Assembly (NCBI RefSeq): GCF_019316905.1
Contig: NZ_CP079216.1
Coordinates: 2,976,001 to 3,040,000 of the forward strand
Direction: 5' to 3'
DNA length: 64,000 nt
DNA from: Tessaracoccus palaemonis
Lineage (GTDB): Bacteria; Actinomycetota; Actinomycetes; Propionibacteriales; Propionibacteriaceae
Shown: positions 1 through 64,000 of the stretch, in pieces
Position numbering within the stretch: position 1 is the stretch's first letter
How the letters are laid out: each line of letters begins with the position of its first letter
Notes under the pieces: model-generated
What the model was told of the DNA's origin: nothing
Database searches by the model: none
The model's input: only the letters and a program-made list of their open reading frames with translations
Translations under genes and position numbers: made by a program

Positions 1-330
1 GGCTGCCAGTACATCGAGCACGTCCGCACCCGCATCCCCGGCGTCGCCATGATCGTCGACGATGAGGGCGCGCTCGACGAGAACCGGCAGCTGAACCTGG
101 GCGCCGCGTTCACCCTCTACCCCGGCCGCATCTTCGGCGACGTCCTGGTCTTCTCCGAGGTCGACGGCCCCGAAGGCCGCGACGTCACCACCCTGACCCC
201 CGAGCACATGCTCGCCGTTTGCAACCGCCTCGGCGTCCGCCATGTCGTCGGCCTCGGCCGGGAGTTCAACGCCGACGAGCCCACCGAAGACCTCGGCCTG
301 CACCGCCTCGTTGAGAGGGGTGAAGCATGA
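1..330 (+). CDS. DUF3846-like phage protein, 5' end outside window
   Basis: The reading frame is open from the first base, so the start lies to the left. The visible 109 residues contain a pattern like DUF3846 phage proteins: an acidic IVDDEGAL stretch, then LN and GDVLVFSE. Members are small phage proteins of unknown function found in early regions of actinophages. The stop overlaps the ATG of the next gene, so it is part of the same transcription unit. The family call rests on remembered pattern only. Confidence 0.6.
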   Translation, partial: GCQYIEHVRTRIPGVAMIVDDEGALDENRQLNLGAAFTLYPGRIFGDVLVFSEVDGPEGRDVTTLTPEHMLAVCNRLGVRHVVGLGREFNADEPTEDLGLHRLVERGEA

Positions 331-500
331 GCCCCCTCGACGTCCTGCGCGACGACCACGACGACCTCGACGACTTCCTGGCCGACCACCACCACAGCGT
401 GGAACTCGTGTCAGAACTGCTGACGGTCCTCGTCCTCCTGATCACCGTCGCCACCCTCATCGGGCTCGCATGGCTGGCCGTCGGGTGGTGGACCGCATGA
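327..500 (+). CDS. small single-pass membrane protein (57 aa)
   Basis: The ATG overlaps the TGA of the upstream gene (ATGA), implying translational coupling. The N-terminus is acidic and His-rich (DDHDDLDDF, HHHS). A hydrophobic helix at about residues 30-55 (TVLVLLITVATLIGLAWLAV) should span the membrane. Function is unknown. Its own stop overlaps the start of a second small membrane protein, and the pair may act together. No homology assignment is made. Confidence 0.6.
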   Translation: MSPLDVLRDDHDDLDDFLADHHHSVELVSELLTVLVLLITVATLIGLAWLAVGWWTA

Positions 501-637
501 CCCGCGACGTCCGACACCTCGTCCACCCCATCCTCCCCACCGCCGCAGAGATCGCCGCGGCCGCCTCGATCGTCCTGACCGTCGTCGGCCTCCTGGTCGT
601 CGCGTGGACGCTCACGGACTGGTGGCCGTGGTCATGA
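497..637 (+). CDS. small single-pass membrane protein (46 aa)
   Basis: The start overlaps the preceding stop (ATGA) and the stop overlaps the next ATG, so three genes are stacked without gaps. The product has one clear transmembrane helix near its C-terminus (IVLTVVGLLVVAWTL) ending in DWWPWS. Function is unknown. The tight coupling and consistent C-ending codons support it as a real gene. Confidence 0.55.
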   Translation: MTRDVRHLVHPILPTAAEIAAAASIVLTVVGLLVVAWTLTDWWPWS

Positions 638-1419
638 GTGGCGAACCGATCTGGACGATCATCGACACCTGCACACACGGCGTCACCCACCACCACGGCA
701 CGCGCCTTGGGTACATCCGTGACCACTGCCGCTGCGACGCCTGCCGCGCAGCCGCAGCGCACTACGAGCAGGCGCGACGCCGCCGCAACGCCTACGGCCG
801 CAGCCACCTCGTCGACGCCACCCCAGCCCGCCAACACGTCCGTGCACTCATGGCCCAGGGCATGGGATGGAAGCGGATCGCCACGTTCTGCGGCGTCGCC
901 GCCTCGACGCTCGGACCAATCCTGTACGGCGCCTACCCCGACCAGCCGAACCACCCTGACCACCGGCCCCCGCGCCTCCAGATCAGCCGGGAGCTGTCGG
1001 CGAAGCTCCTGGCCGTCGGGCTCGATGTCGCCCCCGGCGTGCGGGTCGACGCCACCGGGGTCCGCCGCCGCGTCCAGGCCCTCGTCGCCGCCGGCTGGTC
1101 CAAGCAGCAGATCGCGAGACGGCTCGGCATCGCCCCCGGCAACATGAACCTGGACATCGCCGCCACAGTCACAGGAAACACCCGGGACCGCGTCATCGAG
1201 CTCTACAACACGATGCGCCGCGAGGCACCTCCTGCCGATGACCAGTACGGGCGCTCCGCCGCGACCCGCTCACGCAATTACGCCCAGACGCGCGGCTGGG
1301 TGACGGCCGACGCGTGGGACGCCGAGAGTATCGACAATCCACGCGCGACCCCGATGCCCACCGACCCGGCATCCGTAGCTGCCCGTCGCGCAGCGCTACG
1401 CGGACGGCGGGCGGCATGA
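634..1419 (+). CDS. putative helix-turn-helix phage protein (261 aa)
   Basis: The start at 634 overlaps the upstream TGA; an in-frame start at 604 would run deep into the previous gene. The N-terminus has a Cys/His cluster (GTRLGYIRDHCRCDACR) common in actinophage DNA-associated proteins. Two stretches look like helix-turn-helix segments, near residues 65-90 (GMGWKRIATFCGVAASTL) and 150-175 (AGWSKQQIARRLGIAPGNM). It is probably DNA-binding and may be a phage regulator. The precise role is unknown. Confidence 0.55.
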   Translation: MSGEPIWTIIDTCTHGVTHHHGTRLGYIRDHCRCDACRAAAAHYEQARRRRNAYGRSHLVDATPARQHVRALMAQGMGWKRIATFCGVAASTLGPILYGAYPDQPNHPDHRPPRLQISRELSAKLLAVGLDVAPGVRVDATGVRRRVQALVAAGWSKQQIARRLGIAPGNMNLDIAATVTGNTRDRVIELYNTMRREAPPADDQYGRSAATRSRNYAQTRGWVTADAWDAESIDNPRATPMPTDPASVAARRAALRGRRAA

Positions 1420-1574
1420 GCGGCTCCTGCTGGCACGACGGCCCCGACCACTGCCCCGGCTGCCGACACTGCGCCGACTCCTGGGGCGACCCCGACGAAC
1501 CGCCAGTGCGCCACTACCGCAGCATCGCCGACTTCTCGTGGACCCCGGTCCACGTCCCCGAACCCGACTTCTAG
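1416..1574 (+). CDS. tiny Cys/His-rich protein (52 aa)
   Basis: The ATG overlaps the upstream TGA. The first ~20 residues are dense in Cys and His (CWHDGPDHCPGCRHC), a likely zinc-binding knuckle. The remainder is short and acidic. This is the first of several tiny Cys-rich proteins in this early region. No function can be given. Confidence 0.5.
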   Translation: MSGSCWHDGPDHCPGCRHCADSWGDPDEPPVRHYRSIADFSWTPVHVPEPDF

Positions 1575-1588
1575 AAAGGACCGATCGA

Positions 1589-2131
1589 ATGAGAATCGTC
1601 GGACTCGACCTCAGCCTCACCGCCACCGGCGTCGCCATCATCGACGACGGCCAGGTCAACGTCGCCACCATCCGCTCCGCAGGGCGCAAGGGCGACAGCC
1701 TCCTGCAGCGATCCGACCGCCTTGGCTGGCTCGCTCGCGAGATCGGCGGCCGCGCCCACAGCGCCGACCTGGTCGTCGTCGAACAGCCCGCCTACGCGGC
1801 CGTCACCGGCCACCACCACGATCGCTCCGGCCTGTGGTGGCTCGTCATCGATTACCTCTCCTACGACAACTCCATCCCCGTCGCCGAGGTTGCCCCCGGC
1901 ACCCTGAAGAAGTTCGTCTCCGGCCGAGGCAACGCAGGCAAGGACGAGATGTTGCTCGCCGCAGCCCACCGCTTCGCGCGCCTCGCGACGCTGTCCACCA
2001 ACGACGAAGCCGACGCCCTCGGCCTCGCACTCATGGGCGCCGAGCAGCTCGGCGTCGGCCTGGTCGACCTGCCCGCCAAGCACCGCGAGGCGCTGAAGGC
2101 GGTCCGCTGGCCCGAGGCGGTCCTCGCATGA
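1589..2131 (+). CDS. RuvC-like Holliday junction resolvase
   Basis: The 180-residue product has an RNase H-fold nuclease layout. The first acidic residue is D7 in GLDLSLTATG, the second E65 in VVVEQPAY, and the last set is D139/E140/D142 in TNDEADAL. A KKFVSG segment at 107-112 and KDEM at 118-121 are typical of phage RuvC-like resolvases that cut branched DNA before packaging. The start at 1589 follows GAAAGGA at good spacing; an upstream in-frame start at 1538 would overlap the previous gene. The stop overlaps the next ATG. Confidence 0.85.
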   Translation: MRIVGLDLSLTATGVAIIDDGQVNVATIRSAGRKGDSLLQRSDRLGWLAREIGGRAHSADLVVVEQPAYAAVTGHHHDRSGLWWLVIDYLSYDNSIPVAEVAPGTLKKFVSGRGNAGKDEMLLAAAHRFARLATLSTNDEADALGLALMGAEQLGVGLVDLPAKHREALKAVRWPEAVLA

Positions 2132-2415
2132 TCCGCCTCCGCTACCGCGTCCGCGTCACCCCCAGAGCGTCCAGGTACTGGATCTACTGCCCCGGCTGCG
2201 ACCTGGCAGTCCTGTGGCCTGGTCCGCCCTTCTGGGTTGCCCGCCGGCACGCCGAGGTCTGCCCGAAGCTCCGCCGCCTCAACAGCCGCTACCTCCACGC
2301 CTGCGTGAACTGCGCGCAGCTGCCCGTCGACGAGCGCCGCGACTGCGTCGTGTGCCTCGGCCGCGGCTGGCTCCCCAACACCACTGACACCACCAACACC
2401 AAGGAGTCCCGATGA
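2128..2415 (+). CDS. zinc-ribbon-like phage protein (95 aa)
   Basis: The ATG overlaps the resolvase stop. The product contains CPGC near residue 20, a lone Cys in EVCPK, then CVNC and CVVC pairs, consistent with one or two zinc-binding ribbons. The basic N-terminus (MIRLRYRVRVTPR) may favour nucleic acid contact. The stop overlaps the next gene. No specific function is recognised. Confidence 0.55.
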   Translation: MIRLRYRVRVTPRASRYWIYCPGCDLAVLWPGPPFWVARRHAEVCPKLRRLNSRYLHACVNCAQLPVDERRDCVVCLGRGWLPNTTDTTNTKESR

Positions 2416-2576
2416 CCATGACCGACTGGGACGTCGTCCCGCCCATCGAAGCGTCCTCCGATGGCACCCACCGGCCCCAGGTCTGCACCAGCTGCGACCT
2501 GTGGCAGCTCGCGGCATCCGTCTGCCCCAACTGCCACTGGCACAAGCACTGGGCCGCGCAGGAGGTCCTGCTGTGA
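2412..2576 (+). CDS. tiny zinc-ribbon protein (54 aa)
   Basis: The ATG overlaps the preceding stop, and the gene ends in a GTGA overlap with the next. The protein has two knuckles, CTSC and CPNC, about 15 residues apart, followed by HWHKHW: a compact zinc ribbon. Function is unknown. Overlap and codon usage support translation. Confidence 0.5.
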   Translation: MTMTDWDVVPPIEASSDGTHRPQVCTSCDLWQLAASVCPNCHWHKHWAAQEVLL

Positions 2577-2743
2577 CCGGCTGCCCCGCCCTCCACGTCC
2601 TCGCCGGAACCCTCTACCGCACCACCCCGTCGGGCCGTCTCGTGCCCCGCGAACCGGAGCACGCCGTCGACCCGGAGACGGGCCGCTGCGGGCATTGCCA
2701 CACCACCGTCATCACCACCATCAAGCGAAAGGCACGCAGATGA
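2573..2743 (+). CDS. small phage protein with CxxC (56 aa)
   Basis: It begins with GTG overlapping the upstream TGA and ends overlapping the next ATG. The product has an isolated Cys at residue 4 and CGHC near the C-terminus, followed by a basic tail (IKRKARR). It may be another metal-binding peptide of the early cassette. Function is unknown. Confidence 0.45.
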   Translation: MTGCPALHVLAGTLYRTTPSGRLVPREPEHAVDPETGRCGHCHTTVITTIKRKARR

Positions 2744-3063
2744 CCGACCACACAGCCGAATCCCGCCGGGCCATCGACACGGTGCGCGACTGGCAGGAGC
2801 GCGAGGGCGAGACCGACGCGACCATGCTCGCCGAGGCCGGGATCGCGCAGGCCGAGGCGACCCTCGCCCTGGTCGAGCAGGCCCGCGTCGCCAACCTGAT
2901 CGGCCTCGAGGCCCGCCGCCTGGACGCCTACGACGCGTGCGGGCCCGTCTTCGGCCGCAACAACCTGCTGTGGCGAGACGGCCCCACCCCCGAGAGCGAC
3001 ATGATCCTCCGCCCCGACATCGCCGCAGCCCTGCGGCTCGGCCAGGAGGACTGCGATGAGTGA
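2740..3063 (+). CDS. phage protein of unknown function (107 aa)
   Basis: Translation from 2740 overlaps the previous stop. The product is largely helical and acidic, with many Glu/Ala residues (EREGETDATMLAEAGIAQAEATLALVEQA). No catalytic motif is seen. The end overlaps the next gene start by eight bases. Confidence 0.5.
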   Translation: MTDHTAESRRAIDTVRDWQEREGETDATMLAEAGIAQAEATLALVEQARVANLIGLEARRLDAYDACGPVFGRNNLLWRDGPTPESDMILRPDIAAALRLGQEDCDE

Positions 3064-3268
3064 CCTGACCGCATTGCAGACCCGCGCGGAACAGCGCCTC
3101 GCAGTGAACCGGCTCGGCACGCTGACAGCCCGCGAAACCGACCTCGACCTCGTAGTGATCCGCGACCTCCTCGACGAGACGCGCCGCCTTCAGGCGGCCG
3201 TCGCCAACTGGGAGCTCTGGGCAGACAACCTCACCCCGCGGTGCTGCTGCGGGAACTGCTACCCGTGA
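3056..3268 (+). CDS. small phage protein with C-terminal Cys cluster (70 aa)
   Basis: A short helical protein ending in CCCGNC, a possible metal site. It overlaps the upstream gene by eight bases and the downstream GTG by four. Function is unknown. It belongs to the run of small overlapping early genes. Confidence 0.5.
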   Translation: MSDLTALQTRAEQRLAVNRLGTLTARETDLDLVVIRDLLDETRRLQAAVANWELWADNLTPRCCCGNCYP

Positions 3269-3408
3269 GCCCCCTGAACGTCACCCGCCTCTGCTCCTGG
3301 TGCGGACACCGCCGCCACGGCCCCACCTGCCCCGCCGACATCCAAACCGGCACCACGAAGGCCCCACGCCCACAGCCCTGCCCCTGCAGGAAAGGACACC
3401 AACCATGA
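3265..3408 (+). CDS. tiny Cys-rich protein (47 aa)
   Basis: A GTG start overlaps the previous stop (GTGA), and the stop overlaps the next ATG. The product carries CSWCGHRRHGPTC and later CPC, resembling a small zinc finger. No function is known. The call depends on coupling and motif alone. Confidence 0.45.
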   Translation: MSPLNVTRLCSWCGHRRHGPTCPADIQTGTTKAPRPQPCPCRKGHQP

Positions 3409-3740
3409 CCACCACTTCCGACCCGGCACTGCTGGCCGCCGAATACCTCGACCTCCGCGACCGCATCGCCGAACTCAAGACCCGCCAGGACCAGCTCGCC
3501 GCCCAGCTCCGCAACCTCGGAGCCGGCAGGCACACCGCCGGCAACCTGACCGTCACCCTCACCCCCGCCAAGCGCTTCAACCCCGACCAGGCCCGAACCA
3601 TCCTCGCCGCCAACCCCGACCTCCTCGCGGCCTGCTCCGACACCGTCATCTCCGCCACCAAGGCCAAGGCCGTACTCCCACCCGCAATCTACGAAGCCTG
3701 CTCCGTCGAAGCAGGCGATCTGAGACTGGCCGTCCGCTGA
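3405..3740 (+). CDS. phage coiled-coil protein (111 aa)
   Basis: The start at 3405 is preceded by GCAGGAAAGGA. Residues 8-40 form a probable coiled coil (EYLDLRDRIAELKTRQDQLA), followed by a small beta/alpha domain. It abuts the exonuclease gene by one base, so it may be an accessory factor of the recombination module, by position only. No family is confidently recognised. Confidence 0.55.
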   Translation: MTTTSDPALLAAEYLDLRDRIAELKTRQDQLAAQLRNLGAGRHTAGNLTVTLTPAKRFNPDQARTILAANPDLLAACSDTVISATKAKAVLPPAIYEACSVEAGDLRLAVR

Positions 3741-4597
3741 TGACCATCGACAAGCAGATCCTCACCCCGCTCCCCGGGCAGCACGTCTCCATCGCCCCAG
3801 GCGAAGGCGTGTTCCCCGAGATCATGAACAAGATCAACGGCGCGATCTCCAACCACCCCCGCTCCCTCCAGAAGCGCATCGGACCCTCCGAGATCGGACA
3901 CCCCTGCGCCCGCAAGCTGGCCTACAAACTCCTCGGACAACCCGAACGCACCGACCTGCCCCCGAACTGGAAAGCGACCGTCGGCACCGCCGTCCACGGC
4001 TGGATGGAAGACGTCTTCGACGCCGACAACCTCGCCACCGCCCACCTCCTCGACGGCCAGGAACGCTGGTACATCGAGTCGCGCGTCTCCGTCGGAGAGG
4101 TCGGCGGCGTCGAGATCACCGGATCCTCAGACCTGTTCGACCGCGTCACCCTCTCCAACTGGGACTGGAAGGTCGTCGGCCCCTACCAACTCGACAAGTA
4201 CAAGCGCCAAGGCCCCTCCGAGGTCTACCGCGCCCAGGCCCACCTCTACGGCCGCGGCTGGTGGAGAGCCGGCATCGGCTGCGCCTCCGTCAACATCGTG
4301 TTCCTCGCCCGCAACGGAGACCTCTCCGACACCTACCACTGGAGCGAGCCCTACAACGAACAGGTCGCCCTCGACGCCCTCCAGCGCCTCGAAGGCATCA
4401 ACAGCGCCGTGACCGCCTTCGGCCCCACAGCCCTCGACGTCCTCCCCACCGCCGACAGCTACTGCACCAACTGCGAGTTCTACAAGTTCCACTCCACCAA
4501 CCTCGCCGAGGGCTGCCCCGGCGACCCGAAGGCTGCCGCCCGCCAGGACGCCAGCCGCACCAACCAACTCGGCGGCCTCATCCCCGCCGGCAAGTAA
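3740..4597 (+). CDS. Cas4/AddB-like PD-(D/E)XK exonuclease
   Basis: The 285-residue product shows a PD-(D/E)XK nuclease core: H86/E90 in TAVHGWMED, D131 in TGSSDLF, D142-x-K144 in WDWK, and Q166/Y170 in YRAQAHLY. Four cysteines placed like those of Cas4 and AddB, C56 plus C242, C245 and C259, probably hold a 4Fe-4S cluster. In phages such proteins are recombination exonucleases that resect DNA ends. The next gene encodes a putative ssDNA-binding partner and DUF2303 lies two genes on. No CRISPR array or other cas gene was seen, so a phage recombination role is preferred. Confidence 0.8.
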   Translation: MTIDKQILTPLPGQHVSIAPGEGVFPEIMNKINGAISNHPRSLQKRIGPSEIGHPCARKLAYKLLGQPERTDLPPNWKATVGTAVHGWMEDVFDADNLATAHLLDGQERWYIESRVSVGEVGGVEITGSSDLFDRVTLSNWDWKVVGPYQLDKYKRQGPSEVYRAQAHLYGRGWWRAGIGCASVNIVFLARNGDLSDTYHWSEPYNEQVALDALQRLEGINSAVTAFGPTALDVLPTADSYCTNCEFYKFHSTNLAEGCPGDPKAAARQDASRTNQLGGLIPAGK

Positions 4598-4612
4598 CTG
4601 CAAGGAGCAGAA

Positions 4613-5287
4613 ATGACCAACCAGTCCACCGCCAACGACGTCCTCATGGGAGGCAGCGGCGCCCCCGCCGTCAAGCTCACCGAAGGCGTCACCATCTCCG
4701 GCCGCATCACCTTCATCTCCGACCCCTACCAGGAGCGCGAGTACGACCAGAACAACCCCGGCAACGGGGCCCCGAAGTTCTTCAAGTCCGGCGACCCCAT
4801 CATGACGTTCTACGTCGACCTGGCCACCGACCAGCGCGACCCCAGCATCGAGGACGACGACGGCACCCGCCGCCTCTACATGGACGGCGCCCGCATCAAG
4901 AAGGCCGTGCGCAGCGCGGTCCAGGCCGCCAGAGCAACCGGCCTGAACCCCGGATCGACGCTCACGATCAGCTGCATCGGCTACGAGACCCCGGGCGACC
5001 TGCGCTCCGGGAAGATCTACCAGGCCAACTACACGCCCGGGAACGCGGCCAGCAACGTGCTGATGGGCACCACCGTGACCGGCGCACAGGCCCCCGCCCC
5101 GTCGTTCGCGCAGCCCCCGCAGCCCGCCTACCAGCCGCCGGCCCCGCAGCCGACCTACGTGCCCCCGGCCCCGCAGCCCACGCAGCAGGCACCCGCCGCA
5201 ACGGCACCGCAGTTCACCCCCGAGCAGCTCGCCGCGTTCGCCGCCGCCGGCATCCCCACCTCCGCCATCCCCGGACTGCAGGGCTGA
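4613..5287 (+). CDS. putative phage ssDNA-binding protein
   Basis: The start at 4613 follows AAGGAG. The first ~150 residues are beta-rich and OB-like (GVTISGRITFISDP, MTFYVDLATDQ, LTISCIGYET). The C-terminal 75 residues form a flexible Pro/Gln/Ala tail, an arrangement common in single-strand binding proteins. Location directly after the exonuclease supports a role in recombination or replication. The terminal acidic tip typical of host SSB is absent. The assignment is by architecture and context. Confidence 0.5.
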   Translation: MTNQSTANDVLMGGSGAPAVKLTEGVTISGRITFISDPYQEREYDQNNPGNGAPKFFKSGDPIMTFYVDLATDQRDPSIEDDDGTRRLYMDGARIKKAVRSAVQAARATGLNPGSTLTISCIGYETPGDLRSGKIYQANYTPGNAASNVLMGTTVTGAQAPAPSFAQPPQPAYQPPAPQPTYVPPAPQPTQQAPAATAPQFTPEQLAAFAAAGIPTSAIPGLQG

Positions 5288-5288
5288 C

Positions 5289-5651
5289 ATGACCCGCGAG
5301 TACGTGAACCCAGCCACCGGTGAAACCATCATCGACCCGCCGGTCAGACCGTTCCCCGAGGTCCTCCGCGAGATCGGCGACGGACACCTCGCCCAGGACC
5401 TCTCCGAAAAGCTGTTCGACCTCCTCCACAAGGTCCAGGCCACCGGACGCCAAGGCGCACTGACCCTGACGTTGACCGTCTCCAGCAAGGGAGCCGGCCG
5501 CGTCGACGTCGTCGACTCCGTCAAGGTCAAGGCCCCCGAGTTCGACCGGCCCAAGACCGCCTTCTTCATCGACAAGCAGGGCAACGCCAGCAGGCGCGAC
5601 CCGAACCAGCCCGAGATCCCGGGCGTCACCAACATCCGAAAGGACGCATGA
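5289..5651 (+). CDS. phage protein of unknown function (120 aa)
   Basis: It starts one base after the preceding stop region. The central part is beta-rich (GALTLTLTVSSKGAGRVDVV), and the C-terminus resembles a small acidic/basic tail. Proteins of this type sit beside DUF2303 genes in actinophages, so it may share their unknown role. No motif allows a function. Confidence 0.5.
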   Translation: MTREYVNPATGETIIDPPVRPFPEVLREIGDGHLAQDLSEKLFDLLHKVQATGRQGALTLTLTVSSKGAGRVDVVDSVKVKAPEFDRPKTAFFIDKQGNASRRDPNQPEIPGVTNIRKDA

Positions 5652-6574
5652 CCATGACCGACACCAACGCAACCCCCCTCCTCGAGGTCCTCCCCCAGGA
5701 GCTCCTCGCCGACGACCACGGCCACGCTCTGCTCGCCATCACCGCGCAGCAGGCCGTCATGCCCCGCGAGATCGACGAAGGCGTCTTCGCGATCCTGAAC
5801 GCCGACGGCGGCGTGGAGATCATCGAGACCCCCGGCTACAAGAAGCAGCGCGAACACGACTGGCACCGGGCCCACACCGCCGACACCCCCGAGTTCCTCC
5901 ACCGCCAGGTCACCGTCCTCGACGTCGACTCCCTCGTCGACTACCTCGCCCACAACACCGGCATCGACCCGAGCAAGGTCGAGGACGACAACGCGCACGG
6001 CTCCGGCGAACTGGAGATGTGGGCCGACATCGACCGCCGCACCATCAAGGCGATCCTCGACGGCGGAACGGGGCTGCGCAAGCACACCGCAACCCTGCAG
6101 CTCAAGACCTCCCGCGAGTGGGACGAATGGGCCCAGGTCGACGGGAAGCTGTTCAAGCAGGCCGAGTTCGCCCAGTTCCTCGAGAACCACATCTCCACCA
6201 TCGCCGAACCCGACGGCGGCACCCTCCTCGACGTCGCCCAGACCCTGCAGGCCACCACCAGCACCGTGTTCAAGCAGCAGGCCATCCTTGCCAACGGGCA
6301 GCGCCAGTTCCGCTGGGAGGAGACCGTCGACGCCCGCGCCGGCCAGTCCGGAGACCTGAAGATCCCGTCCGAACTGACGCTGGTCCTGCGCCCCTTCCAG
6401 GGATCCGAACCGATCGCGCTCCTGGCCCGATTCCGCTTCCAGATCCGCGAAGGCGTCCTGTCCCTCGGAATCAAGCTCGCCGAGCCCGAGAACGCCATCG
6501 AGGAAGCCTTCGGCGTGCTCGTCAACCAGCTGCAGACCCAGGTGCCGGTGCGCATCAACCACGGCGTCGGCTGA
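5648..6574 (+). CDS. DUF2303 family protein
   Basis: The 308-residue product matches my memory of DUF2303 (E. coli YfdQ-like prophage proteins). It has an N-terminal region with IIETPGYKKQREH, a middle segment with VLDVDSLVDYL and LEMWADIDRRT, and a C-terminal half with LQLKTSREWDEW and FAQFLENH. The biochemical role is unknown, but these genes typically lie with recombination genes, as here. The ATG overlaps the previous stop. A second ATG six bases later is an alternative start. Confidence 0.8.
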   Translation: MTMTDTNATPLLEVLPQELLADDHGHALLAITAQQAVMPREIDEGVFAILNADGGVEIIETPGYKKQREHDWHRAHTADTPEFLHRQVTVLDVDSLVDYLAHNTGIDPSKVEDDNAHGSGELEMWADIDRRTIKAILDGGTGLRKHTATLQLKTSREWDEWAQVDGKLFKQAEFAQFLENHISTIAEPDGGTLLDVAQTLQATTSTVFKQQAILANGQRQFRWEETVDARAGQSGDLKIPSELTLVLRPFQGSEPIALLARFRFQIREGVLSLGIKLAEPENAIEEAFGVLVNQLQTQVPVRINHGVG

Positions 6575-6660
6575 GTCGCGTCGCGCCAGGACGACGACTC
6601 CCGCCCTGGCGCGGCCCAATCCAGCCGCCACCCCGCCCGACAGAAAGGCGCCCCGCACTC

Positions 6661-9174
6661 ATGGCCTCCCCACACATCCTCAACGCCGCAGCCACGTGGT
6701 ACACCGCCGGCACCATGCCCCTGCCACTGCGCGCCGACGGATCCAAAGCCCCCGCCGTCAACTGGCGCACCTACCAACACCAGCGCCCCACCTGGGACCA
6801 GGTCGCCGCCCTCTTCCAGGCCGACACCGACGGCCTCGGCGTCATCTGCGGCAACGTCTCCGGCCACCTCGAAATGCTCGAGTTCGAAGGCCCCGCCGTC
6901 ACCGACGGCCTCGTCGCCCAAGTCGCCTCCGCCTGCACCGACCACGGCCGCCAGGACCTGTGGCAGCGCGTCGCCGACAGCTACAAGGAAGTCAGCCCCG
7001 GCGGCGGCCTCCACCTCTACTACCAGATCACCGACGGCGACACCCTCCCCAACACCAAACTCGCCCGACGCCCCGCCACCAACGACGAACTCGCCCAGAA
7101 CCCCAGCAACAAGATCCGCGTGCTGATCGAAACCCGCGGCGAAGGCGGCTTCTCCGTCGTCGCACCCTCCGCCGGCCGATCCCACCCCACCGGCCGCGCC
7201 TGGACCCAGATCAGCCCCGGCGGCGTCGACACCCTCGCCCACCTCACCGCCGACGAACGCGACTTCCTCCACGACATGTGCCGCCTCTTCGACGCCATGC
7301 CCCAGACCGACACCTACACACCCCCAGCCACCCCGACACCCCCCACCGACGGACGCCTACGCCCCGGCGACGACTTCAACGCCCGCGCCAACTGGGACGA
7401 CATCATCGGCACCCACGGATGGCAACGAGCATGGCGAGGCCACGGCCTCTACAGCACCTGGCTCCGCCCCGGGAAGAAACACGGCGAACGGATGTCAGCG
7501 ACCACCGGCCGAGACGAACACGACCGCCTCTTCGTCTTCTCCACATCCACCGAGTTCGAAGCCGAAAAGCCCTACGACAAGTTCGGCGCCTACGCCCTCC
7601 TCGAACACAACGGCGACCTCGCCGCCGCCACCAAAGCCCTGGCCGAGAAGGGCTACGGCGACCCCGCACCCGAGAGACGACTCACCCTGCTCCCATCCGA
7701 CCCCGGATACCAACGCACCGCCGCCACCACCGGGCCCGCCACCGACGGCGCCACAGCCCTCGCACCCATCGTCCAGCTGCAACCCGCCACCACCGTCGAC
7801 GACAACGAAGACGCCCTCGCCACCGCCTTCGTCGCCCAGGTCGCCGACATCCTCCGCTACTGCCCACAACGCTCACAGTGGCTCCACTGGACCGGCGCAC
7901 GCTGGGAATGGGACGAAGCCGAAATCCACCGCGAACTCGTCAAAGACATCGCCCGCCGACTCCCCGCCACCGACAAGTACGAACGCGCCTGGCGCCGCAA
8001 GATGCTCACCGCCAACGGCATCTCCGCCATCGCACGCCTCGCCCGCACCGACCCGCGCATCGTCGTCCACATCAACCAGCTCGACGCCCAACCCTGGGAA
8101 CTCAACACCCCCGGCGGCATCATCAACCTCCGCAGCGGCGAACTCCTCCCACCCGACCCCGCGAAGCTCCACACCCGCACCACCAGCTGCACACCCGACT
8201 TCACACTCGACGCACCCCACTGGACCCGCTTCCTCGACGACACCTTCGGCGGCGACCAGGAACTCATCGACTTCGTCCAACGCATCCTCGGCGTGGCCAT
8301 CATCGGCCAAGTCCTCGAACAGATCCTCCCCTTCGCCCACGGCGCCGGCGCCAACGGCAAATCCACCCTCATCGAAGCCGTCATGCAGACCCTCGGCAGA
8401 GGCCAAGGCGGCTACTCGATCGCCGCAGCCGCCGAAATGCTCATGGTCAGAAGACACTCCGAACACCCCGCCGAACTCGCACAACTCGCAGGCGCCCGCA
8501 TGGTCGTGTGCTCCGAGCTCGAAGACGGCCAACGGTTCGCCGAAGCCCGGATCAAGCAGCTCACCGGCTCCGACTCCATCAACGCCCGCCACATGTACGG
8601 CAACCCGTTCACCTTCACCCCCACCCACACCATCTTCCTGATCGCGAACCACAAGCCGATGGCCACCGTCGGCGGCAACGCCCTCTGGCGACGAATCGTC
8701 CTCATCCCCTTCGAACACGTCGTCCCCGAGCACCTCCGCGACCCACACCTCGCCGCGAAGCTCGAAGCCGAAGCCCCCGCCATCCTCGCCTGGCTCGCCC
8801 GCGGATCCGCGTGCTGGTACGCCGGTGGCCTCCGGATCCCCGCTGCCGTGAAGGCCGCCTCCGAGGCCTACCGGAAGGACGAGGACACCGTCGGGCGGTT
8901 CGTCGCCGAACAGTGCCACGTCCCCGCAGGAGGCGGCGGAGGACTCGTCCAGGTCAAGGTCGGCGAACTCCGCCGCGCCTACGAACAGGCCTGCATCGAA
9001 CTCGGCGACGACCCTGTCTCCGCCCGCCGCTTCAGCCAGGAACTCCGCGATCGCTGGGGCATCGAAGCAGTCAAGGCCGCGAAGGGTGCACGCTTCTACA
9101 AGGGCGTTGCCTTGATCACGGTCGAGGACGACCCGGGCGACGACCAGGAGCCCGAGGACGGCGGCCTCCTGTGA
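6661..9174 (+). CDS. PrimPol/SF3 primase-helicase
   Basis: The protein has 837 residues counted from the ATG that follows AGAAAGG; the open frame extends further upstream without a better start. Residues 1-210 form a bifunctional primase/polymerase domain, with LEMLEFEG near 70-77 and SPGGGLHLYY at 112-121. The C-terminal half is a D5/P4-type superfamily 3 helicase with Walker A GAGANGKST at 561-569, a VCSELEDG B-like strand and FLIANHKP as sensor. It should open the phage origin and prime replication. The stop is followed directly by an iteron-like repeat array. Confidence 0.88.
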   Translation: MASPHILNAAATWYTAGTMPLPLRADGSKAPAVNWRTYQHQRPTWDQVAALFQADTDGLGVICGNVSGHLEMLEFEGPAVTDGLVAQVASACTDHGRQDLWQRVADSYKEVSPGGGLHLYYQITDGDTLPNTKLARRPATNDELAQNPSNKIRVLIETRGEGGFSVVAPSAGRSHPTGRAWTQISPGGVDTLAHLTADERDFLHDMCRLFDAMPQTDTYTPPATPTPPTDGRLRPGDDFNARANWDDIIGTHGWQRAWRGHGLYSTWLRPGKKHGERMSATTGRDEHDRLFVFSTSTEFEAEKPYDKFGAYALLEHNGDLAAATKALAEKGYGDPAPERRLTLLPSDPGYQRTAATTGPATDGATALAPIVQLQPATTVDDNEDALATAFVAQVADILRYCPQRSQWLHWTGARWEWDEAEIHRELVKDIARRLPATDKYERAWRRKMLTANGISAIARLARTDPRIVVHINQLDAQPWELNTPGGIINLRSGELLPPDPAKLHTRTTSCTPDFTLDAPHWTRFLDDTFGGDQELIDFVQRILGVAIIGQVLEQILPFAHGAGANGKSTLIEAVMQTLGRGQGGYSIAAAAEMLMVRRHSEHPAELAQLAGARMVVCSELEDGQRFAEARIKQLTGSDSINARHMYGNPFTFTPTHTIFLIANHKPMATVGGNALWRRIVLIPFEHVVPEHLRDPHLAAKLEAEAPAILAWLARGSACWYAGGLRIPAAVKAASEAYRKDEDTVGRFVAEQCHVPAGGGGGLVQVKVGELRRAYEQACIELGDDPVSARRFSQELRDRWGIEAVKAAKGARFYKGVALITVEDDPGDDQEPEDGGLL

Positions 9175-9228
9175 TGAGAACTGCCACCCGCGAGGTCTCG
9201 CCGCTCGACACCACCGGCTGCGTCAGCG

Positions 9229-9516
9229 TTCTCGGCATAAGTGCCACTCCTGCCACCCAGGTGGCAGGAGTCGGCGCCCGGGGTGGCGCAGGTGGCACTT
9301 ATGTCCAAACCTCCGACGCACATTCCTATTTCCGTCGCGACAAGGGGCAACACGCCTTCCGGGTGGCGCGGGTGGCAGATATGCCCAAACCTTCGACGCG
9401 CGCATGGGTGGCAGAGGTGGCACATAGTCCGAACTTTTCCCTCACGCGGGCGCGCGTACACACATACATGCGCCCCCGCGGCAGAGGTTTCGGAACATGC
9501 GCCACCTCTGCCACCC
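9229..9516 (+). repeat. iteron-like repeat array, candidate phage replication origin
   Basis: Five copies of a ~30-39 bp element lie in the 367-bp gap after the primase-helicase. Three direct copies start at 9281, 9361 and 9406; two inverted copies lie at 9229-9258 and 9485-9516. The core is GGGTGGC-n(3)-GGTGGCA, which is two 9-bp GTGGC half sites, followed by YATATGYCCAAACC. A perfect 12-bp inverted repeat sits at 9246-9271. Origins of P4-like replicons carry iterons bound by the primase-helicase, so an origin is the best reading. An open frame across it has biased composition from the repeats and is not called. Confidence 0.6.
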
Positions 9517-9541
9517 ACGGGCCTCGGACGGCGGCCACCCG

Positions 9542-9970
9542 ATGACCCAGGACGCCCTCTTCGGACGACCAACTGTTCGGGAGCCCCGAACAGTTCACCC
9601 CGCCCAACACCTCGACAGCCGAGCCATCCGAGCGACCTGGTGCCGCACCTGCAAAGCCCCCATCCTCCACGGCCCCAACGACGTCCTCGCCGCCTTCGAC
9701 ACCGACGTCGATCCTCTCCCGCTCTCGGCCGTCGGCGAGCTCACCGCGCTCCTCCAAGGCCGACGCACCGTCGCCCTGGAGCGCTACGGCGCCAGCCTCC
9801 ACCTCAGACGCCGCGGCCGCCACGAAATCACCAGCCGCCCCGCCGGCACCCGCCGCATCGACGTCCTCGCCACCCACCAATGCGACGCCGAGCCGCTACC
9901 CACCATCGCCACCCAGTTCCCCGCCCGCCCCGCCAACGCCGTCGACCCCGACGCCCCCGCCCCGTTCTGA
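9542..9970 (+). CDS. phage protein of unknown function (142 aa)
   Basis: The start at 9542 gives MTQDALFG; an earlier in-frame ATG at 9497 lies inside the repeat array and is less likely. The product has WCRTCKAPIL near residue 33 and HQC near 110, possibly one metal site, and a proline-rich C-terminus. No function is recognised. It precedes another Cys-rich protein by 18 bases. Confidence 0.5.
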   Translation: MTQDALFGRPTVREPRTVHPAQHLDSRAIRATWCRTCKAPILHGPNDVLAAFDTDVDPLPLSAVGELTALLQGRRTVALERYGASLHLRRRGRHEITSRPAGTRRIDVLATHQCDAEPLPTIATQFPARPANAVDPDAPAPF

Positions 9971-9988
9971 TCAAGGAGAAGTCACCTC

Positions 9989-10816
9989 ATGGACACCACC
10001 GCAGCCCCGGCCACCTCATGGACCTCGGCAAGCTCGCAGGGCCCCCTGCACTGCGCCAGAGGCTGCACCCGGCCCGACAGGCACCTGTCTGCCTGTCCCG
10101 ACACCGACACCTGCCCCGGCTGCGAACCCCGCCTCACCGAGGTCGGCCACCTCTGCCGACGCTGCCACACCCGCCTCGAGCGCTACCTCGGCGACGACAC
10201 CAGCTGCGAGTCGATCGCCGGCGCAGCCCGATGGCTCGCCGACAACCTCGGCCAGCACCTCCGCTCCCCCCGCGGCGGACGCGGCGCAGGCGACTCCATC
10301 GACCGCCTGGTCTCCGTCGCCGACGCCATGTCCGGGCTGCAGATCGCGCTCGTCGAGCTCGCCGAGGACTACCTCCAGCGCCACGTCGACGACACCACCC
10401 CCGCCGCCGTCGCCGCACGCCTCCGGCCCTGGGCCACTGCTCTGGCGGCCTGGGAGCCGATCTCCGGCACTCTCGACCACCTCGACGACCTGATGCATGA
10501 GGCGCACGCCGTGGCGCCCTGGAGAGGCAGAGACCCACATCGCAGCGAGGAAGCCGCAGCCGCGCTCTACCTCGCGCCTGCCGAATCCACCGAGGAGATC
10601 TGCACACGCTTCGCGATCGCACCCCAACGCCTCTGGAAGGCCCGCCAACGCAACAAGCTCACGCCCTTCGACCCTCACGCGAAGCCGCTGTCCTGGCGCC
10701 CGTGGGACGTCTTCGCGTACCTCCACCCCGATGACGCCAGGCGCTACGAAGCGATCCTCGCCCGCCCCCAAACCGACGTCGTGTGGACCAGCGAGAGCGC
10801 CCCCGCAACCGTCTGA
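9989..10816 (+). CDS. phage zinc-finger-like protein (275 aa)
   Basis: The ATG follows AAGGAGAAG at good spacing. The N-terminal 60 residues hold many cysteines (CARGC, CPDTDTCPGC, CRRCH), probably binding zinc. The middle is helical. The C-terminal region around TEEICTRFAIAPQRLWKARQ resembles a DNA-binding helix-turn-helix. It is the last gene before the late operon and could be a late-gene regulator, but this is inference from position. Confidence 0.5.
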   Translation: MDTTAAPATSWTSASSQGPLHCARGCTRPDRHLSACPDTDTCPGCEPRLTEVGHLCRRCHTRLERYLGDDTSCESIAGAARWLADNLGQHLRSPRGGRGAGDSIDRLVSVADAMSGLQIALVELAEDYLQRHVDDTTPAAVAARLRPWATALAAWEPISGTLDHLDDLMHEAHAVAPWRGRDPHRSEEAAAALYLAPAESTEEICTRFAIAPQRLWKARQRNKLTPFDPHAKPLSWRPWDVFAYLHPDDARRYEAILARPQTDVVWTSESAPATV

Positions 10817-10820
10817 GAGC

Positions 10821-10829
10821 TGCTATCCT
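10821..10829 (+). promoter_or_regulatory. candidate late promoter, extended -10
   Basis: TGCTATCCT matches an extended -10 element (TGn plus TATCCT) just after the stop of the previous gene and about 100 bp before the terminase genes. No good -35 is visible. It would start the late transcript through the hairpin at 10873-10905. Confidence 0.3.
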
Positions 10830-10872
10830 GACAAACGACGTAACTCGTGCACCCAAAATCCGGTGCCACCCT

Positions 10873-10905
10873 GAACCCCTGCCGAGGCCCAGCCCGCAGG
10901 GGTTC
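10873..10905 (+). terminator. leader hairpin or terminator before terminase
   Basis: A perfect 10-bp stem, GAACCCCTGC pairing with GCAGGGGTTC, has a 13-nt loop and is followed by TTGC rather than a U-run. It sits between the early/middle genes and the late operon, so it may end upstream transcription or act as a leader structure. Confidence 0.5.
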
Positions 10906-10928
10906 TTGCATGCCCACCGGAGGTGACC

Positions 10929-11528
10929 GTGCCCACCTGCACCGCCACCGCCAAGAGCACCGGCGCCCCCTGCCGCAACCACGCCCTCCCCGGACTCACC
11001 GTCTGCCGCATCCACGGCGGCGCCACCAAGGCCGCCAAAGCCAAGCAGAAGCGCGAACTCGAACGCACCCGCGCCGCCAACCTCGCCACCCGCTTCGGCG
11101 TCCCGATCGACACCACCCCGCAGCAGGCACTCCTCGACGAAGTCCAACGCGCCGCCGGCATGGTCGCCTACTACGGCGCCAAAGTCCAAGCCCTCGAAGC
11201 CGACAACCCCGACACCCTCGTCTACGGCACCACCCGCCAAGAAGCCCGCACCGGCGCCGAGTACGGCACCACCCGCGTCGACGAAGCCACACCCAACATG
11301 TGGCTCACCCTCTGGAACGACGAACGCGACCGCCTCGTCCGCGTCTCCGCCGCCGCCATCAAAGCCGGCATTGAGGAGCGCCGCGTCCAGCTCGCCGAGC
11401 AGCAGGGCCAGCTCATCGCCTCCGTGATCCGCCGCGTCCTCGACCGGCTCCACCTCACCCAGGCTCAGCAGATCCTCGTCGGTGAAGTCGTTCCCGCCGA
11501 ACTGCGGGCCCTCGCCCAAGGAGGCTGA
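10929..11528 (+). CDS. terminase small subunit
   Basis: The product is 199 residues if translation begins at the GTG at 10929, five bases after GGAGG; the GTG at 10923 overlaps that site and is less likely. The N-terminus has CxAtakstgapCRNhal..CRIHGG, typical of actinophage small terminase proteins. The rest is helical, with a C-terminal coiled region before LVGEVVPAEL. It recognises phage DNA ends and loads the large subunit. It lies directly upstream of the large subunit. Confidence 0.75.
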   Translation: MPTCTATAKSTGAPCRNHALPGLTVCRIHGGATKAAKAKQKRELERTRAANLATRFGVPIDTTPQQALLDEVQRAAGMVAYYGAKVQALEADNPDTLVYGTTRQEARTGAEYGTTRVDEATPNMWLTLWNDERDRLVRVSAAAIKAGIEERRVQLAEQQGQLIASVIRRVLDRLHLTQAQQILVGEVVPAELRALAQGG

Positions 11529-11544
11529 CCAGGAGGAGGCCGCC

Positions 11545-12963
11545 GTGAGTACCGCCATCTGGGAAGCCGCCCTCGAAGCCGCCGCCCGCTTCTTCGAGCC
11601 CGCCACGCACACCGGCCCGGTCACCCCCGGCGACCTGGCCCGCATAATCGACCCGCGCACCGTGCAGACCCCCGCGCTCGACCTCATCGACGCCGCGCTC
11701 GAGCAGCTCCTCGACGAACCCGACGGACGGCTCATCATCACGATGCCGCCCCAGGAAGGTAAGTCGACGCGCGTCGCCCGCGACTTCCCCGCCTGGGCGC
11801 TCGTCCGCAACCCGGACCTACGGATCATCTCCGGGTCCTACGCCCAAGGCCTCGCCAACCGCAACGGCCGCGCCGTCCGCAACGCCATCGCCGCCCACCC
11901 CGACCTCGGCATCACCATCGCCGACGACCACGGCGCCGCCTCCGAATGGTCCCTCGCTGGCCACCACGGCGGCCTCGTGTCCGTCGGCCGCGGCGCCGGC
12001 GTCGCAGGCCGACCCGCAGACCTCCTCATCATCGACGACCCCCTCAAGGACCGCGCCGAAGCCGACTCGCCCACCATCCGCGACACCTGCTGGGACTGGT
12101 GGACCGACGCCCTCGCCGCACGCCTCGCGCCAGGCGCCCCCGTCGTCCTCATCACCACTCGCTGGCACGAGGACGACATGGTCGGGCGCCTCACCACGCT
12201 CGATGCCGACGCCGGCTGGCAGGTCCTCAACATCCCCGCTCAGTGCGAAGAACCCGACACCGACCCCCTCGGTCGCGACCTGGACGAGTACATGGACTCG
12301 GCGCGCCGCCGCACCCCCGCCCAGTGGGAGGCGCGGAAACGCACCGCCGGCTCACGCACCTGGGCAGCCCTCTACCAAGGCCACCCCTCCCCCCAGGCCG
12401 GCGGGATCTTCCAACGCGACTGGTGGCGCCACTGGCACCACCCACCCACCCGCCTCGACCACGTCATCCAGTCCTGGGACATGGCCTTCAAAGGCACCGA
12501 CCGCACCGACTTCGTCGTCGGGCAGGTGTGGGCGAAGATCGACGCCGACTACTACCTCCTCGACCAGGTCCGCGGACGCTGGAACTTCCCCGAAACCATC
12601 GCCCAGGTCCGCCTCCTCTCCGACCGCTGGCCCATGGCCATCGGGAAACTCGTCGAAGACAAAGCCAACGGGCCCGCCGTCATCGACACCCTCCGCAACG
12701 AACTCCCCGGCCTGATCCCCGTCGAACCACGCGGCGGGAAAACCGTGCGCGCCGAAGCCGTCTCCCCCCTCCCCGAAGCCGGGAACGTGTACCTGCCACC
12801 AGCCACCACCCCATGGGTCCAGGCGTTCGTCGACGAGCTCGCATCGTTCCCCAACGGCAGCCACGACGACCAGACCGACGCCGCCACCCAAGCCCTCGCA
12901 CACCTCGCCATCACACCCACCGGCCCCGCCACCCACGGCACCGGCTTCTGGGACATCGGATAG
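11545..12963 (+). CDS. terminase large subunit
   Basis: This is the packaging ATPase/nuclease, 472 residues from a GTG preceded by AGGAGGAGG. The ATPase site is PPQEGKST (68-75) with Walker B LLIIDDP (160-166) and a coupling-like LITTRWHEDDM near 203-212. The nuclease domain has D312 in QSWDMAFK and D441/D442 in SHDDQTDA. It pumps DNA into the prohead and cuts the concatemer. Confidence 0.92.
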   Translation: MSTAIWEAALEAAARFFEPATHTGPVTPGDLARIIDPRTVQTPALDLIDAALEQLLDEPDGRLIITMPPQEGKSTRVARDFPAWALVRNPDLRIISGSYAQGLANRNGRAVRNAIAAHPDLGITIADDHGAASEWSLAGHHGGLVSVGRGAGVAGRPADLLIIDDPLKDRAEADSPTIRDTCWDWWTDALAARLAPGAPVVLITTRWHEDDMVGRLTTLDADAGWQVLNIPAQCEEPDTDPLGRDLDEYMDSARRRTPAQWEARKRTAGSRTWAALYQGHPSPQAGGIFQRDWWRHWHHPPTRLDHVIQSWDMAFKGTDRTDFVVGQVWAKIDADYYLLDQVRGRWNFPETIAQVRLLSDRWPMAIGKLVEDKANGPAVIDTLRNELPGLIPVEPRGGKTVRAEAVSPLPEAGNVYLPPATTPWVQAFVDELASFPNGSHDDQTDAATQALAHLAITPTGPATHGTGFWDIG

Positions 12964-12985
12964 CCACTCCCGGGAGGAGACCGCC

Positions 12986-14353
12986 TTGCACGACCACCTC
13001 ATCGGCGCCATCGTCACCGAATGGCGACACCGCCTCCCCGGATACACCGAACAGCGCAACTACTGCGACGGCAACCACCAGCTCCGCTTCGCCACCCCCG
13101 ACTTCGAAGCCAAGTACGGCTCCCAGGTCCGGGCGCTGCGTGAGAACCTCTGCGAAGGCGTCGTCAGCGCCTTCACCGACCGCCTCGCCATCGCCTCCTG
13201 GGGCGACAAGGCCGCCGCGAAGATCGACGATGCCGAAGGCCTCGAACGCCTCCTCGGCTACGTCCACGACGAAGCATTCCGCTGCGGCGACGGCTACGTC
13301 CTCGTCTGGCCCGGACCCGACGGACAGCCCACCCCCCACTACCACCGCGCCGACCAGATCGTCCCCCACGTCGACCCCGCCAACCCCGCCGTCCTCGACT
13401 GGGCCGCGAAGATCTGGGTCGACACCAATCACTACGGCCGCATCAACATCTACGACCGCCACCAGGTCGAGCGCTACCGCACCCTCGGCCGCCTCCCCGA
13501 AGATCACCACGCCTCCGACCTGCCCGAGAACCCCACCGCATGGATCCCGATGGACCTCGACGGCGAAGGCGACGTCATCCGGCACACCTTCGGCGCCACA
13601 CCGGCCCTGTGGTGGAAGCAGGGAGCCGACACCGCCGACGGGCACGGCAAGTCGATCCTCACCAACGTCATCCCCCTCCAGGACGCGAACAACAAGTCCG
13701 TGGCGAACCTCGTCGTCACCGAAGAGGCCTACGCCCGACCCTTCCGGTACCTGCTGAACTTCAAACCCGCATCGGACAACCCGTTCGTCGCCGCCGGCGA
13801 ATACATGACCGCCATGGCGAAGGCCGCCAACTCCACCGTGAAGCGCCGCTTCGACCCGTCCCGGCAGCAGATCTTCACCCACGACGGCCCCGGCCCCTTC
13901 GGGCAGCTCGACCCCGCCGACCTGCAGCAGCTCGTCAAGGTCCAGGACGCCTGGGCCGTGAAGATCGCCCGCGTCGTCGGGATCCCGCCCTACTACCTCA
14001 CCCAGACATCCGGCGACGTCCCCTCCGGCCAGTCCCTGCGCGTCCTCACGTCCCGCCTGACAGCCCGCGTGCGCCGCTTCCAGCGCGACTCCGCACCCGT
14101 CCTCCGCGGCCTCGCACAACTCCTCGGGATCCCCGAACCCGACATCACCTGGGCGCCACCCATGGACCTCGACCCCCTCGAGAAGTGGCAGGTCGCCCAG
14201 ATCCGCCAGAGCCTCGGACTCGCCCTCGAAGACGTCCTCACCGACACCGGCACCGCCGACATCGAAGGCGTCGTCGAACGCGCCACCGCCGCAACCAGTC
14301 AGCGCCTCGGCGACATGGGCAAGGCGCTGCGCGACGGCCAGATCGGATTCTGA
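12986..14353 (+). CDS. phage portal protein (SPP1 gp6-like)
   Basis: The gene follows the large terminase. A TTG start is used six bases after GGGAGGAGA; the next in-frame ATG is too far downstream and would delete conserved sequence. The 455-residue protein has portal features: early YGSQVRALRENLCEGVVSAFTDRL, a middle clip/stem region, and C-terminal VVGIPPYYL with a helical tail. Portals form the dodecameric DNA channel at one capsid vertex. Confidence 0.85.
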   Translation: MHDHLIGAIVTEWRHRLPGYTEQRNYCDGNHQLRFATPDFEAKYGSQVRALRENLCEGVVSAFTDRLAIASWGDKAAAKIDDAEGLERLLGYVHDEAFRCGDGYVLVWPGPDGQPTPHYHRADQIVPHVDPANPAVLDWAAKIWVDTNHYGRINIYDRHQVERYRTLGRLPEDHHASDLPENPTAWIPMDLDGEGDVIRHTFGATPALWWKQGADTADGHGKSILTNVIPLQDANNKSVANLVVTEEAYARPFRYLLNFKPASDNPFVAAGEYMTAMAKAANSTVKRRFDPSRQQIFTHDGPGPFGQLDPADLQQLVKVQDAWAVKIARVVGIPPYYLTQTSGDVPSGQSLRVLTSRLTARVRRFQRDSAPVLRGLAQLLGIPEPDITWAPPMDLDPLEKWQVAQIRQSLGLALEDVLTDTGTADIEGVVERATAATSQRLGDMGKALRDGQIGF

Positions 14354-14356
14354 CCC

Positions 14357-15907
14357 ATGGCCATCACCGGCCACACCCTCGACCTCGCCGCCCAGGCCAA
14401 AGCCCACACGACCGCCACCGTCGACGCCTACACCTACCAGCAGATCCGCGCCTGGGCGCAGGCATGGGACGACATCGCAGCCGAGTTCGACGCCAAGCTG
14501 GCCCGACTCCAGAAGCTGGGCCGGTTCGCCGACGCCATGGACACCGAACGCCTCCGCCAACTGCAACAGTCCATGTCCCAAGTCGTCGACCGGCGCCTCG
14601 CCGAGCTCATCAACGAGACCGGCGCGCAGGTCGGCGCGACGAACAGGCAGCTCGCGAACCAGACCGTCGCCGACATGGCCGACGTGCTGCGCTCCCAGGT
14701 CGACCCGTCCTACTGGCCCGGATTCATCCGCCCCGTCCCCCAAGCGACCCTCGACTGGGTCGCCGACCGCGCCACCCAGCAGATCACCGTCCGCAACTAC
14801 TTCCTCCAGGTCGACGCCACCAAGGCCATGAAACGCGAACTGATGATCGGGCTGGCGGCCGGCGACAACCCCAACGACGCCGCCCGACGCATGATCCGCC
14901 GCGTCGAGGGCGAGTTCAACGGCGGCCTGACCCGCGCCACCGTCATCTCCCGCACCGAGATGCTCGACGCGACCCGCCACGCCGCCCTCGAGCAGCGCAA
15001 GGCCAACGCCGACATCCTCGACGGCTGGATCTGGCACGCCGACCTGTCATCGCGCACCTGCCCCGCCTGCTGGTCCCTACACGGCTCCGTGCACCCCGTC
15101 GAGGAGGCCGGCCCGATCGACCACCACCAGGGCCGCTGCACCGCGCTCCCGAAGACGAAGTCCGCCGAGGAGCTCGGCCTGGCCGGCGGCGACATCCCCG
15201 GCCTGGACCCCACCCAGGCCGACGCGCAGGCAACGTTCGAAGCCCTCCCCGAGAGCGTGCAGCGGGAAATCCTCGGCCCCGCCCGATTCGAGGCCTGGAA
15301 GTCCGGCCAGTACCCCATGAGTTCGTGGGCTCAGCGGGTCGAGCACTACGAGACCGTCAACGGGCAGCGGGTTCAGACGTGGCGTGACTCCATGCGCGTC
15401 TCGAACGTGCCGAAGGAGCCTGCCGGCGGCTGGAAGTGGCCCGCCCCTCCGGAAGGGCGGCGTCTCACGCCCGCTGAATCCGCGCACTTCGCGGCCCGCC
15501 AGCAGGCGGTCCCGTTCCAGTTCAACGGTGTCGCTCTCACCCCGCGTGAGGTCCAGTTCGTGGAGCGCATGCATGCCCGCGGCGAGGTCCTGGAATGGAT
15601 CCCGGCGCCTGAGCGGGACACCGCAGGCAGGCTTCCGAAGCACAACGACTTCATCTGGATCAGCCGCGACAACCGGGCGTGGGAACTCAAGTCGCCGGTG
15701 GCGAAGTACGCGTCTGTGAGGCGCGCAATTGCCTCTGATGCGGGTGCGAAGGACCGCTTCCTCGTGGACCTTGGTTCCGAGGATGCATCACAAGGCCTGC
15801 TCCGGGCATTGAGCGCGTACAACGCTCGGACCCGTGGGGCTCACGTCAGGGAGATCGTGGTCCTCAGCGGAGACGGGGGCACTCTCACCAACGTCAATCT
15901 CGTCTGA
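14357..15907 (+). CDS. MuF-type minor head protein with C-terminal CdiA-like nuclease toxin domain
   Basis: The 516-residue protein begins with a phage Mu F-like head domain: helices through residue 200, ISRTEMLDATRHAAL at 197-211, and a metal-like HADLSSRTCPACWSLHG ... HHQGRC segment at 227-261. Residues ~385-516 form a separate domain with D431, then E443-x-K445 in WELKSP, the PD-(D/E)XK spacing of CdiA C-terminal tRNase-like toxins. Fusions of MuF to polymorphic toxins are known in temperate phages. Codon usage shifts from nearly all C-ending to mixed (GCG TCT GTG AGG) from about 15310, suggesting a swapped-in tail. No immunity gene is visible directly downstream. Confidence 0.78.
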   Translation: MAITGHTLDLAAQAKAHTTATVDAYTYQQIRAWAQAWDDIAAEFDAKLARLQKLGRFADAMDTERLRQLQQSMSQVVDRRLAELINETGAQVGATNRQLANQTVADMADVLRSQVDPSYWPGFIRPVPQATLDWVADRATQQITVRNYFLQVDATKAMKRELMIGLAAGDNPNDAARRMIRRVEGEFNGGLTRATVISRTEMLDATRHAALEQRKANADILDGWIWHADLSSRTCPACWSLHGSVHPVEEAGPIDHHQGRCTALPKTKSAEELGLAGGDIPGLDPTQADAQATFEALPESVQREILGPARFEAWKSGQYPMSSWAQRVEHYETVNGQRVQTWRDSMRVSNVPKEPAGGWKWPAPPEGRRLTPAESAHFAARQQAVPFQFNGVALTPREVQFVERMHARGEVLEWIPAPERDTAGRLPKHNDFIWISRDNRAWELKSPVAKYASVRRAIASDAGAKDRFLVDLGSEDASQGLLRALSAYNARTRGAHVREIVVLSGDGGTLTNVNLV

Positions 15908-16043
15908 AGTAGCAGGAACGGAGCGCTACGCCCCTGCGTTCATTCGGCCCATTATTCCGGGGCTTGCGGGGGGTCACGCTCCGTTCGACATCCAGATTAC
16001 CACCCACGCCCGCGACGGGCACCAACCCAAAGGAGAAGCCGCG

Positions 16044-16574
16044 ATGGCCGACGCCACCACCCCCGACCCCAACGACCAGGCCCCCACCCAGGAGCCCCAG
16101 GCCACCGACGAGAAGCTCGGCGACCCCGGCCTCAACGCACTGCGTTCGGAGCGCGAAGCCCGCAAGACCGCGGAGAAGCAGCTCCGTGACGCCACCGCCA
16201 AGCTCGCCGCCTTCGAAGACGCGAACAAGACCGAAGCCCAGCGCCTCACCGACAACGCCTCCAAGGCCGAACAGCGAGCCCAGCAGGCCGAACAGCGCCT
16301 CACCGACGCACTCACCCGCCAGGCCGTCATGAACGCCGCGATCGAAGCCGGCACCATCGACGCCGAAACCACCACCCTCCTCGCGCTCGCCGGCGGCGCC
16401 GTCACCCTCGACGACAACGGCGAAGTCATCGGCGCGAAGAAGGCCATCGACGCCCTCACGAAGTCGAAGCCGCACCTGTTCCGCCCGGCCGGCGCCGGGA
16501 CACGGGACGCCACAGCCAGTGGCACCCAGGCCTCCACCCAGTCCATGGACGACTGGCTCCGAGGCATCAACTAA
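16044..16574 (+). CDS. phage scaffold protein
   Basis: The start at 16044 follows AAAGGAGAAG. The 176-residue product has an acidic, low-complexity N-terminus. A long coiled coil follows (residues 35-95: LRSEREARKTAEKQLRDATA ... KAEQRAQQAEQRL), then a short C-terminal region ending in SMDDWLRGIN. This is the usual plan for HK97-type scaffolds, and it lies directly before the capsid gene. Confidence 0.8.
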   Translation: MADATTPDPNDQAPTQEPQATDEKLGDPGLNALRSEREARKTAEKQLRDATAKLAAFEDANKTEAQRLTDNASKAEQRAQQAEQRLTDALTRQAVMNAAIEAGTIDAETTTLLALAGGAVTLDDNGEVIGAKKAIDALTKSKPHLFRPAGAGTRDATASGTQASTQSMDDWLRGIN

Positions 16575-16623
16575 CCCCACACCCCCCGGCCACCACACCG
16601 GGACCCAAGGAAGGAAACCGCCC

Positions 16624-17556
16624 ATGGCCGGATACGACAAGCAGATCCAGCGCGCAAATGTCCCCATCCCCGAGACCGTCTCCAAGGAGATCATCCAGGA
16701 GGCCGCCCACGGCTCCGTCGTCCTCAACAACGCCCGCAAGGTGCCGCTGTCCACCAAGACGATGAAGCAGCCGGTCCTCGCGACCCTCCCCGAGGCCTAC
16801 TGGCTCGCCGGCGACACGTCGCTGAAGGAGACCACGAGCGTCGAATGGGAGAACGTGGTGATGACGGCCGAGGAACTCGCCGTCCTCGTCCCCGTCCCCA
16901 ACGCCCTCATCGACGACACCTCCATCCCGATCTGGAGCGAGATCAAGCCGCTCCTCGTCGAGGCCATCGGCAGCAAGGTCGACGCCGCCGCCATCTGGGG
17001 CGACGACAAGCCCACCTCCTGGCCCACAGCGATCGTCGAGGCCGCCACCGCCGCAGGCAACAAGGTCGAGGCCGGCGCCGACCTGACCGTCGGCGTCGCC
17101 GCGCTCGGACAGGCCCTCGCCGAGGACGGGTTCGCCCCCAACGGGTTCCTCACCCGCCCCGGCTTCAACTGGAAGCTCATCGGGCTCCGCGGCGACGACG
17201 GCCACCCGATCTACACCCCGAACCTCGTCCCCGGCCAGCCGTCCGCCCTGTACGGCATCAAGCTCGACGAGGTCCTCAACGGCGCCTGGAAGACCACCGA
17301 CCCGGCCACCCACCTCATCGGCCTGGACTGGAAGAAGTTCGCCGTCGGTATCCGCCAGGACATCACCTTCGACCTGTTCGACCAGATGGTGATCTCCGAC
17401 GCGGCCGGCAAGGTCGTGTTCAACGCGGCGCAGCAGGACTCCAAGGTCATGCGTGTCGTGTTCCGCGTCGGGTTCCAGATCGCGAACCCGCTCACGCGCG
17501 TGAACCCGACGAAGGCGAACCGCTACCCGGCGGCCGTCCTCACCGACGCGGCCTGA
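16624..17556 (+). CDS. major capsid protein (HK97 fold)
   Basis: The 310-residue product has capsid hallmarks: N-arm IPETVSKEIIQEAAHGSVV, an E-loop-like segment with YWLAGDTSLKETTSVEWENV, spine helix and P-domain with IPIWSEIKPLLVEAIGSKVDAAAIWG, and a C-terminal VVFRVGFQIANP strand. The N-terminal scaffold domain is a separate gene just upstream. ATG follows AAGGAAGG. Confidence 0.9.
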   Translation: MAGYDKQIQRANVPIPETVSKEIIQEAAHGSVVLNNARKVPLSTKTMKQPVLATLPEAYWLAGDTSLKETTSVEWENVVMTAEELAVLVPVPNALIDDTSIPIWSEIKPLLVEAIGSKVDAAAIWGDDKPTSWPTAIVEAATAAGNKVEAGADLTVGVAALGQALAEDGFAPNGFLTRPGFNWKLIGLRGDDGHPIYTPNLVPGQPSALYGIKLDEVLNGAWKTTDPATHLIGLDWKKFAVGIRQDITFDLFDQMVISDAAGKVVFNAAQQDSKVMRVVFRVGFQIANPLTRVNPTKANRYPAAVLTDAA

Positions 17557-17558
17557 CC

Positions 17559-17696
17559 ATGGTCGAGGTCACCGACGGCCATGAACAGCTGACCGTCGCC
17601 GAGAAGGATGTGCGGTTCATGGAGTCCCTCGGCTGGACCCGTGTCGAGGAACCCGCAGCCCCGGCCGCGCCGAAGCGCACCCGCACCAAGAAGTGA
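17559..17696 (+). CDS. small head-region protein (45 aa)
   Basis: It starts two bases after the capsid stop. The product has a short folded part (VTVAEKDVRFMESLGWTRVEE-like segment) and an Ala/Pro/Lys tail ending in KRTRTKK. Such tiny proteins often follow actinophage capsid genes. The function is not known. Confidence 0.5.
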   Translation: MVEVTDGHEQLTVAEKDVRFMESLGWTRVEEPAAPAAPKRTRTKK

Positions 17697-17707
17697 GGAG
17701 AGGCGGC

Positions 17708-18154
17708 ATGGACCAACCCACCACCGTTGACACCGTCAAACAGCTCGTCGGCGACCACGCCGCCTCCCTCCTCACCGACGACGACCTCGACAGGGCCGTC
17801 GACCAGGCCGCCGTCGCCGACACCAACGGACGACTCCCAGAGGACCCCGACTGGGAGCCGACCTACGAGCCGTACTGGGCCGCAGCCGAGGCAGTCACTG
17901 CGCTGGCGATCCGCGCAACGACCACCCCGACGCTGACCGAGTTCACCGCCGAAGGGGCCACGTTCAAGCGACGGACCCCCGACTGGTGGGCCGCGGCCGA
18001 GGCACTCAGAAGCCAGTCACCGCTGGCGCGGGCGATCCGCGCCACCACCGGCGGCCTCGGCGTCATCGACCTCCACACCGGCGCCGGCTACGACACCACC
18101 GCCCAGACCTGGCCCGACACACACGTCCCCCGCGTCATCGGGAACTGGACCTGA
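17708..18154 (+). CDS. head-tail connector protein
   Basis: The start at 17708 follows GGAGAGG; the frame also opens at 17693 but that lies on the ribosome site. The 148-residue product is mainly helical, with EPYWAAAEAVTALAI and FKRRTPDWWAAAEALRSQS, resembling the gp6/gp15 adaptor class. Its position directly after capsid supports a role at the portal ring. No diagnostic residue is seen. Confidence 0.6.
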   Translation: MDQPTTVDTVKQLVGDHAASLLTDDDLDRAVDQAAVADTNGRLPEDPDWEPTYEPYWAAAEAVTALAIRATTTPTLTEFTAEGATFKRRTPDWWAAAEALRSQSPLARAIRATTGGLGVIDLHTGAGYDTTAQTWPDTHVPRVIGNWT

Positions 18155-18156
18155 CC

Positions 18157-18537
18157 ATGCTCACCGCCACCGAACTGGCAGAGGCCCGCGCGATGCAGAC
18201 CTCCCTCATGGCCAGCACCCTCCTCATCGAACGCCGCGACGGCGTCACCGAAGGCGACTACTCGGCCACCACCCAGTGGACCCCCATCTACCAGGGCCCC
18301 GGCCGCCTCCAGGCCGACAGCCGCACCAAGGCGCCGCTCGTCGACCTCGGAGGGCAGCTCGTCCGCCCAGCGAGCTACGCCGCAGCGATCCCCTGGGACG
18401 CCCCACCCATCGCCATCGGCGACCGGGTCACCGTCACCGCATCAACCACGGCAGCCGGCAGCTACACGATCCAGTCCGTCGAGCACGGCGCCACGTTCGT
18501 GACGTGCCGCCGCTTCACCGCAGAGGAGGACACCTGA
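18157..18537 (+). CDS. DUF6093-like head-tail stopper
   Basis: Starts two bases after the preceding stop. The 126-residue product is beta-rich after an N-terminal helix and carries TLLIERRDG and a final VTVTASTTAAGSYTIQSVEHG segment typical of head closure proteins. The stop overlaps the next gene. The family name is from memory of similar actinophage proteins. Confidence 0.6.
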   Translation: MLTATELAEARAMQTSLMASTLLIERRDGVTEGDYSATTQWTPIYQGPGRLQADSRTKAPLVDLGGQLVRPASYAAAIPWDAPPIAIGDRVTVTASTTAAGSYTIQSVEHGATFVTCRRFTAEEDT

Positions 18538-18911
18538 TGCACCTGTCAGTCGACGCCACCGGCGTCACCCACCTCCGCCAACAGATGGGCACCATCCCCC
18601 GCGAGATCCGAGACAAGGCCGGGCGATCCGTGCGTGTCCGGGCTCACGAAATCGAGTCCCTCGCCAAGCAGCAGGTCGCCGTCGACACCGGCTACCTGAA
18701 GTCGACCATCGGCGTGAACTCAGCCTTCGACCTGCGCACCAGCACCTCCGACCTGGTCGCAACCGTCGGCGCCTCGGCGCACTACGCCGCCTACGTCGAA
18801 TACGGCACCGCGAAGATGCCACCCCGACCGTTCCTCGGCCCAGCCTTCGACACCGTCCGCCCCCGCTTCGAGGCCGACATCGAAGCGATCATGCGGGAGG
18901 CGTTCACGTGA
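18537..18911 (+). CDS. HK97 gp10-like tail completion protein
   Basis: A 124-residue product with the signature of the gp10/HK97 family: QQVAVDTGYLKSTI, then SAHYAAYVEYGTAKMPPRPFLGPAFD. It forms part of the neck or tail terminator interface. Its ATG overlaps the previous stop. Confidence 0.85.
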   Translation: MHLSVDATGVTHLRQQMGTIPREIRDKAGRSVRVRAHEIESLAKQQVAVDTGYLKSTIGVNSAFDLRTSTSDLVATVGASAHYAAYVEYGTAKMPPRPFLGPAFDTVRPRFEADIEAIMREAFT

Positions 18912-19288
18912 TCGACGCCCTCACCGGCCGCCTGGACGGCCTCGCCGTCTACCTCGTCGACGTCCCCGCCAACCCCGGAGACGCCTACGTCGTCCTCTAC
19001 CCCGCCACCGGGCTCCTCACCAGCCACGGCTACGCGGCCTCGCCCACCGACCAGGCCGACGAGTTCCGCGCCATGTGCGTGTCCAACTCCGCAGCTGGTG
19101 TCACCCGCCTTCTCGACCGGGTTCGCGGGCGACTCACCGGCTGGTGCCCGTTTCCCGACGACCCCAGCCACAGCCCCCTCTACGAGACCGACGCCGGACC
19201 GGTCCTCACCACCCGCGTCGAGGGCCGCACCCTGTACTCCCTCACGCTCGTCTACCGCGCCCACCGGCGCAGAAAGAAGACACCATGA
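18908..19288 (+). CDS. tail terminator-like protein
   Basis: Starts at a GTG that overlaps the upstream stop. The 126-residue product, placed between the gp10-like gene and the tail tube gene, has an early helix (IDALTGRLDGLAVYLV) and a late strand (RTLYSLTLVYRAHRR) as in gpU/tail terminator proteins. The assignment is positional and structural. Confidence 0.6.
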   Translation: MIDALTGRLDGLAVYLVDVPANPGDAYVVLYPATGLLTSHGYAASPTDQADEFRAMCVSNSAAGVTRLLDRVRGRLTGWCPFPDDPSHSPLYETDAGPVLTTRVEGRTLYSLTLVYRAHRRRKKTP

Positions 19289-19512
19289 CCGCCAACCTGA
19301 TCAGGGTCCGCGACAAGCGCACGGGCCACGAGATCACCATCAACAAGGCCCTCGCCGACGACCACTACGAGCTCGTCAACGAGCCGGCCGTGGACGGTAA
19401 CGGCAAGCCGCGCGCCCCGAAGCCTGCCACGGCCGCACCGGCCGAGGAGGCCGCCGACACCCCGCCCAAGGCGCAGCCGCGCCCCACCAAGACCGACACC
19501 AAGGAGAAGTGA
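19285..19512 (+). CDS. small tail-region protein (75 aa)
   Basis: Follows AGAAAGAAG. A short domain (NLIRVRDKRTGHEITINKAL) leads into a low-complexity Ala/Pro/Lys tail. It overlaps the preceding stop and ends three bases before the tail tube start. Function is unknown. Confidence 0.5.
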   Translation: MTANLIRVRDKRTGHEITINKALADDHYELVNEPAVDGNGKPRAPKPATAAPAEEAADTPPKAQPRPTKTDTKEK

Positions 19513-19515
19513 CCC

Positions 19516-20043
19516 ATGTCCATGACCGCAGTGGAACCCACCGGCATCAACGTCGCGGGGAAGGCCTGCCTGTACTGGGTCCCCGCCATCGCCGACCCGG
19601 CCAACCCGACGCTGACCGAACTCAACGCCGGCATCAACCTGTCGAAGATCCTCTACGCCTGGGACCCCAACGGCACCCAGGCCACCAGCGAGCGCTGGCG
19701 CTACGGATCCGAGACCGGCGGCCAGAACCTCGGCACCGTCACCTACGACCCCGCCGAGGTCGAGTACGACTACGACCCGCAGGCACCCGACGACGCCGAC
19801 GAGTACGCCCACTACGCGGCCCTCGTCCCCGACCTGGGCGGCTTCCTCTACGACCGCCGCGGCCTCCCCACCGCCACCGCCCTGGCCGCCGGCCAGTTCG
19901 GCGACGTCTACCCCGCCAAGCTCGGCAAGCGACTCCGCGCCGCCGCCGTCGCCTCCGAGGCCGCCTCCACCTTCCACATCCGCCAGAAGATCGTCATCAC
20001 CGGCGAAGTCCTCCAGGACATCGAGATCGTCGCCGGATCCTGA
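19516..20043 (+). CDS. major tail tube protein
   Basis: The 175-residue protein sits in the major tail protein position between the terminator-like gene and the tail assembly chaperones. It is rich in short beta strands with acidic loops (VTYDPAEVEYDYDPQ) and ends in strands around HIRQKIVITGEVLQDIEIV. A strong hairpin directly follows, as is common after highly expressed tail tube genes. Confidence 0.8.
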   Translation: MSMTAVEPTGINVAGKACLYWVPAIADPANPTLTELNAGINLSKILYAWDPNGTQATSERWRYGSETGGQNLGTVTYDPAEVEYDYDPQAPDDADEYAHYAALVPDLGGFLYDRRGLPTATALAAGQFGDVYPAKLGKRLRAAAVASEAASTFHIRQKIVITGEVLQDIEIVAGS

Positions 20044-20062
20044 CCCACACCCATCCCAGACC

Positions 20063-20108
20063 GGCAGAAGGCCCCGCATCCCTCCTTTCGTGTGCGGGGC
20101 CTTCTGCC
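20063..20108 (+). terminator. strong hairpin after tail tube gene
   Basis: A perfect 16-bp stem (GGCAGAAGGCCCCGCA paired with its complement at 20093-20108) encloses a 14-nt loop. There is no U-tract, so it may be a partial terminator or stabilise the 3' end of the tail tube message, lowering expression of the chaperones and tape measure. Confidence 0.7.
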
Positions 20109-20132
20109 ACCCTCAACGAAAGGAACCCCTCC

Positions 20133-20633
20133 ATGTCCACCATCCGTGACGCCCTCCGCGCCCGCATCGACGGCGACATCCGCGCCACCGTCAAGGTCAA
20201 GATCTACGGCGACCCCGAAGCCAAGGCCCGCCTCCTCACCCTCGAGAACGAAGCCGCACAGCTGCGCGCCGACGCCGCCCTCGGCGGCCGCGCGAAGAAG
20301 ATGAACAGCCGCCTCGACGACGTCATGCTCCTCATCGAAGAAACCGAACAGCGACTCCTCGACGTCACCTACTTCATCGTGCTGCGAGCACTCACCTCCG
20401 ACCAGCTCGCCGAAGCCTCCTCCGGTGTCATCCCCGACGACCCGATCTCCAAGCTGTGGCGCGCCCAGCTCACCCGCGCCTTCGTCCGCGTCGAGGACCT
20501 CGACGGGAAGCCCGTCGACGACGTCACCGCCCAGGACTGGGCCGAACTCCTCGACACGATGTCGGCCCGCGAAGTCCAGACCCGCTACGAGGAACTCCAG
20601 GCCGCCGACGCGGCCGTCGCAAACCCCAGCTAG
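20133..20633 (+). CDS. tail assembly chaperone, zero-frame product (gpG-like)
   Basis: The start follows GAAAGGA. The 166-residue product is helical (AKARLLTLENEAAQLRADAAL, LDDVMLLIEETEQRLLD). It precedes the tape measure gene with an overlapping second frame, as for lambda gpG/gpGT. It should coat the tape measure during tail assembly. Its 3' end carries an A AAC CCC heptamer two codons before the stop. Confidence 0.8.
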   Translation: MSTIRDALRARIDGDIRATVKVKIYGDPEAKARLLTLENEAAQLRADAALGGRAKKMNSRLDDVMLLIEETEQRLLDVTYFIVLRALTSDQLAEASSGVIPDDPISKLWRAQLTRAFVRVEDLDGKPVDDVTAQDWAELLDTMSAREVQTRYEELQAADAAVANPS

Positions 20634-21076
20634 CCCAGGCCGTCGACGAGAGCCCGCAGCTGCGCGCCCGGCTGCGGCTCTCTCGCGACCTGGGCATCCC
20701 CTACCGACGGCTGTGCGGCTGGGAACCGGCCACCTACAGCCGCACCACACCCGACGGGCTCACCGTCACAACCCGCGACCCCGAATGGGCGACCGAGGAC
20801 CTCGACCTCCTCGACGCCCTAGCCGCGTGGGAAGCGGACCGCTGCCCCTGCGGCTGCGGACAGGCGATGTCCGAGTGCCTCATCGACGTCAATGTCCCGG
20901 CCGAGGAGCGTCCCGCGTGGGCGGCGGGCTACCTCGAGTGCGGTGCGGGTCTCCACCTCGCCCAGGCGCAGGCCGCGCAGGCCGCTGACGACGAGGCCAC
21001 GGAGAAACGCACGGGCCGCAAGGTGCCCACCGCACACCGCATCTGGCAGGTGGCCCGAAGAACCCCCAGCAACTGA
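20133..21076 (+). CDS. tail assembly chaperone frameshift fusion (gpGT-like), -1 slip at 20621-20627
   Basis: The second chaperone frame (to 21076) has no suitable start of its own and lies in the -1 frame. A slip on the heptamer gives a ~314-residue fusion that continues QLAQAVDESPQLRARLRLSR. The added ~149 residues contain CPCGCGQAMSEC and a helical region, like the T half in other actinophages. The ratio of the two products controls tail assembly in lambda-type phages. The slip efficiency is unknown. Confidence 0.75.
20621..20627 (+). promoter_or_regulatory. -1 programmed frameshift slippery heptamer A AAC CCC
   Basis: The heptamer AAACCCC is in the correct zero-frame phase (A, AAC, CCC) and fits X XXY YYZ. 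It lies one sense codon before the TAG at 20631. The downstream -1 frame is open for 450 bases. This is the expected site for producing the G-T fusion. Confidence 0.72.
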
Positions 21077-21094
21077 ACGAAAGGCGGCGAGCAC

Positions 21095-24000
21095 ATGACC
21101 GATCAGGTCCGGATCGCTCTCGCCGTCGACGCGGCAGGCGTCGACCGCGGCACCCAGCAGGCAGTCAAGGGCCTCCAGAACGTCGAGAAGGCCGCGCAGA
21201 AGGCGGGCACCTCGACCGCTGGGGCAGGGAAGCAGGCCACCACTGCGCTCGACAAGCAGGCCGGCGCCGCCGCCGACGCCGCCTCCGCCGAGACTGGCCT
21301 CGGGTCCGCTGCCGAGGACGCCGGCGCGAAGTCGGCAGCGGCCTCCGAGAAGGCCGCAGCGGCGAAGGAGAAGGAGAAGGAGGCCGCCGACAAGGTCGGC
21401 AACGCCCTCCTCGCGGTCGGCGCGATCGCTGTGGCTGTGGCCGCCGGATCGGTCGCGGCCGCCACGAACTGGGAGTCCGCCTACGCAGGCGTCCGCAAGA
21501 CCGTCGACGGCACCGCCGAACAGATGGCCTCCCTCGAGGGCGACCTCCGTGGCATCACCAAGGTCGCGTCCGCGTCGCACACCGAGGTTGCGGCCGTCGC
21601 CGAGGCGGCCGGTCAGCTCGGCGTGAAACGCGACGACGTCGCCGAGTTCACCAAGGTGATGATCGATCTCGGTGTCGCCACGAACCTGACCGCCGAAGAA
21701 GGCGCAGTCGCGATTCGCCAGTTCATGAACATCATGGGCTCGGCCGCCGGCGACGTCGAGCGGATCGCGTCCTCGATCGTCGCGCTCGGCAACAACTCGG
21801 CGACCACCGAAGCCGACATCGTCGCCATGGCGCAGCGCCTCGCAGGCGCGGGCAAGCAGGCTCGCATGTCCGAGTCCGAGGTCCTCGCGATCTCGGCCGC
21901 CATGGCCTCGGTCGGTATCGAAGCCGAGGCCGGCGGCACCGCCATGTCGCTGACCCTGAAGCAGATCGACGGGATGGTCCGGGCCGGCGGGGACAAGCTC
22001 GAAACGCTGGGCGAGATCTCCGGCATGACCGGCGCGCAGTTTGCTGCGGCCTGGGGTGAGTCCGCGGCCGACGCCACCAACACCCTCGTCCTGGGCCTGG
22101 GACGCATGGGCGCCGAGGGCGAGGACGTCAACGCGACCCTGTCGGAGCTCGGGTTCGAGGGAATCCGGCAGACCGACACCCTGCTGCGTCTCTCCGGCGC
22201 GACGCAGGCGATGGGCGGCGAAGTCGACCTCCTCACCGAGTCCCTGAAGACGAGCGCCGAAGAGTTCGAACGCAACACTGCCCTCCAGATCGAGGCCGAG
22301 ACCCGCTATGGCACGACCGCGGAGAAGGCGAAGATCGCCGCGAACTCGATCAACGACGGCCTGATCGATCTCGGCAACTCTCTGCTGCCGATCGCCAACG
22401 ACGGCATCCAGGTCGTAACCGACCTGGCATCCGCCTTCGGTTCTCTGCCGGACTCCGTGCAGGGCGTTCTCGGGTCCGTCACTCTGCTGACAGGCGTCGT
22501 TGCGCTCGGCGCCGGCGGGGCGCTGAAGGCCGTGACCGCGTTCCAGTCCACCAAGGCCGCCGTCACCGCCCTCGGCACCTCGATGCGCACCGCGTCGCTT
22601 GCCGGTGGCGCGATCGGGCTCGCGCTTGCCGCAGCGGCCGCCGTCATCGGCAGCATGGCGTCGGCCGCAGCAGACGCCCAGGCCTTCCAGGACGACCTGG
22701 GCGCCGCGCTGCGGGAGACCAACGGCGAACTCCGCGACCAGAACGGGCTGATCTACGAGTCCATCCAGTCCGCGGCCGCGAAACGGGCACAGGACCTCGG
22801 GCTGCTCGATATCGCCTCCGAGTACGGCCTGACCATGCAGGACGTCACGTCCGCGATGCTCGGCGACGAAGCAGCCCGCCAGCGACTGATCGGCGCCATG
22901 GACGCCCAGATCGACAAGTCGCTCGAGCTCGCCGACGCGCAGGCACAGTCTGGGGAGTACTCGGGGGACGCGTCCCAGCAGGCACGAGACGCGGCCGACG
23001 CGCGAACTGAACTCGCCCGCGCTCTCGGCGAAGAGGCCAGCAACACCGATTCCGCGGTCAACAAGACCAAGCAGCTCCTCGACGCGACCGGGCAGAGCAC
23101 CGACGCAACGAAGGACGACGCGGACGCCACGTCCCAGAGCGCGGACGAGAAGGCCCGCCTGGCGCAGGAGACGCAGCAGGCCGAGCAGGAGCTCCGCAAC
23201 TACGTCGATGCCCTGTTCGCCGAGTCCGATGCGCAGATGCAGCTCCTCAACGGCACCCTCGACTTCAGCGAGGCGTCGCTGAACGCTGGGAAGCGGGCGA
23301 AGGAGTGGAAGGACGAGGCCAAGGAGGCCGGCGAGTCCACGAAGGACGCGTTCGACACGGGCACGCGGGCCGGTATCGAGAACAACCGCGTCATGGGTCG
23401 CATGGTCGAGGCGGCGAAGGCCGACGTGAAGGCCAAGATCGACCAGAACAAGTCCACGAAGGAAATCACCAAGACCTGGGAGGGTCACCGCAAGGAACTC
23501 ATCGAGACCGCCACCCAGTTCACCGGCTCGAAGAAGGCCGCCACCGCCTACGTCGACAAGCTGATGGAGACCGCCGACTTCGGCGACATTGAGACCGCTG
23601 TCGAACTGAACAAGGCCCAGGCACAGGCGAAGCTCGACGAGTGGGAAGGCGACCTCAAGGGCCTCCCCGACGAGACCGTCTCGAAGATCAAGGCGATGCT
23701 CGAGAAGGGGCAGGTCCAAGCCGCCGAGGCGGCCCTGAACCAGGCTGCGCGCGACCGGGACGCCACGATCCGCGTCCACGTCGAGCAGCTCGTCACGAAG
23801 AACAGCAACTATTCCCCGTCCGGGTCCGTCTCGAACCTCAAGCCCAAGACGAACAGCGCCGCAGGCAACCTGTTCATGTTCAACGCAGCCGGCAACATCT
23901 CCCGCACCGGCGACGTCCCGAACGCCCACCAACCCACGATCGTCCCCGCAGGCACCAACAGGCTGTTCGCTGAGGATGAGACCGGCGGTGAGGCCTACAT

Positions 24001-25492
24001 TCCGCTGCGCAACGACTGGCGGCGGGCCCGCGCCATCGGGATCCTCGGCACCGTCGCAGCGAGGTTCGGCCTCGGCCTGGTGCAGCCCTTCGCCGCCGGT
24101 GGCACGACCATCGACAAGGGCACCAGCACCATGGTGTCGAAGCTGAACACCGGCGTCCTCCCGCTGGACCAGATCAAGAAGTTCGGCGACGCGCTCACGA
24201 AGGCCACCAAACCCATCTCCGGGCTGGAGAAGGCCTCGAAGGAGGCGAAGGACGCCCTCAGCGCCGCGAGGACCGTAGCGAACGATGCGAGGGCCGAGTC
24301 GAACAAGGCCAACGCCGACCTCGCGAAAGCGAAGAAGATCGACCCGGACTCCAAGCTCGGGAGGGCCAACGCTGAGCTCGCGAAGGCACAGAAGGTCGTC
24401 GACCCGTCGTCGAAGCTCGGCAAGGCCCGCGAGGCGACGCGTGTGGCCGAGGAGAAGCTCGCCGCGGCGAAAACGAAGTCCCAAAGGGAGGCGAGGGAGA
24501 AGGACCTCGCGAAGGCGCAGGCGAAGCAGCAGAAGCTGGAGGATGCCAGGCAGCGGCGCATCGACCGCGCCCAGGAGAAAGCGGACTACCTCGCCGCAGC
24601 CCACGAGAAGAAGGTTGCCGACGCCCAGAAGGCCGCCGACAAGGCCGAGAAGAACGTCAACAAGGCCATCAAGGAACGCACGAAAGCGGAGGAAGCTGCC
24701 GAAGCTGCGAGCGCCGCGCTCACCAAACAGAAGCAGAAGGAGAAGGACGCGGCCGCCGACCTCCTCGCAGCGCAGCAGGCTCTCGCTGACTCTGCCCGAT
24801 CCGCCGCGGACTCGCTCGTCGACCAGTACCTCACCGGCGGCGACGCCGCCGATCTCGTCGACAACATGAACACCGGCGCTGCCGAGATGGAGCTGTTCGC
24901 CCAGCTGATCGAACAGCTCCGCAAGCTCGGCCTCGATGAGTCCGTCATCCAGGAGATCATCGAACAGGGCGTCGAGACCGGGTCCGAGACGGCTGCCGAC
25001 ATCATCGCCCGCGGACCCGACTCGGTCGCCGAGCTGAACAAGGCCGCGGCGGCTCTCCGCGACATCGCCGACAAGCTCGGACTCGTCCAGGTCGTCGGCG
25101 TCGAGAAGCACGCCACCGGCAGCATCTCCCGCGTCGGCGACATCCCCAACGGTCACCTCCCCGAACTCGTCCCCGCCGGCACCAACCGGCTCTTCGGTGA
25201 GAGGGAGACCGGTGGGGAGGCCTACATCCCGCTGCAGAACGACTGGCGGCGGCCGCGCGCCCTGCAGCTGTGGGCTGAGACCGGCCGACGGCTCGGCGCC
25301 CAGCAGGTGAGGGCGTTCGCCGCCGGTGACGTCATCCCTGGATCCGTGACCTTCACTGCGCAGCGCGCCACACCCACCACGGTCCACAACATCACCCAGC
25401 ACAACCAGGTGACCCTGCCGTCGTTCGTCCGCGACTGGGGCCAGGCCGCCGACTACCTCGACGGCTGGGCGCTGGCCGTCCACCAGGCATAG
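21095..25492 (+). CDS. tail tape measure protein
   Basis: The 1465-residue protein is by far the longest in the late operon and fixes tail length. A TP901-type domain lies near residues 125-300 (WESAYAGVRKTVDGTAEQM, AEAAGQLGV). Hydrophobic stretches follow near 460-485 and 505-530 (GLALAAAAAVIGSMASAA). Long coiled-coil segments occupy 690-730 and 1040-1260 (Lys/Ala/Glu). Two copies of a ~55-residue segment with VPAGTNRLF and GGEAYIPL occur near 940-1000 and 1345-1400. ATG is preceded by AAAGGCGG. Confidence 0.92.
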   Translation: MTDQVRIALAVDAAGVDRGTQQAVKGLQNVEKAAQKAGTSTAGAGKQATTALDKQAGAAADAASAETGLGSAAEDAGAKSAAASEKAAAAKEKEKEAADKVGNALLAVGAIAVAVAAGSVAAATNWESAYAGVRKTVDGTAEQMASLEGDLRGITKVASASHTEVAAVAEAAGQLGVKRDDVAEFTKVMIDLGVATNLTAEEGAVAIRQFMNIMGSAAGDVERIASSIVALGNNSATTEADIVAMAQRLAGAGKQARMSESEVLAISAAMASVGIEAEAGGTAMSLTLKQIDGMVRAGGDKLETLGEISGMTGAQFAAAWGESAADATNTLVLGLGRMGAEGEDVNATLSELGFEGIRQTDTLLRLSGATQAMGGEVDLLTESLKTSAEEFERNTALQIEAETRYGTTAEKAKIAANSINDGLIDLGNSLLPIANDGIQVVTDLASAFGSLPDSVQGVLGSVTLLTGVVALGAGGALKAVTAFQSTKAAVTALGTSMRTASLAGGAIGLALAAAAAVIGSMASAAADAQAFQDDLGAALRETNGELRDQNGLIYESIQSAAAKRAQDLGLLDIASEYGLTMQDVTSAMLGDEAARQRLIGAMDAQIDKSLELADAQAQSGEYSGDASQQARDAADARTELARALGEEASNTDSAVNKTKQLLDATGQSTDATKDDADATSQSADEKARLAQETQQAEQELRNYVDALFAESDAQMQLLNGTLDFSEASLNAGKRAKEWKDEAKEAGESTKDAFDTGTRAGIENNRVMGRMVEAAKADVKAKIDQNKSTKEITKTWEGHRKELIETATQFTGSKKAATAYVDKLMETADFGDIETAVELNKAQAQAKLDEWEGDLKGLPDETVSKIKAMLEKGQVQAAEAALNQAARDRDATIRVHVEQLVTKNSNYSPSGSVSNLKPKTNSAAGNLFMFNAAGNISRTGDVPNAHQPTIVPAGTNRLFAEDETGGEAYIPLRNDWRRARAIGILGTVAARFGLGLVQPFAAGGTTIDKGTSTMVSKLNTGVLPLDQIKKFGDALTKATKPISGLEKASKEAKDALSAARTVANDARAESNKANADLAKAKKIDPDSKLGRANAELAKAQKVVDPSSKLGKAREATRVAEEKLAAAKTKSQREAREKDLAKAQAKQQKLEDARQRRIDRAQEKADYLAAAHEKKVADAQKAADKAEKNVNKAIKERTKAEEAAEAASAALTKQKQKEKDAAADLLAAQQALADSARSAADSLVDQYLTGGDAADLVDNMNTGAAEMELFAQLIEQLRKLGLDESVIQEIIEQGVETGSETAADIIARGPDSVAELNKAAAALRDIADKLGLVQVVGVEKHATGSISRVGDIPNGHLPELVPAGTNRLFGERETGGEAYIPLQNDWRRPRALQLWAETGRRLGAQQVRAFAAGDVIPGSVTFTAQRATPTTVHNITQHNQVTLPSFVRDWGQAADYLDGWALAVHQA

Positions 25493-25505
25493 GAAGGAGC
25501 CCTCC

Positions 25506-28004
25506 ATGGCAACAGCGACAGGATCGTGGGCCGGTTCCGGCAACCGCCGCATGAGGCTGATCGTCACCTACTCGCTGTCCTCCACGGACAGCAAGACGAC
25601 GGTCGACATCTCAAGCCTGAAGGTCGAGGCCGTCTATGGCTTCTCGGACTCCGACAACACGCTGACCCGGTCCGGATCGCTGTTCGATGGCGGCGAAGGC
25701 GCAGTCGACATCGATGTCTCGTCGGGCGGCACGCAGACCCTGTGGTCGGGGTCGAAGACGGTCGATCGGGGTTCGTCGGATCAGAAGCTGACGATGGCAT
25801 GGTCGCTGTCGGGCATCGACTACGTCGGTGCGACGGCCACGGTGTCGGCGACGGTCACCATCCCGGCCGTCCCCGCCCCCGACGCCCCCACGAGCGTCGG
25901 CATCGCCCGCGAGTCGATCTCATCAGTCAAGCTCACCTGGGGTGGCGGCGATGTCCACCACATCCAGGCACGACGCCGCGCAACCGCTGGCGACGCCACC
26001 TCCTCGTGGGGCTCCTGGGGCGACGTGTCGACCTCGACCCAGTCCTCCGGCGGTGTGTGGTCGTCGGCGTTCGACACCGGGTACGACTGGCAAATCAGGG
26101 TCCGGCGGCGCAACTCCGCGGGCGTGTACTCGTCGTGGACAACCAGCAGCAACTCTGCGCGACTCTACGACGCCCCCTCGGCGCCGACCTCGGCATCGGT
26201 GACCCGCACCAATGACGCCAGCCACAAGGTTGCCTTCGCGGGGGCGACAGCCACGTCTAAGCCCCTCCGCTGGGTCGACGTGCAGATCTACGGCGGTGTC
26301 TCGCAGGAGTGGCGCGACCAGGCGACGAGCCTGGCTGCCTCCACCAGGTCGTACACGTCGACGACGAACATCGCAGACAACACCGGCAGGTGGAGGATCC
26401 GCTTCAGGAACAGCGCAGGCAGCTCGGCGTGGGTCTACACATCGACCGCGTACGGCACGCCGAAGGCCACCAGCAAGCCAGCTGCGAAGCGCTCCGGCAC
26501 CTCGAACGTCATCGTCAGCTGGACCAATAACGCCCGCTTCGCCGTCGGCCTCGACGTCCGCGCCGCATCCTCCACCGATGGCGGCACCACCTGGAGCAGC
26601 TACGCGGCCATCACTGGGCACACCGGTCTGTCTGCGTCGACGACCAGCCGCACCATCACCGGACTCGACGCCAGCCGGCTGTGGAAGTTCGAGACCAGGG
26701 TCTACGTCACCAGCCCGTCGACCCTGTCCGTCTACAGCGGTGGCGGGAACGTCCTCCAGCTCCTGTCCGCGCCGTCCGCACCCACCCTCCTGACGCCCCT
26801 CTCAACGATTTCCGATCAGGACCGCACGCGGTTCAGTTGGCGCCACAATCCCATCGACGGCAGCGACCAGGAGGCCGCCGAGGTCCGCTACCGGGTCGAC
26901 GGCGCAGCGTGGACCACCCAGCAGACGGGCGTCTCGGACTACTTCGACACCCTCGAACCGCTCGCCGCGGGGGCGCTGGAGTGGCAGGCCCGCACCCGCG
27001 GATCGCACGCCGACTACTCCCCCTGGTCCGGGGTCGCGTCGCTGCTTGTCGCCTCGCCGCCGGCGGTCACAATCCTCGACCCCGTCGACGGGGCAACTCT
27101 CGCGTCCAACCGCCTCGTCCTCACCATCGGCTGGGACGACGCCCAGGACGCGGCGATGATCCGCCGCACCCGCCGCCTCCGAGACGAGGCGGGCGAGATC
27201 CTCGAGGAGGTCACCACCTCCGGCGCCACCGACACGATCACCTTCACGACCCGCCTGGCCGACGGCGGCAGCTACACCGCCGAGGTGGAGGCGACCTCAG
27301 GCACCGGCCTCACGTCCGGCGTCGCAAGCATCGCGCTGACCGTCGACTACATCGACCCCGTCGCGCCGATCCTCACAGCCGCCTGGGTCGAAGCATCCGG
27401 GCTCGCCGTCCTCGGCGTCGTGAACACCCCAGGCGACATGGGCGCCGACCCGCCGACGGCAGACACCGCCAGCAACAGGATCGAACGCTCCACCGACTCT
27501 GGCCTCACCTGGGCCACCGTGGTCGACGGCCTCGAACCCGACGGCGGCGCCACCGACACGATGGTCCCGCTGAACACGCGCGTCACCTACCGGGCGGTCG
27601 CGGTGTCGGCGATGGGCGCGGAGACCATCGGCGACAGCATCGACGTCACCACCACCTCCCACCTCCTCTGGATCGCAGGTCCAGGCGGTGACGTCGCAAT
27701 CGAGTGGAACCTCGGCCTGCAGGCCGACCACGGCCAGGAGGTCGTGCTCGAGCAGTACTACCGGCGGCCCAAGCCAACCTCCCACTACGGCGACGGCCGC
27801 CCCTTCTCCCTGCAGATCTCGGCCGTCCTCGCCGAAGGCCACCGCGACACCTTCATCCCCGACCACCTCCTCGGAGACGACGTCTTCTGCAGGGACCCTG
27901 AGGGCCACGCGTTCTGGGCAGCGGTCACCTCCGGGCCGTCGCTGAACTCGTCCACCACCCGGGAGGCAACCGTGTCCATGACCCTGGAGGCCGTCGATGC
28001 ATGA
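25506..28004 (+). CDS. distal tail protein with fibronectin III-like repeats
   Basis: The 832-residue protein has an N-terminal beta domain. Several Fn3-like modules follow from ~120 to 700 (APDAPTSVGIARESISSVKL, APTSASVTRTNDASHKV, and similar units), each rich in Ser/Thr/Gly. The C-terminal ~120 residues (HLLWIAGPGGDVAIEWNLGL) look like a separate tail-attachment domain. It probably belongs to the baseplate or tail tip and may touch host glycans. Start follows AGGAAGGAG. Confidence 0.68.
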   Translation: MATATGSWAGSGNRRMRLIVTYSLSSTDSKTTVDISSLKVEAVYGFSDSDNTLTRSGSLFDGGEGAVDIDVSSGGTQTLWSGSKTVDRGSSDQKLTMAWSLSGIDYVGATATVSATVTIPAVPAPDAPTSVGIARESISSVKLTWGGGDVHHIQARRRATAGDATSSWGSWGDVSTSTQSSGGVWSSAFDTGYDWQIRVRRRNSAGVYSSWTTSSNSARLYDAPSAPTSASVTRTNDASHKVAFAGATATSKPLRWVDVQIYGGVSQEWRDQATSLAASTRSYTSTTNIADNTGRWRIRFRNSAGSSAWVYTSTAYGTPKATSKPAAKRSGTSNVIVSWTNNARFAVGLDVRAASSTDGGTTWSSYAAITGHTGLSASTTSRTITGLDASRLWKFETRVYVTSPSTLSVYSGGGNVLQLLSAPSAPTLLTPLSTISDQDRTRFSWRHNPIDGSDQEAAEVRYRVDGAAWTTQQTGVSDYFDTLEPLAAGALEWQARTRGSHADYSPWSGVASLLVASPPAVTILDPVDGATLASNRLVLTIGWDDAQDAAMIRRTRRLRDEAGEILEEVTTSGATDTITFTTRLADGGSYTAEVEATSGTGLTSGVASIALTVDYIDPVAPILTAAWVEASGLAVLGVVNTPGDMGADPPTADTASNRIERSTDSGLTWATVVDGLEPDGGATDTMVPLNTRVTYRAVAVSAMGAETIGDSIDVTTTSHLLWIAGPGGDVAIEWNLGLQADHGQEVVLEQYYRRPKPTSHYGDGRPFSLQISAVLAEGHRDTFIPDHLLGDDVFCRDPEGHAFWAAVTSGPSLNSSTTREATVSMTLEAVDA

Positions 28005-29034
28005 CTCCTGGCGCGTCGACCTCCTCGACAGGCTCGACAACACGAAGTGTGAGCTCCCGCGCCTCGCATCGGGGCAGCTGTCCTGGAAGTCCGATCAGGC
28101 CGTGCCCGGCTCCGGGTCGATCACATGGACCCGCGACCCGGGCGTCGACATCGACTGGCTCAACGACCGGCTCCGCGTCACCCACATCGGCGACGACGGC
28201 GAGACCCCGATGGGAGTGTGGCTGCCGTCGATGCCCGGCTGGGACGTCGACGGGCCTGTGACCCGCGCACCGATCTCGCTGTCGGACAAGGTGGAGCTCC
28301 TGAACTGGCCCATCGGCGCGTGGCTGACGCTGCCGAAGGGGACGCTGGTCACGGCCAAGGTCGCGGAGATAGTCCGGGCCCGCGGCGGCGGCGCCACGCA
28401 GTCGACAGACTCGACTGAAGCCCTCACCAAGGCGATGACCTGGGAACCGACAGCGACCTGGCTCACTGTCGTCAACGATCTCCTGACAGCCATCACCTAC
28501 CTACCCTTGACGGCGGACATGGCGGGCCGGTTGGTCGTGGCGCCGTATGTGGCGCCGGACAAGCGGATCCCGGTGGCGACCTACGGTGGCGCGGACGACG
28601 AGCTGCGGCTCAAGCCCCAATGGTCGGATCGCTCGGAGTTGTTCGCGATGCCCACCGGGGTCCGGCTCTACGTCTCCCGCGGGGGCACCACGAAGGGGTT
28701 CATCGGCTCAGCGGACCTGCCGGACAGTCACCCGCTGAGTGCTGCGAATCGTGGCGGCATCCCACGACTGTTGACGGAGAGCAGCGACGCCACCACGCGG
28801 GCCAAGGCCGCGGCGGCTGCGCAGCGCCGTCTCGATGAGCTGATGCAGCTGACCCGCACCATCACGGTCAAGCACCCCGTCGACGCCGTCCAGGTCGGCG
28901 ACCTCATCACCCACGGGCCGCTCGGCATCAACGCCACGGTCGTCGACCGGAACGTGACTCTCGGCACGGGCGCCGTGGTCGAGGACTCCGTCCAGCACAC
29001 CAGCACGGGAGGCGAGCTGCCATGGCCGACCTGA
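27997..29034 (+). CDS. minor tail / baseplate hub-like protein
   Basis: Its ATG overlaps the upstream stop by eight bases. The 345-residue product is beta-rich at both ends, with WTRDPGVDIDWLNDRLRV near 45-62 and a C-terminal VKHPVDAVQVGDLITHGPL segment like tail hub (gp27/Tal) proteins. It is placed between the distal tail protein and a small tail protein. The assignment is from context and pattern. Confidence 0.6.
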   Translation: MHDSWRVDLLDRLDNTKCELPRLASGQLSWKSDQAVPGSGSITWTRDPGVDIDWLNDRLRVTHIGDDGETPMGVWLPSMPGWDVDGPVTRAPISLSDKVELLNWPIGAWLTLPKGTLVTAKVAEIVRARGGGATQSTDSTEALTKAMTWEPTATWLTVVNDLLTAITYLPLTADMAGRLVVAPYVAPDKRIPVATYGGADDELRLKPQWSDRSELFAMPTGVRLYVSRGGTTKGFIGSADLPDSHPLSAANRGGIPRLLTESSDATTRAKAAAAAQRRLDELMQLTRTITVKHPVDAVQVGDLITHGPLGINATVVDRNVTLGTGAVVEDSVQHTSTGGELPWPT

Positions 29035-29657
29035 CCAACGCGTTCCGCGAGCTCGCGCGGCTCTCCAAGAACGCGGCCCTGCGTAGTGAGGTGCCCACCA
29101 TGTGGTGGGGCGCGGTCGTGAGCGTCGGCACCGACACGGTGTCGGTGGTCCTCGAGCAGGATGACTCGGTTGTCGTCCGTGAGGTGACGGTCAACGCTGC
29201 CGGTCCGTGCCTGGTCGGTGACGAGGTGCTGCTGATGAAGCAGGGCGCGGACCTGACCATCGTGGTGAACCAGACTGCGCAGACAAGGGCCTTGACGGAC
29301 ACGGGCTGGGTCACCTCCGGCGTCGTGACGTCGCTGACCGGCGTCACCGTCACGTCGCAGTACTGGCGCCGCCTCGGCATGACCGTCTATCTCGACCTGG
29401 ACCTGCGGGCCACCGTCGCGACCACGGTCCCGGCCAGCGGCGACATCGGCAACACGATCTACCGCGTGCAGGTCGGCACCGCCTGGGCGCCGACCACGTC
29501 GGGCCCCGCGCAGGCACTACCCGGCGGACAGGCCGGCCGAGCCATCACCGGCTACATCGCATCCGGCGGGCTGATCTCCATCTCGGCCGTTGCAGGTACC
29601 ACCAACATCGCCGTGGGCGACACGCTCCGCCTCGGCGGCTCGTACCTCCTCGGCTAA
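29022..29657 (+). CDS. minor tail protein, OB-fold N-terminus
   Basis: The gene overlaps the upstream coding end. The 211-residue protein has an N-terminal OB-like barrel (MWWGAVVSVGTDTVSVVLEQ) followed by a beta-sandwich-like C-terminal half (YWRRLGMTVYLDLDLRATV). It could form the tail tip or a receptor-binding element. No known receptor-binding motif is seen. Confidence 0.55.
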   Translation: MADLTNAFRELARLSKNAALRSEVPTMWWGAVVSVGTDTVSVVLEQDDSVVVREVTVNAAGPCLVGDEVLLMKQGADLTIVVNQTAQTRALTDTGWVTSGVVTSLTGVTVTSQYWRRLGMTVYLDLDLRATVATTVPASGDIGNTIYRVQVGTAWAPTTSGPAQALPGGQAGRAITGYIASGGLISISAVAGTTNIAVGDTLRLGGSYLLG

Positions 29658-29670
29658 CCGTCCACCCTCC

Positions 29671-29697
29671 GAGCCGTCCGCACCCCGCGGGCGGCTC
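29671..29697 (+). terminator. hairpin after tail genes
   Basis: GAGCCGTCCGC pairs with GCGGGCGGCTC (one G-T pair) around a 5-nt loop in the 71-bp gap between tail and lysis genes. It lacks a U-run, so termination strength is uncertain. Confidence 0.4.
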
Positions 29698-29728
29698 TAC
29701 CCATTCCCCCACCACAGAGGAGACCACC

Positions 29729-29812
29729 GTGTCTGAGCCCACCGCCGACCCCGGCACCAATCCTTACCCCGACAACGAGGAGATCGCGCAGGACGAGGAG
29801 GCGACCGAATGA
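29729..29812 (+). CDS. 27-residue acidic peptide before endolysin
   Basis: A GTG start lies eight bases after AGAGGAGA, and the TGA overlaps the endolysin ATG (ATGA). The peptide is strongly acidic (DNEEIAQDEEATE at its end). It may serve mainly as a translational leader for endolysin. Coupling supports translation, but function is unknown. Confidence 0.45.
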   Translation: MSEPTADPGTNPYPDNEEIAQDEEATE

Positions 29813-30516
29813 GCAGCGCCGCGACCCGCACCGGCACCGCCGCCATCGCCTGGGCCAAGGCCCAGTCCACCAAGCCCAGCCGCAGCTGGCACAACCTCTG
29901 CCTCATGTTCGTCCGCAGCTGCCTCGGGGTCTCAGCCCACTACCTGACCGCCCGCCTCGCATGGCTCGGCGCCGAGCATCGCCACGAAACGACCAATGCC
30001 GCCTCGATCCCGGCCGGCGTGCCTGTCTTCTGGCGCACCGGCACCGTCAACTGGCACATCGCCATCTCCGCCGGCGACGGCTACTGCTGGTCCTCCGACA
30101 TCGGCGGCAAGGGCAAGGTCGGCAAGATCGGCATCGACGCACTCTCGCGCGCTTGGAACGCGGAGCTCCTCGGCTGGACCGAAGACCTCAACGGCGTCAG
30201 GGTCTACTCCGGCAAGCCGATCTACGCCACCAGCCTCACCCGGATCCTCGCCAACGCCCGCGATCAGCAGCGCCCCCGCCCCCGCAGCAACGACGTCATC
30301 CGCCTCCAGCGCATCCTCAGACGCCTCAACTACATGGCCTACGACAAGCACGAGCACGGCCGCTACGGCCGTGTCACCCGCGCGGCGGTCGCCAAGGCCC
30401 AGCGGGCGCAGGGCTACAAGGGATCGGCCGCTGACGGCTACCTGGGCACCGCCACCCTGGCCTGGCTCGAGGGCAAGGCCGCCGGCACCAGCCTGGCGTT
30501 CCGCGCGGTGCGCTGA
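29809..30516 (+). CDS. CHAP-type endolysin with peptidoglycan-binding domain
   Basis: The 235-residue enzyme has C31 in WHNLCLMF and H83 in VNWHIAIS, followed by GDGYCWSSDI, matching a CHAP/NlpC-like cysteine peptidase/amidase. The C-terminal ~75 residues (SNDVIRLQRILRRLNY ... TAWLEG-type end) form a PG_binding_1 module. No signal peptide is seen, so release would need a holin, and membrane proteins follow. It degrades host peptidoglycan at lysis. Confidence 0.85.
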   Translation: MSSAATRTGTAAIAWAKAQSTKPSRSWHNLCLMFVRSCLGVSAHYLTARLAWLGAEHRHETTNAASIPAGVPVFWRTGTVNWHIAISAGDGYCWSSDIGGKGKVGKIGIDALSRAWNAELLGWTEDLNGVRVYSGKPIYATSLTRILANARDQQRPRPRSNDVIRLQRILRRLNYMAYDKHEHGRYGRVTRAAVAKAQRAQGYKGSAADGYLGTATLAWLEGKAAGTSLAFRAVR

Positions 30517-30529
30517 CCCAGGAGGCCTC

Positions 30530-30982
30530 ATGCCCGGATGGCTCCCCTCCTGGGAGATCATCGGCCCGCTGCTGATCGCGGTCGCTGCCGTCATCACCGC
30601 TGTCGGGTCACTCACCAAGGTCCTCACCGAGGTCCGCGCCATGCGGCTCGAGCAGAACCAGATTCGTGAGCAGGTCCAGAACTCACACGGCACGAACCTG
30701 CGCGCCGACCTCGACGTCATCCGCGACGAGATGCGCGACGGTCTCGGTCAGGTCCGCAAAGACCTCGCCGAGGTCCGCGACAACTCCCACCGCCACGACA
30801 AGGAACTCTCCCGCCTGGCCGACGGGCAGCTCGCGACGACCCGCGCAGTCATGGACGGCCTGGACCGGCTCTCAGATGCCGACGCCGAGGACCGGAAACG
30901 TGCCGACGCCGAGCATCTGCGCCTCTGGCAGGCCCTTCGGGCACGGATGCACAACTACCCACCACAGGAGGAAGACTCATGA
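30530..30982 (+). CDS. membrane-anchored coiled-coil phage protein (DUF2746-like)
   Basis: The start follows AGGAGG. The 150-residue product has one N-terminal membrane helix (IIGPLLIAVAAVITAVGSL) and then a long charged coiled coil to the end. Proteins like this sit beside holins in mycobacteriophages and may tune lysis or form a spanin-like link. The family name is from memory. Confidence 0.6.
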   Translation: MPGWLPSWEIIGPLLIAVAAVITAVGSLTKVLTEVRAMRLEQNQIREQVQNSHGTNLRADLDVIRDEMRDGLGQVRKDLAEVRDNSHRHDKELSRLADGQLATTRAVMDGLDRLSDADAEDRKRADAEHLRLWQALRARMHNYPPQEEDS

Positions 30983-31245
30983 CCCCCACTCAGATCGCGG
31001 CCGCACGCGGCCGCCAGACCCTCGTCGACGGCCTCATCGCCGCCGTCCTCGTAACCGGCCTCGCGCCACTGATCGGCGCGGTCCAGTCCGCCACCGGATG
31101 GGCCGACCTCGCCGCGTCCTGGCAGACCTGGACGTGGAGCATCGCTCAGGCCTCCATCGTCGCCGGCGTCACGGCTGTCGTCTCATGGGCGCGCAGGCGC
31201 TTCGTCGAGCCCGCTGCGGATGGGGGCAGTGATGGCGACCAGTAA
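30979..31245 (+). CDS. putative holin (88 aa, two membrane helices)
   Basis: The ATG overlaps the preceding stop. Two hydrophobic segments lie at ~20-38 (LIAAVLVTGLAPLIGAV) and ~52-68 (SIAQASIVAGVTAVVSWA), and the C-terminus is charged. Size, two-helix topology and position just after endolysin support a holin that opens the membrane for lysis. Confidence 0.65.
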   Translation: MTPTQIAAARGRQTLVDGLIAAVLVTGLAPLIGAVQSATGWADLAASWQTWTWSIAQASIVAGVTAVVSWARRRFVEPAADGGSDGDQ

Positions 31246-31504
31246 CACGCTCCGCGCAGCAGCCAGTGATGTGGATCTTGCGGCGCGGGTCAACGCTCTC
31301 GCCGCTGCGGCGGGCAAAGGCCCCGTCACCTCCGCCCAGATGGGCCAGCTCGTCGCGCTCGCCGGGATCGCCGACGCCTACGAGTCCGCCACCCTCACCC
31401 GTGACGCGTATCTTGCTGCGACCCCGAGAGTTGTCGGCTCCGACCTGTCCGCAGTCACGGACGCCAAGCTCCGCGAAGCGCTGACCTCGCTCGAGATCCT
31501 CTGA
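31232..31504 (+). CDS. small helical protein at end of late operon (90 aa)
   Basis: Overlaps the holin-like gene. ATG at 31232 follows GGGGGC; an in-frame ATG at 31220 is possible. The product is Ala-rich and helical with no membrane segment or motif. Its function in lysis or tail is unknown. A strong terminator follows. Confidence 0.5.
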   Translation: MATSNTLRAAASDVDLAARVNALAAAAGKGPVTSAQMGQLVALAGIADAYESATLTRDAYLAATPRVVGSDLSAVTDAKLREALTSLEIL

Positions 31505-31519
31505 CCTGCTGACGCAGAG

Positions 31520-31551
31520 AACCGCCCCCGCTCTTCGGAGTGGGGGCGGTT
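31520..31551 (+). terminator. bidirectional terminator with UUCG tetraloop
   Basis: A 14-bp stem (AACCGCCCCCGCTC paired with its near-complement, one G-T) closes a TTCG loop in the very stable c(UUCG)g form and is followed by TCTTT. An outer GACGC/GCGTC pair surrounds it. It lies between the late operon and the opposing RelA/SpoT operon and likely ends both. Confidence 0.88.
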
Positions 31552-31565
31552 TCTTTGCGTCAAGA

Positions 31566-31847
31566 TCAGTCAGTCGCTGCAGCCGCAGCCAGGATCCTGT
31601 TCAGCGTATCTTCGAGAGCCGCGGAGGGGGCCGTGAAGTAGTTCGCGTGCGTGATTCGGATCGTGTCCAGCGAGTCTGAACCGACGAGAACGATGTCCAT
31701 CCAAGCCGAGTCGCGGAACTTGCGCTCCACCTGCTGGTATGACTCGACGGCGGCCGCGGCGTCCGTGCCGAACTCCAACGTCTCAACGAGATGCCCCGCG
31801 TGGTGGTCGTAGATCAGCAGGAAGTGCTTGACCTCATCATTGCTCAC
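31566..31847 (-). CDS. small partner of RelA/SpoT-domain protein, putative antitoxin (93 aa)
   Basis: The start overlaps the end of the synthetase gene by 11 bases, so both are translated from one message. The protein is a compact alpha/beta type: HFLLIYDHHAGHLVETLEFG, VERKFRDSAWMDIVLVGSDS, and IRITHANYF at 67-76. I recall similar small proteins in actinobacteria but not a proven role. Pairing with an alarmone synthetase suggests an antitoxin that binds the enzyme, as in toxSAS systems. It could instead be a regulator or accessory subunit. Confidence 0.6.
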   Translation of the reverse strand: MSNDEVKHFLLIYDHHAGHLVETLEFGTDAAAAVESYQQVERKFRDSAWMDIVLVGSDSLDTIRITHANYFTAPSAALEDTLNRILAAAAATD

Positions 31848-32565
31848 GTGTGTCCACCTCCTTATTAAGGGTGTAGTCGATCAACTGTAGATCGCGAAGG
31901 GCCTCGGTGACAAGCTGAGGAAGCTCTTCGCCGCTCTCGTGCTTCGACACCAGGTGCGAGATCCCCCGCATGGAACGCTGGAACGCGCCTTCGCCATCCT
32001 GCTTGTAGTTCACCCCTTGGATGCTTGACTGTTCCTCAACCAGTAGCGCCCAGCGGTGCATAGGTTGAGTTCGAATCTGTACCTCGATGGGCTTCGGGGT
32101 TCGTCCATACTCGGCCACGACGTGCAGAGCACGGTAACCGGAAGCTCGGGGGGTGGTGATGTAGTCGATCTCCTCCAGTATTGGTCGGCGCCGCCGGAGC
32201 CACTTCGCCACGTTGTAGACGTCGTCCAGGGAGCTCACGACGACACGGCAGCCTCCGATGTCGCGCATCCTGTCCACGGAGCATGTGGTTTCACGCTCGG
32301 TGACCTTCTCAAGAATCGTGCTCATGCGCTTCAGCCGTTGCGTCACCTGGGCGTCGATCTCGAGGCTGCGCACCGCCCAACGGAGGGAGTTGTTGGCGCT
32401 GACGAGAGGCTGGCTGAAGCTTGCTCGCCATCGCGTGATGCAGTCAAGGACGTCTCCGAGCTCTTCGTCCGTAAGCGTCCGATCACCGCGGGCGTGCTTG
32501 CGTAGGCGGCTGCCGGCCTTCTTAACCTGGTTGGCGCTTGGCTGCGGTGCGACGACTAAGGCCAT
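31837..32565 (-). CDS. RelA/SpoT-domain nucleotide pyrophosphokinase, putative toxSAS
   Basis: The 242-residue protein holds a complete RelA/SpoT synthetase domain without hydrolase or TGS parts. Seen residues are K79, S82 and K87 in RLKRMSTILEK, D102 in RDIGGCR, Y144 in GYRALH, and E161 to T166 in EVQIRT with H170 after it. These correspond to ATP/GTP-binding and Mg sites of (p)ppGpp synthetases. Phage homologues such as Phrann gp29 act in exclusion, and toxSAS toxins inhibit growth by making alarmones or pyrophosphorylating tRNA. It is the outermost prophage gene, antisense to the late operon and next to the host junction. Confidence 0.82.
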   Translation of the reverse strand: MALVVAPQPSANQVKKAGSRLRKHARGDRTLTDEELGDVLDCITRWRASFSQPLVSANNSLRWAVRSLEIDAQVTQRLKRMSTILEKVTERETTCSVDRMRDIGGCRVVVSSLDDVYNVAKWLRRRRPILEEIDYITTPRASGYRALHVVAEYGRTPKPIEVQIRTQPMHRWALLVEEQSSIQGVNYKQDGEGAFQRSMRGISHLVSKHESGEELPQLVTEALRDLQLIDYTLNKEVDTREQ

Positions 32566-32571
32566 GGACGT

Positions 32572-32577
32572 ACGCTA
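32572..32577 (-). promoter_or_regulatory. candidate -10 element for leaderless RelA/SpoT gene
   Basis: On the minus strand TAGCGT lies six bases before the ATG and no ribosome site is visible. This is the spacing of a leaderless actinobacterial transcript, which would let the module be expressed in the lysogen independently of phage genes. No -35 is clear. Confidence 0.35.
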
Positions 32578-32581
32578 GCGG

Positions 32582-33007
32582 GTGGATGAAGCCGACGCGC
32601 AGACTCGGCTGGTGCAGGCAGCTGTCCATGGGTATAACCACCATGTACAGGTGGGAGCTGGGACCCTGTCCACGACCCACTCGCACTCGGCCTCCTCCAC
32701 CATCGACCGGCTCGCCTCCCGCGTGGCCCAGGGCCGGGTGCTCAGCATCGACGACGCCATGCGCCAGATCGCCCACCACATCGACTTCATCGTCCACGTC
32801 ACCCTGCGCGACGAGGCCTGGCGGGGAGGCGTGAGGTCACGGTTCGTCTCCGAGGTGCGCCAGCTCACCGGGGCAATCGAGTCAGGCAGACCGTCGACGC
32901 ACCTCGTCTACCGGAAGGCCACCGAGACGTCCTCCGAGGTGTTCGCACCCGAGGCGGCGATGTCCGCCGAGCTCGCGCCGTTCATGAGGGCCGGATCATG
33001 GGGGTGA
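32582..33007 (+). pseudogene. 3' remnant of tadA/cpaF pilus ATPase, cut by prophage
   Basis: Only the C-terminal ~115 residues of a TadA/CpaF-family secretion ATPase remain, from GTLSTTHSHSASSTIDRLAS through IDFIVHVTL and the final strand-rich tail. The Walker A and B and N-terminal domains are missing. The in-frame start at 32582 adds unrelated residues that belong to phage or junction DNA. The stop overlaps the TadB start, as expected in a tad operon. The rest of the gene should lie beyond the left end of the prophage. Confidence 0.8.
32600..32690. other. inferred right prophage attachment region (attR)
   Basis: Similarity to TadA/CpaF begins at about 32663 (GTLSTTHSHSASS) while the RelA/SpoT gene ends its start region at 32565. 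The junction between phage and host DNA must fall in this interval. The segment CCATGGGTATAACCACCATG just before the homology has partial dyad symmetry and could be part of the integration core. The exact core cannot be fixed without the left end. Confidence 0.5.
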
Positions 33008-33858
33008 GCGTCGCGGCGGCGGCGGGCGCCGCGCTCTGCCTCGGGATCGTGCTGATCATCGCGGGGCTGCGCCGCCGCGAGCGCGAGTTGTCCACACGTC
33101 CATCCACAGGCCTGTGGGTAACCGGGCTGGAACGGTGGAGAACCATGTCCCGCGGCCGCCGGGCCTGGATTGTGGTGGCGTTGGCGCTCGGGCCGCTGGC
33201 CGCCGCGGTGAGCGGCTGGCCGCTGGCCGCGGTGCTGCTGCCCGCCGTCCTGATCGTCGTGCCCGGCCTCCTCACGCAGCCCGCCCAGCCGGAGATCGAC
33301 GTCCTGGCGGGGCTCGACCGTTGGGTCCGGCTCGTCAGCACCTCACTCACGTCGGGCAAGTCCGTGCGCGACGCGATCGTCGCGACCCGCGCCCAGGCCC
33401 CGGACGTCCTGAAGGAACCCGTCGCCCGGCTCGTCGCACGCCTCGACCAGCGGTGGACCATGCGCGATGCGCTGTTCGCGATGGCCGACGAGCTGAACCT
33501 GGCCGACGCCGACGCGGTCCTGGCGGCCCTCTCGGTGGCCGCTGCCAGGGGCGGGGGCGGCGCGCGGGTGACCCTCGGGGCGCTGACGGACTCGTTGCAG
33601 GACCGCCTGCGGGCGCTGCGGGAGGTCGCTGCCGAGCGTGCCAAGCCCCGCGCCGTCGTCCGCCAGGTCACGGTCATCACCCTCGTCGTGCTCGCGATGG
33701 CGGTGCTCATGAGCCCACAGTTCTTCGCCCCGTACACGACGCCCATGGGCAGCCTCCTCGCGGCGGCGCTCGCCGCCACCTACCTCTGCTGCCTGGTCAT
33801 GCTCCGCCGCAAGACGGTGCCGCCCCCGGCCCCGCGGTTCCTGAGGAGCCAGCCATGA
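32998..33858 (+). CDS. tadB: Tad pilus inner-membrane protein TadB
   Basis: The 286-residue protein has N-terminal helices (residues 5-24 and ~57-90), a cytoplasmic T2SSF domain (LAGLDRWVRLVSTSLTSGKS ... RVTLGALTDSL) and C-terminal helices (~220-275). TadB forms the platform for pilus assembly with TadC. The ATG overlaps the end of the ATPase remnant by ten bases. Insertion of the prophage separates it from the upstream promoter. Confidence 0.82.
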   Translation: MGVSVAAAAGAALCLGIVLIIAGLRRRERELSTRPSTGLWVTGLERWRTMSRGRRAWIVVALALGPLAAAVSGWPLAAVLLPAVLIVVPGLLTQPAQPEIDVLAGLDRWVRLVSTSLTSGKSVRDAIVATRAQAPDVLKEPVARLVARLDQRWTMRDALFAMADELNLADADAVLAALSVAAARGGGGARVTLGALTDSLQDRLRALREVAAERAKPRAVVRQVTVITLVVLAMAVLMSPQFFAPYTTPMGSLLAAALAATYLCCLVMLRRKTVPPPAPRFLRSQP

Positions 33859-34730
33859 GCCTCCTGATCGTCGCCGCCGGGATGTCGGTCGGGCTGGGCG
33901 TCTACCTAGTGCTGCGAGGCTCGCTGCGCCGCACCGTCGCGCTGGGCGACGCGCTCGCCCTGCTCGATCCTCCCCCTGCCGTGTCGGTCGTCGCCGAGGG
34001 TGCGGGCGGCCTCGAGGGGCTCGCCGAGTCGGTGCGGCGCGGCCTGCGGATCCCGGTGTCCGCCGGCCAGCTGCGGCTGCTGAACCTCCAGGGCCGCAGC
34101 GTCGGGGACTTCTTCGCCGAGAAGCTGGTGTGGACCGCCGCCGGCATCCTGCTCCCCGGGCTGTGGGCGGGGGTCCAGCTCGCCTTCGGCCGATCGCCCG
34201 GCGTCCTGCCTCTGGTCCTGTCGCTGCTGTGCGGCCTCGTCGGGTTCTTCGTCGCCGACGTACGGCTGCGCGGCGGCGCGCACCGCGAGCGACGGGCCGC
34301 GACGGACGCCGTCCACACGTTCTTCGACCTCGTCGTGCTCGAGCGGCTCGCCAACGCCTCGGCGGCCCAGTCGGCCGCCAACGCGGCCGCCGTATCGGAC
34401 AGCCCACTGTTTAGGCGCATCAGCGCCGGCCTCGAGCGGGCCCGACTCGAGCAGACCCAGCCCTGGGGCGAGCTTCGCCGCGTGGCCGTCGAGTGGGACA
34501 TGCCCGAGCTCACCGACTTCGCAGACATCATGCAGCTCGAGGAACAGGGCACCGGCCTCGCCGACGTACTGCGCGCACGTGTGCGCGAGCTCCGCGACGC
34601 CCACCTCGCCCGCCAGAAGGTCGAGGCGCAGGAGACGAGCGAGTCCATGTCGCTCTGGATGTCGCTGCCCGCACTGCTGCTCGGCGTCGCACTCCTGGCG
34701 CCCGCCCTCATGAACCTCCTGACCACCTGA
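33855..34730 (+). CDS. tadC: Tad pilus inner-membrane protein TadC
   Basis: The start overlaps the TadB stop (ATGA). The 291-residue product has an N-terminal helix, a central pair of helices (~88-127), a cytoplasmic T2SSF segment (HTFFDLVVLERLANASAAQS, DFADIMQLEEQGTGLADVLR) and a C-terminal helix. It partners TadB in the pilus platform. Confidence 0.8.
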   Translation: MSLLIVAAGMSVGLGVYLVLRGSLRRTVALGDALALLDPPPAVSVVAEGAGGLEGLAESVRRGLRIPVSAGQLRLLNLQGRSVGDFFAEKLVWTAAGILLPGLWAGVQLAFGRSPGVLPLVLSLLCGLVGFFVADVRLRGGAHRERRAATDAVHTFFDLVVLERLANASAAQSAANAAAVSDSPLFRRISAGLERARLEQTQPWGELRRVAVEWDMPELTDFADIMQLEEQGTGLADVLRARVRELRDAHLARQKVEAQETSESMSLWMSLPALLLGVALLAPALMNLLTT

Positions 34731-34755
34731 CCAACCACATCGAGGGGACACGACC

Positions 34756-34938
34756 ATGCCAACCATCCACGCACTCATCGGCGCTCTGATCCAGGTCACG
34801 AGGCCGTCGCCGCCGCCCGACGAGCGCGGCCTCAGCCAGAGCACCGAGAACGCGATCCTGCTGGCCGGCGCCGCCGGCATCGCCCTGCTGATCGTCACGG
34901 TCATCACCGCCTACGTCACCGACAACCTGCCCGGCTGA
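34756..34938 (+). CDS. Flp-type pilin-like peptide (60 aa)
   Basis: ATG follows GAGGGGA. The peptide has a short leader with PPPDERG, then LSQSTENAILLAGAAGIALL and one hydrophobic helix, like class IV Flp pilins that are cleaved after Gly before a helix containing Glu. The Glu is at +6 rather than the usual +5 and no Tyr follows it, so processing is uncertain. Position after TadC supports a pilin. Confidence 0.6.
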   Translation: MPTIHALIGALIQVTRPSPPPDERGLSQSTENAILLAGAAGIALLIVTVITAYVTDNLPG

Positions 34939-34940
34939 CC

Positions 34941-37583
34941 GTGCCCGCCCCCGTCCGCACGGCCGTGCGAGCCCTCGCGTCCCTCGCCGCCCTGGCAGCG
35001 GTGCTCGTCGGCGTGCCCTGGTTCCTGGCACGCTTCGCCGACCCGCGCCCGCTGCTCGCGGTCGACTGGCCTCGGGCTGTCTCGGGGCCCCCGGACGCCG
35101 AGCTGCTCGTGGCGCTGCTCGGACTGCTGGGCTGGGCTGCGTGGGCATACCTCACCGTCGCGGTCGTGCTGGAGGCGGCCTCGCTGCTGAGTCGGCGAAG
35201 GCTCGCTGTCACGTTGCCGGGCACTGGCTGGCTGCGGCCGACCGTGGCGGCCTTGCTCGTCGCGGCCGCCGCCTCGCCCGTGGTTGCGGCCTCGGCGGAT
35301 CCTGGGCCGGCGACACCCCCCGCTCCAGGGACGAGGGATCCGGCCGCCGAGAAGTCGGACCCGGCCGAGTCGCTGGACGAGAGCAGCACCCATGTCGTCG
35401 GGGCCGGGGAGGAGCTGTGGGACATCGCCGAGCAGCAGCTCGGCTCCGGGGACCGCTGGCGGGAGATCGTGGAGGCCAATCCGGGACTCGACGCGACTGC
35501 ACGGCTCAAGCCGGGGACCCGGCTCCGCCTGCCCGAGCGACCCGGCGCGGCCAGGGCCGCCGGCAGCGCCGAGACCAGAGTGGTGGTGCAGCGCGGCGAC
35601 ACCCTCTGGGGGATCGCGGAGCAGGCCCTCGGCGACCCGCTCCGGTGGCCGGAGATCCACGAGGCGAACCGGGAGCTGGTCGCGGACCCGGACGAGATCC
35701 AGGTCGGCTGGGTGCTGCGCCTCCCCGAGGTGGTCGAGGAACCCACCGATGCGGCTGCGGAGGAGGCGCCGGTCGGCGCAGAGCCACCGGCTCCGACACA
35801 GGAGCCTCATGACTCAGTCCGGGCGGTCGCCGACCCGGCTGATACCGGGACCCTGAGCGTCGCACCTGTCGAGACGCGCAATGCCGCAGACGAGGTTCCC
35901 GTGTCATCAGCCACCGCGGAGACGTCCCTCCCGACCGGACCGGGGGCGGACACCGCAGCGATGCCCTCGGCCGGGCAGGTGGCCGCGATCGGCGCGGCGC
36001 TGGCGGCCGCGGTGCTCGGCGGCCTCGCCACCCGTCGGCGCGCGCAGCTGCTCGGCCGTGCGGTCGGGCGTCGGCTCGTGCCGATCCCGGACCAGGTGGC
36101 CCGGTTCTGGACGGCCCTGTCGCAGCGGGCCGAACAGCATGAGCCGGGGCCGATGCGGGGGATCACGCCCACCACCGTCGTCCTCGGCTGGGACGATGAC
36201 GACGCGCAGGTGCTCCTCGACCTCGCGGTCGAGCGCGCGACCCGGCTGACCGGTCCGCAGGCCGAGGCCCTGCTGGCGGCGCTGGTGACGGGCCTGTCGT
36301 GCGCACCCTGGTCGGACGAGGTGCAGCTGATTGTGGCGGGTGACACCGCGTGGGCAGAGGCCCTCGACGATCCCCGCATCGAGGCGGTGGCCTCACCCTA
36401 CGACGCGATCACCCGGTTGTCCCGACTCTGCTCCGAGCGCCGACTGGCCCTGCGCTCGCGGACGCTGGGCGAGGTGTCGTCGGATCCGGACACCGGTCAG
36501 GCATGGGCGCCGGTGGTGTTCGTCTTCGAGCGCCCTCTCACAGGAACCCAGCCCGACGCCGTCGCCGACGCGCTGGCGCTGGGAGAGGTGGGCGTGCACG
36601 TGCTGTTGACCGGCGATCCACCGCTGCCCCACGGGCCGTCGACCACCGTCGAGGCGGGATCCGACCTCGCCCGCTGGGGAGACCTGGAGTTCACCCCCCA
36701 GCTCGTCAGCGGGCCGGCCAGACGGGCTCTGATCGACCTGTTCGAGGCCACGGGCTCCCCCCGAACACTCCCCGCCCCCTGGTGGGGCGACCCCGGAACC
36801 CAGCCCATCGACCCGAGCGAGGAGCCCGCCATGACCGGTCAGCCCACCTCCCCTGGGCACCCGCAGGTGCTGCTGCTCGGCGACGTCGACCTCGTCGACG
36901 CGACCGGTCCTCTCCCGAGCCGCGCCCGCACCTCCTGCATCGAGTACGCCGCCTGGCTGCTCGCCCATCCCGGCTCCCGCGCGTCGACCATGGCGTCGGA
37001 CCTGCTTGTCGCCGAGGGGACGCGACGCTCCAACATGAGCCGGCTGAGGACGTGGCTGGGCACCGACCCGGACGGCACGCCCTACCTGCCCGACGCGTAC
37101 TCGGGTCACATCTCGCTCGACCCGCGGGTCAGCTCCGACTGGGAGCGATTCCAGGCACTGCTCGGCGCGGGCGTCCAGGGGTCGCCTGACGCGGCCCTCA
37201 GGTCGGCGCTGCGGCTCGTGCGCGGCCAGCCGCTGGGCACCGCAGCCTTCCAGTGGCCGTGGGCCGAGACGCTCCGTGCCGACATGGTCGCGATGATCGT
37301 CGACGCGTCATGCACGCTGGCCGACCGTGCCATCCACCGCGGTGACGCTGGCCTCGCGCTGTGGGCCGCGGGCCGCGGCCGACTCGCGGCACCCAGGGAC
37401 GACGAGGTCGCGGTGCGGGAGATCGACGGGCTCGCGCTCGCCGGGCGCGGAGACGAGGCGAGGGCGGCGGTGCTGGCCGTGACCCGCGCGGCGCGAGCGG
37501 CGGGCCGCGATCTCGCCCCTCACCTGGCCCTCAGGATCAGCCTCGTGCTCGAACGGGAGCGGGCGGTCGCCCCGGCGGGCTGA
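34941..37583 (+). CDS. LysM and BTAD domain membrane protein of the tad locus
   Basis: The 880-residue protein starts with GTG two bases after the pilin stop. Membrane helices lie near 12-30, 55-80 and 101-117. Two LysM modules follow at ~151-198 (HVVGAGEELWDIAE) and ~213-262 (RVVVQRGDTLWGIAE), and another hydrophobic helix at ~335-360. The C-terminal ~250 residues contain a winged-helix region (RARTSCIEYAAWLLAHPGSR, RRSNMSRLRTWLG) and a bacterial transcriptional activator domain. Such proteins commonly flank actinobacterial tad genes and may couple wall binding to pilus regulation. Confidence 0.78.
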   Translation: MPAPVRTAVRALASLAALAAVLVGVPWFLARFADPRPLLAVDWPRAVSGPPDAELLVALLGLLGWAAWAYLTVAVVLEAASLLSRRRLAVTLPGTGWLRPTVAALLVAAAASPVVAASADPGPATPPAPGTRDPAAEKSDPAESLDESSTHVVGAGEELWDIAEQQLGSGDRWREIVEANPGLDATARLKPGTRLRLPERPGAARAAGSAETRVVVQRGDTLWGIAEQALGDPLRWPEIHEANRELVADPDEIQVGWVLRLPEVVEEPTDAAAEEAPVGAEPPAPTQEPHDSVRAVADPADTGTLSVAPVETRNAADEVPVSSATAETSLPTGPGADTAAMPSAGQVAAIGAALAAAVLGGLATRRRAQLLGRAVGRRLVPIPDQVARFWTALSQRAEQHEPGPMRGITPTTVVLGWDDDDAQVLLDLAVERATRLTGPQAEALLAALVTGLSCAPWSDEVQLIVAGDTAWAEALDDPRIEAVASPYDAITRLSRLCSERRLALRSRTLGEVSSDPDTGQAWAPVVFVFERPLTGTQPDAVADALALGEVGVHVLLTGDPPLPHGPSTTVEAGSDLARWGDLEFTPQLVSGPARRALIDLFEATGSPRTLPAPWWGDPGTQPIDPSEEPAMTGQPTSPGHPQVLLLGDVDLVDATGPLPSRARTSCIEYAAWLLAHPGSRASTMASDLLVAEGTRRSNMSRLRTWLGTDPDGTPYLPDAYSGHISLDPRVSSDWERFQALLGAGVQGSPDAALRSALRLVRGQPLGTAAFQWPWAETLRADMVAMIVDASCTLADRAIHRGDAGLALWAAGRGRLAAPRDDEVAVREIDGLALAGRGDEARAAVLAVTRAARAAGRDLAPHLALRISLVLERERAVAPAG

Positions 37584-37586
37584 CCC

Positions 37587-38477
37587 TCAGACGTCCAGCG
37601 ACTTGGCGTAGCCGACGACGAACGCCCCAGCCACCACGAGCGCGAGGCCCGCCAGCGTCCAGATGAGCTCCCTGCGGGTGCGGTGCTCCCCCAGCCACCA
37701 GATGCCGCCGAGCGTGGACAGGATGACGCCGAGCTGCGCGAGCGTGAACCCGGTGGCGACGCCGACCATGGAGCTGGTGATCATCAGCACGAGGATCGCG
37801 ATGGCCCACAGCACGCCGGCGACCATGAACGGGACGGTGGCGCGGCTCCAGCGGGTGTCGCGGCCGTCGCCGGCGCGCATGATCCGGGGGCTCGTCAGGA
37901 CCAGAGCGGCAAGTCCGTAGCCGACCGCCTGCGGCAGCATCGCGTCGCGGCCGCTGATGCCGAAGTACTGCACGATCACCAGGAAGCCGACCAGACCCAC
38001 CGTGGAGGTGGCGAGCAGGCGTGCGCCGAGCCGCCAGTCGAGCTGGTCGCCCTCGGCGCCCCTCTCGCGTCGCGACGTCAGCCAGACGCCCGCCACGAGC
38101 ATCGCGATGGCGACGAGGCCGACGGGCATCGCCCCGGCACCGCGCCACTCGCCCATCAGGACGACGCCGGCGAGCGAGGCCGCGACGAGCTGCAGGCCGG
38201 TGGAGATCGGCATCGTCCGCGAGACGCCGAGCACCCGCAGGCAGCGGGTCTGGTCCCGGATGCCGATGAACGCGCTGACGCCGGAGATGAATGAGATGAT
38301 CACGATCCGCGGCGACCACTGCGCCGCCAGGAAGGGCGTGGCGACAAGGGCTGTGAGGAAGGCGCCCGCGAAGATACCGAAGACCTTCTGCCTGTCGTCG
38401 CCCTGCCAGCGCCCGAGGATCAGCGAGAACGTGCCGAACAGCAGTGCCGGGCTCGCGGCGATCAGGTAGGGCAGCAT
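37587..38477 (-). CDS. GRP-family sugar transporter (GlcU/RhaT-like)
   Basis: The 296-residue product has about ten membrane helices. The start is MLPYLIAASPALLFGTFSL; a middle loop is SRRERGAEGDQLDW. The pattern, with two five-helix halves, fits drug/metabolite superfamily sugar uptake proteins of the GRP family. It converges with the BTAD gene, ending four bases from its stop. Start follows GAAGGACC. Substrate is not predictable from sequence. Confidence 0.7.
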   Translation of the reverse strand: MLPYLIAASPALLFGTFSLILGRWQGDDRQKVFGIFAGAFLTALVATPFLAAQWSPRIVIISFISGVSAFIGIRDQTRCLRVLGVSRTMPISTGLQLVAASLAGVVLMGEWRGAGAMPVGLVAIAMLVAGVWLTSRRERGAEGDQLDWRLGARLLATSTVGLVGFLVIVQYFGISGRDAMLPQAVGYGLAALVLTSPRIMRAGDGRDTRWSRATVPFMVAGVLWAIAILVLMITSSMVGVATGFTLAQLGVILSTLGGIWWLGEHRTRRELIWTLAGLALVVAGAFVVGYAKSLDV

Positions 38478-38814
38478 CGGGGTCCTTCGGGATGCGCGCC
38501 GCTTCGCTGCGCGTCGTAGTCAAACGCAACAAAGCCTAGTGGCCGACTCCCGGCCATCAGAAGCGGGCCCTCGCCCTCCCGCTCCCCGAGCCCTCCCGCT
38601 CCCCGAGCCCTCCCAACTCCCCCGAGCTCTCCCAGCTCCCCCGAGCCATCGCAGCTCCCCCGAGCCCTCCCAGCTCCCCCGAGCCATCGCAGCTCCCCCG
38701 AGCCATCGCAGCTCCCCCGAGCCATCCCGGCTCCCCGAGCTCGTCGAGGGGCGCCGAGCGGAGCGAGGCGTCAGCCCCGTTCGCCCCTTCGACCAGCTCA
38801 GGCGACATCGTCTC
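38478..38814. repeat. intergenic region with ~19-bp GC-rich tandem repeats
   Basis: The 337-bp gap between convergent genes contains an irregular tandem array from ~38568 to 38740. The 19-bp unit is CAGCTCCCCCGAGCCATCG with variants (CCTCC in place of CATCG). Flanking TTCGACCAGCTCAGGCGA at ~38788 resembles dispersed TTCGACnAGCTCAGG palindromic repeats of actinobacteria. No promoter or RNA gene was recognised. Repeat number is likely variable among strains. Confidence 0.7.
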
Positions 38815-39417
38815 CTACCTGCTGACGACGCTCGGCTGATCCTCGGCCACGAGCGGGAACGCGTGGATGAACACCTTCACGCGGCGCTGCCCTGGAGCCT
38901 CCTTGTCGCGGGTGGCGGCCACCTCCTCGACGGCCGCGTCGAGGGCAGCCTGCAGGCGCTCCGTCAGCGCCGCCAGCTCGTCGGCGGTGAGCGAGAGCGA
39001 CGCCTCCGCGTTGATCGCTGCCTCCGACCAGGCCTCGTCCTCGCCGTCGACGGCGTCCGCCCAGGCCACCTGGAGCTCTGCGGCCCGACGAGACCAGTGC
39101 TGCAGCGTCACGGCGGCGGCCAGCTTCGACTCGTCGTCGACGACGCTCTCGAGGCCGTACGAGAAGCCCTCCGGCCGCCACCAGCGCTCGCGCGCGCTGC
39201 CGCGCTCCGTGTCCTCTGACACCAGCCCGTGCCGCTCCAGCTGTCTCAGGTGGTAGCTCGTCTGCCCGGAACTCTCCCCCAGCGCGCGCGCCAGCATCGA
39301 CGCGGTCGCCGACCCGTGGTCCTTCAGGTAGTCGTACATCCGCATCCGGAGCGGGTGCGAGAACGCCTTGAGCGTGTCGGAGTCGACGAATCGGCGGGGG
39401 CTATTGACCTCGGACAT
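38815..39417 (-). CDS. ArsR-family transcriptional regulator
   Basis: The 200-residue product begins MSEVNSPRRF at 39417; earlier in-frame codons lie in the operator. A winged helix-turn-helix spans ~8-85, with LKAFSHPLRMRMYDYL and GQTSYHLRQLERHGLV. The remainder is a helical dimer domain of the HTH_20-containing class. It is divergent from an MFS exporter and probably represses it. No metal-binding Cys set is seen, so ligands are likely organic. Confidence 0.78.
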   Translation of the reverse strand: MSEVNSPRRFVDSDTLKAFSHPLRMRMYDYLKDHGSATASMLARALGESSGQTSYHLRQLERHGLVSEDTERGSARERWWRPEGFSYGLESVVDDESKLAAAVTLQHWSRRAAELQVAWADAVDGEDEAWSEAAINAEASLSLTADELAALTERLQAALDAAVEEVAATRDKEAPGQRRVKVFIHAFPLVAEDQPSVVSR

Positions 39418-39430
39418 AGTGCAGAATTCC

Positions 39431-39454
39431 CTTTGCATAGAAAGCTTTGCATAG
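39431..39454. promoter_or_regulatory. repeated operator between ArsR and MFS genes
   Basis: The 10-bp sequence CTTTGCATAG occurs twice, at 39431-39440 and 39445-39454, separated by AAAG. It lies in the 68-bp space between divergent starts and could overlap both promoters, giving autoregulation and exporter control. Confidence 0.6.
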
Positions 39455-39485
39455 TTTCTTCTGTGACCAAGTCTAGGGGATCGAC

Positions 39486-40757
39486 ATGACGACGACAGCC
39501 TCATCCGCCACGACGCCCGCCCGGCTCGACGCCCCCTTCCGCGCCCACCTGGGCGCCGTCGGCCTGGCGAACCTCGCGGACGGGGTCGCGCAGACGGCGG
39601 TGCCGCTGCTGGCCATCACCCTGACCCGCGACCCGCTGATCGTCGGGCTGCTGACGGCCGCAGTCTGGCTCCCCTGGCTCGTCGGCGCCCCGCTGGCCGG
39701 GGTCTTCGTCGACCGCTGGGACCGACGGGTGACGATGATGGTCGCGCTCGGGCTGCGCGCCGGCCTGCTCGGCCTGGTCGGGGTCGTCGCGGCGACGGGG
39801 TCGCTGACGGTCTGGTGGCTGATCGGGCTGGCGCTGGCCTACGGATTCACCGAGGTATTCACGGACCTGTCGGCGGCGGCCCAGGTCCCGGCCCTCGTCG
39901 GGCGCGAACCGACCGCACTCCAGGCGGCCAACTCCCGGCTGTTCGCCGTCGAGGCCGCGACGAACACCTTCGCGGGACCCCCGCTCGCCGGCCTGCTGGT
40001 CAGCCTCGGCGCAACGTGGGCCATCGGCGTGCCGGGCGTGCTGGTGGGCGTGGCCGTCCTCGTCCTGCTGACCTGCCTGCGCGGCCGGTTCGTCGCCGAG
40101 TCCCGGTCCGACGTCGCACCCGACCTGCGTCGGGAGCTGATCGAGGGCATCACCGTCACGTTCCGGCACCCCGTGCTGCGGCCGCTCGCGATCTCGTCGG
40201 GCATGTGGAACCTCGCCTCGAGCGCCTTCTCGGCCGTCATCCTGCTGTGGATGGTCGGCGAGGGGTCCGTCGGCGGACTCACTCAGACGCAGTGGTCGCT
40301 GGTCATCGTTGCGATGCCGGTCGGCGCCATCGCGGGCAGCCTGGCCGTGGGGAAGCTGCTGGCCCGCTGGCCCGAGATGCGGGTGATGGTGGTGTGCTGG
40401 GGCGGCAACGCGCTGCTCAACCTCATCCCCCTGCTCTGGCCGACGATCTGGGGGCTCGCGCTCTTCCTGCTGTTCGTCGGGCCGCTCGGCGTCATCGGCA
40501 ACGTGGTCAGCTCGTCCCTGCGACCGCGGATGGTGCCCCCGGACCTGCTCGGCAAGGTGACCGGCGCGGGCCGGATGGTCGCGTTCGGGTCCATGCCGCT
40601 GGGCGCCCTGCTGGGCGGCGCGGTTGCGTCGCTGTGGGGCATCCCGACGGTGCTGCTCGGCGTCGTCGCGGTGATGCTCGCCGCGACGCTCCTCGTCTGG
40701 CGATCGGTCCCCGGCAGCCTGGTCCGGCGCTACGAACTGGCGGTCGACGCGGGCTGA
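39486..40757 (+). CDS. MFS transporter, multidrug-like
   Basis: The 423-residue protein has about 12 membrane helices and MFS features: VDRWDRRVTMM between helices 2 and 3, and GAIAGSLAVGKLLARWPEMR in the second half. It resembles actinobacterial drug or siderophore exporters of the MFS_3 type. It is divergent from the ArsR regulator with a repeated operator between them. Substrate is unknown. Confidence 0.78.
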   Translation: MTTTASSATTPARLDAPFRAHLGAVGLANLADGVAQTAVPLLAITLTRDPLIVGLLTAAVWLPWLVGAPLAGVFVDRWDRRVTMMVALGLRAGLLGLVGVVAATGSLTVWWLIGLALAYGFTEVFTDLSAAAQVPALVGREPTALQAANSRLFAVEAATNTFAGPPLAGLLVSLGATWAIGVPGVLVGVAVLVLLTCLRGRFVAESRSDVAPDLRRELIEGITVTFRHPVLRPLAISSGMWNLASSAFSAVILLWMVGEGSVGGLTQTQWSLVIVAMPVGAIAGSLAVGKLLARWPEMRVMVVCWGGNALLNLIPLLWPTIWGLALFLLFVGPLGVIGNVVSSSLRPRMVPPDLLGKVTGAGRMVAFGSMPLGALLGGAVASLWGIPTVLLGVVAVMLAATLLVWRSVPGSLVRRYELAVDAG

Positions 40758-40778
40758 CGGCCCGCGCCGGCCCCGGCC

Positions 40779-41615
40779 TCAGCCCTTGGTCGCGCCCTGG
40801 GTGAGGCCCGCGACGATCCACCGGCTCGCGAAGGCGAACAGCACCATCGTCGGGAGGATGGTCAGGACAGCGGCCGCGGACATCGGCCCCCACTCGATGT
40901 TGAAGCTCGAGATGAAGCCGTTCAGCGCCGTCGGGATCGTCTTGTGGCTGTCGGTGTTGATCAGCGTCACGGCGAGGAAGAGCTCGTTCCAGCAGTTGAC
41001 GAAGTTGAAGATGAACGTCGCGATGATGCCGGGCGTCATCACCGGGACGATGACCCGCCACAGCGCCCCGAACCGGCTGCAGCCGTCGACCATGGCCGCC
41101 TCCTCCAGGGAGTCGGGCACGTTGTCGAAGAAGCCGCGAAGCATGATCGACGAGAAGGGGATGGTCATCGCGATGTAGATCAGCACCAGCCCGAACCGGC
41201 TGTCGACGAGGCCGAGGTTGGTGAACATCTGGTACAGGGGGCCCAGCGCGATGAAGGCCGGGATCATCTGCGTGACGAGGAACGCCAGCATGACCGCGCC
41301 CTTCCCGCGGAACGTGAAGCGCGAGAGCACGTAGGCACTCAGCAGCGCGATCGCGGTGCCGACGACGCCGGCCGCAGCCGAGACGACGATGCTGTTGAGC
41401 AGGTAGCTGCCGAACTGCGACTTGTTGAAGAGGCTGGCGTAGTTCTCCAGCGAAAACTCGCGCGGCCAGTACCGGACCGGGTACTCGGCGATCTGGTTCG
41501 CGGGCTTGAGCGACGTCAGGAGGATCCAGTAGAGCGGGAACAGCGTGATGATCATCCACACGCCGAGCCCGAGGATCCGCAGGCCGGTCAACCATTTGGG
41601 GTCCCTGTTGATCAT
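40779..41615 (-). CDS. carbohydrate ABC transporter permease (MalG-like)
   Basis: The 278-residue protein has six helices. The EAA-like coupling loop DSLEEAAMVDGCSRFGALWR at ~185-205 docks an ATPase. The start at 41615 overlaps the upstream permease stop and follows GAGGGAGAAG; a much longer open frame extends upstream in another gene and is not used. The operon has no ATPase, so a shared MsiK-type ATPase is likely. Confidence 0.88.
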   Translation of the reverse strand: MINRDPKWLTGLRILGLGVWMIITLFPLYWILLTSLKPANQIAEYPVRYWPREFSLENYASLFNKSQFGSYLLNSIVVSAAAGVVGTAIALLSAYVLSRFTFRGKGAVMLAFLVTQMIPAFIALGPLYQMFTNLGLVDSRFGLVLIYIAMTIPFSSIMLRGFFDNVPDSLEEAAMVDGCSRFGALWRVIVPVMTPGIIATFIFNFVNCWNELFLAVTLINTDSHKTIPTALNGFISSFNIEWGPMSAAAVLTILPTMVLFAFASRWIVAGLTQGATKG

Positions 41616-42562
41616 GACTTCTTCTCCCTCGTGAGCAGCGCGAGGTACAGGCCCGTGAACACGACGAGGACTCCCATGGTGATGAACCCGAGCGCGGACG
41701 CCAGGCCGTACTCGCCCTGCTGGGTGAACTTGATCATCCAGGTCGTGGCGATCTGCGTCTGGTCGGCGGGTCCGCCGCCGGTCATGGCGTAGATGATGTC
41801 CGGGAAGTTGAAGATCCAGATCACGCGCAGCAGGACCGTCAGCACGAGGGTCGTCCGGATGGTCGGGATGGTGATCTGGAACAGCATCCGGGCACGGCCG
41901 GCACCGTCGAGCGCGGCCGCCTCGTACAGCTCGTCGGGCACGGACTGGAGGGCGGCGAGGATCATGATCGAGAAGAACGTGACGCCGTACCAGACGTTCG
42001 CGACGATGACAGCGACCAGCGCGAGGTCGGGGTCCGCCAGCCACGGGACGGGCGCCTCGACGATCCCGAACCGCATCAACAGGTCGTTGACAACGCCGAA
42101 CTCGGAGTTGAACATCCAACGGAAAAGGATGCCGATCAGGAACCCGGACACGGCCCAGGGGTAGAAGACGACGGCCTGGTAGAGCCCGCGGAAGCGGAAC
42201 TTCTTCCGCAGGGCCAGAGCGATGAGGAACCCGATGATGAACTGCGGCACCAACGACCCGACGACCCAGATGACCGAGTTCCACATCACCCGTGTGAAGG
42301 CCGGATCTGCCATGAGGGTCTGGAAGTTGCCCCACCCGATGAAGGGGGTGCTGGTCAGATCCCACAGGGACCACTGCCGGAAGGCCATCTGGCCGCCCAC
42401 GAGCAGGGGGTAGTAGGTGAACACCAGGACGAAGACGAAGGCCGGGGCCAGGAAGGCCAGCATCGTCAGCGCCGTGCGCCCGTTGAACTCGCGCCGCCGC
42501 CCGGCGGGGCGGGTGCGTCGGGCACCCACCCCGCCTGCGGTCTCACCGCTCAGCGATGACAA
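41612..42562 (-). CDS. carbohydrate ABC transporter permease (MalF-like)
   Basis: The 316-residue product has an N-terminal charged segment, six helices and an EAA loop (PDELYEAAALDGAGRARMLF). It pairs with the MalG-like permease and the upstream lipoprotein for sugar uptake. The start lies three bases after the binding-protein stop. Confidence 0.88.
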   Translation of the reverse strand: MSSLSGETAGGVGARRTRPAGRRREFNGRTALTMLAFLAPAFVFVLVFTYYPLLVGGQMAFRQWSLWDLTSTPFIGWGNFQTLMADPAFTRVMWNSVIWVVGSLVPQFIIGFLIALALRKKFRFRGLYQAVVFYPWAVSGFLIGILFRWMFNSEFGVVNDLLMRFGIVEAPVPWLADPDLALVAVIVANVWYGVTFFSIMILAALQSVPDELYEAAALDGAGRARMLFQITIPTIRTTLVLTVLLRVIWIFNFPDIIYAMTGGGPADQTQIATTWMIKFTQQGEYGLASALGFITMGVLVVFTGLYLALLTREKKS

Positions 42563-42565
42563 GGC

Positions 42566-43867
42566 TCAGGCCTCCCACTTTTCGGTCCAGTACTGGTCCC
42601 AGCCGCTCAGCAGGTCGGCCGTCGACATCTTCCCGAGGAGGACCTGCTGCAGGTCGGACTCGGAGCGCTGGCTCCACTCGGTCCACCAGGAGGAGCCGCG
42701 GGGCTCGACCACCGACAGGTAGGTGTCGGGGGCGGACGTCATCTCGACGTAGGCGGCCCAGGGACCGGTCTTGAAGAACTCGTCGTCCGCGGCCTCGGCG
42801 AGGATGGGGACCAGCGAGTTCTCCTTGGCGAACGTGGTGGACGCGTCTCCGGAGAGCCACTCGACCAGCTTCACCGCCTCCTCCTTGTGCTCGGAGGCCT
42901 CCGCGACGCCCCAGCCCGCGGTTGCCATGGGCCAGGCGGCCTTGCCCGTCGGGCCGACGAGGTTCGGGGCGACGCTCCACTGGTCCTCGGTCAGCGACGA
43001 GTCGTTGACGACGCCGATGACCTCGGGGTCCTGCAGGAGGAACGCGGTGGAGCCGTTGGTGAACGCCTGCACCATCTCCGCGTAGCCCCAGGCGACCGAC
43101 GACTCCGGCGAACCGGTCGTGAACAGCTCGATGTACTTGTCGATCGCGGTCTGGGACTCGGGGGTCGAGAAGATCGAGTCGCCGCTGGTGACCTTGTACG
43201 CGTTCTCCGCGTCGAGGTTGTCGGCGTTGTATGCCTCGAGGATGCTCATCACCTGGCCGATGGAGTTTGCTCCGCCGCGGAAGGCGTAGCCGTAGCGGTT
43301 CTGAGCCGGGTCCTGGATGGCCGTTGCCTGCTCGACGAGCTCGTCCCAGGTCTTGGGAGCGCCGTCGAAGCCGGCCTCCTTCACCAGGTCGGTGCGGTAG
43401 AAGAGGCTCAGCCCGTAGAAGCCGTAGGGCACGAAATAGCCCTTGCCCTCCGAGTCGATGGTGAACGACTTCGCCTGATCGGTCAGGTTCTCGTAGCCGT
43501 CCCAGCTCTCCAGGTCGCCCGCCATGTCGTAGAGCCAGCCGTTGTTGCTGAACGGGCCGACGGTGAGGTCGCGCACCTCCAGCACGTCAACGCCTGAGCC
43601 GGACTGGAGCATCTGCTGGATCTTCTGGTCGGCCTGCTCGGTCGGCGGTGACACGAGCTGGACCTTGATCCCGGGGTTGGCCTCCTCGAAGTCGGCCAGC
43701 ATGGTCTTGAGCAGTTCGGTGCGGGTCGGGTTGGTGAGCGACTCCACCATCTGCAGGGTCACCTCACCCCCGTCCGCGCCGTCCGTTCCGCCGCCGCCGG
43801 CGCAGCCGGTCAGCGCCAGAGCGAGAGCCGATACCGCCGCGACGGCGGTCGTGATCTTCGTGCGCAT
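42566..43867 (-). CDS. extracellular sugar-binding lipoprotein
   Basis: The 433-residue protein has a lipoprotein signal with lipobox LALTGC and C22 as the lipid-modified residue. It is a family 1 solute-binding protein (EEANPGIKVQLVSPP, NGWLYDM, FVPYGFYGLSLFYRTDLVKE). It captures sugars for the permeases. ATG follows AAGGAGGA. The substrate is not predictable. Confidence 0.88.
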   Translation of the reverse strand: MRTKITTAVAAVSALALALTGCAGGGGTDGADGGEVTLQMVESLTNPTRTELLKTMLADFEEANPGIKVQLVSPPTEQADQKIQQMLQSGSGVDVLEVRDLTVGPFSNNGWLYDMAGDLESWDGYENLTDQAKSFTIDSEGKGYFVPYGFYGLSLFYRTDLVKEAGFDGAPKTWDELVEQATAIQDPAQNRYGYAFRGGANSIGQVMSILEAYNADNLDAENAYKVTSGDSIFSTPESQTAIDKYIELFTTGSPESSVAWGYAEMVQAFTNGSTAFLLQDPEVIGVVNDSSLTEDQWSVAPNLVGPTGKAAWPMATAGWGVAEASEHKEEAVKLVEWLSGDASTTFAKENSLVPILAEAADDEFFKTGPWAAYVEMTSAPDTYLSVVEPRGSSWWTEWSQRSESDLQQVLLGKMSTADLLSGWDQYWTEKWEA

Positions 43868-43891
43868 GGATCCTCCTTGTGTGGTTGGTTG

Positions 43892-45091
43892 TCAGGCCGT
43901 GTGGCTTCCCCTGGTTGATTCCTGCGACCAGCGGTGAAGCAGGGGGATTCCCACCGCGGCCAGGTACTGGTAGTCGTCGAGCCCGTTGTAGAGGTGCGCC
44001 GACAGGCGGAGGTAGCCCTTCCCTCCGAACTCGGTGAAGGCCATCGCGATGCCGGTCGCGTCGCCGAACGGGACGCGCAGGGCGTCGGCCTCGTCGTGGG
44101 TCGACCCGAGCGTCCCCGGCAGGGCGAGGAGCCGCAGCGGGCCCACGGGCTGGCCGACGTCGGGCACCGGTCGCTCGACGAGCCCCTCGAGGGCGGCGGA
44201 GACGATCCGGATCCCCTCGTCGAGGGTCTCGCGGGAGCGGCGACGGATCTCGGCCCAGCCGACGGTGGAGTCGAGGTGTCGCCAGGCGAACGGCGCGACG
44301 AGCCAGGGGGTCAGGTCCAGCGTCCCGGTGTGGTCGAACCGCTGCGGGAAGGGCAGCTGGGCTCCCCACGAATCGATCAGCGGGAAGAGCTCCTGTCCGT
44401 CGCCCCGGGCGACAAGGAGAGCTGCGCCGCGCGGCGCGCAGACGAACTTGTGCAGGTTCCCGACCCAGTAGTCGGCCTCGCGGCACACCGGGTCGGCCAG
44501 CACTCCGGGGGCGTGCGCGCCGTCGACAAGCGTCAGGACGCCGCGCTCGCGGGCGGCCCGGCAGATCTCGTCGACGGGGAACTCCCTCGCCGTCGCCGAG
44601 GTGATTTGGTCGATCACCAGCAGGCGCGGCCGGTGCTCATCCATCGCCGTGGTCATGCGGGCGAGCACGTCGTCGGCTGACGCGTCCAGCGGGACGGCGA
44701 CCTCGGTCGCGGTGCCGCCCGTCCTGGTGGCCAGCCGCTGGGCTCCCATGGTGATGGCGCCATAGCCATGATCGGTCAGCAGCACGTCGACCGGGCCGGA
44801 CGTCATCAACGACTGGTAGACGACCGAGGCGCCTGCGGAGGCGTTCTGCACGAGGGCCAGGTGCCCTCGCTCGACGTGCAGCAGGTCGGCCAGCTCCTCC
44901 CGCGCAGCCGCCACCCGGGGGGGCATGCTCGCGAACCACCGCACGGGGTTCCATTCCGCGATGGAGCGCAGGCGGTTCTGCTCCTCCTGCACGGCAACCG
45001 GCACCGCGCCGAAGGAGCCGTGGTTCAGGTGCTTGACGCACGGGTCCAGCGTCCAGCGCAGCTCCGGATCGAGCACCGAGGGATATGCCAT
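43892..45091 (-). CDS. aminotransferase class V / isopenicillin N epimerase-like PLP enzyme
   Basis: The 399-residue protein has the fold-type I PLP pattern: LNHGSFGAVP near 22-31, D190 and H193 in VDGAHAPGVL, and the likely Schiff-base lysine K215 in GNLHKFVCAPRG. It resembles isopenicillin N epimerase-like and cysteine desulfurase-like proteins. It is the first gene of the sugar ABC operon, so it may process an imported amino compound or amino sugar. The start at 45091 follows AGGAGG; the frame reaches 45115. Confidence 0.8.
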   Translation of the reverse strand: MAYPSVLDPELRWTLDPCVKHLNHGSFGAVPVAVQEEQNRLRSIAEWNPVRWFASMPPRVAAAREELADLLHVERGHLALVQNASAGASVVYQSLMTSGPVDVLLTDHGYGAITMGAQRLATRTGGTATEVAVPLDASADDVLARMTTAMDEHRPRLLVIDQITSATAREFPVDEICRAARERGVLTLVDGAHAPGVLADPVCREADYWVGNLHKFVCAPRGAALLVARGDGQELFPLIDSWGAQLPFPQRFDHTGTLDLTPWLVAPFAWRHLDSTVGWAEIRRRSRETLDEGIRIVSAALEGLVERPVPDVGQPVGPLRLLALPGTLGSTHDEADALRVPFGDATGIAMAFTEFGGKGYLRLSAHLYNGLDDYQYLAAVGIPLLHRWSQESTRGSHTA

Positions 45092-45104
45092 GAGTTGAAC
45101 CTCC

Positions 45105-45115
45105 TTGTCCGACAA
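45105..45115. promoter_or_regulatory. FadR/GntR-type operator TTGTCCGACAA
   Basis: An 11-bp perfect palindrome matching the GntR/FadR consensus TnGTnnnACnA lies upstream of the PLP/ABC operon start. Binding here would block transcription of that operon. Confidence 0.65.
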
Positions 45116-45169
45116 TTCCTAGACCCCAGAGCGTTCAACGTGGAAGGGTTTTGACCAAACCGTTACATA

Positions 45170-45182
45170 ATTGTCTGACAAT
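45170..45182. promoter_or_regulatory. second FadR/GntR-type operator ATTGTCTGACAAT
   Basis: A 13-bp perfect palindrome with the same TnGTnnnACnA core, 65 bp from the first and about 55 bp before the regulator start. Two sites suggest autoregulation plus operon repression. Confidence 0.68.
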
Positions 45183-45235
45183 CGTTCGGTTTGCCCGTAT
45201 GGTCGACACTGGGGCAATAGGGCATGGAGGAAACT

Positions 45236-45961
45236 ATGAGCGCCGTCGAGACCGCACGCCTGGGGCTTGCCCGGATGATCGCCTCAGGGGAGATCGGCTC
45301 CGGGGACAGACTCCCGAGCGAGGCCGAGCTCTGCGAGCGGTTCGGGGTGTCGCGCAGTTCGCTGCGCGAGGCGCAGAAGATGCTCGCGGTCGCCGGGGCC
45401 CTGACCACGTCCGGCGGCAGCAGCGCCACAGTCTCGGACATGAGCGCGCAGAGCATCATGTCGGGACTCGAGATGGTCTTCCCCCTCCTCCCCCTCAACA
45501 GGTTCCTGGAGCTTCTGCCCCTGCGGGAGGTCCTCGAGGGGCACGTCGCCGCGCTGGCGGCCGCGCGGCTGACCGATGCGGAGTGCGACCGGCTGATCCA
45601 GTTGGCCGACGAGCTGGCGCGCACCGAGCCGTCGGACCTCGCGCAGCAGCTCGATGCCGACTTCCACCAGCTGATCATCAGCGGGGCGAAGGACGAGATG
45701 ATCGCGCAACTCTTGAACATCGTGCGGCGGCGTGGACGCGACTACCGGATCTTCGACGAGGGGAGCCACGGCCACGAGATGAAGGCTGTCAGCGACGCGG
45801 CCCACCGCGAGCTGGCCCAGGCCATCGCCGCCCGTGACCCCGAGACCGCGCGGTTCCTGGCGATGCAGCACGTCCGCGCGACCTTCGTCTGGCTGAGCGG
45901 GCTGCGCCCCGTCCCCACGGTCGAGGGTTCAGCGGACGCGGATCAGAGCCGGGTGCACTGA
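45236..45961 (+). CDS. FadR-type GntR regulator
   Basis: The 241-residue protein has a winged-helix domain at ~5-70 (GDRLPSEAELCERFGVSRSS, LREAQKMLAVAGAL) and an FCD ligand domain at ~90-225 with DADFHQLIISGAKDEM and a His-rich tail (AVSDAAHRELAQAI). Start at 45236 follows GGAGGAAAC; ATG 45224 lies before that site. It is divergent from the PLP-ABC operon and likely represses it. The effector is unknown, likely a substrate-derived acid. Confidence 0.85.
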   Translation: MSAVETARLGLARMIASGEIGSGDRLPSEAELCERFGVSRSSLREAQKMLAVAGALTTSGGSSATVSDMSAQSIMSGLEMVFPLLPLNRFLELLPLREVLEGHVAALAAARLTDAECDRLIQLADELARTEPSDLAQQLDADFHQLIISGAKDEMIAQLLNIVRRRGRDYRIFDEGSHGHEMKAVSDAAHRELAQAIAARDPETARFLAMQHVRATFVWLSGLRPVPTVEGSADADQSRVH

Positions 45962-45983
45962 GCGACCATGGGCACCCGACGGG

Positions 45984-46805
45984 CTACGACCCGACGATCC
46001 GGGATCCCGTTTCGACCCACACGTCCCAGCCGAGCTTGACGATCAGCGCGGCGACGACCACCAGGAACACGGTGCGGACGAAGCCCGCCCCCTTGGCGAT
46101 GGCCGTGCGCGACCCGAGGTAGCTGCCGGACATGTTCGCGACGGCCAGCAGCAGGCCGAGCCCCCAGACGACGGCCCCGGTCGGGATGAACAGGAGCAGG
46201 GCGCCGAGGTTCGTGGCGAAGTTGACGATCTTCGCCGTCGCGCTGGCAGCAACGAAGTTGTAGCCGATGATGCTGACCAGCGAGATGACCAGGAAGGTGC
46301 CGGTTCCGGGGCCCAGCACGCCGTCGTAGAAGCCGATCGCCACGCCCAACCCGCAGGCCGCGAGGAGGTGCCGCGCCCCACGGAAGCGCAGCGCGGTGGC
46401 CGCGCCGAGGTGGGGCCGGACGGCGACGAACGTCGCGACGGCGATGAGCACCACCACGATGATCGGCTTGAACACCTCCGCCGGAAGTGACGATGCGACG
46501 GCCGCGCCGCCCACGCTCGCCAGCATCGCCAGCCCTGCCATCGGCAGCGCGGTGCGCAGGTCGGGGCCGACCCTGCGGTAGTACGTGAGGCTCGAGGTGG
46601 CGGTGCCGAAGATGGACGCCAGCTTGTTCGTCGCGAGCGCCTGTACCGGGGCCAGGCCGGGCACGAGCAGCAGGGCGGGCAGCTGCAGCAGCCCCCCGCC
46701 GCCGACGACCGCGTCGACCCAGCCGGCCGCGAATGCGACCGCCAGGACGAACAGGAGCGTCTGCCAGCCCATGTCGGCGGGGAACCAGGCGTCGAGCAGA
46801 GTCAC
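45984..46805 (-). CDS. TauE/SafE family sulfite or organic acid exporter
   Basis: The 273-residue product has about eight membrane helices. The two halves share GGGGLLQLPALLL and GFYDGVLGPGTGTFLV segments that are diagnostic of TauE/SafE transporters. Substrate is uncertain within the family. It converges with the FadR-type gene, with a 22-bp gap. Confidence 0.82.
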   Translation of the reverse strand: MTLLDAWFPADMGWQTLLFVLAVAFAAGWVDAVVGGGGLLQLPALLLVPGLAPVQALATNKLASIFGTATSSLTYYRRVGPDLRTALPMAGLAMLASVGGAAVASSLPAEVFKPIIVVVLIAVATFVAVRPHLGAATALRFRGARHLLAACGLGVAIGFYDGVLGPGTGTFLVISLVSIIGYNFVAASATAKIVNFATNLGALLLFIPTGAVVWGLGLLLAVANMSGSYLGSRTAIAKGAGFVRTVFLVVVAALIVKLGWDVWVETGSRIVGS

Positions 46806-46899
46806 CGGGCGAGCCTAACCGCCGGCGTGTGAACCGCCCCAACGGGGTCGACCCGGTCCCGATGGGCGGCCACGCTGCAGGGCGGCTAGGCTCACAGGC

Positions 46900-49260
46900 A
46901 TGCCTCCGGGAACCCCCGAAACGTCACCGCTGGAGAGCCCCGCGTCCGGGTCCCGGCAGACGCTGGCGCGGGTGCTGTCGCTGGTGTTCAGCGCCGCCGT
47001 CGTCGCGGCCTGCCTGACCTGGTGCACGCTGGCCTTCTCTCCCTTCGCGCAGCCGGTCTGGGCCGTGATTCTGATCATCGCGACGGCCATCGCCAACGCG
47101 GTCGTCATGCACGCCTCCAACCGCGACCAGCTGCTGGCCCTGACCGCCACCCCGGCGATCTTCCTGATCAACGCCTCGCCCACCAACCTGGGTGCGGTCA
47201 TCACCTTGTGGTTCTTCGGGTCGGCGCTCGGCACCCTCGTGCGACTGCGCAGCCCCGCCCGGGCGCTCGAGGTGACGGCGAACATGGTGCTGGGCGGCGT
47301 CGTGATGGCCTCCTGCTGGACCATCCTCGAGGCCCAGGCCGCGCCGCTGATCATCCTCTCTACCGTGCCGACGGCGGCATTCTTCCTCACGCGGCTCGTG
47401 ATCTCGTCGCTGCGTCTGGGGGTCGTGGCCGGGACCCCCCTGCTCAGCGCTGCCCGGGCCATCACCTGGTCGCGGGCGCTGACGATGTGGCTGCTCGTGA
47501 CCGCGGCGACGCTGGGCGGTCACGGCATCGCATGGGTGGTCGGAACCGCCGCGCCCATGACCAGCGGCGTGCAGGCGAAGCTGCTGGGCTCGCTGCTCGT
47601 CGGCCTCATCGCTCTGACGTTCGGCACCTACTTCGAGTACACCAGGGTGGAGTCGCGGCTCCGTGGGCTCGTGAGGGCGGCGAAGGCCCTGCCCTGGCCG
47701 AGTGAGATCCCCGTCGCAGAGCAGGCCGCGGAGTTCCTGGAGGAGGCGCTGCCGCACCGGGTCATCACGCTGACGACCGACCCGGAGGCGCCCATCGCCG
47801 TGCCCCTGCCTGGAGGGTTCCTCCAGGCGCACCGCACCCATATCCAGCCCCCGCTGAGGGCCGAGGACCGCGAGCTCGTCGAAGCGTTCGCCAACATCGC
47901 GCAGTCCACGTCCGATGCGGGCACGGAGCGCGCGAAGCTGCATCACGCGGCCACCCGCGATCCCCTGACCGGTCTGCTCAACTACCGCGGGTTCACCGAG
48001 TCGGTGACGTCCCTGGAGCACCTCGACGGCTCCGGCATCGCGATCATGTATCTCGATCTCGACGGGTTCAAGGCCATCAACGACTCGCACGGCCACGGTG
48101 TCGGCAACCTCGTCCTGCAGACCGTCGCCGAGCGCCTCCAGCTGGTGCTGGCTCCCGACGACATCGCCTCCCGGGTCGGCGGCGACGAGTTCGTCGTCCT
48201 CCTCGTCGGGCTGCACGATGCCCAGGCCGCCCAGCGCACCGCAGAGAACATCGCCACCGTCGTCAGCACCCCGGTTCTGGCCGAGGATGCGATCGTGCTT
48301 GTCAACGCGTCCTTCGGGCTCGCCTTCACCGAGTCGAGGTCGCCGGACGTCGCGGAGCTCCTGCAGTTCGCCGACGCGCGCATGTACGAGTCGCGCGGCA
48401 ACCTGGCGCCGGCGGCACCGCGCGACGCCGCCTGCCCCGGATTCCAGGTCCACGACATTGACGAGCTGCTGAACGCGATCACCCAGGCGATCACGTCGGG
48501 CGGCATCGACCTGGCCTACCAGCCGATCATCGACACCCGCGTCGAGCAGGTGGTGGCGATCGAGGCCCTCGTGCGGGTCACGCACCCGAAGCTGGGCGCG
48601 ATCCCCGCCGACATCGTCGTGCACGAGGCCCGTCGGCTCGGCCTCGTGACCGACCTGAGCACCGCGGTGCTCTCCCGGGCGCTCGCCGACCTGGAGGAGT
48701 TCGGCGCGGCCGGTCGCTTCCCGCTGGACCTGCATTTCAACGTCGACGTCGAGCAGATCACGGATGCGACCTTCCGCACCGCGCTCGGCCACTTCCTGGA
48801 CGCGACGGACGTCACCGTGACGCTGGAGCTGAGCGAGACGTCGCTGCACCGGGCGCTCGAATCGACGTTCGAGGAGCTCGAGGAGCTGAACCACAGCAAC
48901 CGCCTGCAGATCGCTCTCGACGACTTCGGCGTGGCGCAGAGCACGCTGCAGTCGGTCGTCGACTACCCGCTGAGCGTGCTGAAGGTCGACCGCTCGCTGG
49001 TGCATGACATGAGCGACGAGAAGTCGCGGCTGGTGCTCGCCGCCCTGTCCACCCTGTGCGACGGCCTCGGGATCCGGATGGTCGTCGAGGGCGTCGCGGA
49101 GGAGGCGCAGCTGCGCGCGCTCGTCGACGTCGGTGTGTCCTACGTGCAGGGCTACTACTTCGGCGCCCCCATGAGCCCCTCGGCGCTGGCCGACAGGTTC
49201 AGGAACTACGGCACGACGTGCCCGGAGTGCACGCGGCTGACGCAGTCGGCCAGCGCGTGA
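46900..49260 (+). CDS. GGDEF-EAL cyclic di-GMP protein with membrane sensor
   Basis: The 786-residue protein has multiple membrane helices in residues ~25-245. A GGDEF domain carries intact GGDEF at 427-431; the upstream RxxD inhibition site is not conserved (A at the Arg position). An EAL domain has E555-A-L, NVD, SET, DDFG, LKVDRS, EGVAEE and YVQGYYFG, so phosphodiesterase residues appear complete. It could make or degrade c-di-GMP. It converges on an exopolysaccharide operon, a plausible target. Confidence 0.86.
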   Translation: MPPGTPETSPLESPASGSRQTLARVLSLVFSAAVVAACLTWCTLAFSPFAQPVWAVILIIATAIANAVVMHASNRDQLLALTATPAIFLINASPTNLGAVITLWFFGSALGTLVRLRSPARALEVTANMVLGGVVMASCWTILEAQAAPLIILSTVPTAAFFLTRLVISSLRLGVVAGTPLLSAARAITWSRALTMWLLVTAATLGGHGIAWVVGTAAPMTSGVQAKLLGSLLVGLIALTFGTYFEYTRVESRLRGLVRAAKALPWPSEIPVAEQAAEFLEEALPHRVITLTTDPEAPIAVPLPGGFLQAHRTHIQPPLRAEDRELVEAFANIAQSTSDAGTERAKLHHAATRDPLTGLLNYRGFTESVTSLEHLDGSGIAIMYLDLDGFKAINDSHGHGVGNLVLQTVAERLQLVLAPDDIASRVGGDEFVVLLVGLHDAQAAQRTAENIATVVSTPVLAEDAIVLVNASFGLAFTESRSPDVAELLQFADARMYESRGNLAPAAPRDAACPGFQVHDIDELLNAITQAITSGGIDLAYQPIIDTRVEQVVAIEALVRVTHPKLGAIPADIVVHEARRLGLVTDLSTAVLSRALADLEEFGAAGRFPLDLHFNVDVEQITDATFRTALGHFLDATDVTVTLELSETSLHRALESTFEELEELNHSNRLQIALDDFGVAQSTLQSVVDYPLSVLKVDRSLVHDMSDEKSRLVLAALSTLCDGLGIRMVVEGVAEEAQLRALVDVGVSYVQGYYFGAPMSPSALADRFRNYGTTCPECTRLTQSASA

Positions 49261-49263
49261 TCC

Positions 49264-50829
49264 TCAGCCCTCAGCCTTGAGGAGCTTGGTGATCTCAGCG
49301 CTCGTCAGCTTCTCCCATGGAGAGGTTCCTGGGTTGACCTGCCCCGAGGCGGGGTTGTCGCCCTGCGTCCACCACCTGGCCCGGTAGGCGCCGCCGTCGA
49401 GCATCACCTCGTCGCCCTTGTCGTAGACGGTGGCGGCGTCCCACGTCGGGAAGAAGTCGGCGGGCAGCGTCGCCTCGGGGGACGGGGACTCGCCCTCCAG
49501 CACCGGCCCGATCAGCCGCCACGGGGTGTCGCTGGCGGCGACCGTCGGGTCGTCGGGCTGGTCCCCCTGGGTCCACCACTTCGCCTCGTAGACGTTGCGC
49601 CGCCAGACGATCCGGGTGCCCTGCGGGTAGGACGACTCCTTGGCCCACACCGGGTACGGGCTGGTACTCGGGTCGTCGACCACCTGGTCGGCGCGGGCCG
49701 TCGCGGATGCGGATGCGCTCGGGGTCGGCGACGGCGCATCGCCGCTGCTGGTGAAACCCTTCGCCAGGATGGCGCCGAACGACTCGTCGTCCTGCTCAAC
49801 GCCGCTGCACGAGTCGGATACGACGGTGACGTCGGCGTAGGCGTCGGAGCAGGTGCGGTCACGGTTGGCGGACCACATCGACATCCGGCCGAGCCCCACC
49901 TCCGTGGCGAACTCGTTCAGCGCGCGGGCGTTGTCCAGGCTGAAGACCTCGCTGACCACGTCGTTCTGGCCGATCATCGGCGTCGCCCCGATCCGGGCCC
50001 ACGCCTCCCTGTCGCCCAGTGACTCGCCGCGGTCGGCGTAGATGGCGACCAGCTGGTCGTGAGTGCGCCGCAGCGCGGCGATGGCCACGTCGGCCTGGTT
50101 CCTGGCCGCGTCGCCGCCGCCGAAGTCCATCGTCATCGCGTTGACGCCCGCCAGGTCGACCCCGGCGTCGAGGAAGGCCGTGACGACGGCGACTGCGGAG
50201 GCGGGGAGCCCGTCGGCGGAGACCGGGAGCGTGACCCAGACCTTCAGCGGGTCGTCGCCGGCGGCTGCGCGCTCCTGCTGGAGGGCCGCGACGGCCTCCG
50301 CACGGCGCTGGTTGGCCGCGGTGTCGTCCAGGGCCGTGCCCTCGATGTCGAAGTCGATGGTCTCCAGCGAGTAGGTGTCGACGACCGCCCGGTACTGCGC
50401 CTGCAGGTCCGCCACCGAGTCGCAGACGAGCGCGAGCTCGCTGTTCGCGGCCCCTCCGAGGGAGACGATGACGTCCCCGCCGGCCCGGGTGAGCCGCGCG
50501 ATGCGACGCGTCAGGTCGAGGTCGCCGTCGGCCCCGTCGAGCGAGTAGTACGTTCCCCAGCTCGCCTCGCACGTCGTCGGGGAGCTGGCGACGACGAAGC
50601 CGAGCGTCGCGATCTTCTGATGCGGTTCTGTGGCCGCCTCGAAGGTGTAGGTGGGGGTCGCGGTGACGTCCACGTAGGCCGAGAACCAGTGCGCGTCCCC
50701 CCGGGAGCCCAGGGCGTCGCGGGTCCAGGAGTAGGCGTAGACGAGACCGGATATCAGCGCCGCGACGACGGCCAGCAGCACGACGAGCCGCACCGGGGAG
50801 AGGCGACGGCCGGAGTATCTCGTGGACAT
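49264..50829 (-). CDS. membrane-anchored GH18 glycosidase with two CBM5/12 modules
   Basis: The 521-residue protein has an N-terminal anchor helix (~13-33) and a GH18 barrel whose active-site strand is IDFDIEGTAL (DxDxE; the usual first Asp is replaced by Glu). Two C-terminal chitin-binding-like modules follow with YEAKWWTQGDQPDD and YRARWWTQGDNPAS. It lies downstream of a GT2 synthase, so it may trim or release the polymer made by it. Start is ATG at 50829. Confidence 0.82.
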   Translation of the reverse strand: MSTRYSGRRLSPVRLVVLLAVVAALISGLVYAYSWTRDALGSRGDAHWFSAYVDVTATPTYTFEAATEPHQKIATLGFVVASSPTTCEASWGTYYSLDGADGDLDLTRRIARLTRAGGDVIVSLGGAANSELALVCDSVADLQAQYRAVVDTYSLETIDFDIEGTALDDTAANQRRAEAVAALQQERAAAGDDPLKVWVTLPVSADGLPASAVAVVTAFLDAGVDLAGVNAMTMDFGGGDAARNQADVAIAALRRTHDQLVAIYADRGESLGDREAWARIGATPMIGQNDVVSEVFSLDNARALNEFATEVGLGRMSMWSANRDRTCSDAYADVTVVSDSCSGVEQDDESFGAILAKGFTSSGDAPSPTPSASASATARADQVVDDPSTSPYPVWAKESSYPQGTRIVWRRNVYEAKWWTQGDQPDDPTVAASDTPWRLIGPVLEGESPSPEATLPADFFPTWDAATVYDKGDEVMLDGGAYRARWWTQGDNPASGQVNPGTSPWEKLTSAEITKLLKAEG

Positions 50830-50845
50830 GGATTCCTCTCGGGCC

Positions 50846-53119
50846 CTAGCGGGGGCTCACTCGCCGGCGGATGTCGTTCTTGCGCGCCACGTCGCGACCG
50901 AGCCTGCGGTCGCCGTGGTAGAGGATGCCCCGCCAGTCGACGGCGGCCCCCTCGCGCGGGCCGACCGGCACCGGGGCCTGCTTCTTCCTCCGCTTCGGGA
51001 CGAACAGCCAGTCGACGGCTCCGACGACCACGTCGACGACGGAGTTCCTGACGCCGATGTAGGCGATGATCGCCCACAGGCACAGGGCGGCGTTGAACCC
51101 GGCGAAGATCGCGTTGCCCCAGTTCTGCGCGAAGACGTCCCGCGCCAGGGTGAACACCGAGAAGCCGACGATCAGGTACGGCACGAGGATGTACAGGCCG
51201 GGCGAGGCCGTCCGGTCGCGGACCTTCGGCGTGCGCGCGAAGGGGATCTTCTCGTTCGTCAGCGCCTGCTGCACGGATTTCACCACGCCGGCGAGGTTCA
51301 CGGCGAGCAGGACGAGATTGAAGCCGTAGATTCGGAAGATGTCGCTCGCGCGGTGCCCGGAGTAGCGCAGGTCGCTGGCCTGGCAGATGAAATACGACGC
51401 GGCGGCGAGGATCACCCAGGGGCTGAGCAGCCGGGAGTCGTAGGGGTAGCCGAGCAGGAACACCAGGCCGAGGCTGGCCCAGGCGATCGAGGCCATGTAG
51501 TTGACGCGGAGCATCACCTCGCGGTGCAGGATGCGGTCCCGGCGGAAGCGCCGCTCCCGCAGCTGGCGGGCCAGCTTCGGGAGGATCAGCAGACCACCGT
51601 TGGCCCAGCGGCGACGCTGGACGATCAGCGAGCCGAAGTCGGGCGGCGTCGCCGAGTAGCTGAGCCGCTCCGGGTAGTTCACGAGCGTCCAGCCCTTGGT
51701 GCCGAGGTCGATGCTGGACTCGGTGTCCTCAATGACCGTGCGGTCCTGGATGTAGGTGGCGATGTCGTAGCCGCCGACGCTCTGGTACTCCGCGATATCG
51801 AGCAGCGCCTGCTTGCGGATCACGGCGTTGGCCCCCACCCAGAACGTCGCCCCGTAGTAGGTCATGCCCTGGTGGAGGATGTGCTGGATGTCGGTGGTGG
51901 CGCCCGCGATCCGCTCGATGCGGCTGGGCGCGCCGCGGTACGACGAGTAGGGCGTCTGCGTGACGGCGACGCGCTCGTTGCCGGGTTCCTCCAACAGCGC
52001 GACGAGCCGCACGCAGTAGTCGCGCAACAGCATCGAGTCGGCGTCGAGCGTCAGCAGGTACTCGGTGTCGGGGACGCTCAGGTCGGGGTCCTGGCCGTGC
52101 TCGCACGGGATGAGGGCGACCCCGTCGCCGGTGGGCTGGAACAACCAGTCGTGACCCATCAGCGCGATGTAGGAGTTCAGGTTCATGGCCTTGTTGGCCT
52201 CGTGCGACAGCGAGACGTACTGCTTGCGCTCGAACGAGGTGATCTCGGCGGTGAAGATCCACACCAGCCGGTTCTGGAGCTGGATCAGGCGCTCGGCGTC
52301 CGGGGACTCGCCGGCGTTGATGGCGCCGTCGAGCGCGATCGTCGTCAGCCGCAGGTCGCCGGCCAGCCCGATCAGGACCCGGTCCGCGTAGAAGGCATCG
52401 GTGTGGTCGACCAGCGGGTGCGCGGCCGCGCGGGCCTCCAGCCAGTCCGCGGCGAAGTGGTAGGCCTCGGAGACGGCGGCTGCGTGGGCCGGGGTGGCGC
52501 GCCCGGCGTCGGAGAGATCGTCGCGGAGCCGGTCGAGGGTCTCGGCGACACGTCTGCGCGGCTCCTCCAGCGCCTCCATCACGACGGCGGGCAGCTCGCG
52601 GGCGCGGCGCAGCAGCTCGGCGTTCTCGTCATTGTCGGGGGTGGGCGGGTCGTCGATCAGCAGCACCACGCGCTTGGTGGGGAACTCCTGCAGCGCCGCC
52701 GACCAGACGGTCTTGGCGACGACGTCCGGCTCCTCCCGGTACGACGGGATGAGGACGGTGATGCCCTTGTCGTAGTCCTCGAAGTGGCGGTCGAGCGCTC
52801 CGCGGGGGACCCGGACGTGGTCGCGGAAGCGGTAGAGCGCGCCCTGTCGGGCCAGGAGGTACATCAGGGCGGAGAACGTCAGGGCGGTGACGACGACGAG
52901 GTAGGAGGCGGACTCGAGGATGAACCTCAGCGTGTTGGCCCTGCCCTCGACGAACTCGCGCACCACTGTGGTGACGGAGTACATGAGCCAGGCGAAGATC
53001 GTGACGATGATCGCAATGCGGTTCAGCAGGATCTTCCGGCTCGACGGGCGGTCGTGCATGATCGCCATCGGCGCGGTGAAGCGCTCAGCTCCCCACTGCC
53101 GACGCGGCGTGCGGCCCAT
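50846..53119 (-). CDS. processive GT2 glycosyltransferase (chitin/cellulose synthase-like)
   Basis: The 757-residue product has N-terminal helices, a GT2 domain with VLIPSYREEPDVVAKTV and LTLDADSMLL, and QRRRWANGG near residue 500, the motif of processive synthases. Helices follow at ~520-700. It probably extrudes a beta-linked polysaccharide. The start at 53119 follows AAAGGAAG; ATG 53155 would lie before it. No PilZ domain was seen. The GH18 gene follows 16 bases later. Confidence 0.83.
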   Translation of the reverse strand: MGRTPRRQWGAERFTAPMAIMHDRPSSRKILLNRIAIIVTIFAWLMYSVTTVVREFVEGRANTLRFILESASYLVVVTALTFSALMYLLARQGALYRFRDHVRVPRGALDRHFEDYDKGITVLIPSYREEPDVVAKTVWSAALQEFPTKRVVLLIDDPPTPDNDENAELLRRARELPAVVMEALEEPRRRVAETLDRLRDDLSDAGRATPAHAAAVSEAYHFAADWLEARAAAHPLVDHTDAFYADRVLIGLAGDLRLTTIALDGAINAGESPDAERLIQLQNRLVWIFTAEITSFERKQYVSLSHEANKAMNLNSYIALMGHDWLFQPTGDGVALIPCEHGQDPDLSVPDTEYLLTLDADSMLLRDYCVRLVALLEEPGNERVAVTQTPYSSYRGAPSRIERIAGATTDIQHILHQGMTYYGATFWVGANAVIRKQALLDIAEYQSVGGYDIATYIQDRTVIEDTESSIDLGTKGWTLVNYPERLSYSATPPDFGSLIVQRRRWANGGLLILPKLARQLRERRFRRDRILHREVMLRVNYMASIAWASLGLVFLLGYPYDSRLLSPWVILAAASYFICQASDLRYSGHRASDIFRIYGFNLVLLAVNLAGVVKSVQQALTNEKIPFARTPKVRDRTASPGLYILVPYLIVGFSVFTLARDVFAQNWGNAIFAGFNAALCLWAIIAYIGVRNSVVDVVVGAVDWLFVPKRRKKQAPVPVGPREGAAVDWRGILYHGDRRLGRDVARKNDIRRRVSPR

Positions 53120-53303
53120 GTGTTCTTCCTTTGCCCGCTCAGTTGGCTGTCTCACGCCCCCCGGCGAGTTCCGCCCATGCTAACCCAGCGCAGCGGAACC
53201 GGTGCAACTCACTCAGGACCGACCAATTGTCACCTGACCACCCGCGGCAGCGGTTGCGGGAGACACTCGAGAACGGCACCACCCGAGACCGTCTCGGCGC
53301 GGA

Positions 53304-55562
53304 TCAGCCGATCAGCTCGACGTCGTCGTCCGGGTTCGCAGGCTTGGTGCCGTAGTTCTGCAGGCGCAGCGAGTTCTGCACGACCAGCACGCTGGACAGG
53401 GCCATGGCGCCGGCCGCGATCAACGGGTTGAGCAGACCCGCGGCCGCGATCGGCACGGCCGCCATGTTGTATGCGAAGGCCCAGATCAGGTTGACCTTGA
53501 TGGTCTTCAGCGTGCGGCGCGAGAGCCCGACGGCGTCCGCGATGACGGAGAGGTCGTCGCGGACGAGGATGATGTCGGCGGCCTTCAGCGCGATGTCGGT
53601 GCCGTTGACCACGCCCAGACCGAGGTCGGCGGTGGCGAGCGCGATGGCGTCGTTGATGCCGTCGCCCACCATCGCGACGCACTCGCCGCGTTCCTGCAGC
53701 CTCCGGATCTCCTCAGCCTTCTGCGCGGGCAGCACCTCCGCGTGGACGTCGTCGACCCCGAGCTCGGCGGCGATCCGCCGGCCGGCGGCCTTCGAGTCTC
53801 CGGTGAGGACGACGGTGCGGAGCCCCTGGGCCTTGAGCGCGGAGATGGCCTGCCTGGCGTCGGGCTTGAGGGTGTCGGCCAGCGCGATCACGCCGACGGG
53901 TGCACCGTCGACGGCGACGATGGAGACCGAGTCGCCTCGGTCGGTGGCGCGGTCGACGGCCTCTCGGAGCTCGGCCGGGAGCGACACCCCCTCGGCCGCG
54001 AAGTAGGCGCGGTTGGCGATCACGACGTCGCGACCGTCGACGACCGCGCTGGCGCCGAGGCCGGGCAGCGCCCGGTAGTCGGTGGCGGCAGGGACGTCGA
54101 CCCCGCGCGCCTCGGCCTCGGCCTCGATCGCGCGGGCGATCGAGTGCTCCGAACCCTTCTCGACGGCGGCGGCGAGGGCGAGCGACGAGCCGGCGCCGGC
54201 CACCTCCGCGACGGTCATCCTTCCCGTCGTCAGGGTGCCGGTCTTGTCGAGGACGACGGTGGTGATGGCGCCGGAGGCCTCCAGCGCGTCGTGGCCCTTG
54301 ATGAGCACCCCGAGCGTGGCGCCGCGGCCGATGCCGACCATCAGCGCGGTGGGGGTCGCGAGGCCGAGCGAGCAGGGGCAGGCGATGATCAGCACGGCAA
54401 TGCCGATGCCGTAGGCCTGCTGCAGCGGCGCGCCGGCGAGCGCCCAGCCGACGGTCGTGAGGACCGCGATGCCGATGATGGTCGGCACGAACCAGCCGAT
54501 GATGCGGTCGACGAGGCGCTGCACCTGCGACTTGCGGGCCTGTGCGTCCTCGGTGAGCGCGGCCATCTGGGCGAGCTGCGTGTGGGCGCCGACGGCGGTG
54601 GCGCGGACCTCGAGGCGGGCGTCGGTGGGGACGGTGCCGCCCGTGACCTGGTCGCCGACGCGCACGGAGGCAGGGACCGGCTCGCCCGTGAGCATCGACT
54701 GATCGACGGCCGCGGCGCCGGCGGTGACGACCCCGTCGGTGGCGATCGTCTCGCCGGGGAGCACGACGAAGGTGTCGCCCTCCTGGAGCTGGGCGACGGG
54801 CACGACCGTCTCGACCCCGTCGCGGACGAGCCGCACCGACGTCGCGGCCAGGGCATGCAGCGCGCCGAGCACGTCGCCGGCCTTCCGCCGGGAACGGGTC
54901 TCGAAGTAGCGGCCGGCCAGCTGGAACGTCGTCATGCCGGCCGCGACGTCGAGGTAGACGGAGTTCGCGCCCTCCGGAGTGGCGCCGAAACCGAGCCAGA
55001 ACCCCTTGTCGGAGGCCTCTCCGAGGCCGAACAGCAGAGTCGCGACAGCCCAGCCGAAGGAGGCGATGATGCCCAGGCTGACCAGCGTGTCCATGCTGAC
55101 GGCGCCGTGCCGGAGGTTGCGGAACGTCGCCTTGTGGAACGGCCAGGCGCACCAGGTGACGATCGGCAGCGCGAGCACGAGGCAGACGAGCTCCCACCCG
55201 GGGAACCTCAGGTGCGGGGCCAGCGCCAGCACGATGGTGATGTCCATCAGCGGAACGGCGAGCGCGGCGGCGACGATCAGGCGGCGGCGCAGCGCCGAGA
55301 TGTGCGCCTCGGTGGCACGCCGGGACCACATGTCGTCGTCGGCGACCCGCTCGTGCGCCCCGTAGCCGGCCTTCTCGACCGCGGCGATCGCGGTGGCGGC
55401 GTCGTCGATCCCGACGACGGTCGCGCGGTTGGTGGCGTAGTTGACGGTGGCGGTGACGCCGTCGATCTTGCGGAGCTTCTTCTCGATCCGGTTCGCGCAC
55501 GCCGCGCAGGTCATGCCGGAGATCTCGAGCTCGATGAGCGACTCCTCGTGCGTGGCGGTCAC
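53304..55562 (-). CDS. copA: copper-translocating P-type ATPase
   Basis: The 752-residue protein begins with GTG overlapping the CopD-CtaG stop. It has an HMA domain with C19/C22 in GMTCAAC, CPC motif C395-P-C397, phosphorylation site D439 in DKTGT, and GDGIND near 640. The usual SEHP loop reads SEHS at 471-474, replacing a nearly invariant Pro. Eight membrane helices are expected. It exports Cu(I). Pairing with CopD-CtaG supports a copper role. Confidence 0.88.
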   Translation of the reverse strand: MTATHEESLIELEISGMTCAACANRIEKKLRKIDGVTATVNYATNRATVVGIDDAATAIAAVEKAGYGAHERVADDDMWSRRATEAHISALRRRLIVAAALAVPLMDITIVLALAPHLRFPGWELVCLVLALPIVTWCAWPFHKATFRNLRHGAVSMDTLVSLGIIASFGWAVATLLFGLGEASDKGFWLGFGATPEGANSVYLDVAAGMTTFQLAGRYFETRSRRKAGDVLGALHALAATSVRLVRDGVETVVPVAQLQEGDTFVVLPGETIATDGVVTAGAAAVDQSMLTGEPVPASVRVGDQVTGGTVPTDARLEVRATAVGAHTQLAQMAALTEDAQARKSQVQRLVDRIIGWFVPTIIGIAVLTTVGWALAGAPLQQAYGIGIAVLIIACPCSLGLATPTALMVGIGRGATLGVLIKGHDALEASGAITTVVLDKTGTLTTGRMTVAEVAGAGSSLALAAAVEKGSEHSIARAIEAEAEARGVDVPAATDYRALPGLGASAVVDGRDVVIANRAYFAAEGVSLPAELREAVDRATDRGDSVSIVAVDGAPVGVIALADTLKPDARQAISALKAQGLRTVVLTGDSKAAGRRIAAELGVDDVHAEVLPAQKAEEIRRLQERGECVAMVGDGINDAIALATADLGLGVVNGTDIALKAADIILVRDDLSVIADAVGLSRRTLKTIKVNLIWAFAYNMAAVPIAAAGLLNPLIAAGAMALSSVLVVQNSLRLQNYGTKPANPDDDVELIG

Positions 55563-57535
55563 TGCTTGGCCTCCTGGTCGCGGGCGGCGAGCCGCTCGAG
55601 CATGCGGTTGTAGTCCTCGTACTCGGTGTCGAGGCCCGAATCGTAGTGACGGTCCTTGCGGGCGGCCTCGCGTCGGTCCTGCTTCGCCCACTGGAAGCCG
55701 AGCGCGATGACGACGATGAGCGACGGCAGCTCGCCGCCGACCCATGCGACGCCGCCGCCCAGTTCCTGGGCCGCGGCGAGGTCGGCCCACGGCAGGGTGA
55801 GCCATTCGTAGTAGCTCTTGGCGATGATCGATCCGGTGTTCATCAGGATGACGCCGAAGAATGCGTGGAACGGCATGGCAGCCATGGCGAGGCCGAGCTT
55901 GCCGATGTGCGGCAGCGGCTTGGGGCCGCGGTCGACGCCGATGATGAGCGAGTAGTAGAGGTAACCCACGACGAGGAAGTGCAGGTTCATCAGCTGGTGG
56001 CCCCAGTGGAAGCGCATCAGGAAGTCGAACAGCCCGGTGAAGTACAGGCCGTAGTAGGACGAGATGAACAGCGTGAACGCGACGATCGGGTTGTACAGGA
56101 ACTTGGTCAGGCCCCAGCGCATCAGCCAGCTGACCCAGTGGTGCAGCGAGTGGACGGGCGCGTCGGAGCGCGACGCTCGCAGCGTCAGCGTCACCACGCC
56201 GCCCATCGACAGCAGCACGGGCACCAGCATCGACAGCGTCATGTGCATGACCATGTGGATGCCGAAGTGCGGGCCGGAGTACTTGCCGATCCCGGAGCTG
56301 GTGGCGACGACCACGACGACCCAGCCGAGCACCCACGCGACGGTGCGGCCGACGGGCCACTTGACGCCCCGTTGGTTGGCGCTGCGCACCCCGACGAGGT
56401 AGAGCGTGACGCCGACGGTGGCGATGGCGAAGAACAGCAGGTTGAGGCGCCAGTGGGTGGTGACCACGGCCCAGGTCGGGGCGGCGGTGACGTCGAAGCC
56501 GAGGAAGACCTCCTGCACGGAGGTCGGGACGAAGTACTGCGGCGGGGGTTCGCGGGTCATCGCGACGCTGAGCGCGATCCAGGACCCCACGGCGAGCAGT
56601 GCGAGCGCCAGCGCGGACGGCGCGGCGGTCGGCAGGGTGTCGCGGCGCCGGGCGACCGCGAGCCAGACCACGGCGGCGATCAGCACCGCCAGCACGACCC
56701 AGCGGGCGACGATCAGCTGGCCGGTGGCGGAGGCGAGGAGCCCGGTACCCGCCAGCTTGAACCAGGTGACGACACCGTCGGCGATCACGACGACGGGGAT
56801 CGCGACGGCCGCGCAACCGACGAACCGGCGCCACGTCGCAGGCCCGGGGAGCTCGCCGCAGGCGGCCATGATGGCGAACACGCCCAGCACGCCGAGCAGG
56901 GGGTAGGCCGCGACGGCCTGGATGACCGCGGCGTCACCGCCGAGGTCGTGTGACGGCCCGACCAGCACCTGGCCGGTGACGAGCGGGGCGAGGATCGCGA
57001 TGGCCGAGGCCCACAGCGAAATGAGCAGCGTCGGCCAGCGGCGGGCAAGCGTCAGCGCGACGGCCACCAGCGCCGCCGCCCCGAACCGCAGGATGGTCAT
57101 GCCAGAGTTACTGGCCGCGCCGAAGACGTAGTCGAGGGCGCCGGCCTGGCCGAGGGCCGAGAGCGGCACGCCGGTGGTGTCGAGCGCGTTGAAGATGATC
57201 AGCAGACCGGCGGCCAGCGACCAGATCGGCGCTGCGACCCGCGCGATCGCCAGGTCGAGGCCCGGCTTCAGCTGGAACGCCTCCTTGGAGGTTGCGTCGC
57301 GCAGGAACAGCACGAGCACCAGCGCGCCGACAGTGATGACCCCGGCGAGCTCCGCGATCACCTGCAGGATCGTCGTCGTCACCGCGACCGCGTCGCCGGG
57401 GAAGACGCGCACGATGGCCTCGTAGGGCGCGGCGCCGGCGGCAAGCACGAACGCGACGGGCAGGGCGAAGGCCACCACGACGGCGAGCAGGCCAGCGAGG
57501 CTCAGGCGACGGGGAGGTCGGGGCCGGGATTCCAT
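55559..57535 (-). CDS. CopD / CtaG fusion, copper uptake and oxidase assembly
   Basis: The 658-residue membrane protein has a CopD-like middle (RFVGCAAVAIPVVVIADGVV area) and a C-terminal caa3-CtaG domain (GPHFGIHMVMHMTLSMLVPV, HHWVSWLMRWGLTKFLYNP, HFLVVGYLYYSLI) with several His and Met residues for copper. Such fusions are typical in Actinomycetota. It is co-transcribed with copA via a GTGA overlap. It likely delivers copper to cytochrome oxidase. Confidence 0.82.
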   Translation of the reverse strand: MESRPRPPRRLSLAGLLAVVVAFALPVAFVLAAGAAPYEAIVRVFPGDAVAVTTTILQVIAELAGVITVGALVLVLFLRDATSKEAFQLKPGLDLAIARVAAPIWSLAAGLLIIFNALDTTGVPLSALGQAGALDYVFGAASNSGMTILRFGAAALVAVALTLARRWPTLLISLWASAIAILAPLVTGQVLVGPSHDLGGDAAVIQAVAAYPLLGVLGVFAIMAACGELPGPATWRRFVGCAAVAIPVVVIADGVVTWFKLAGTGLLASATGQLIVARWVVLAVLIAAVVWLAVARRRDTLPTAAPSALALALLAVGSWIALSVAMTREPPPQYFVPTSVQEVFLGFDVTAAPTWAVVTTHWRLNLLFFAIATVGVTLYLVGVRSANQRGVKWPVGRTVAWVLGWVVVVVATSSGIGKYSGPHFGIHMVMHMTLSMLVPVLLSMGGVVTLTLRASRSDAPVHSLHHWVSWLMRWGLTKFLYNPIVAFTLFISSYYGLYFTGLFDFLMRFHWGHQLMNLHFLVVGYLYYSLIIGVDRGPKPLPHIGKLGLAMAAMPFHAFFGVILMNTGSIIAKSYYEWLTLPWADLAAAQELGGGVAWVGGELPSLIVVIALGFQWAKQDRREAARKDRHYDSGLDTEYEDYNRMLERLAARDQEAKQ

Positions 57536-57671
57536 GGCGATGCTCCTATCAACGGGCTAACTCTATGCGGCTTCGCCGCTGAGCGCCCTGCCGGCGGGGA
57601 AGCTCACCGGAGCGCGTAACCGCCCGCTCCTACCTCCAGGCGGTGCGGAGTGATGTCCGGGGCCGATGCGC

Positions 57672-58286
57672 TCAGGCCAGGGGGAGCTGGTGGGCGGGGT
57701 GGAGCGCGTAGTCGGCCATGTAGTCGAACACGCCGCGCAGCCGCACCCGCGCCTCATCGCCGTAGTAGCCCCGCTGGGCCGCTGGGAAGTCGGGCCACTC
57801 ACCGTCGAACGTGAAGGCCCAGGTGAACGTGTCGTGCGGCTCGTCGGCGACGGCGAACAGGCACTCGAAGCCGTACTTCTCGCGCACGGGGACGATGTCG
57901 CGCCACACATCCAGGAAACCCGGCCAGCCGCCCGTGATCCAGTATCGCCGCATGACGACGGTGCCGGACCAGGTGAGGTCGTCGCGCAGAACTTCGGCGC
58001 GGACCTGACGGACGGCGACGTTGCGGAAGACGTGCGGCGCGGCGAGCCCATCCAGCTCCGCCCGCTCCGGATCGGCTGCGACGGCGGCCGCGCCGGCCGA
58101 CGGGTCGGGGTGCGAGTAGAGCCAGCTCAGCTTCGGCTCCGCGTCGGTCTCCAGGTACGCCTGGTGGACGGAGTACCCGTGTCGGCGCAGCAGCGCGACC
58201 TCGCGGGGCCACAGCTCCAGCCACGCGTCGAGATGCCGCCGCGGCTTGATCGCGAACCGGTGCAGGAACAGCTGGTCATCGGGCAT
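57672..58286 (-). CDS. NIPSNAP-like tandem ferredoxin-fold protein (204 aa)
   Basis: The protein contains two similar halves: LHRFAIKPRRHLDAWLELWP near 8-27, and VMRRYWITGGWPGFLDVWRD in the second half. Each is followed by aromatic-rich strands (LSWLYSHPD, TFTWAFTFD). This suggests a duplicated dimeric alpha/beta barrel like NIPSNAP. No catalytic residues are clear. It lies alone downstream of a repeat region. Function is unknown. Confidence 0.55.
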   Translation of the reverse strand: MPDDQLFLHRFAIKPRRHLDAWLELWPREVALLRRHGYSVHQAYLETDAEPKLSWLYSHPDPSAGAAAVAADPERAELDGLAAPHVFRNVAVRQVRAEVLRDDLTWSGTVVMRRYWITGGWPGFLDVWRDIVPVREKYGFECLFAVADEPHDTFTWAFTFDGEWPDFPAAQRGYYGDEARVRLRGVFDYMADYALHPAHQLPLA

Positions 58287-58309
58287 GCCTCACCTTAACC
58301 GCAGGTCAG

Positions 58310-58500
58310 GCACCGTTTCGTCGTTGCTGGCGCGCCTCCTCAGGGCCCTTCGACAAGCATGTGCTGAGCCCGTCGAAGTGCTCAGGGAACCGGAATCGCT
58401 GAGGACACCATCGATCGCTTAGGACACCATCGATCGCTGAGGACACCATCGGATCGCTGAGCCTGTCGAAGCGCCCTGAGCGCAGCGAAGGGGAACACCG
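58310..58500. repeat. palindromic TTCGAC repeat and short tandem repeats
   Basis: GCCCTTCGACAAGC and GAGCCCGTCGAAGTGCTCAGG form an imperfect palindrome of the dispersed actinobacterial TTCGACnAGCTCAGG type. A ~19-bp unit, GAGGACACCATCGATCGCT, is then repeated about three times before TGAGCCTGTCGAAGCGCC closes the structure. No gene is seen in this part of the 315-bp gap. Confidence 0.65.
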
Positions 58501-58503
58501 AGC

Positions 58504-58580
58504 CCGCGCACAACTGTGGCCAGGTCCCCAGCACGCGCGATATACCCGCGTGCTGCGGCTATGGCCACAGTTGTGCGCGG
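58504..58580. repeat. 77-nt hairpin with perfect 19-bp outer stem
   Basis: CCGCGCACAACTGTGGCCA (58504-58522) pairs perfectly with 58562-58580. An inner 9-bp stem CAGCACGCG (58529-58537) pairs with 58547-58555 across a small symmetric internal loop. It lies just downstream of the GH43 gene and could terminate that operon or be a copy of a mobile palindromic element. Confidence 0.8.
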
Positions 58581-58601
58581 ACCCGTCGGCTCAGCGGACC
58601 T

Positions 58602-60470
58602 TCACCGGACGACGACGTCGACGTACACCTCGCGGTTGCCGGGCGCGACCTCCTCGTCGGCGGTCATGTCCAGCACCGGCAGGCCGTCGGAGGCCCAGTG
58701 GACCCGGCGGACGAAGGTGTCGCGGCCGGTCAGCCCCTTGTGGTGCGTGCGGGCGTGGAAGACGTAGATGCGGTTGCCGTCCTCGTCGAGCGACCACATC
58801 CCGTGCCCGGTCCCCAGCTGCCACTCACCGTTGAAGATGCTCGACTTCTGGATGGGGTAGTTCAGCCGCGTCCAGGCGTCGGGGCTTGTCAGATCGATTC
58901 CCCGGCCCGACGGAGCGGTGACGAGCCCCGTCGTGTACGAGTCCCCGACAGCGGACCCGGAGTAGAGCATGAACAGGGTGCCGTCCTTCTCGAGCACGTT
59001 CGGCCCCTCGGCGATGACGTTGTCCCACGAGTACTCCGGCGCGATGATGCGGACGGGGTCGGAGGTGAGGCGGGTCGGGTCGGCGGGATCCATGGTCGCG
59101 ATGAACACCGACCCGAGCATCTGCCACGAGTAGTAGTGCGTGCCGGAGTCCTCGAAGTGCGTCATGTCGAGGGAGATGGCCTCGAGGTCGTTGAGGATCG
59201 ACCCGTCGGCGCGCAGCACGGGAACGGCCTTCGTCCAGTTGCCCGGCTCGCGCGGATCGAGGTCGTTGCCCGCGCCGTCCTTGCGCAGCTGGATGATGCT
59301 CGCGCGGCCGGTCCACATGTCCGGCTTCCCGTCGGCGCCGTCGTAGCAGGGCATGAAGAGGACAGACAGGTTGCCGTCGATCGTGTGGATCTCCGGCGCC
59401 CAGAAGCAGCCCGTCAGGACGTTACCGGCCGCGTCCGTGTCCCCCGCGACGAGCAGGTCGATCTCCTTGCACCGGCCGGCCTCGATCGCGTCGTCGGACA
59501 GGTCCTCGATCCGCTCGGCCACGCGGATGGGCATGTGCGGCCCGACCGACGGGTCGATGCAGTTCATCATGTAGTCCTCGGTGGCGATCATGATGAAGAT
59601 TCGACGACCATCGAAGCTGAACGGGACGATCGACGGGTCGGCCCGCTCGTCTGCGAACGGCGTCGGGTACAGCGGCTGCCGGATGAGACCGCGAACGCGC
59701 CGGGAGCCAGCGGTCGACGTGTCGACCTCGTCCCATTCGACGGCGCGGGTCGCGGTGGAGCCGTCGGAGTACGCCAGCCCAACGCGGGGCGGAAGCTGCG
59801 GCGCCGCGCCGACCGCGACCTCGACCGGCCCCAGCGGCGCGACGGCGGTGTTGACGATCCGGCCGAAGCGGACCCGCAGTGCCGCGGCGATCTCGTCCGA
59901 CACCTCGACGACGTTGCCGGAGCCGAAGTCGGCGACGTCCGCCGCGACGGCGACCGGCTCGGGCCGGCCGTCGCGCACCTCGCCGCGCGTCGCGCCGTCG
60001 GAGAGGTCGTCGAACCGGACCTGCCGGTCGACGCCGTCGTCCGAGGTCCAGCCGACGAGGTAGCCGCCTCCGTCGACACGCACGTCGGCGCCGTGGACGC
60101 CGTCGTCGACGCCCAGGTCCACCAGGCCGACCTCCTCGAAGGTCAGGAAGTCGACGGTGCGGGCGAACAGGACGCCGGAACGCTCCGTACCGTCCGGCCC
60201 GCCGCCGCGGGCGGTGCGCGTCGCGACGATCCCGAAACCACCGTCGACAAGGGGAAAGACCCGCGGGTCGCGGAGGCTGCGGATGACGTCGTCGCGGGTG
60301 CCGAACGGGCCGGGGGTCGCGGAGACGCGGGCGAAGAAGATGCCGTAGTTGCCGTTCAGCGGCTCCCAGGCGCCGTCCTCCTCGAGCGCGAGGTGGAGGC
60401 TCAGCGCGATGTCCTCGTTGTTGGCCTCGGCGACGGTGGTGGGCTGGCGGTCATAGGCGAGGAGCTTCAT
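58602..60470 (-). CDS. GH43-family glycoside hydrolase (arabinofuranosidase/xylosidase-like)
   Basis: The 622-residue protein has GH43 signatures in its C-terminal half: ERADPSIVPF (Asp near 275), FWAPEIHTI near 356 and EGPNVLEKD (Glu near 488). An Ig-like domain (~200-262) and an N-terminal region that may be a second propeller-like part precede it. No signal peptide is visible, so it may act on imported oligosaccharides. The ATG overlaps the ArsR stop, placing it in an MFS-ArsR-GH43 operon. Confidence 0.78.
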   Translation of the reverse strand: MKLLAYDRQPTTVAEANNEDIALSLHLALEEDGAWEPLNGNYGIFFARVSATPGPFGTRDDVIRSLRDPRVFPLVDGGFGIVATRTARGGGPDGTERSGVLFARTVDFLTFEEVGLVDLGVDDGVHGADVRVDGGGYLVGWTSDDGVDRQVRFDDLSDGATRGEVRDGRPEPVAVAADVADFGSGNVVEVSDEIAAALRVRFGRIVNTAVAPLGPVEVAVGAAPQLPPRVGLAYSDGSTATRAVEWDEVDTSTAGSRRVRGLIRQPLYPTPFADERADPSIVPFSFDGRRIFIMIATEDYMMNCIDPSVGPHMPIRVAERIEDLSDDAIEAGRCKEIDLLVAGDTDAAGNVLTGCFWAPEIHTIDGNLSVLFMPCYDGADGKPDMWTGRASIIQLRKDGAGNDLDPREPGNWTKAVPVLRADGSILNDLEAISLDMTHFEDSGTHYYSWQMLGSVFIATMDPADPTRLTSDPVRIIAPEYSWDNVIAEGPNVLEKDGTLFMLYSGSAVGDSYTTGLVTAPSGRGIDLTSPDAWTRLNYPIQKSSIFNGEWQLGTGHGMWSLDEDGNRIYVFHARTHHKGLTGRDTFVRRVHWASDGLPVLDMTADEEVAPGNREVYVDVVVR

Positions 60471-60805
60471 CGGTTCTCTCTGTGGTGGGGCGGGCTCGGG
60501 TAGAGGACGTGCTCGCTGTGCTGCAGGAGGTTGCTGACGAGCGCCGCTACGTGCTCGTCGGGCTGGCCGTAGAACACGGTCACCCCGTCGCGGCGCGACG
60601 TTACCAGTGCTCCCCCGCGGAGCTTCGCCAGATGCTGCGACACGGCCGGGACCGGACGACCGAGCGCCTCCGCGATCGCCGTCACGGGCATCTCGACGCC
60701 GTCGAGCATTGCGAGGATCGCCAGCCTGGTGCGGTCAGCCAGGAGGCGCGCGACGGAGGCGGCGTTGTCGAGGTCGGCGTCCGGCGGCAGAGTCATGGTC
60801 CCCAT
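60467..60805 (-). CDS. ArsR-family regulator (112 aa)
   Basis: A compact winged helix: SVARLLADRTRLAILAML, then VPAVSQHLAKLRGGALV and a wing ending in GVTVFYGQ. No metal Cys motif is seen. The gene lies four bases after the MFS stop and overlaps the GH43 start, so it likely autoregulates the whole operon through a site upstream of MFS. An ATG at 60796 is an alternative start. Confidence 0.8.
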   Translation of the reverse strand: MGTMTLPPDADLDNAASVARLLADRTRLAILAMLDGVEMPVTAIAEALGRPVPAVSQHLAKLRGGALVTSRRDGVTVFYGQPDEHVAALVSNLLQHSEHVLYPSPPHHRENR

Positions 60806-60809
60806 GTTC

Positions 60810-62069
60810 TCACTCCGCGGTGATGCGCAGCGCGGCGACGCTGGTCGCTCTCCTCGGCCACGCGACGGCGGCCACGACGGTCGCCGCCCCGGCGATCACG
60901 GCCAGCACGGCGGCCGTCAGCGTCAGGCTGGCCGAACCGAGCCACCCGACGAGGGGGTAGGTCACGAGCCAGCAGGCATGGGACAGGGAGAACTGCGCCG
61001 CGAAGACGGCCGGCAGGTCCGGCCTTCCCACGGAGCGGCGGATGATGCGGGCCACCGGCGTCTCGGCCGACGCCCACGCCAGTCCGATCACGACCCACAG
61101 GATGCAGACCCCGGCCACGCCCCAGGCGGGGTCCGCGATGGAGAGGGCGGCCGGGATGAGCGCGGTGGCGACCGTGACCCCCGCGGCTCCCACGAGCATC
61201 ACGCGCCGCTCGGCCACGACCCGCAGCACCCGCGGCAGCAGGAGCGCGGCGGCCATGGAGCCCAGTCCGTTCGCGCCGAGCACCCAGGCCACCGCAGACT
61301 CCGGCAGCCCGAAGACGGACCTCACGACGACGACCGTCTGCACAATGACGAACGCGCCACCCGTCGCGACGACGAGGTTGAGGGCGAGCACGGGGCGGAG
61401 CGCGGGGGTCGCGACGAACAGGGCCGCGCCACGGATGACCCGGCGCCAGAACGTGGCCGGGGCCCCGCCGGCCACGGTCGGCCCGACCTCGGGCGCGGCG
61501 ACCCGCGGGATGACCACCGAGAGGACCAGTGCGGCCGAGCCGGCGAAGCCGACCGCGGTCCCGTAGAAGAGGGTCGACGAGCTGACAAACACCAGCATTG
61601 CGGCGGCGAGCGTTGGCGAGACGACCTGCTCCAGGTCGCCCGCGAGCCGGGACAGCGAAAGCGCCTCGGTGTAGTCGTCCTCGTCGGTCAGGACGTCGGG
61701 GATGACGGACTGGAAGGTGGGGGTGAACGTCGCCGACGCGGCCTGCAGGACGAAGACGAGCACGAAGACCTGCCAGACCTCGGTCACGGCGGGCAGGCAC
61801 AGCGCAACCGCGAGGCGGAGCACGTCGGACCCGACGAGGACCGCACGACGTGGCAGGGCGGCGACCAACGCCGTCGCGACCGGGGCGACGAACACGTAGG
61901 CGACCATCTTGATGGCGAGGGCGGTGCCGAGGATCTGACCCGCGTGGTCGCCCGCCAGCTCAAAGGCCAGCAGCCCCAGCGCGACCGTCGCCAGCCCGGT
62001 GCCGAGCAGCGCGACGATCTGGGCGCCATACAGACGGCGGAAGGCGCGGACCCGCAGGACGCGAAGCAT
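60810..62069 (-). CDS. MFS transporter (MFS_3-type)
   Basis: The 419-residue protein has about 12 helices, starting LRVLRVRAFRRLYGAQIVAL. It carries loop motifs of the exporter type (AALPRRAVLVGSDVLRLAVA, RVLRVVAERRVMLVGAAGV). It heads the operon with ArsR and GH43. It may export a compound that is the ArsR ligand; a role in sugar transport is possible given GH43. Confidence 0.78.
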   Translation of the reverse strand: MLRVLRVRAFRRLYGAQIVALLGTGLATVALGLLAFELAGDHAGQILGTALAIKMVAYVFVAPVATALVAALPRRAVLVGSDVLRLAVALCLPAVTEVWQVFVLVFVLQAASATFTPTFQSVIPDVLTDEDDYTEALSLSRLAGDLEQVVSPTLAAAMLVFVSSSTLFYGTAVGFAGSAALVLSVVIPRVAAPEVGPTVAGGAPATFWRRVIRGAALFVATPALRPVLALNLVVATGGAFVIVQTVVVVRSVFGLPESAVAWVLGANGLGSMAAALLLPRVLRVVAERRVMLVGAAGVTVATALIPAALSIADPAWGVAGVCILWVVIGLAWASAETPVARIIRRSVGRPDLPAVFAAQFSLSHACWLVTYPLVGWLGSASLTLTAAVLAVIAGAATVVAAVAWPRRATSVAALRITAE

Positions 62070-62073
62070 GCCT

Positions 62074-62096
62074 CATTCTTGCACGCTTTCGCAATC
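62074..62096. promoter_or_regulatory. candidate ArsR operator upstream of MFS gene
   Basis: An inverted repeat TTGCA ... TGCAA (13-nt spacer) lies within 30 bases of the MFS start on the minus strand. On the coding strand it reads TTGCATGATTGCGAAAGCG followed by TGCAA. The location fits an ArsR site overlapping the promoter. Confidence 0.4.
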
Positions 62097-62102
62097 ATGC
62101 AA

Positions 62103-63440
62103 CTAGTGGTAGCGGCGCCGTGGGCGTCTGCGGGCCCCGATCCCGAGCGCCCCGATGACGGTCGCCAGGGTCAGGAACACGCCCATGCCGATCCAGCCGA
62201 CGGCTGCGCGGGGGCTGGTCGTCGGCCCCGTCTCGGCGACCACCGGGCCGGTCGACCCGATCCCGGGGCCCTCCTGCGGCACGCCGACCGGGTCGCGCGG
62301 CGCGGCCGGCGCCGTGGCTGGCGGGGCGGGAGGCGTGACGGGCTCAGCCCGCGGGATCACGCTCGCGATGGCCTCTGCGGTCGCCTCGCTCTGGGCATCG
62401 CGGTTCTCGACGTGCACGGCGACACGGTTGTGGTGACGGACGGGCAAGGCGGACACGGGCAGGTCGGCGTCGGTGGTGATCGCGTAGGCGAGCGTCGCGA
62501 TGGCGCCCGTGGCGATGGGCCCCTGGAAGATCACCTCGAAGCTCGCGACCTCAGCGGAAGGGTCGGCGGGGGTGACGCCGTCGTCGAACGGCACGGACTC
62601 CGTCTCGCCGTCGGTCAGTGTGTAGGCCACCATGCCCGAGGTCGCCCCCTCCGGGAAGTCGATGCCCCGGCTGAACCCGTCGAAGGTGAAGACGTCAGGG
62701 AAGCTGCCCGTGGCCGGCTCCCTGATCCACAGCCGGTCGATGGGCGCTGCCGAGGTGTTTGCCGCTGTGATCGTCACCGTCGTGGAGTTCCCTGCGGCCA
62801 CGACATCGGGGTCGATGGACTTGTCCGCACTCGCCGACACTTCCGTCTCCGGCTCCTTCGCAGGGATCGACTCAGGAGTAGCTGGCTCGGTGGTGGGTTG
62901 CGGCTCCTCGCTCATGGACGGTGGCGCGGGTGGGGCGGCCGGGGTGACGGTCGCCGACGCGCCGACGTCCAGGAAGTTCGCGCCTTCCAGAACGGCGGTG
63001 TTGTCCACAGGTTGCCCGACCTGATCGGTGGACAGATCAGCGGGGACGACCGCCGTCACGGACACCTCCGCGACCTCTCCCGCCGGGAGGCCGACGGTCC
63101 CGTCACCCAGATCGACCTTCCAGTAGACCGCGATGTCGTTGCCCTGCACGACGACATCCGCCGTTGGCCCGGCCGAAACCACAGCGCCACTGACCTGCAG
63201 CGGAGCGTGGAGCACGTCCGTCAACACGGCGTCGCGACACCCGGCCGCGCCATCACACCCGACGGTGAGGGTGTAGCTGAGCGTCTCCCCCGCCGAGACG
63301 CTGTGCGCGGATACCACCATGCCGACACTCGCGGTCGTTTCGACGTCGGCGGGGTCGGGGTCCGGAAGCGCCATGGCCACGCCCTGTCCAACCACTAACA
63401 GGACAAGGCTCAGCGGCAGCATCGCCGCAAGCCGATTCAT
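62103..63440 (-). CDS. cell-surface DUF11-like protein with sortase-like anchor
   Basis: The 445-residue product has a signal peptide (MNRLAAMLPLSLVLLVVGQG). It has beta-sandwich DUF11-like domains (ASVGMVVSAHSVSAGETLSY; EVSASADKSIDPDVVAAGNS), a Pro/Thr-rich linker, and a C-terminal VAETGP, hydrophobic helix and RRRPRRR tail, resembling LAxTG-type sortase sorting. The start at 63440 follows GGGGGAGG; the frame is open further upstream but those codons precede the signal peptide. Role is probably cell wall adhesion or structure. Confidence 0.7.
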   Translation of the reverse strand: MNRLAAMLPLSLVLLVVGQGVAMALPDPDPADVETTASVGMVVSAHSVSAGETLSYTLTVGCDGAAGCRDAVLTDVLHAPLQVSGAVVSAGPTADVVVQGNDIAVYWKVDLGDGTVGLPAGEVAEVSVTAVVPADLSTDQVGQPVDNTAVLEGANFLDVGASATVTPAAPPAPPSMSEEPQPTTEPATPESIPAKEPETEVSASADKSIDPDVVAAGNSTTVTITAANTSAAPIDRLWIREPATGSFPDVFTFDGFSRGIDFPEGATSGMVAYTLTDGETESVPFDDGVTPADPSAEVASFEVIFQGPIATGAIATLAYAITTDADLPVSALPVRHHNRVAVHVENRDAQSEATAEAIASVIPRAEPVTPPAPPATAPAAPRDPVGVPQEGPGIGSTGPVVAETGPTTSPRAAVGWIGMGVFLTLATVIGALGIGARRRPRRRYH

Positions 63441-63753
63441 CACGTCGCCGCCTCCCCCAAGCCGGATCCGTAGGTGGTGCCAGTCTGTCAGCGCCGCGGT
63501 CGCCACACAAGGCCCACCCGGCAAGCTGGGGAACTTTCGTCCACAGCGGTGGACGGCCGTCAGCGAACTTATCCACAGATGTTCACAACCCTGGGGGTAA
63601 ACCACAGGCGTGTAGTTTGGGGCGTCGTCCGACATCGGCCCTGGCACCACTCATCGTGCCGGCCACCGTGTCCACCGATCCAGCGCCTGATTGGCGGGGC
63701 GCGGCGCAAGGCCTGAGTAGTGTGAGCGGCACGCCCGCCCAAGGAGGACAGCC
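63441..63753. promoter_or_regulatory. 313-bp divergent region with DnaA-box-like site and small hairpin
   Basis: This gap between divergent genes holds TTATCCACA (63569-63577), a perfect DnaA box, next to TGTTCACAA, and a 7-bp hairpin CGTCCAC/GTGGACG at 63538-63555. TAGTGT at 63718-63723 could be the -10 for the GNAT gene. A single consensus box is not enough to call an origin. Confidence 0.4.
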
Positions 63754-64000
63754 ATGAGCGACATCGAGTTGGTCCACAACCCCGCGCTGAAGCGCTACGA
63801 GGCGCACCTCGACGGGCAACTTGCCGGCTTCGCCGAGTACATGCTCGCCGACAAGCTGACGGTGTTCACCCACACCGAGGTCAACCCGGCCTTCGAGGGC
63901 CGAGGCGTCGGCGGAGCGATCGCGCGGCTCGGCCTCGACGACGTCCGCGACAACGGCGTCAACAAGGTCATGGCACTGTGCCCGTTCATCAAGGTCTGGA
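63754..64000 (+). CDS. GNAT N-acetyltransferase, 3' end outside window
   Basis: ATG follows AAGGAGG. The visible 82 residues match short YjdJ-type GNAT proteins: NPALKRYEAHLDGQLAGFAEY, TEVNPAFEGRGVGGAIARLG (acetyl-CoA binding loop, GRGVGG) and NKVMALCPFIKVW. It probably acetylates a small molecule or peptide. The gene continues past the window. Confidence 0.82.
   Translation, partial: MSDIELVHNPALKRYEAHLDGQLAGFAEYMLADKLTVFTHTEVNPAFEGRGVGGAIARLGLDDVRDNGVNKVMALCPFIKVW

What the first reader, a model, noticed from the sequence alone, without database searches (positions are those of the whole stretch)
31566..32565. Prophage-borne RelA/SpoT synthetase with a co-encoded small partner: candidate toxSAS / phage-exclusion module
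Seen: a synthetase-only RelA/SpoT domain with intact nucleotide and metal residues (K79, D102, Y144, E161), overlapped by a 93-residue gene and placed at the prophage edge, antisense to late genes and bounded by a UUCG terminator. Known: toxSAS toxins and mycobacteriophage Phrann gp29 use such domains in growth arrest or exclusion, each with a neutralising partner. Inference: this pair protects the lysogen from other phages or stabilises the prophage. The partner sequence does not resemble any antitoxin I can name.
Basis: partly seen in the sequence, partly recalled or inferred. Interest (0 to 1): 0.82.

Follow-up and report, generated by a model that had tools for sequence, protein, structure and literature searches.

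The report
Two-gene CapRel-type toxin-antitoxin in prophage
At one end of a virus genome lying dormant in a bacterium sits a two-gene module that closely resembles a known anti-virus alarm, a poison enzyme plus its separate safety catch; it is a new member of a documented kind, with a consistent small change in the catch.

Summary
Window 31837-32565(-) encodes a 242-residue RelA/SpoT synthetase with intact active-site residues, overlapped by 11 bp by a 93-residue gene (31566-31847, -). Both lie at the attR end (window ~32654) of a ~40-kb serine-integrase prophage inserted in a CpaF/TadA-type ATPase gene. The toxin's best sequence and fold match is CapRel-SJ46. This is an unfused CapRel toxin-antitoxin pair, a form already reported as usual in Actinobacteria. 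Most likely it pyrophosphorylates tRNA once phage infection releases the partner; function was not tested. Two details seem under-described. (1) The YXXY neutralisation motif of fused CapRels is T-H-x-x-Y-F here; in a toxin-seeded scan of viral contigs the first position is His in 12 of 12 split and Tyr/Phe in 44 of 44 fused systems (one main lineage split, not repeated events). (2) The region that holds anchor-1, which contacts a known trigger, is about 15 residues shorter. New member of a known kind; moderate interest.

The parts
31837..32565 (-). unfused CapRel-type toxSYNTH toxin, 242 aa
   Evidence: Pfam RelA_SpoT 8.3e-22; PADLOC PDC-S33 3.7e-51 on profile 5-223; phrog_4773 5e-40; AF2 pLDDT 90.5, Foldseek best hit CapRel 7ztb E 3.5e-13
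31566..31847 (-). partner: stand-alone CapRel antitoxin (pZFD-type) domain, 93 aa, GTG start
   Evidence: PADLOC PDC-S33 6.5e-8 on profile 262-332, matched by 14 of 14 aligned homologues at E up to 0.1; phrog_4773 267-336; hhalign to fused CapRel C-termini E 1.7e-9
31635..31652 (-). neutralisation motif of the partner, T66-H67-A68-N69-Y70-F71 (HXXY where fused CapRels have YXXY)
31857..31863 (-). Shine-Dalgarno AAGGAGG of the partner, inside the 3' end of the toxin gene
   Evidence: read from sequence
31884..31913 (-). weak promoter-like match inside the toxin gene, upstream of the partner
   Evidence: consensus match 9 of 12; 1 found, shuffles mean 0.2; not evidence of function
31520..31556 (+). 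intrinsic terminator of the late genes, CUUCGG loop, convergent with the module
   Evidence: -29.7 kcal/mol, z -6.3
32654..32655 (.). attR junction of the serine-integrase prophage
   Evidence: left flank ends and right flank starts at the same site of the uninterrupted gene, 2-bp overlap
32654..33007 (+). C-terminal remnant of the interrupted CpaF/TadA-type ATPase gene (host side)

Best explanation
The module is an unfused (two-gene) CapRel-type toxin-antitoxin system carried by the prophage next to attR. Shown by sequence: the first gene is a toxSYNTH enzyme of the CapRel branch, and the second is the CapRel antitoxin domain as a separate protein, its start lying inside the toxin gene. Inferred: in the lysogen the partner sits on the toxin with its H67-A-N-Y70 motif in the ATP (pyrophosphate-donor) site between R77 and R107 and keeps it silent. 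When another phage infects, a phage protein binds the partner and pulls it off. [quoted passage not shown] Some prophage stabilisation is also possible.
For: Both proteins match consecutive parts of the same two profiles of fused proteins; 14 of 14 aligned partners hit PDC-S33 (E up to 0.1, best 4.6e-10). Profile-profile against fused CapRels: toxin E 4.5e-52, partner E 1.7e-9, the partner's THANYF on the fused AYPNYF. Best PDB match of the toxin by sequence and by fold is CapRel-SJ46. The tree puts the window toxin in an all-split 8-row clade (SH-aLRT 97) inside the CapRel branch, PhRel apart (100). R77, K79, D102, R107, Y144, E161 invariant in 13 of 13. Two-gene order kept in the 12 distinct split systems. 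Same slot, between lysis genes and integrase, as Phrann gp29/30 and WST1. Low, cargo-like G+C. Mechanism from passages of PMC9712102, PMC11782079, PMC11559606.
Against: No functional test was possible. The partner's predicted fold has no significant PDB match (CapRel at rank 5, E 0.76, TM 0.40). The partner profile finds nothing relevant in the PDB by sequence, and against SJ46 alone hhalign gives probability 14 (E 0.0019). The first Tyr of the YXXY lock is His here, and Y352A makes CapRel-SJ46 toxic (PMC9712102 passage), so the exact lock is not proven. The anchor-1 region is shortened, so the known trigger interface may be missing. In a smaller tree the split of CapRel from PhRel plus SAS had only 70/99 support. 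The complex could not be modelled.
Confidence: 0.82

Rival explanations
1. A toxin-antitoxin pair of the same family whose main role is prophage maintenance (addiction), not defence against other phages.
For: Sits at the att end of a prophage; separate antitoxin gene; a weak promoter-like match before the antitoxin gene.
Against: Published relatives, fused CapRel-SJ46 and unfused Phrann gp29/30, act in defence. The N-terminal half of the partner is variable (mean top-residue frequency 0.54 for residues 8-48 against 0.76 for 51-72), as a sensor surface might be.
Confidence: 0.2
2. An ordinary small alarmone synthetase making (p)ppGpp, with an unrelated small gene behind it.
For: It also matches SAS models and structures, e.g. 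NCBIfam YjbM at E 2.5e-18 and several solved SAS.
Against: The YjbM score is 66.6 against a curated cut-off of 320; the tree separates it from the four SAS of relatives included; the partner is homologous to the CapRel antitoxin domain and stays beside the toxin in relatives.
Confidence: 0.05
3. A decaying remnant with no present function.
For: A decayed copy of the same pair exists in a relative (G004, L008), and in one viral contig (L081) the toxin ORF ends early.
Against: Both window genes are open, with the conserved residues; the nearest homologue L004 is an open pair with 66% and 65% identity.
Confidence: 0.04

Closest known systems
Unfused CapRel/ATcapRel of Actinobacteria (PMC9712102, Extended Data Fig. 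1 and 2a legends; figures not seen)
   [quoted passage not shown] actinobacterial; in the tree the window lies in an all-split clade of the CapRel branch
   Different: No sequence of the published unfused example was on hand for a direct comparison
CapRel-SJ46 (fused, Salmonella phage SJ46, PDB 7ZTB/9ERV)
   Same: Toxin domain 30% identical over 84% of the query, same fold, matching catalytic and donor-site residues; C-terminal domain aligns with the partner via fused relatives
   Different: Fused versus split; AYPNYF versus THANYF; 96 versus 78 residues between the toxin's conserved W and the first antitoxin strand
PhRel/ATphRel, Mycobacterium phage Phrann gp29/gp30
   Same: Unfused, toxin then partner, between lysis genes and integrase; gp30 also has His, THSRYF; reported prophage defence (review passage)
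   Different: Different branch of the toxin tree (100); partner shorter (71 aa)
FaRel2/ATfaRel2
   Same: Two-gene toxSAS with a pZFD-like antitoxin (PMC11782079 passages)
   Different: According to that paper ATfaRel2 has YXXY and looks circularly permuted relative to the CapRel domain; no sequence compared here

Membership tests
CapRel toxSAS (unfused form) | toxSYNTH domain closest to CapRel | tested here: met
CapRel toxSAS (unfused form) | adjacent antitoxin gene homologous to the CapRel C-terminal domain | tested here: met
CapRel toxSAS (unfused form) | tRNA 3'-CCA pyrophosphorylation and toxicity | not testable with these tools
   inferred from the family
CapRel toxSAS (unfused form) | activation by a phage protein binding the antitoxin | not testable with these tools
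   known for the fused CapRel-SJ46 (passages)
CapRel, fused form | toxin and antitoxin in one reading frame | tested here: not met
   two ORFs in different frames
CapRel, fused form | YXXY neutralisation motif | tested here: not met
   HXXY in the window partner and in 12 of 12 split systems, 32 of 33 non-fused rows; Y or F first in 44 of 44 fused, Y in 5 of 6 fused
PhRel (Phrann type) | toxin groups with Phrann gp29 | tested here: not met
   separated at SH-aLRT 100; weaker in the smaller tree, 70/99
FaRel2 | toxin groups with FaRel2; permuted antitoxin | not tested
   no FaRel2 sequence in the tree
housekeeping SAS (RelP/RelQ type) | groups with chromosomal SAS; passes their curated model | tested here: not met
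   66.6 bits against a cut-off of 320
Phage-exclusion system | protects a lysogen against other phages | not testable with these tools
   inferred from relatives

The most novel reading that the evidence does not exclude
Split CapRels are not simply fused CapRels cut in two. They use a histidine lock (T-H-x-x-Y-F) instead of the tyrosine lock, and have a shortened anchor-1 region, through which CapRel-SJ46 grips a known trigger. They would therefore be held and released differently: a separable antitoxin pulled off by, or traded to, a phage protein, rather than a hinged domain clamped open. Lone copies of the same antitoxin in a phage contig and beside an integrase could then be mobile counter-defence.
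Probability: 0.3. Interest if true: 0.6.

Novelty: new member of a known kind. Interest (0 to 1): 0.4.

Why it matters
It identifies the small partner that could not be named and places the pair in a family with a worked-out mechanism, so its function can be tested directly. It also shows that the YXXY lock described for fused CapRel is a histidine variant in nearly all split relatives seen here, including Phrann gp30, part of a reported defence system whose trigger is not known. How two-protein CapRels are triggered is open, and this pair, with a shortened anchor-1 region, is a clean case.

Tried and rejected
The partner as a member of another antitoxin family: no Pfam hit up to E 1, only irrelevant NCBIfam matches, no PDB sequence match (profile, two irrelevant at E 2 and above). 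BLAST of the partner against phage records found nothing at E 0.1 and 4 plasmid records (a Vibrio gene with no toxin identified, and cyanobacterial and Acetobacter proteins), so the main link came from profiles. The fold search of the partner was not significant in the PDB; in viral models the best hit, an unnamed 84-residue protein, reached E 1.5e-3 with TM 0.66, not pursued. The HXXY/YXXY difference is not many independent events: the fused label needs only 2 changes on the tree, so it marks lineages and cannot by itself tie the motif to fusion. Exceptions: Acetobacter fused THSHYF and G134 unfused AYPHYF. The partner-seeded scans lean towards His. The toxin-seeded scan (best 80 of 149) was run for that reason, but its seed was made of split toxins and 10 of its 12 split contigs are the ones. 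Its 56 'distinct' toxins were told apart by exact difference in the first 80 aligned residues, so close copies remain. PDC-S33 rings in 341 of 394 genomes because housekeeping RSH match it, so that tally was not used. A search for cpaF, prophage and attB gave one paper, by its listing off the subject. 'HXXY' with small alarmone synthetase and antitoxin: 0 papers; 'HXXY' and 'histidine' do not occur in the text of PMC11782079. An alignment figure in PMC9712102 that includes ATphRel and ATcapRel was not seen and may show the residue.

Full report
Observation. The synthetase has the named residues, and R77, K79, D102, R107, Y144 and E161 are invariant in the 13 aligned toxins. The partner begins with GTG inside the toxin gene, nine bases after AAGGAGG, so the two are probably translated together. 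A strong CUUCGG hairpin with a T-run ends the convergent late genes.

Setting. The window is 2976001-3040000 of a single 3.2-Mb contig. The upstream + strand genes are phage: a RuvC-like resolvase and an exonuclease, then head morphogenesis, scaffolding, tape measure and endolysin genes. A serine recombinase gene with Resolvase, Recombinase and zinc-ribbon domains starts 24 bases inside the left end. The left flank is the N-terminal part of a T2SSE (CpaF/TadA-type) ATPase gene and the right flank its C-terminal part. Both match the uninterrupted gene of G021 (96% and 95% DNA identity), meeting with a 2-bp overlap; in G016 the overlap is also 2 bp and in G011 it is 3 bp. The prophage is thus about 40.07 kb (2968585-3008653), and the toxin's start codon lies about 90 bp from attR. 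On a circular phage map the module lies between lysis genes and integrase, as Phrann gp29/30 and the WST1 pair do. Its G+C of 61.2% is extreme for the window: 1 of 630 sliding 1-kb windows is as low, and that one overlaps the module.

Identity. The toxin matches phrog_4773 (5e-40, positions 8-235 of 353) and PADLOC PDC-S33 (3.7e-51, 5-223 of 349). The partner matches the downstream part of the same profiles: phrog_4773 267-336 (0.0016) and PDC-S33 262-332 (6.5e-8); also phrog_22117, of unknown function (3.2e-5). All 14 aligned partners hit PDC-S33 at E up to 0.1. Against a profile of five fused CapRels the toxin profile aligns at E 4.5e-52 and the partner profile at 1.7e-9 over 79 columns; against SJ46 alone the partner link is weak. 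The best PDB sequence match of the toxin is CapRel-SJ46. The AlphaFold2 toxin model (pLDDT 90.5) finds CapRel first, E 3.5e-13. The partner model (pLDDT 84.2; two strands, helix, strand, helices, a short helix at 68-71 over the motif) gives no significant PDB hit; CapRel is at rank 5 with E 0.76. So the identification of the partner rests on sequence profiles and gene order, not on fold.

Relatives. The nearest is an uncultured Arachnia locus (66% and 65% identity, same order), near a serine recombinase gene. In 96 related genomes (the window's own included), toxin and partner occur together in G000, G024, G035 and G041; G004 has a decayed copy; G010 and G017 have a partner but no toxin match. 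In 394 genomes of the class, 13 match the partner profile at 1e-5. Of 13 viral contigs found with the partner, 12 have a toxin ORF before it (in L081 it ends early) and one (L078) has none; L074 and L076 are copies of one sequence. From the toxin side, 80 of 149 loci were kept; they hold 56 distinct toxins, 12 split and 44 fused, none without the antitoxin domain (L177, counted as a duplicate, showed none). Ten of the 12 split contigs are those. A tree of 78 toxins puts 49 of 50 fused rows in one clade (99), PhRel apart (100), and the window in an all-split clade of 8 (97) (quick method, SH-aLRT only, long branches L031, Acetobacter, IME1320).

Two differences from fused CapRel. First, the motif. 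In CapRel-SJ46 Y352 and Y355 of AYPNYF block the ATP site, and replacing either makes the protein toxic (PMC9712102 passages). The window partner has THANYF. In the toxin-seeded set the first position is His in 12 of 12 split rows and Tyr (42, three of them read by eye) or Phe (2) in 44 of 44 fused rows. In the mixed set it is His in 32 of 33 non-fused rows and Tyr in 5 of 6 fused rows (L037, AYPNYY, read by eye). Phrann gp30 has THSRYF. Because the fused label needs only two changes on the tree, this is a lineage mark, not repeated evolution. Second, the spacing. From the invariant W172 of the toxin to the first strand of the antitoxin there are 66-81 residues in the 16 split pairs measured and 88-96 in the 5 fused proteins, and the split partners have only 3-10 residues before that strand. 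In CapRel-SJ46 the anchor-1 helix at 270-279, in this region, contacts the trigger Gp54 (PMC11578894 passages). Split systems therefore probably meet their triggers in another way.

Mechanism. By homology, the partner blocks the pyrophosphate-donor site; [quoted passage not shown] Released toxin would pyrophosphorylate tRNA-CCA. Phrann gp29/gp30 is reported to defend against several unrelated phages from a prophage (PMC9262239 passage; the original paper was not held). PMC9712102 states that CapRels are usually unfused in Actinobacteria (passages). The pair is thus a new member of a known kind; its trigger, target and protective range are not known.

Noticed in passing
window 32654-33007 and genome 2967503-2968585 (left of window): The prophage interrupts a CpaF/TadA-type secretion/pilus ATPase gene; G021, G011 and G016 have it uninterrupted at this site. 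This may switch off Tad/Flp pili in the lysogen.
   Followed up: partly
L078 5001-5246 (viral contig): A phage contig carries the CapRel antitoxin (THANYF) with no toxin found in the 10-kb locus: possible counter-defence antitoxin.
   Followed up: partly
L021 1426-1719 (G017) and L019 1486-1776 (G010): Partner genes without a toxin, one near a gene with a NO VEIN C-terminal domain (PF13020), one beside a phage-type tyrosine integrase.
   Followed up: partly
L008 1471-2235 (G004): A decayed copy of the same toxin-antitoxin pair in a relative.
   Followed up: no
L090 1730-2998 (Acetobacter vaccinii plasmid): A fused CapRel-like protein with THSHYF (His lock) and extra C-terminal sequence, outside the main fused clade: perhaps a separate fusion.
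   Followed up: partly
L031 1375-1788 (G134): An unfused pair with AYPHYF (Tyr lock), the only such non-fused row; long branch.
   Followed up: no
window 31884-31913 (-): Promoter-like match inside the toxin gene that could give extra antitoxin transcripts.
   Followed up: no
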